A DNA stretch of 29,962 bases from Baffinella frigidus. Taxonomy: Eukaryota; Cryptophyceae; Cryptomonadales; Baffinellaceae. The first letter of the stretch is position 1; every line of letters starts with the position of its first letter. The translations under genes and the position numbers were made by a program. A model generated the notes under the pieces. The model was given only the letters and a program-made list of their open reading frames with translations. It had not been told where the DNA came from and ran no database searches. The DNA lies in the NCBI GenBank assembly GCA_026770585.1, contig MU646305.1, positions 1,069,190-1,099,151 of the forward strand, given 5' to 3'. This document shows positions 1 to 29,962 of the stretch, piece after piece.

Positions 1-184
1 CCTAAACCCTAAACCCTAAACCCTAAACCCTAAACCCTAAACCCTAAACCCTAAACCCTAAACCCTAAACCCTAAACCCTAAACCCCAAACCCTAAACCC
101 CAAACCCCAAACCATAAACCCTAAACCCTAAACCCTCAACACAAAACCCGAAACCCTAAACCCTAAACCCTAACCCCTAAACCA
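1..184 (+). repeat. Telomere-type CCCTAAA array
   Basis: Near-perfect CCCTAAA units for about 85 bases, then variants (CCCCAAA, CCATAAA, CCCTCAA, CCCGAAA). The C-rich strand reads inward, as expected at a left chromosome end. The array runs directly into the splice acceptor of the first kinase exon (ACCAG at 181-185). Later introns hold similar tracts, so this may be internal telomere-like DNA and not a true terminus. Confidence 0.9.
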
Positions 185-185
185 G

Positions 186-236
186 GTCGACGAATTCGCG
201 TCGCGCCTTTTCGAAGAGGCTGACTACGCCAACGAG
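186..236 (+). CDS. ABC1 kinase exon 1 of those visible (ExD motif)
   Basis: Acceptor ACCAG at 181-185, then VDEFASRLFEEADYANE, then donor GAG|GTCCTA, phase 0. ABC1 kinases have a VDE..rrLFeElDY.NEA segment whose E-x-D (here E-A-D) is an invariant family motif. The next exon starts AANIRLFKELY, so the join NE|AA follows the family pattern. The upstream intron is telomeric repeat, so earlier exons are off the window or lost. Confidence 0.8.
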
Positions 237-3200
237 GTCCTAGCTCTGCCTTCCACGAACCCTCACGGGAGGACCAAATCGTCGATTTTAAGATCGCGGA
301 TTTCCCTTACGGAGGGGTCGGATTCGGCCCCTTCGTCCGAAGCAAGTGGCTCAAACAAATCGTCGATTTGGTCCGACCGTGAGCGTTGGTGGTTATTAAT
401 TCTGCGCTCGCCATAAAACATTTTACTTGCCCTTTTGTACCACCGTTTCTGCTCTAAATGTGTTTTGTGGCGAGCCCAGTTTTAAGAAGGCATAGCTAGG
501 ACCGACGAATTCGCGCCTTTTCGAAAAGGAACGAGGTCACACCACGCCCGATTGCTCAGAGGGGCTCGGCTTTTTTCGAGCGCACTTTCGGGCGCCGAAC
601 TATCCCAAAAGTAAACGATTCCCCCTGGTTCCTTCCGGGGAATTGACTTTTGGCGACCCCTTCCAAGACTCTGGCGTGGCACACGTCTTTCTAAGACGAA
701 TTCGCCTCTTCGAAAAGTCGTTTGAAGAGGCTGACTACCCCAACGAGGTCGCAAACTCGCCAACAAGTCGACACTAATTTCGGACCGTGGTACAAAGTTA
801 GAACGCGCTGGTACGAAACGGTTTTAATTCCCCTGAAAATAAGTAGCGCTCCGCCTCTTCGATCAGGCTGGCTACCACACGAGGCTATCTATGCGAACAC
901 ATTCTTAAGTCAATTATTGGATTATCGCCCAGGAAACACGCCCAAAGTCAGCAATTGGTCACGTGGCGCCCGAACGGCGGGCGGCTTCATGACCCAATAC
1001 AATGAAAATTACTACACACGTTTAAGATAGACATGTATTATCATACGTTTAAAATAGACATGTATCACACGTTTAAAATAGACATGTATTATGTTCGCAT
1101 GGGTGGCCTCGTGTGGGACGCCCACGAGGTCGGTCTTATCCTCTTTACTACACTCACGTGTAAGCCTTGAGTTGTGTGATCAAAAGCTCTCAACACTGCT
1201 GATGCCACGGAAGAGTGGCTATCAAAATGCCAAAGAGATGACCCACTTCCACGCAAGAGTGTAGGACTGACCTTGGAAAACAAGTCAGTTCATACGGAAT
1301 TTGTCCCAACTTTCCGAAATTTCGATTCTCTCTGGGGAGAATGTCCACTTATGAACTTAAAAAATAGTCAGATCTGACTATTTCTCCTGTACGCCAGTCA
1401 GCTCTACACTCTTGCGTGGTCAGCAGCTCTTATCGCGTATGGGTTATTCGGAATGCAGGCTGCGGACATCAACCTGTTCAAGAGTCTCTACTCTAGACGC
1501 ACACCTGCCACCAGCCCTCCGAAGCGGACCAAATCCAGGGTGTGGCTTGAGCCATTTCCGCCCTTTCCGCCAGCAGAGGCCGGGCGTCCCCCAAAACCTC
1601 AACTTTTCAGGCCTTGCGTGTCTCTCTATGGCTCCTCGCCCCTCAAACACGCAACGGTTAACTTTAGATTCATGCGCGAGGCCATGCAACTTAAACCGTG
1701 TTTTTGCTATCTTGGGGTGGGGTTTCTCCCATGGTAAAGCTATGTCGACGCTAAAATAGCAAAATCTGATAAATTTTACCCTTACGATAGCACAAAAGGC
1801 GGTTTTGAATTGCATGGCCTCGGACACTAAGACGGACCGGGATGCAGGCTGCGAACATCAGGCTGTTCAAGGAGCTGTACTCGGACTTTGACATCATCGT
1901 GCCTGGCGTCGTCTCTCAGGTCAAGCTGATAGGGTCACGTCCTGAAAACCGGGTAGTTAGGCCTACGGTATTGCCTACGGTAGGCCGTAGGGCTCCTAGG
2001 ACCTCATCTTTCGCAGGACCCCCCTTAGGCCCCTACGTCCTACTGTAGGCAATACCGTAGGCTCAACTACCCGGTTTTCAGGACTTGAGCCTATGAAAGC
2101 CCTCCACGCGACGATAGATACACATCAAATCTACCTGTCTTTCTATTATTTCTGCTACACAGCGGACGAAATTCGTCCGCGGTTTAGTACAAATGAGTAA
2201 GTCCAATTGACGTAATTGTGCCTGGTGTCGTCACGCAGGTCAAGCCCTCTCTCAGTCGATTTTATTCTCGGAACATAACAGAAGATGCGGTTTGCAAAGA
2301 CTTTAAAAGCCGATTTATGCTATTTTGAGCCTTGGTTTTATGCCTACAATGGCATATCCACCCTTATCTTCGGCGTTGGAAGCCCTCAGATACACACCAG
2401 ATTATGTTATGTTCCGAAATGAATTTGGTCTCGCCAACGTGGCGAGCCCGGGCTCTGTCCCACTTCGATTTCGTCTCCCCATCAATTCGACCCCCCCCCC
2501 AATTCCTCAAGTAAATTTTGACCCCCCCCATGAAGTTTGCTTGATAAATTTCGGGGGGGCGAATTGATGGGGAGACGAAATCGAAGTGGGACACCCGGGC
2601 TCCTCCGGGGTGGTAGCGGGTGTTTGAGCCCTGTGGTTTCGACGCATCTCTTCCCCTAGCGTGAAGCGGTCGTGTTTGTCAACTTATCAAACCTCGCTTT
2701 TCCCCCGGCTACGAAGACAGCGAGCTACGAAGACGACCCTGTGTTGGCCTCATTGATACCAGCAATCTGTCTTCGTAGCCCGCTGTGTGGCCAGCACACG
2801 GCTCACAGGACCGTTTCCTGACTTCCCGCCACTTGGGACTTTTCTCAGAATTCCAAAGTGGTCAAATTCCAGGGCGTGGTGTGGCAGGGCACGAATGGAC
2901 GCGTGCTGTCGATGGAATGGGTCGAGGGGACCAAGCTGGTGGCGCGGGGCAAATCGGGCGTGGGCCAGGATGACCTCCCACTTCTTACGGTCCCCCCAAA
3001 ACCTGAACCCTAAGGCGGCACCACTAGCCCTCAGAAGTGGACCAAATCGAGGGCTTAACTTGAGCCATTTCTCGCCCGCGGAGGGTCGAGTTTGACCCTT
3101 GACAGGGCGAAAACGGCTCAAGCCACATCTTGGATTTGACGTCCTTACGGATTGCCTACCGTAGGGTCCTGTGGATTATTCACGTATGGGTTCTTCACGA

Positions 3201-6200
3201 CAACCCACTTCTCACGATTTCCCGAAACCCTAAACCCGGTGGTTTACGTTTTCGCCCTGACTGTCGACAGACCTTTGGGGGTTTCGGTCTTTTTTGCGAT
3301 GAGCTTGCCGAGTTCAATCCCCTTGATTTTTACTGGAGGTCGCCTATCTCATCGCGTCCCTCCATAGATTCTATCAGATTTCAGTGGGGCTTGGAACCAT
3401 TCTGTACATTTAGAAGCTTTAAAACTCTTCGATTTGTACCAGAAATCCAAGCTGGTGGAGCTCCGCCCAAGCTGGCGGGAAATCGGGCTTGGCATAACCG
3501 TCTTTCTAAAATTTGTACCATGAACCTGATACCTTCGGAGAAGAATCGAAGAATCCTGGTACAAATCATGGGTCTCGCGAAGAGGAGGTGCCCACGCAAC
3601 CACTCGAGAATGCTAGAGGATCCTATTTACATGTGGTGTTGTAAATATTTGTACCAGGATAACGTATCCAACCTCGTGACTGTGCTAATTTTGCAGAGTT
3701 ACGTGACCAGCCTCACGAAAGTTACTTCACAAATGCCCACTTGTAAAAGTAATCGGTTTTAAATAGGTCCCTCCAGCATTCTCGTGTGGAACGCTGACCT
3801 GTGTATCAAATCCCTCTGTTTTCAAAGTCAACTCGCCTTCAATCGCCCACAAATCTGTACACTTATCTGGATTGCAGATTAAAACACTTTTAGAAGTGCA
3901 CGAATAATAGAAAGACTCAACAAAAAAACACCTGTTTGATACACAGGCCATCGTCGCGTGGGCCTCAACTCTGAGGGCTGGCTCACAACCTGTTGACATT
4001 CCTCATAACCTGGCGATGCTCTCTCTGATAACTCACAGCCTGTTCGTCTCTCGACAGCTCGACAAGCGAATCAGCTCCCTATTTAGCGTTTTCATTTAAT
4101 TAGGAGGCCTAATAAAATTCACTATGACCTCACTAATTTCTCCTATTCAATCTCCTATTGAAAAGGAACTGGTTCAGGTATCTTCCGAGATGAACTCGGA
4201 GGGCTGGTGGTGCGCTCGCAGCTTGGCGGCATAACGTTGGTCTCTCGCAAACCAACGTTGGTACTCAGGGCTGTCAAGGCTGAGACCAACATAACTCATA
4301 ACCTGTGTTGGTCTCTCGCAGCTCGGCATACAATTCACGCTCACTCATAACCTGTTGCCATGCCTCACAACCTGGTGGTGCTCTCTCTGACAACTCACAA
4401 CCTGTGTTGGTCTCTCGCAGCTCACTCATAACGGGGGAAAGGCGAGTTTTATTAAGTTGATAAACCGACGGCGCACGCTAGGGGAAGAGATGATCGAGAC
4501 GCAGGGCTCTAGTGCCCGCAACCACCCCTTAAGGGGTGGATCTCATCCCGCCGAGTATTCATAATGAATACGATTTCGGGGATCTCCGATTCGATTTTGG
4601 TGTATCTTGAGGCTCTAAATGAAGTCTAGATATACGACTGTCTTATTTATACCCCTTAAGATACACCAAAATCGTATTCATTATGAATACCCGGCGGGAT
4701 TAGATCGTTCACTGGAACGCCTCGCCCACTAGGACCTGTGTTGGTCTCTCTGATAACTCACAACCTGTTGGTCTCTCGACAGCTTGGGATCCAATTCACG
4801 CTCACGCATAACCTGTTCTTACACCTCATAACCTGTTCGCGCTCGCAGCTAATCCATAACCTGTGTTGCTCTCTCGACAGCTCGGGATCCAATTCCCGCT
4901 CGCGCCTGGCTCATAACCTGCTGCCATACCTCACAACCTGTTTGTCTCTCGACTCGCAGCTCATAACCTGTGTTGCTCTCTCGACAGCTCGGGATCCAAT
5001 TCACGCTCGCGCAGCTCCTGGACGAGGGGGTCATGCACGCGGATCCACACCCTGGAAACCTCCTCAAAACAACAAGCTCACCGCCAAGGCTCGTCTACTT
5101 GGATTTCGGCTTGGTCGCCAAGGTCCGACCACACAGCTACGAAGGCATTTCTGGCCCAAATCGGGCCACCTTTTCGTCACCTTATCCGTAGGAACCCCCC
5201 TATGTCCCTGAGAGTTACCTACTGTAGTGTTGTTTGTCTTATCGCTTTGAGGTTATTCAAATCTCTTCGAAGTCGCTGCGTGGGCGGATCAAACACCCTT
5301 TTTAAAACCCGGGGAGCTGTACACGTGAGCAGTGTGTAGTAATTTTCACATGTTTGGTCGCGTGGCTACACGCGTTTCGTGCAGCCACGTGATCAACGTC
5401 ATACAAACCGCGTACAATCGACATTTAAAAAGGGTGGTGGATCAGCCTCGTGTGGTCCTGGTGCTAAGCCCCCGATCAAAACAACTTCCTCCCCACCGCC
5501 AAGGTCCACCAGCCCTCCGAAGTGGACCAAATTCAAGATGTGGCTTGAGCCATTTTCAGCCATTTCTGCCTGAAAATGGCTCCAACCGGGTCGAATTGGA
5601 CCCGGCTCAGGTGGATATCAAGAAAACTGAAATCAGGATTTGGTCCACTTCGGAGAGCTAATGGTGGGAGGTGCTTACACCCTGGAAATTTCCTCAAAAC
5701 AACAAGCCCGGAGGCGAAAAGGCCTACGTTTGGCGAAGACCATATTTGGTCTTCGTCAAACGTTGCGTTTTTTAACAAAAAGCGGCAAAATTTCGCGAAA
5801 TTGACCGAAGTTGTCGAAAAAAGCCCAAATTTGAATCAAATTTGAGGTCACGCCCGAAATGCAGATACGAATTTAGAAGAACGTAGACCTGTTGGTATCC
5901 GGGCGCGGCTCTGTGCCGCGACTCTTCTACTTGGATTTCGGCCGAGTCGCCAAGGTTTCGCTCTGTCTCAGTTTATTTTGGCCCACCGATTTGGCGAGCC
6001 CGGGCTCTTTGCCGCTCCAAAGTTGACGAATTTGTACCGCAAACCGGTTGGCAAGAAGTCTTTGTACCGAGCAATTATTAGTTATTACCACAAATGTAAG
6101 TTCACCTGCATATGCCAACCTGCGGTACAAATCCGCAAAACCACAACCTGCGGTACAAATCCGCAAAACGGGGGGAAAGCGAGTTTTATCAAGTTGATAA

Positions 6201-9200
6201 ACCGACGGCACACGCTAGGGGGAGATGATCGAGACGCAGGGCTCTAATGCTCGAAACCAACACGAGTGAAACTGTTTTGGGTCGAAGTCTCCCGCAGATT
6301 TCATTCCGCCAGGCATTCAAATTGAATGCTCGAAATGCATTCTTTTGGCGTCAGATTCTGGCTGAAGTTTTCCACTTCTGACGCCAAATGTATGCATTTC
6401 GAGGATTTAATTTAAATGCCTGGCGGGATGAGATTCCAGACTATACTCAAGTTGCCATGCTGGGTTCGCGGTACGAATCCGTCAACGTTGGAGCGGGAAA
6501 GAGCCCGGGCTCACCCATTTAGTCCCAGCACCAAATAGAATTGATTTCAGGAATGTCCTTCTAAACGAAGATTTATACCAAGAACTTTGAGGATTTTAAA
6601 ATATTCGTGCTTTTAGGGCTTTAAAATATCTGGATGTGTACCAAGAATCGTTTAGAAAGAAAGTTTCGAGATTAATTCCATTATGGATCGCGATGAAATT
6701 TGGTGAAACCCGCAAGACCAACACACACGAAACCGTTTTGGGCGGATTAAATCAAGGATGGAGTTTGAGACGTTTCCTTCGGACAGAGGTTCGATTTCGA
6801 GGCCCCGGTCGTGGGAAATGGCTCACGCTCCATCCTCAATTTGATCCACCGAGGATGCACCCTGTGGGCAGATTCCAGAGCAAGTGCGAACGGGGCTGGT
6901 CCAGGCGGTGGCCTGTGATACAATACACTGCCAGGGAGGATACTTTGTAAAAGTCGATTCACCCACAAAATCTGTCAAATTAGAAACAAGTCACCCAGAT
7001 TGGGTACTTCGAAAATCGATTCTCGCCTTGATTTGACTAATTCAAAAACTCCGCCCTGGCAGTGCAATAGTCGGTGAGCCTTACAAACGAGCCCGCCTCG
7101 CGACCGGCAGATTCCAGAGCAAGTGCGGACGGGGCTTGTCCGGGCGGTGGCGTACCTTGTTGCAGAAGACTTCCCCCGTCTCGCGGGGCTCTTCGGCGAC
7201 CTCATGCTGCTCCCCCAGGCGCCGACCCCCCCTTACCTCAGCACGTGGCCCCTGTGAGGGTGCAAAAATCTCATCGGAAAACGATTTTGGTTTAAAACTT
7301 TCTGGTACTGAAAAATGTACTACACAGAATGAGTTTTGCTAGTAATATTGAAGCAAACGTGTATTGACTTTCATCGATTTCCAAGGTTTTGAAATAAAAC
7401 CGTTTTCCTATGAGATTCTCAGTGCGGACGGGGCTTGTCCGGGCGGTAACGTACCTTGATGCAGAAGACTTTCCCCGTCTCGCGGGGCTCTTCGGCGACC
7501 TTATGCTTCTCCCCCAGGTCTGAGGAGACTAGTGTAACCCAGGAGAGTTGATGGTCAAATTGATAGTCAAATTCCCAGGGAGTTGATGGTCAATTGATAG
7601 TCAAATTCCTCCAAAACAATCTCGTTAGAAAAGGCCGCAGTTTCTGGACCCTTGTTTGACCATCAATTGATGGTCCAAGGGGTCCTTAGATCATCAACTT
7701 GATGGTCAAAAGTTTGCAAAGGAGTTTTTAAAAATCTGGAGTTTTAAAATTTTCACCAGGAATTGACTTTTGGACTTAATCAAGGGGGCAGAAACTGGGG
7801 CCTTTTCTAATTAAATCCACGTCTCGTGGGGGTCTTCGGCGACCTTATGCTGCTCCCCCAGGCGCCCTCCCTCCCTGTTTTAGTTACCCCTAAATGTGTT
7901 TTAGTTATCATTAAATGTGTTTTAATTGCCACGCCGCCCCCCCCCCTTACCTCAGCACGTGGCCCCTGTGCTTCTCCCGCAGGTCTGAGGATACAGTCCC
8001 GTGTAGGATGGCCGGAGTGACCTTGCCATCGTCCCGTGTAGGATGACTGCTTGTGACTTTACCACACGGGACTGTATCCCCAGAGCAAGCGCCGCCCTTA
8101 CCACTCGAGAATGCTGCAGGGTCCTATTTATATGTGGGGTTGTAAATATTTGTACCAGGATAAGGTGTTCCAACCTCGTGACTGGCCAATATATGGCTAG
8201 TTACGTGACCGATCAACGAAAGTTACTGCACAAATGCCCACTCTTAAAAGCACATTGGTTTTAAGAAGGCCCCTTTAGCGTTCTCGTGTGGCCTGTTGAA
8301 TGACCGGTTGTGACTTTACCACACGGGACTGCATCCCCAGAGCAAGCGCCGCCCTTCAATTGATAGTCAAATTCCAAGGGATTCCAAAAAAGCGTCCACG
8401 TCTTGCGGGGCTCTTCGGAGACCGCATGCTTCTCCCCCAGGGTTTTAGGGGTTGGGGTACCCTTAAATGTGTTTTAGTTACCCCTAAATGTGTTTAGTTG
8501 TCATCAAATGTGTTTTAATTACCACTGTGTACCGGATTTATGTTCATGTATTTTCTGGCGAGACCTTGTTTTACGAAGTCAGAGGTATACCCCCCATTCT
8601 CGCGTCAAGTTTTCTGATCGTTTAAGTTTAGTGTATGCACACCTGCCACCAACCATCCAAAGTGGACCAAATCCAGGATGTGGCTTGCCATTTTCTGCCA
8701 TTTTCCGCTTGAAAATGGCTCCAACCGGGTCAGATTCGACCCTTCTCAGGCGGAAATCGAGAAAGCTAAAATCGGGATTTGGTAGGGGGCGTCGCCTGGT
8801 GCAGCGGGTCTCTCTTTAGTCAACTCCATTTCTTGGCCAAAACTATCCGAAACGTTCATTCTTTATCGACCCACTCGTGTGGTAAACACCCCGAATTCGC
8901 CCGATTAAAAGAAGCCCGGGTTAAATTCCCGCGAGTTGACCGATGAAGTTTGTTGACCGATGAAGTTTGTTGACCGATGAAGTTTGAAAGTATCCAAGGA
9001 TTCCGGGAGAACCCTCAACCCTACACTCTAAACCGAATCAACCTATGTTTCTCTGAACCCAGGAGGGCCACCCAGCGGGCTACGAAGGGATTTTTGGCCC
9101 ATTTCGGGCCGAGTTTCCGTTACCTTATCCGTAGAACCCCCCCCTATGTCCCTACGGGTTGCCTGCTGTAGGGTCCCATGGTCTTGTCGCGTGGGGGTTA

Positions 9201-12200
9201 TTTGAAATCCCTTCGAAGTCCGCTGTGTGGGGTTAGGCGACCTCGTTCGGCTCGAACAGTTCAAACAATATCCTTTAAGTGGCCAGTAGGCTCATACGCC
9301 CTACAGTAGGGCCCTAGGACCTGCCTAGGACCTGGCGTGGGTCTTTTAAGACCCCCTGGCCACTTGAGGCATACCTAAACCCTAAACCCTAAACCCTAAA
9401 CCCTCAGCCCTCAGCCCTAAACCTTAACCCCAACCACCTTGCCCACTCCAGGCGCTTCGGTGGGGTATTTCATGTGCGTTCTTGGAGCCGTTTGTGCGTT
9501 CTTGGAGCCGTTTTTCTGCTAAAAGATGACATTTGAGAGCCAATATCCCTGCGAAATTACTTTTGAATACCCCCCCCTCCAGCCCTGCGTGGAGTTTGGA
9601 CCTTGTAGGTGCAGATCGCGTTTCCAAATCAGCAGTACATTTATCCAAACCTTAAACCCCAAACCCACTCTAATTATTTCTCTAAACCCCACGCAGCGGG
9701 CTACGAAGGGATTTCCCCCCAAACCCTAAACCCTACACCAGAAGGTACTGGACGACCCTGTCCGACGCAAACAGATCACCTCCGCCCTAGCGTATATCTA
9801 TCTAAACCCTAAACCCTGAACCGAATTCAAGTATTTCTCTAAACCCCACACCCCACACCCGAAACCCGAAACCCTACACCAGGAGGTACTGGACGACCCT
9901 GCCCGACTCGAACAGTTCACCGCCGCCCTGGCGCGCGCTGCGGTCAGCCCACATCCTGAACCCTTGGATGTGCACCGGGACCTACCGTAGGCCGTAGGGC
10001 TCCTATGACCATTTTTTTAATAGGATTTTGGCCTACAGTAGGAGGTCCTAGGCAATGCCGTAGGCCTAACAACCCCATTTTTAGTCCATTACCCTATTAA
10101 GTTCACCGCCGCCCTAGCGCGCGCTGCGGTCAGCCCCATCCCTGCACCCTAACGTTAAGGATTTTCTGGTGCAATTTGGTCACGTAACACCCTGAATTCC
10201 AGTCAGCGCACACCCTGAACCCTTGGATGTGCACCGGGAATCGAGACTTCTCATCCCGAGCCATCTATTCGCCCCGTAGGAACCCCCTAGGTTCCTAGGT
10301 GTTTCCTACCGTAGGGTCGTACTGAACGAATAACAGCCCAAACCCTGAACCTGCCTTAGCGCGCGCTGCGGTCAGCCCACACCCTGAACCCTAACCATTT
10401 ATCCCTCAAATGGCGAGTAGGCTCATACGCCCTACGGTAGGGCCCTATGACCTGCCTACGCCCTACGGTAGCCCCCTATGACCTGCCTACGCCCTACGGT
10501 AGGGCCCTACGACCTGCCTAGGGCCCAAACCCTGCCAAAACTTAATCTGGCCGCCAAAATTGACTTTTGCAACCATCTACATTTGCGGGTACAGGGGTAT
10601 CTCTACCGCTCGGGCCTATCGCTCCCCAAGCGCTTTCAAAGGGCCATCTCCCTATATCTGTATGATCCGTGTCCAAACCCACCGAGCCTAGCCACCAGCC
10701 CTGGGAGGTTGCTCAAATCGAGCTCTGGAACTATTTTCCAAAAGTTGATTTTTGGTACAGAACGTGTCAACTTTCGTCGCAGACACCCCATATCTGGGGT
10801 GTCTGTCAAGGCAAACCAAAAATGTGACAGACCCTTAGAGCCACTTCCAAGGGCTAGTGGAGTAGGCACGGCAGTTCACCTCCGCCCTGGCGCGCGCTGC
10901 GGTCAGCCCCATCCCTGCACCCGAAACTCTAAGAATTGGTTTAGGGTTCACGTCCACACGGTGGACTACAAACCTTTCATCAAAAGTCAACTTGCCTTGA
11001 GGCAATTAGCTTTAAAGATTTTTTGGTGCAATTTGGCCACATAACACCCTGAATTCCAGCCCCAGCGAAACCCTCGTAGCCCACCGTGTGTTTAGGGTTC
11101 ATCGCCCGCATGCAGTTTATAATTGACCTGGTACCACACGGTGGGCTACGAGGGTTTCGCTGGGGCTGGAATTCAGGGTGTTACGTGACCAAATTGTACC
11201 AGAAAATCCTTGAAGTTAATTGCCTCAAGGCATGTTGACTTTTGATGAAAGGTTCGTAGTCCACCGTGTAAACCGTGAACCCTAATCCAATTCTTAGAGT
11301 TTCGGGTTTAGGCCTGAGGATTTCATTGCCGCAATTGCGCGAGCTTCGATGGGTTTTCCGAATAACCCTTCAGCGATAAGACCTATGACCCTACGGTAGG
11401 CAACCCGTAGGGACATAGGGGGGTTCCTGCGGATAAGGTAACGGCAACTCGGCCTAAAATGGGCCGACAATCTCTTCGTAGCCCGCTGTGTGGCCTGGGG
11501 GGGATGCATCCTCACGGTGGACGACGGAACTTTCATTAAAAGTCAAGTTCCGGAACTTTCATTAAAAGTCCCGGAACTTTCATCAAAAGTCAACTTACCC
11601 TGTGGATTGCGGGCGCTTCGGTCAGCCGAAACCCTGAACCCTTCAGGCTGGCGGAGGGGAGGGAGAGGGGGAGGGGGGGGAGAGAGAGGACAGAGAGGAG
11701 AGAGAGAGGAGAGAGAGAGGAGAGAGAGGAGAGAGAGGAGAGAGAGAGGGAGAGGGAGAGAGGGGTGGCGGGAGAGAGAGAGAGGACAGGATCTTTCTTC
11801 CTTCTTCTTTATTACTCTCGATACAGGTCCTAGATAGGCCCTTTAGCCTTGAGTTGAGTGATACAATGTCTATGAGCCTCAAAAACCCTGATCCCTCAAC
11901 CCTTCACCCGAACCCTAAAACCCTCAAGACAGAGACCTTTCTTAAGAAACAGACCTTGATTCAAACCACACGGCCGCTATCGCGCACGCTGCTGCTACTG
12001 TCATCTTAAACCCTAAACCCTAAACCCTTAACTGGTTGCTGATTCCCTTGTAAAGCCTTCGGTAGTCAAAACGCGAAATCCGATACTCCGTATGGCCACG
12101 CACGTGAAATCGAGGAGTGTCAACTCGTTTCCGGGCCCCACGCCAGGTCTCAAGTGGAATTTTCTCTAAAGACAATTCTGAGCTTTATCCCCAGGAAACA

Positions 12201-12568
12201 TGCCCAAAGTCAGAAAGTTCCCCAGGAAACACGCCAAAAGTCAACATGAAACACGCCAAAAGTCAACAGGAAACACGCCAAAAGTCAACAGGAAACACGC
12301 CAAAAGTCAACAGGAAACACGCCAAAAGTCAGCAATTTGAGCCATTGGGGCATGCGCAATAATATTTTATATGTACCAGGAAACACGTTTAAAAGGAGGG
12401 AGCCTCAACCTTAAAATTCTAGGGAGCCTCCACCTTACAAGGGGTGAGCCTCAATCTTCAAATAGATTTTTTTTTGTCAATTCTGTAAAGCCTCCAACCT
12501 CCACCCTCCACCCTCCACCCTCCACCCTCAACCCTCAACCCTCAACCCACAACCCTCAACCCTCAATC

Positions 12569-12628
<60 letters not shown>

Positions 12629-15600
12629 AACCTCAACCCAAAAATCAAAACCCTAAACCCCAAACCCTGAACCCTCAACCCCAAACCCTCAACCCTGAAT
12701 AAACCCTAAACCCTTGCGGACTATTGGCGCACCGACCTCAGGAGCTTCTTCCACGCGATCGCCTGAAACCGGGCGACGTGCCACCAGCCCTCCGAAGCGG
12801 ACCACATCCAGGATGTTGCTTGGGCCATTTTCAGCCATTTCCGCTTGAAAATGGCTCCAATCGGGTCGAATTCGACCCGGCTCAGGCGGAAATCGAGAAA
12901 GCTGAAATCGGGATTCGGTCCACTTTGGCAGGAGGAGCTTCTCCCCCGCGATCGCCTGAAACCGGGCGAGGTCCCGCGCCTTCAGTTTGACAAGTGCTCC
13001 CCCGCTCCAAAGTTGACGCATTTGTACTGCAAACTCAGCGTGTCAACTTATCAATAGTCGGCCAACTCGAAAGTGGCAGAGCTAGACCAGCGCTTCGATA
13101 ACCGCCAGCCCTGCAAGGCGGACCAAATCGACGATTGTTTTGAGCCGTTTTCTCGGGTGGCACATTCGTTTTCGAAGGTGCCGCCCGAGAAATTGGCGCA
13201 TGCTCCAGCCTTGATTTGGTCCGCCTTGGAGGGCTGGGGGAAGTGCGTGCTTCCAACAACCCGCTCTGCCTGAATAAAACTAATAAAACTGGGCTCGTCA
13301 TAAAAGCATTTTAGCAACCCTTTTGTACTGGATTTTCTGCTCTAAATTGATTTATGCCGAGCCCAGTTTTACTCAAAAGGACCTGGAATAACCCGCGACC
13401 GTTTCCTGATAAGAGGTTTACCACCCTGGAGGCAACTATTGGGCAAATCGGTGGATTCTTAGGTTAACCCCCATACAAATGCCACCATAATCGGGTGGCG
13501 TCTGTGGGAGATTGACTTACGATTTGCCCCTGGGTCGCCTCCAGGGTGGTTCGTGGGGCTGATCCGGCCCGGTGTAGGACCGGCCTGGTTCATTTTTGCG
13601 AAATCCCGTTTGTAGCACGATGTGTGGAACCGTTTCAGAAACCTCTTTGGTACAATCAAGTTTCAACTTTAACTGTGGAAACGAATAACATACTAGCTTC
13701 TGGCCAACGAAACTCACTACACAAATGCTTTACTCTCCCCGTCTCTACCTCTTAACCCTAATCTTAAACACTAAGCTCTAAACCCTAAACTTTAAACCCT
13801 AAATCCTGAACCCTGAACCCTGAAGCTTAAAATCTCCAGGCTTGTGAGAGATATCAGACCGCTTGCAATTGGAGGGGGATAAACCCCTCAACCCTAAACC
13901 CTACGCCCTAAACCCTTCACCGTAATCCCTAAACCCTGCACCTTAACCCCAAACCCTAAACCCTAGACAGTACACCCTAAACCCTGAACTAGGCTGATCG
14001 CCCATACACATTAAATCTTAGAACCAAAACCCCAAACACGCCTGAACCCTGAAACCTCAAACCCTCCAGGCTTGTGGGAGCAATCGGCGCGCTGGCGATA
14101 GGCTTCTCATTTACGCTCCCTCCCTACTTCCTCAACAATGCAAGGTTAGGCTCCCTCTCAGTCTTGTCGGGCTCGCCGATTTGGTGGGCCCGGGCTCGTT
14201 TTCACTCCAAAGTTGACGGATTTGTACCGTGAACCCAGCTTGTTAACTTGAGCGTAGTCGGTGAACCCGAGAGAGGCATCTCAAAAAAGCCTTTCTTTCT
14301 CCAAACGGTTTCTCGCCACCGAAATTCACTACACAAACGCTCTACCATTACTAGTAAGATCAAATTGTGTAGTAAATTTCGTTGACAGAAACCCTTTCTA
14401 GAAAAACATGTTTGAGATTAGCTTGTTGGAGCGATCGGTGCGCTTGCAAGAGACTTCCGAAGTGCGTTCCCGCTCCCTCGTAGAGCGCTTTGCAGAGAAG
14501 TTGGCCACGGGAAATAATGGGAAATCGAGAAATTGGAGCCATTTTGTCGACTTTTGAGAAATTTGGTACCATGAATTTCTCAAAGGTGGACAAAATGGCT
14601 CCAATTTTCCCGTTTTTCTATTTTTCGGTGGCCAACTTCTCTGCACAGCGCTCTAACGCAAGGAGACTTTGCGTTCCCGCTCTCTCGTAACGCAAGGTCC
14701 AGGGCGTAGGGTTCAGAGTTCCGGGTTTTCTCCTCCTCCTCTCGGATGTCTGCCCCCGCTTCTCGAATCAAGTCTGGCCCCACTTCTCAAATCAATGCGC
14801 CCAACGCGTAGCTACCACCAACCCTCACAGTCTGGGCAAATCGGGGAAAATGGCTCCAAAAATCCCCTTGAAGGCCGTCGGATTCCGACGGCCTCCAAGG
14901 GGATTTGGTGTTTTTGACTTTTTCGATTTGCCCAAGTTGTGAGGGTTGGTGGTATGTCTCAGCCTGTCTGAGTTGACGACCTTGGTGAGCCCGGGCTCTT
15001 TCCCGCGCCGAAGCTGACGGATGTGTGCCGCGAACGGTACACATCCTTCTGTGGGAGATTCTCAAGGTGGCATGCTGGGTGCATGTCACCTTGCGAATAG
15101 TCGGTCAGTCCGGTTGAGACAGAGCTAGGACGACTTTCCGTTCACGCTTCCTGCTTGCTTCATCTACACCGCAAGGGCTAGCTCTGCCCCAGTAAATTTA
15201 GGCTCGCCATTATTTCGCCCCCCCCCCGAAATTTCACAGGTGAATTTTGACACCCTCCCATGAAATATACCCGTGAAATTGGGGGGGGGGGCGAAATAAT
15301 GGCGAGCCTAAATCTAAGTGGGACAGAGCTAAAAGGTCTAGCTCTGCCGCACTCGTGTTGACCGAGCATGGTCGAGCGGACTGTGCTGGTAATAAGACGG
15401 TCGTCGTGTTGCGATTTTTTTCTTGGTACTAAACAATGCATGCACCGATCTTAACGCTGGAACCGTTTTAGGGCGATTGGGACACTGCACTGCGAATCCG
15501 GATATTTTGTAAAAGTCAACATCCCCACAAATTTGTCAACTTTAGAAACGAGATACACCATCGGTGTACTTCGATTTTCGATTTTCGTCTTGAGTTGACT

Positions 15601-18600
15601 AATACAAACTCTTCGCCCTAGCAGTGCACTGGAAGACCTGGCAAAGAGCGCGGATCTCATTCTGCCTGAAGTGGCCAAATTGGCAACTTCTGGCAACTTC
15701 TGACGCCAAATGTATGCATTTCGAGCATTCAATTTGAATGCCTGGCGGGATGAGATCCCTCCTTTAACGTCCTGGCCGTCGCTATGAAACAATGGCAAAA
15801 GTTGACGATGCTGGTACTCAACGATCAACTGTGGTACTAAAAGGTCATCTTTGGTACTCCAACCGTAAACTTTGGTACTAAACGGTCAACTTTGGTACTC
15901 AACGGTCAACTTTGGTACTAGAAGGTCAACTTTGGTACTAAACGGTCAACGTTAGTCCTAAACGGTCATCATTTCAGGGCGATTGGGACATTGGAGGGTC
16001 TGGCGAAGAGTGCGGACCCCTCCTTCAACGTCCTTGCCGTCGTCTACGCCTTCTCGCTCCGCCAGCTCCTCAACTCTAAGTGAGGCCTCCTGAAATTTAC
16101 TCCAGTACCCGATCCGGATATAAGGTGGCACGGGTTGCTGGTGGACCCCCCACCGCCAGCCGAAGACCTCCTGAACCGAAGACCTCCTGAACCGAAGACC
16201 TCCTGAACCATTAACGCGAAGACTGTATCCATCACATCCTGGAAAGTCCTCGAGGGTTTGGTTCAGGAGACATGATTGGCTCCTCAACTCTCAGTGCACA
16301 TCCCTGAACCCTACACCCTTAACACTAAACCCAACTCGATCCTCTCGGGCCCAAAATTGACATTCTGGGACCCCAAATCGACATTATGGGACTGCAAATT
16401 GACCCCTCATTTCACGTCATTTTTCGTTTTTTTTTGTCAAAAAGGACGATAAACCCTTCTCTCTCTGGCAGCCCATCGACCCACACGGGGCTATTCATGA
16501 GAACATAATTATAAGTCAATTATTGGATTGTTACCCAGGAAACACGCCAAAAGTCAGCAATTGGTCACGTGCCTACACGCTTTCCGTGTAGCATTTCCCT
16601 GAATTTTTAAAATGTCCTTTTATTCTGTTCGCATGGATAGCCTCGTGTGGACGCCAATCACACTCCATTCCCTAAACCCCAAACCTTCAACCATACATCC
16701 TCAACCTTAAAACCTAAACCTCAAACCCTAACACCTGAACCCTGAACCCTAAACCCTAAACCCTAAACCCTAAACCCTAAACCCTAAACCCTAAACCCTA
16801 AACCCTAAACCCTAAACCCCACACCATAAACCCTAAACCCTAAACCCTNNNNNNNNNNAAACCCCACACCATAAACCCTAAACCCTAAACCCTAAACCCT
16901 AAACCCTAAACCCTAAACCCTGAACCCTGAACCCTAAACCCTAAACCCTAAACTCCAAAGCCATTAACCCTAAACCCTAAACCCTAAACCCTGAACCCTA
17001 AACCCCAAACCCAAAACCCAAAACCCAAAACCCTAAACTCCAAACCCTAATCCATACACTATAAACCCTAAACCCTAAACTCTAAACCCTAAACCCAAAA
17101 CCCTAAAACCAAAACCCTAAACCATACACCATAAACCCCAAACTCCAAACCCTAAACCCCAAACCCCAACCAACCCGACGCCCTCTGGGCCCGCAAATCG
17201 TTTCTGGTCCTGAGCGGGTATGCCGTCCGTGGTTAGGGTTTAGCTTCGGCAGCTCGTGTCCTCCAAATCCTCTCGCCTCGCCCTCACGCCCCCTGGGCCC
17301 CCACGTGTCTCTCAGCCGGGGCCGCCACCAGCAACCCGTTGCAGCTTTTAACCGGATCGGGTACTGTGGTAAATTTCAGCTGAACCGGACATATCTGTCT
17401 GTATCCCCCGTCAGCAATTCCGAGGTCCCTAGGGACTCCTACCGTAGGACCCTACGAACAACCCCCCCCAAAAAATCGTTCCCGGATTCTTGCAGGGATG
17501 CGGTGAAATCTGCTACGGGTTGCTGGTGGCGGCTAACGCACAGATTTCTCAGGCTGGGGGATATGTAGTGAGCATGCCCGGTTCAGTTATGGTCCTGGTA
17601 CAAACCATGTCTTCTCTTCTTCTTTATTTCTCTCGATACAGGTCCTAAATGGGGCCCTTGAGCCTTGAGTTCAGTGATACAAACGTATATGAGCCTTAAG
17701 AAACGGGCTCGCCTCAGAGACAAACCATGTCCTGCCACACAGTGGACTTCAAAGAGATTTTGAATAACCCCTAAGCGATAAGACCTGGGACCCTACGGTA
17801 GGCAATCCGTAGGGACATAGGGGGGTTCGTACGGATAAGGTAACGGAAACTCGGCCCATTTTGGGCCGAAAATCCCTTTGAAGCCCGCTGTGTGGTTCAG
17901 CCGCCAGGTGTGGGACTCGTAGCTCTGCCTCACTCATTGGTCGTCACGCAGGTCTCTCTGTGGCAGGAGAGAGAGAGAGTGAGTGAGAGTGTGTGTGTGT
18001 GTGAGAGAGAGTGAGTGTGTGAGTGTGTGCGTGCCTGTGTGTGTGTGTGTGAGAGAGAGGGTGTGTGTGTGTGTGTGAGAGAGAGAGAGATAGAGTGAGT
18101 GTGTGTGTGAGAGATAAAGCGAGTGAGTGTGTGAGTGTGAGTGTGAGTGTGAGTGTGAGTGTGAGTGTGAGTGTGAGTGTGAGTGTGTGTGTGTAAGAGA
18201 GAGAGAGCAAGAGATAAAAGGCAGACCGCGTGACTTCGCAACCAACCCGGGCACACGCCAAAAGTGCACTCCTCTTTACTTTTGGCGTGTTTCTGGTTCA
18301 GGAACGATAGGTTGCAGCAGACGCTTCGGAATATTGCATACAGCCCCACGGTGCTCTCCTGCTGACTTTTGGCGTGTTAAGTTAAGAAAACAAGGGGGGG
18401 CGAAAGGCTGCAGCAATACAATAATAATATTAATAATAATAATAGTAATAGTAATAATGATAATAAGTGTGATAATAAGTGTGATAATAAAGTATGTTCT
18501 GCTCTCTCTGGCAGGAACGAGGGTTTGCAGCAGACGCTACGGGACATTGCATACAGCCCCTCGACAGGCCGCCTCGACTGGCGCGAGGCCAGGTTGCGAG

Positions 18601-21303: not shown

Positions 21304-21330
21304 GTCACCCCCCACCCTGGAGGCGGGGAT

Positions 21331-21390
21331 AAACAAAGCTCAGGGTACCCTGAGCAAACAAAGCTCAGGGTACACTGAGCCCTGAAGTTC
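21331..21390 (+). repeat. Direct repeat with internal palindrome
   Basis: AAACAAAGCTCAGGGTAC occurs twice (21331 and 21356). AGCTCAGGGTACCCTGAGC folds on itself. Confidence 0.75.
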
Positions 21391-21412
21391 AGGGGGTGGG
21401 GTTTCCAAGCCG

Positions 21413-21550
21413 CCACTCGGTGGGCTACGAAGGTTTCGGTGGCCCCGGATTCCGGGGTGTTACGTGACCAATTTGCATGAGAAAAATCCTTAATGTTGAT
21501 TGTCTTCTGATAAGTTGACTTTTGGTGAAAGGTTCGCAGTCCACCGTGTG
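21413..21550 (-). mobile_element. MITE family N, copy 3
   Basis: CCACTCGGTGGGCTACGAAG and GTTCGCAGTCCACCGTGTG. Interior GGGTGTTACGTGACCAA and GTTGACTTTTGGTGAAAGG, as in copies 1 and 2. Confidence 0.82.
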
Positions 21551-21661
21551 GTGGGCAAATCGATGGTTTCTTCAGTCAACTCCCGTACAACTGCCACCAG
21601 AATCGGGTGGCGTCTGTGGGGGATTGACTTAAGATTTGCCCCGAGGTTGCCTCCAGGGTGG
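21551..21661. mobile_element. Family O, copy 2, left end lost
   Basis: GGGCAAATCGATGGTTTCTT, AATCGGGTGGCGTCTGTGGG, GATTTGCCCC and TTGCCTCCAGGGTGG. It abuts N copy 3. Confidence 0.75.
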
Positions 21662-21750
21662 CCCCTTTTTGTGAGTCCAAAGTTGACGGGGTTGTACCAG
21701 GAACCCAGGGTGTCAACTTGAGAATAGTCCGTGAACCCGCCTGACCTTGA
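21662..21750. repeat. Family D fragment
   Basis: GAGTCCAAAGTTGACGGGGT, TGTACCAGGAACCCAGG and GTCAACTTGAGAATAGTCCG. Confidence 0.6.
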
Positions 21751-21808
21751 AATGCCACCGATAGTTGACTCATTCTGATGAGGTCCAATCGCCCTCCGAA
21801 TGCCTTGT

Positions 21809-21862
21809 TAGGGTCTAGGGTCTAGGGTCTAGGGTCTAGGGTCTAGGGTCTAGGGTCTAGGG
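21809..21862 (-). repeat. TCTAGGG tandem tract
   Basis: Seven to eight exact TCTAGGG units, then GGTTAGGG and TTGAGGG. G-rich strand on +, opposite to the other blocks nearby. A pure variant-telomere run. Confidence 0.92.
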
Positions 21863-21895
21863 GTTAGGGTTGAGGGTTCACCTCTACGTCGGCTG

Positions 21896-21998
21896 TAAAC
21901 CCTACACCCTAAACCCTACATCCTAAACCCTAAACCCTAAACCCTAAACCCTAAACCCTAAACCCTAAACCCTAAACCCTAAACCCTAAACCCTAAAG
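21896..21998 (+). repeat. CCCTAAA array
   Basis: About fourteen units, the last eleven exact; as clean as the window start. Confidence 0.93.
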
Positions 21999-22028
21999 TG
22001 GTGGTGGAACGGCCCGCCTAAGTGTACG

Positions 22029-22062
22029 CCACACAGTGGGCTTCGAAGTTGATTTCGACTAG
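22029..22062. repeat. Family B terminal fragment
   Basis: CCACACAGTGGGCTTCGAAG TTGATTTCG without a partner end. Confidence 0.6.
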
Positions 22063-22174
22063 AACCCCTGTGAAATATCGGTTAATTAAATGTCCTTGTA
22101 CCGAGCAATTCTTGATTAGTACCTAGATAATAAATGGACCGACCCGCAAAGCCCTCCTAATGCCTCGTTGCTCT

Positions 22175-22616
22175 GCCTCACTAAAGTTGACCTGACTATT
22201 CTCAAGTTGACATGCTGGGTGTTCGGTACACACCCGTCAATTTCGGGGCGGGAAAGAGCCCGGGCTCATCGGATTGGTGAGCCCAAATAGACTGCGATAG
22301 AGCGAGGCCTCGTCGCCCTTGCTCATCTAAATCTGGGGTAACCGCGTCGGATTTCCCCACTCTATCAGGCAACGCCTAAAGTCATCAGATAGTTGACTAG
22401 AAATATTTCTGGGTCCGGCGGTTGGTCCTCGACAGTTCTCAGGAGGCGCAGAGGGAACCTCCCGCCCGGAACCCAGCCCGCCCACGGGGCGGTCTGAGCG
22501 AAATCTCTTCCCGGCTCATCGGATTGGTGAGCCCAAATAAACTGAGACTGAGCGAGGCCTCGTCGCCCTTGCTCATCTAAATCTGGGGTAACCGCGTCGG
22601 GTTTCCCCACTCTACC
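22175..22616 (+). repeat. Family D region with a 102-bp direct repeat, 250 bp apart
   Basis: 22263-22364 and 22513-22614 match closely: GGCTCATCGGATTGGTGAGC, GAGCGAGGCCTCGTCGCCCT and GGGGTAACCGCGTCGG. The first copy continues a reversed D element (GGCGGGAAAGAGCCCGGGC). Confidence 0.85.
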
Positions 22617-22660
22617 CACACCAACACCCCCAACACGGCCTGCCGCCATGTAAGCACCCC

Positions 22661-22882
22661 CACCGAGGTTGTGTCAGAGTAGATCCATGGCGGCCGTGTT
22701 AGTAGTAGGAAAGTTCTCTCTCTCTCTCTCTCTCTCGCTCTCTCTCTCTCTCTCGCTCGCTCTCTCTCTCTCGCTCGCTCTCTCTCTCTCTCTCTATCTA
22801 TCTCGCTCGCTCGCTCTCTCAGTATGACCTAGAGAGAGAGAGAGAGAGGTCGTGTGCACTTTTAACGGTCACAGTGCTTCCC
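22661..22882 (+). repeat. Duplicated TC-rich segment, copy 1
   Basis: CACCGAGGTTGTGTCAGAGT, AGATCCATGGCGGCCGTG, a TC microsatellite (22713-22820), then TATGACCTAGAGAGAGAG. Copy 2 at 23179-23305 has a much shorter TC run. Confidence 0.85.
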
Positions 22883-22903
22883 CCTGATGTCCTCCTAATC
22901 TCG

Positions 22904-23000
22904 GAACATGACATAATCTGTCGTGTAATCTTCAGGCTTCTAACGCCGAAGATCAGGGTAGATATGCTATTTTAGGCATACAACTAAGGCTTCGATGAGT
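22904..23000 (-). repeat. Partial copy of the element at 2270-2422
   Basis: CTCGGAACATGACATAATCT, TCTAACGCCGAAGATCAGGG and TATTTTAGGCATACAACTAA match the reverse of 2330-2422. Confidence 0.72.
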
Positions 23001-23059
23001 GTACTTAGTAACGGTTTCTGGTAAGTTTCGAGATGAAATTGACGTGACCTCTCTCTGAG

Positions 23060-23173
23060 ACCTAGGACCCTACGGTAGGCAATCCGTAGGGACATAGGGG
23101 GGGTTTCTACCGATCAGGTAACGGAAACTCGGGCTCTCAGAGCCCAAAAATCCCTTCGTAGCCCTCCGTGTAG
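23060..23173 (+). mobile_element. Family B element, left end lost
   Basis: CCCTACGGTAGGCAATCCGT, then CAGGTAACGGAAACTCGGGC and CCCTTCGTAGCCCTCCGTGT. The G run is eight long here. Confidence 0.75.
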
Positions 23174-23178
23174 CTACC

Positions 23179-23305
23179 CACACCGATGTTGTGCCAGAGT
23201 AGATCCATGGCGGCCGTGTTGGTTGTAAGAAAGATCTCTCTCTCGCAGTGTGACCTAGAGAGACAGGTTATGTGCACTCTACACGTCCACAGTGCTTCTC
23301 CGGGA
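23179..23305 (+). repeat. Duplicated TC segment, copy 2
   Basis: Same order of motifs as 22661-22882 (CAGAGTAGATCCATGGCGGC, GTGACCTAGAGAG, CACAGTGCTTC). Confidence 0.82.
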
Positions 23306-23333
23306 ATGGACGCGATCTCTCTCTGCGTTCCTG

Positions 23334-23411
23334 TTGGGGGGTTCCTACCGATCAGGTAACGGAAACTCGGGCTCTCAGATCGCAACAATCCCTTCGTAGC
23401 CCTCTGTGTGG
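23334..23411 (+). repeat. Family B right-half fragment
   Basis: GGTTCCTACCGATCAGGTAA CGG to CCCTTCGTAGCCCTCTGTGT GG. Bracketed by direct copies of GCGATCTCTCTCTG (23309 and 23426). Confidence 0.75.
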
Positions 23412-23460
23412 CTACCCACACCGATGGCGATCTCTCTCTGAGTTCCTGTTGCACCGTTGG

Positions 23461-23606
23461 CAGGTCACAAGCCGCCTCAATCGACGATAGGTAGCCGTCG
23501 ATTGATAGGTAGCCGTCGATTGAGGCGACCCTAGGGTCCTACGGTAGGGCTACCTGTTGCCTCCATCGACGATAGGTAGCCGTCGATTGAGGCGACTTGT
23601 GACCTG
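23461..23606. mobile_element. 146-bp palindromic element with nested palindromes
   Basis: Ends CAGGTCACAAGCCGCCTCAA and GAGGCGACTTGTGACCTG. Inside, CGACGATAGGTAGCCGTCG is itself a palindrome with a GATAGGTAGCCGTCGATTG tandem unit. A second compact copy, AAGTCGCCTCAATCGACGGC onward, occupies 23607-23661. Confidence 0.85.
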
Positions 23607-23755
23607 CATATAAGTCGCCTCAATCGACGGCTACCTATCGTCGATTGAGGCGACAGGTAGCCATACCGAAGGACCCTAGGGTGGTGTGTGTCCTTCCTCG
23701 CGAGTAACCCCTGCAAGTACATCTCTGTTTCAGCAGACCTACCCCTCATTGGCTA

Positions 23756-23873
23756 CAGGGATACCTCGCTCATAAGAACCCCCACCCCCCCTGGTACCAC
23801 CATGTGACCCTAGGTATAGCCCTACTGTAGCGTCCTAGGAGGGGACGGTTTCTTATGAGCGAGGTACCTCTGT
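23756..23873. mobile_element. MITE family P, copy 1, TA duplication
   Basis: CAGGGATACCTCGCTCATAA and TTATGAGCGAGGTACCTCTG, TA on both sides. Length 118. Confidence 0.88.
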
Positions 23874-24039
23874 AGGTACGGAGTATCGTTGGAAGGGAGA
23901 CCGGGGTGGGTAGTGACACGGGTACATGTAGTGACACGGCATGGGCTCTGTAGGACCTAGCGCATCACCACCTTTCCATACAAGGGGCACCCTTGTTTGG
24001 AAAGGTGGGGAACTTCGATGAAGTGCACTCCGACCCACA

Positions 24040-24166
24040 AGATTTCAGCTAAGTCAACCAGCTCACCTAAGTCAACTCTCCCCTGATTTCGTTTAGATGG
24101 ACCCTGCCACCATGGCCGGCATTTGACTTAAGGCGCTGGTTTTCAGGGGGGGTTGACTTAGGCGAA
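24040..24166. repeat. Worn palindrome with TAAGTCAA motifs
   Basis: CAGCTAAGTCAACC and CTAAGTCAACTCTCCCCTGA against TCAGGGGGGGTTGACTTAGG form an imperfect foldback. Confidence 0.6.
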
Positions 24167-24210
24167 ATGTTCTGGATCCGAGTGAAGTGGGGAACTCCGA
24201 CGTTCCACAC

Positions 24211-24341
24211 TGCCACGCCAGATTGCTCGAGGGGGTTCGGCTCTTTCCGACCGTCCCCTTTGACGGTGATGACTTTTGAAACCCGCTGCACTGAGGGGCA
24301 ATTGACTTTTGGCGGCCCCCGTCCTGGACTCTGGCGTGGTG
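24211..24341. mobile_element. MITE family E, copy 2
   Basis: TGCCACGCCAGATTGCTCGA and GGACTCTGGCGTGG. Shared centre AATTGACTTTTGGCG. Confidence 0.75.
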
Positions 24342-24599
24342 GCGCCAAATGTGGACATTTTTGGAGCCTTGTTCGGAATCGAGGGAGGAAAACCAGCCTG
24401 GGGCGGAGCAAAGGCCTCCGATCCTCTGCACCGGGGGGCTTCCACTTAGCAGCGGCCGAGTTCCTTTCCCCACGGATATCCGGGGGAAATGCGGTTGGAA
24501 ACCAATGCAAGTGGATAAGATTCTAGTACGAATCGTTTAGATGGACTGTATCCGTCAAGCCGCTAGTGGCTGCTAAGTGGGGGCTGGATGCGATCCGCA

Positions 24600-24735
24600 A
24601 GGAAGCATGACTTTTCTGCAGAAATACTTCCAGTGCCCGCCTATGTTGAAAGCTCGAAGAACCTAAAGCACCTATATAAAAAAAGGACCTAACGAGCCCG
24701 TCTAGGACTTCGTCCTCATAAGAAAGCGTTCCCCC
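24600..24735. other. Stretch with nothing recognised
   Basis: No exon motif, palindrome or tandem repeat stands out between about 24600 and 24735. Confidence 0.4.
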
Positions 24736-24736
24736 T

Positions 24737-24954
24737 CAGGACCCTACAGTAGGCCTATGCCTAGGACCCTACAGTAGGCCTCTACAGTAGGCCTATGCCT
24801 AGCACCCTACTGTAGGACCCTACAGAAGGCCTAAGCCTAGGACCCTACTGTAGGACCCTACAGTAGGCCTATGCCTAGGACCCTACAGTAGGCCCCTACA
24901 GTAGGCCTATGCCTAGGACCCTACTGTAGGACCCTACAGTAGGCCTATGCCTAA
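24737..24954 (+). repeat. Tandem array of the family P core
   Basis: GGACCCTACAGTAGGCCTAT GCCTA repeated six to seven times, with partial units CCCTACTGTA. The same string is the centre of P elements (25905-25935). Confidence 0.88.
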
Positions 24955-25012
24955 ACATGACCACAGTGTAACCCCCCGCGGGGATGCTGCACTTTATCTC
25001 AGAAAAGGAGTT

Positions 25013-25124
25013 CTAAAACTCGTTTTCTTAAGTCAATTCCCCTTCAAATATGTCAACTTTTTCTTTTCTCTACGCATAAGTTGACATATTTGAAGGGGGA
25101 TTGACTTAAGAAAACGAGTTTTAG
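25013..25124. repeat. Near-perfect 112-bp hairpin abutting a family B element
   Basis: CTAAAACTCGTTTTCTTAAG and TCAATTCCCCTTCAAATATG are inverted at 25080-25124 almost without error. The last base touches B copy 7. Confidence 0.88.
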
Positions 25125-25282
25125 CCGCACAGCGGGATTCGAAGAGATTTCTGAATAACCCTTAAGCGATAGGACCTACGACCCTAGGCAACCCGTAGGG
25201 GCATCAAGGGGGTTCCTATGGATAAGGTAACGGAAAGGTGGCCCGAAATGGGCCGAAAATCTCTTCGCAGACCGCTGTGTGG
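25125..25282 (+). mobile_element. Family B, copy 7
   Basis: CCGCACAGCGGGATTCGAAG and CTCTTCGCAGACCGCTGTGT GG. The hairpin and this element together are bracketed by direct repeats AACATGACCACAGTGTAACC (24953) and AACATGACCGCAGTGTAACA (25322). Confidence 0.82.
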
Positions 25283-25398
25283 AGAGGGGCCCGCGCAGAG
25301 AGAAAATGGTTTTTTGAAACAAACATGACCGCAGTGTAACACCCCATGGGGATGTTGCACTCCAGGGTCTACATGTAGATGGAATCAATATAGGCATG

Positions 25399-25489
25399 CC
25401 ACACGGCGGGCTACGAAGGGATTTTCGGGCTCTTATTTCCCGAGTTTTCGTTACCTTATCAGTAGGAACCCCCCCCTATGTCCCTACGG
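25399..25489 (-). mobile_element. Family B, truncated copy
   Basis: CCACACGGCGGGCTACGAAG to TATGTCCCTACGG, then unrelated sequence. Confidence 0.75.
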
Positions 25490-25720
25490 CCAAACTCGCC
25501 TTAGTCGCCCGTAGCGCGAGAATACACGTTGTTTATTGAGAGAGATTGATAATTTATTGCCGAACAGTCAGTGTCAGTGTCGCACATGCTACGCATTGTG
25601 CCATTACTGTACCCAGTGTCAGCCGCTCATTCGAGCATTTTCCGGATGGATTATAACTCCACCTACTACAATTCATTGCCCATAGGGTGAATATTCATAG
25701 GGTGAATATTCACCCTAGCC

Positions 25721-25777
25721 CTAGGCAGGTCCTAGGACCCTACCTTAGGGCGTATGAGCCTAGTGGCCAATTAAGGG
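25721..25777 (-). repeat. Family Q fragment (reverse)
   Basis: CCTAGGCAGGTCCTAGGACC and GGGCGTATGAGCCTAGTGGC. Preceded by the palindrome GGGTGAATATTCACCC. Confidence 0.7.
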
Positions 25778-25866
25778 ATAGAAAAAACATCGCGTTTATT
25801 ACGGATCAAAACCAACACGCCCACCATGCATCCCCTTCCGTGAAGGCCTTGCATTTACTAAGACTA

Positions 25867-25983
25867 CAGGGGTACCTCGCTCATAAGAAACCGCCTCCCC
25901 CTAGGACCCTACAGTAGGCCTATGCCTAGGGCCATATGTTGGTCCTAGGGGGGGGGCAGTTTCTGATGAGCGAGGTACCCCTG
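25867..25983. mobile_element. MITE family P, copy 2, TA duplication
   Basis: CAGGGGTACCTCGCTCATAA and TGATGAGCGAGGTACCCCTG flanked by TA. Length 117. Confidence 0.9.
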
Positions 25984-26054
25984 TAGAACCTGAAAGATGA
26001 CGCTCGGCTTGAAGATTCGAAGGTCTCTCGACACCCTCTCGGTGGGGGTGCATA

Positions 26055-26144
26055 CAGGGGTACCTTGCTCATCAGAAACAGCCCCCTCCCTAGCACCACC
26101 ATAGGGCCCTAGGCATAGGCCTACTGCAGGGTCCTACGGGGGTG
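26055..26144. mobile_element. Family P, copy 3, right end lost
   Basis: CAGGGGTACCTTGCTCATCA and the core CATAGGGCCCTAGGCATAGG, then broken off near GGTGGTGCATAC. Confidence 0.78.
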
Positions 26145-26204
26145 GTGCATACATGCCTCCTCACGCCAGTTTTGGTAGTACTACAGGTCTCTCGCTGCAC
26201 TCTA

Positions 26205-26330
26205 CAGGGGTACCTCGCTCATAAGAAACATCAGAAACAGCCACCCCCTAGGACCCTACAGTGGGGCTATGTTTAGGGCCCTGTGGTGATCCTAGGGGGG
26301 TGGCGCTTTCTTATGAGCGAGGTACCCCTG
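26205..26330. mobile_element. MITE family P, copy 4, TA duplication
   Basis: CAGGGGTACCTCGCTCATAA and TTATGAGCGAGGTACCCCTG, TA on both sides; a 9-bp internal repeat (CAGAAACAT type) makes it 126 bp. Confidence 0.9.
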
Positions 26331-26551
26331 TAAGCGGGAGAACCTCCACTTGAATCCACAGCTACGAGGTGGCGCACGGCTTGAACACGAGGAGGAGAGT
26401 GCCATACGAAAACCCTAGAGAGATTGATAATGTATTGCCAAACAACCAGCGTCAGCGTCCGCTCATTCGAGCATTGTCCGGATGGATTCTAACTCCACCT
26501 CCTACCTACGGAAACCCTAGATCCCTAGGGATGTCCTATCGTAGGATCCCG

Positions 26552-26605
26552 CACAGCTAGGTGGTAGCACCCGGCTTGAACACGCGGAGGGTAGCGCCAT
26601 ACGAA
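26552..26605 (+). repeat. Dispersed unit GCACAGCTAGGTGG (one of five)
   Basis: GCACAGCTAGGTGGTAGCAC, CCGGCTTGAACACGCGGAGG. Other copies: 26360-26410 (worn), 26860-26912, 27026-27074 and, reversed, 27608-27652. Confidence 0.8.
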
Positions 26606-26632
26606 CCCCCTAGATCCCTAGGGATGTCCTAT

Positions 26633-26848
26633 CCTTTAAGTGGCCAGTAGGCTCATACACCCTACGGTACAGGGGTACCTCGCTCATAAGAAACCGCCCC
26701 CCCTAGGTCCCTACAGTAGGACTATGCCTAGGGTCTTACGGTGATCCTAGGGGGGGGGGCGTTTCTTATGAGCGAGATACCCCTGTAGGCCCCAAGGACC
26801 TCCCTAGGGCTTCCACGGGCGATTATTCGCCCGCTGGGCACTTGAGGG
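26633..26848. mobile_element. Family Q, copy 4, interrupted by a P element
   Basis: TTTAAGTGGCCAGTAGGCTC up to CCCTACGG, then P copy 5, then GGCCCCAAGGACCTCCCTAG and GGGCACTTGAGGG. Removing P restores the CTACGGTAGGSCCC string of other Q copies. Confidence 0.82.
26670..26785. mobile_element. MITE family P, copy 5, nested in Q, TA duplication
   Basis: CAGGGGTACCTCGCTCATAA and TTATGAGCGAGATACCCCTG. The TA at 26668-26669 and 26786-26787 is single in uninterrupted Q copies. Confidence 0.92.
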
Positions 26849-26918
26849 ATCCTAGGATGCCGCACAGCTAGGTGATGACGCCCGGCTTCAACACGCGGAG
26901 GGGCCTTTTCCGACCCAA
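26804..26918 (+). repeat. Left arm of a large inverted repeat
   Basis: CCTAGGGCTTCCACGGGCGA, TTATTCGCCCG, CACTTGAGGGATCCTAGGAT, the GCACAGCTAGG unit and CTTTTCCGACCCAACCC are all repeated in reverse at 27582-27716. Confidence 0.85.
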
Positions 26919-27016
26919 CCCTTAAGTGGCCAGTAGGCCCGTACGCCCTACGGTAGGGCCCTAGGACCTGCCTAGGACCTCTTGGGGGTCTTTTTGACCC
27001 CCTCGCCACTTAAGGG
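26919..27016. mobile_element. Family Q, copy 5 (complete)
   Basis: CCCTTAAGTGGCCAGTAGGC and TCGCCACTTAAGGG; inner GGGGGTCTTTTTGACCCCC hairpin. Confidence 0.82.
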
Positions 27017-27104
27017 ATCGTAGGATCTCGCACAGCTAGGTGGTGGCGCCCGGCTTGAACACGCGGAGGGGCGCGCGGCCGCCTCTCGAAGAGCCCCTGG
27101 GAGG

Positions 27105-27470
27105 AGAGCCTGGCGGCCGGGGGAACGCGCCTGCCAGGGAAATACCAGGACATGTCAATCCACGGTGCTTTCCTGTCAAAAAACTCCTGCCCATGATTCC
27201 ATTGGTTGCGGGACGGCCGGGGGATCGCGCCGGCCACCGTCGCCGGGGACATGTCAACCCACGGTACTTTCCTGTCAAAAAACTCCACTACATGTCCTCT
27301 GGAAAGCACCGTCAATTTGGAACGCTCCTGCGACGCAAGTCAGAAGTGCGGATTTCATGTTTGCGTGTATCTACGAGTAACGTTCATTCTGGGAGATTCC
27401 TGGTGGCTGGGGGATCGCGTCTGCCAACGTGACCGAAATGTCAAACCACGTGGGTTTTGACGCAACCACG
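27105..27470 (+). repeat. Three diverged units of about 110 bp
   Basis: GACATGTCAATCCACGGTGC, TTTCCTGTCAAAAAACTCC recurs at about 27247 (CATGTCAACCCACGGTACTT) and, worn, at about 27437 (ATGTCAAACCACGTGG). Each follows a GCCGGGGG..CGCGCC-type GC-rich run. It fills the inside of the inverted repeat. Confidence 0.7.
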
Positions 27471-27581
27471 GTTGCGTCTCTCCCCCTTTTTAAAAAAAAG
27501 GTTTTTCAAAAAACTCCGGGATTTCTTCGGGAAAGCAAATTGACGTCAATTTGTAGATGTTAGGTGGAGCTCAGGGGCGGA

Positions 27582-27716
27582 CGCGCACCGGGTTGGGTCG
27601 GAAAAGGCCCCTCCGCGTGTTCAAGCCGGGCGCCACCACCTAGCTGTGCGGGATCCTACGATCCCTCAAGTGCCCAACGGGCGAATAATCGCCCGTGGAA
27701 GCCCTAGGCAGGTCCT
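27582..27716 (-). repeat. Right arm of the large inverted repeat
   Basis: Inverse of 26804-26918: GGGTTGGGTCGGAAAAGGCC, CCTCCGCGTGTTCAAGCCGG, CCACCTAGCTGTGCGGGATC, GATCCCTCAAGTGCCC and CGGGCGAATAATCGCCCGTG. Confidence 0.85.
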
Positions 27717-27988
27717 AGGGGTGCAGTCCGTGGAGTTAGCAAGTTGATCGCTTTTCACTAGGTTAGGACCTGTTAACAGGACCTTTAGGAGGGGAATCAA
27801 GAAGAAGGAGGGGGCACTGGGTTGCGTCGGGTGCTCCACTTAATACCACTCAATACCACTCAGTACCACCTGGGAGGTCACACAAGAGAGAAGATAATCT
27901 CGAGGGACCTACCCAGAGTCGTATATCACCGAGTATCCAACGTATACGAAGATTAACGCACCGGGTTGGCTCGGGTGGATGCGCGCCC

Positions 27989-28196
27989 GTGCAGTCCGTG
28001 GAGACTGCGGCGTGATGACCGACGTCAGCCCTCTCGGACTCACCTGCGGATAAACGGCCTTCAAAACTTCGCTGGGGGTCCATTTAATAGTCCAATCAAG
28101 TCCATTTAATCAAATGTTAGTCCATCTAATCGAAACCAGTCCGTGGAGACTGCGGCGTGACGACCGAAGTCTACCCCCGCGGACTCACGTGCGGAC
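27989..28196 (+). repeat. About 60-bp direct repeat, two copies
   Basis: CAGTCCGTGGAGACTGCGGC, GTGATGACCGA and GGACTCACCTGCGG at 27989-28050 recur at 28137-28196. A start-only copy (GCAGTCCGTGGAG) is at 27723. Confidence 0.85.
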
Positions 28197-28396
28197 GCGA
28201 CTTGGTGGCACGGGTTGTTCCTCCCTAGGGTGGGTGGGTGTGGAAGAGCGCGGCCCACCGAGACAAAAGTCGAGAGTGGAACGTCTCAAAGCAAAAGTGG
28301 AACCTCTGTCAACTTGAGGAGTAACAGTGGATTTCGCGGACACGCCAGGAGTGTTGCACACGCCATTTTTTGACACGGCCGGAGTTTTTGCACACA

Positions 28397-28520
28397 CCGC
28401 ACGGCATAAGCACACTCGGCAAGCCGCGTAAGCACACTCGGCAATTTCCAATTGGCAATTTCCAATTGGCAATTTCCAATTGGCGAGCCTAAAAAGTCAA
28501 ATTGGTGAGCCTAAAAAGTA
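28397..28520 (+). repeat. Short tandem repeats
   Basis: TAAGCACACTCGGCAA twice, then GGCAATTTCCAATT three times, then GGYGAGCCTAAAAAGT twice. Confidence 0.9.
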
Positions 28521-28695
28521 ACTTTTGAACCACTGGGCCAGTTTCACTTTTCTCGACGGTTCTTGATTCCTCATCACGACCTCTCCAAACCTCTCGAAGA
28601 AACATCTCAAGCGGAGCACATGAAGATGCCGAAAACTCGCCTTGTTCGTGGAAAGTTGACTAAATCTGTGGGTCTGTTTCCGGGCCTCTGACGCC

Positions 28696-28980
28696 CTATA
28701 TTATCTGAGAGGGTTTGAAGAGGGCATTCTCGGGATTCCAGAACCGTCGAGAAGAGTGAAGTCGGCCCTCTGGGTCAAAAGTTGCAGCCCGAAGCGTCCC
28801 ACGGTGGTCCTGACGGGCCCGCCTCGGGGCCCCAGAACGACGGTAGAGCCCCTGTAACTCTTTCCATGCAAGGTGGTACCGAGAGGTTCCAATGGCAAAG
28901 TTTCTTAGAATTTCGAGGGCTACAACTTTCCAATAGGGACCCCTGAGTGCCACCTTGCAGGTAAACATGTTCCTACACAA
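28696..28980 (-). CDS. Possible 94-codon ORF of unknown nature
   Basis: An open frame in the least repetitive part of the flank, starting MCRNMFTCKVALRGPYWKVV. The composition is protein-like (mixed, with W, Y and charged residues) and no palindrome or tandem repeat explains it. No RNA signals were seen and I do not recognise a family; it may be a remnant of a larger element. Confidence 0.25.
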   Translation of the reverse strand: MCRNMFTCKVALRGPYWKVVALEILRNFAIGTSRYHLAWKELQGLYRRSGAPRRARQDHRGTLRAATFDPEGRLHSSRRFWNPENALFKPSQII

Positions 28981-29204
28981 AATAGGCCGATTGGGCCCCC
29001 TCTCTGTCGTGTTACTGACTGAACTCTCCGATGGGTTGGGCTCCCCGCCCCGCCCCCTGACCTCTGGCTCACCAGGTCAGCATGAACCTTATACAAATCA
29101 TTACTTTTTTGTAAATGAATTTTTTAATTCGTCGTTTTTGCGTTCGTTAGGACCTTACACCTCAACCCTTGAACTTTGAACCGGTCTGAGAGGTAGAGGA
29201 CCTT

Positions 29205-29341
29205 TTGGTATATGGACCAGATCTCAGTTTTAGCTTTTTGGCTTCCAGGCGGGAATGTGAGCAACTTGGTTCGATTTCGAGCCGCTCCAGGCGGAAAATG
29301 GCCCAAGCCACATCCTCGATTCGGTCCACTTGGAGGGCTGG
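29205..29341 (-). mobile_element. Family A element, copy 8 (reverse)
   Basis: CTCCAGGCGGAAAATGGCCC, AAGCCACATCCTCGATTCGG and TCCACTTGGAGGGCTGGGAG. The far end is worn (TATATGGACCAGATC). Confidence 0.75.
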
Positions 29342-29408
29342 GAGGAGTGTCAGGACCTGTAGGTATATCGCGTCACGTTTCGACCGCCCGAGATGGTCCT
29401 GTGGTTCC

Positions 29409-29610
29409 AAGGTTTGGGGTTCAGGGTTCAGTTCAGGGTTCAGCAGGGCGAGAGAGGAGTGACGGTTCCGGGTTCCGGGGTTCTCTTGGTCTTTAAAAAT
29501 AGTATCGAGTTTAAAAAAACCTTTAGAACAATCTTAGTTTTTAAAACCAACTATGTCTTACTTTCAAAACGAGTTAGGGTTCCGGGTTCCAGTTCCCGGG
29601 TTTAGGGGGT
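29409..29610 (-). repeat. Scattered TTCAGGG and TTCCGGG units
   Basis: GGTTCAGGGTTCAGTTCAGG and GGGTTCCGGGTTCCAG patches, telomere-like with changed bases, around an AAAA/TTTT-rich patch near 29490-29565. Confidence 0.65.
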
Positions 29611-29671
29611 ATACATCCGCGAGAACGTGCTTCGGGCTAGCAGCCGCAGTGGGTAGCCCGTCAAATTTCCA

Positions 29672-29752
29672 CCCTGTATCCCTAATCCCTAACAACCCTT
29701 ACCCCTAAACCCCAAGCCCTGAACTTACCCCTCTCCACCCCCCACCCTACTC
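29672..29752 (+). repeat. Short degenerate CCCTAAC block
   Basis: CCCTAATCCCTAAC and CCCCTAAACCCC patches. Confidence 0.65.
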
Positions 29753-29773
29753 ACCAAGTGCGAGTGAGGACGG

Positions 29774-29962
29774 TCCAGGGTCCAGGGTCGAGGGTCCAGG
29801 GTTGAGGGTTGAGGGTCGAGGGTTGAGGGTTGAGGGTTGAGGGGTGAGGGTTGAGGGTTGAGGGTCCAGGGTTGAGGGTTGAGGGGTGAGGGTTGAGGGG
29901 TGAGGGTTGAGGGGTGAGGGTTGAGGGTTGAGGGTTGAGGGGTGAGGGTTGAGGGTTGAGGG
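29774..29962 (-). repeat. GGGTTGA array, continuing past the window
   Basis: GGGTTGA and GGGGTGA units, starting with GGGTCCA. G-rich strand on +, opposite to the window start, with no CCCTAAA type left. Complement of the CCCTCAA array at 12491. Confidence 0.92.

Follow-up and report, generated by a model that had tools for sequence, protein, structure and literature searches.

Most of the broken exon copies that accompany the exons of a Kinase ABC1-type (UbiB/AarF) gene in Baffinella frigidus are probably one half of a target-site duplication, left by the insertion of a short repeat through an agent that is either borne by the element or supplied by the host. According to this explanation, short DNA would be inserted where the two strands are cut approximately 35-135 bp apart (median 57). 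The insert would mostly be a hairpin of 100-200 bp or another dispersed element, and sometimes telomere-like or other repeat DNA. Fill-in of the overhangs would then leave the target on either side, in the order X-insert-X. Insertions of this type would be numerous and nested, and would strike exons and non-coding DNA alike. Within an exon, an insertion would be tolerated if the duplicated stretch runs over a splice site: on one side the exon would stay complete, splice sites included, and this is presumably the copy that is spliced, whereas the other side would become a broken copy ('echo') that retains one splice site, now lies in an intron and is chopped up by later insertions.

The window, i.e. 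the whole stretch of 29,962 nucleotides that was analysed, corresponds to positions 1069190-1099151 of a 2.02-Mb contig in an assembly of 382 Mb in 1364 contigs. The gene occupies positions 186 to ~20,640 of the window and has 11 exons on the plus strand, on which the echoes and elements of the window described below also lie. Its identity was established by a protein search with the conceptual exon join, and exons were mapped by tblastn with homologues. All 11 exon frames are open and match homologues. The best named relative is from Crustomastix stigmatica (59% identity over 67% of the query), and further named relatives are found in Effrenium (48% over 73%), Symbiodinium (47% over 83%) and Emiliania (43% over 86%). 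A Pfam scan of the translations of single exons gave no ABC1 match. Exon 1 (186-239; VDEFASRLFEEADYANE as seen in the window) was placed by tblastn and translation, and exon 2 (1844-1919) by its reading frame, QAANIRLFKELYSDFDIIVPGVVSQ. Exons 3 (2846-2992), 4 (4985-5122, carrying the HADPHPGN and LDFG motifs), 5 (7109-7219), 9 (15976-16077), 10 (18513-18596) and 11 (20562-20640) were located by tblastn, and exons 6 (9882-9949), 7 (12933-12990) and 8 (14074-14147) by the protein search with the exon join. The exon junctions, read by eye, fit the GT-AG rule and delimit introns of 0.9-3.0 kb; the exception is exon 5, whose intact copy has a CAG/GC donor (GC at 7219-7220). The right-hand echo of this exon ends in CAG/GT.

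Partial copies beside exons 1, 2 and 4-11 had been described in a sequence-only reading of this DNA. Self-comparison of the window recovered them on the same strand and at the places given there, including 5908-5956, 7421-7518 and from 15471 onward. Exon 3, which was absent from that list, has a weak echo (2972-3010 against 3199-3237, 77% identity) in which the GT of the donor is changed. As a control for chance similarity, the best local score of each exon, using exon letters only, was determined in its own 1.5-kb flanks. For exons 1 to 11, these scores were 27, 25, 16, 27, 86, 38, 35, 22, 23, 37 and 37. For dinucleotide-shuffled flanks (132 trials), the 95th percentile was 12.5 and the highest score 18; for flanks swapped in from other exons (84 trials), the corresponding values were 13 and 19. 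All 11 exons thus exceed both 95% levels, and all except exon 3 also exceed both control maxima. The claim that echoes never occur away from their own exon holds within the window: when exons with 60-base flanks were compared, distant matches were telomere-like, belonged to dispersed elements or were weak (E above 0.001). One copy of exon 6 (11609-11643) lies 1.6 kb from its exon. A whole-genome search with the exon 4 stretch 5020-5140 returned only the stretch itself; this search missed the partial exon-4 echoes and excludes good copies only.

Identity between echo and exon ranges from ~69% to 94%. This spread indicates repeated events over time, and neither a single burst nor duplicates produced by the assembly. 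An assembly artefact or haplotype duplication is extremely improbable: there is a single 10-N gap in the window (16849-16858) that could be held in its favour, but the copies differ by ~6-31% and carry different inserts. Retroposition was likewise given little weight, since the echoes include intron flanks and splice sites. The earlier description of the process as local, repeated duplication, distinct from both retroposition and plain decay, is borne out, and the copies are on the same strand.

Along the gene, the copies and inserts are arranged as follows. Exon 1 has echoes at 503-529 and 695-750, the latter 79% identical to 189-239. The start of exon 2 is echoed with its acceptor side at 1449-1493 (82%) and its end, with the donor CAG/GTCAAG, at 2207-2245 (85%). 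A hairpin element at 1929-2095 (inverted-repeat score 92) starts 2-3 bp past the left copy of the exon end; the right copy is 112 bp off, a distance that counts against our explanation. The upstream echoes of exon 4 are a different-looking case. They belong to a tandem array at 3977-5012 (unit 'cataacctg ... gctctctcgcag', i.e. 'cataacctg..gctctctc'), in which the acceptor region of exon 4 is multiplied several times. Downstream, an echo of 5047-5124 lies at 5677-5956 and is split into 5677-5707 and 5908-5956 by other sequence.

The start of exon 5 is echoed with the acceptor at 6867-6912 (93%), and the hairpin that lies between this echo and the exon (6921-7069), which matches 15483-15631, ends ~8 and ~37 bp from the two copies. 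The ~37-bp distance, on the side of the left copy, also speaks against our explanation. To the right, a hairpin of a family that we call F1 occupies 7267-7418; 3 bp after it begins an echo (7421-7518, 94%) that starts with position 7122 of the exon. The exon end is present in a third partial copy (7816-7876), which follows a hairpin at 7625-7810, and in a fourth (8395-8441). The poor fit of the F1 junctions largely resolves if 7122-7256 is aligned to 7421-7518 plus 7929-7970, leaving ~10 bp on the left side. This arrangement suggests a duplication of ~135 bp (7122-7256) that may have been broken by later inserts. Outside the exons, a 63-bp duplication (8037-8099 and 8294-8356, 92%) lies exactly around a dispersed element at 8100-8293.

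The start echo of exon 6, with its acceptor side, is found at 9717-9792 (88%) and is separated from the exon by telomere-like DNA. On the other side, a dispersed element (9980-10099) is followed by an end echo with the donor (10100-10239), which is broken by other sequence; more copies lie at 10353-10392 and 10872-10922. If the extra sequence of the right copy is left out of the comparison, 9914-9980 aligns to 10100-10150 plus 10202-10239 and the misfit resolves into a duplication of ~67 bp that the element abuts. In the right copies of both exon 5 and exon 6, we read the extra sequence as probable later inserts. Exon 7 has a start echo at 12740-12782 (91%) that includes an acceptor AG (12740-12741), and a hairpin or MITE-like element (CCACCAGCCCTCCGAAG..) at 12783-12932 fills the space between the two 43-bp copies. 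At 12929-12934, a CAG of the element (12929-12931) adjoins the duplicated AG before the intact exon, forming a NAGNAG-like double acceptor, and the older acceptor context stays on the echo at 12740-12741. Exon 8 has a start echo at 13840-13872 with a telomere-like spacer and a second echo at 14421-14689. The second echo is split by a hairpin at 14481-14655, on either side of which a flank of ~35 bp is duplicated (14446-14482 and 14658-14689). The echo of exon 9 (15471-15800) comprises nearly the whole exon and contains two splitting hairpins of different families, one at 15483-15631 and the other at about 15660-15770, whose junction repeats measure only 4-5 bp by eye. Exon 10 has a start echo with the acceptor at 18292-18350 (85%); its spacer includes a microsatellite but neither a hairpin nor a match to other loci. 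The start of exon 11 is echoed with the acceptor at 20413-20449, and another piece is found at 20239-20287.

In three cases, the duplicate abuts the insert on both sides within ~3 bp: the non-exonic 63-bp pair (8037-8099 [8100-8293] 8294-8356), the 43-bp pair of exon 7 (12740-12782 [12783-12932] 12933-12975) and the ~35-bp pair within the second exon-8 echo (14446-14482 [14481-14655] 14658-14689). Abutment is one-sided in the right-hand pairs of exons 2 and 8, and the left-hand pair of exon 5 abuts on neither side. The spacer is itself a dispersed element in several of 48 spaced pairs. For example, the element at 8100-8293 matches other loci from position -3 to 192 of its 194 bp, the spacer at locus L003 is matched from 3 to 148 of 155 bp, and 12783-12932 is matched from -1 to 146 of 150 bp by copies elsewhere in the window. 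In a first comparison, the flanks of hairpins matched each other at p<0.01 for 9 of 40 hairpins, against a null that includes repeat families. Because of these families, anchored and shifted controls were added. For 77 pairs, element ends were taken only from other loci and their coincidence with the duplicate ends was compared with a shifted control. The start of an element coincided with the end of the left copy in 9 pairs (1.8 expected; none of 2000 shifts reached 9), the end of an element with the start of the right copy in 7 (1.7 expected, P=0.0025), and both ends in 3 (0.13 expected, P=0.001). In the other 64 pairs, neither junction coincides with an independently defined element end; this weighs against our explanation, although it is partly due to a small comparison set in which few families are represented.

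Inserts of a repetitive kind lie between many of the copies. Within 1-20700, we found 27 hairpin spans of 70-213 bp, compared with 0-1 in 8 block shuffles. In the same interval, dispersed matches, i.e. those to sequence at other loci or far off within the window, fall into 63 clusters, many of which have recurrent ends. Dispersed matches cover 46% of intron bases, and together with hairpins and telomere-like DNA the share is at least 55%, a lower limit since the comparison set comprises only ~110 kb. For exons 2-11, we mapped 15 pairs of exon and echo manually, setting aside exon 1 and additional copies. Ten of their spacers contain a dispersed element: seven hold a hairpin of score >=20, and three more a dispersed element (exon 6 right, exon 7 left and exon 11 left). 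Telomere-like DNA forms the spacer of exon 6 left and exon 8 left, and the remaining three contain neither: the spacer is a tandem array on the left of exon 4, a 20-bp tandem repeat on the left of exon 9, and holds a microsatellite on the left of exon 10. Five of 15 spacers without a hairpin or non-telomeric dispersed element, like the two hairpins in the exon-9 echo with repeats of only 4-5 bp, weigh against our explanation. Among local pairs with a score >=28 and an identity >=80%, the spacer length peaks at 100-199 bp, in a histogram drawn without a null; this class comprises 32 of 114 pairs in total, 23 of 70 beyond the window and 6 of 27 within its gene part.

The same layout was observed at other loci, for which the F1 family served as a guide. 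A first look at the genome gave 702 F1 candidates, and 40 places were scored. Of these, 39 extend from query position <=14 to >=150 and are near full length, in a search that favours full copies. Among 30 copies including that of the window, the adjacent flank is duplicated across the element in 8 cases on the right and in 8 on the left (0.3 expected each), and the number falls to 2-5 at a distance of 180-240 bp. Flank duplication anchored at the element end was found for 10 of the 30 copies (about 1.2 expected), and in 5 of the 30 the element is followed within 0-3 bp by a significant right copy. The other 20 have no duplicated flank, which counts against our explanation. Among the 10 positives, the match of L016 is simple-repeat-like, and those of L014, L021, L023 and L027 lie 345-1060 bp away. 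By eye, no constant short target duplication was seen in the flanks of the 30 F1 copies, and the copies listed show no poly-A, repeat tail or 5' truncation. F1 was probably active recently, because two copies (L012 and L006) are 99% identical to each other.

Exons are clearly enriched in these duplications, and this bias is real. Bases in local repeat pairs (score >=20) make up 63% of exon sequence vs 18% of non-exon sequence in 1-20640, a 3.5-fold difference; the share is 16% of 107 kb at other loci, which were 29 F1 loci of ~3.1 kb (six with some N) and parts of 3 of 20 random 10-kb pieces (18.9 kb), mostly fetched because of F1 and thus not a random sample. Ten of 11 exons are touched by such pairs vs a mean of 3.9 for random segments of equal size (none of 2000 draws reached this number). 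At stricter scores the values are 8 of 11 vs 3.5 (P=0.0065) and 6 of 11 vs 2.5 (P=0.019). It is this excess that would favour a gene- or exon-specific process copying exon-centred segments, as the sequence-only reading had proposed. We consider such a process improbable: the layout also occurs outside exons and at other loci, and the duplications run over exon edges instead of being centred on exons. Local and repeated duplication stands, but exon-centred, gene-specific copying does not, as most segments are duplicated flanks around inserted repeats. Selection and longer detectability may suffice to explain the exon bias at least as well as an exon-seeking process. Detectability would last longer because one member of an exonic pair is conserved, unlike two copies that drift freely. 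If an exonic insertion survives only where an intact exon remains, the duplicated stretch is predicted to cross an exon edge. All 15 mapped stretches do so, one of them covering both edges (chance ~0.017 if they are independent). As this predicts, the acceptor side is retained in the echoes on the left and the donor side in those on the right; exceptions to the one-splice-site pattern are the exon-3 echo, which lacks the GT, and the second exon-8 echo, which spans both edges. The elements may also have a true preference for exons.

Several known systems resemble these insertions in part. Introners and MITE-like introner elements of Micromonas, Aureococcus, Symbiodinium and Amoebophrya are short, repeated and intronic, often have terminal inverted repeats or hairpins, and are flanked by target-duplication repeats. 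In introners the element is the intron, and the direct repeats measure 3-9 bp in the excerpts available from PMC9860276 and 3-5 nt for Amoebophrya in those from PMC7789003. In the present gene, by contrast, each intron holds many elements, and the 15 mapped pairs have duplications of 35-135 bp, the hairpins of the exon-9 echo excepted. Except for the CAG before exon 7, no element end was seen at a splice site in this gene. Staggered-break repair also gives duplicated target of variable length, in Daphnia with an insert between the repeats. The Daphnia repeats are 4-12 bp long in the excerpted text of PMC4202315, the mammalian products are tandem duplications (PMC8355091, in excerpt), and the insert here is mostly a defined repeat. 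As far as these excerpts go, comparable processes leave much shorter repeats than the 35-135 bp found here. The elements share with MITEs their inverted repeats, hairpin spans of 70-213 bp, and dispersed copies with common ends, as in the multi-copy family F1; unlike in MITEs, the target duplications are long and variable, and a constant short one was absent by eye from the 30 F1 copies. The non-LTR retrotransposon R9 of rotifers makes a target duplication of 126 bp, similar in length to those described here. Unlike the short hairpins found here, R9 is coding and confined to rDNA. With LINEs and SINEs the hairpins share a variable target duplication; 5' truncation and an A-rich or repeat tail were absent from F1, the family inspected for them. 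Hairpin elements with duplications of 30-140 bp were not found among the matches listed in the open-access literature, judged by title or start of the abstract.

A related mode of origin, in which elements made the introns by entering contiguous coding sequence, would account for elements and direct repeats at intron borders and for the element CAG just before exon 7. It is quite improbable for this gene. The echoes already hold intron flank and a splice site and are found next to their own exon instead of at the far intron end, which indicates that the introns predate those insertions; introns of 0.9-3.0 kb with many elements each also argue against it. Another order of events, in which template switching or tandem duplication (by slippage or similar) came first and hairpins were inserted later between or into the copies, fits some of the data. 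Some spacers contain no element, the upstream side of exon 4 is a tandem array, and exon 9 has an echo of almost its full length that seems to have been split later by two hairpins with short junction repeats. Repeated insertion exactly at the junction between two copies is unexpected under this order, which we regard as unlikely overall.

The strongest competitor is host break repair alone, in which long overhangs are filled in and any available filler is joined without a dedicated integrase. This is possible, though we hold it with less confidence than the explanation given at the outset, with which its odds overlap. Spacers of several kinds and a duplication length that varies between 35 and 135 bp are in line with it, as is the hairpin family of 6921-7069 and 15483-15631, whose members are associated with a long duplication in one case and a very short junction repeat in the other. 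In mouse and human cells, tandem duplications were described to arise when ~50-nt 3' overhangs are filled in (PMC8355091, in excerpt), and new introns of Daphnia with direct repeats were ascribed to staggered breaks (PMC4202315, in excerpt). On the other hand, most hairpin inserts are full-length and end at common positions, as do 39 of the 40 F1 places in a search that favours full copies, and random filler would not produce this; the Daphnia repeats are also shorter, at 4-12 bp. As to filler of arbitrary origin, the exon spacers point both ways: 10 of the 15 hold dispersed elements and 5 do not. As regards the agent behind target-site duplication, full-length inserts with common ends favour one encoded by an element, and varied spacer types and variable duplication length favour host break repair.

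A more far-reaching and tentative possibility is an insertion system common to several hairpin families, with a stagger of tens to more than 100 bases. The long duplication would heal short exons, introns would grow from the exon edges, and the echoes would be a genome-wide fossil record. If true, this would explain how short exons can receive small elements in great number without loss of the gene and how introns grow from their ends. Echo divergence would then provide a dated record of insertions into coding sequence, and the duplications would point to a cutting reaction of unusually wide stagger. For annotation, the echoes would be decoy half-exons that carry one good splice site.

Two further features of the region were observed. 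Long imperfect telomere-like (CCCTAAA-type) arrays lie in introns at 12480-12715, 13740-14065 and 16655-17170 and just 3' of the gene at 20640-21250, far from the contig end (the window starts 1.07 Mb into the 2.02-Mb contig). A 413-bp inverted repeat at 10907-11319, with 85% identity over its length and 93% in the inner arms, is larger than any other hairpin in the region of the gene.
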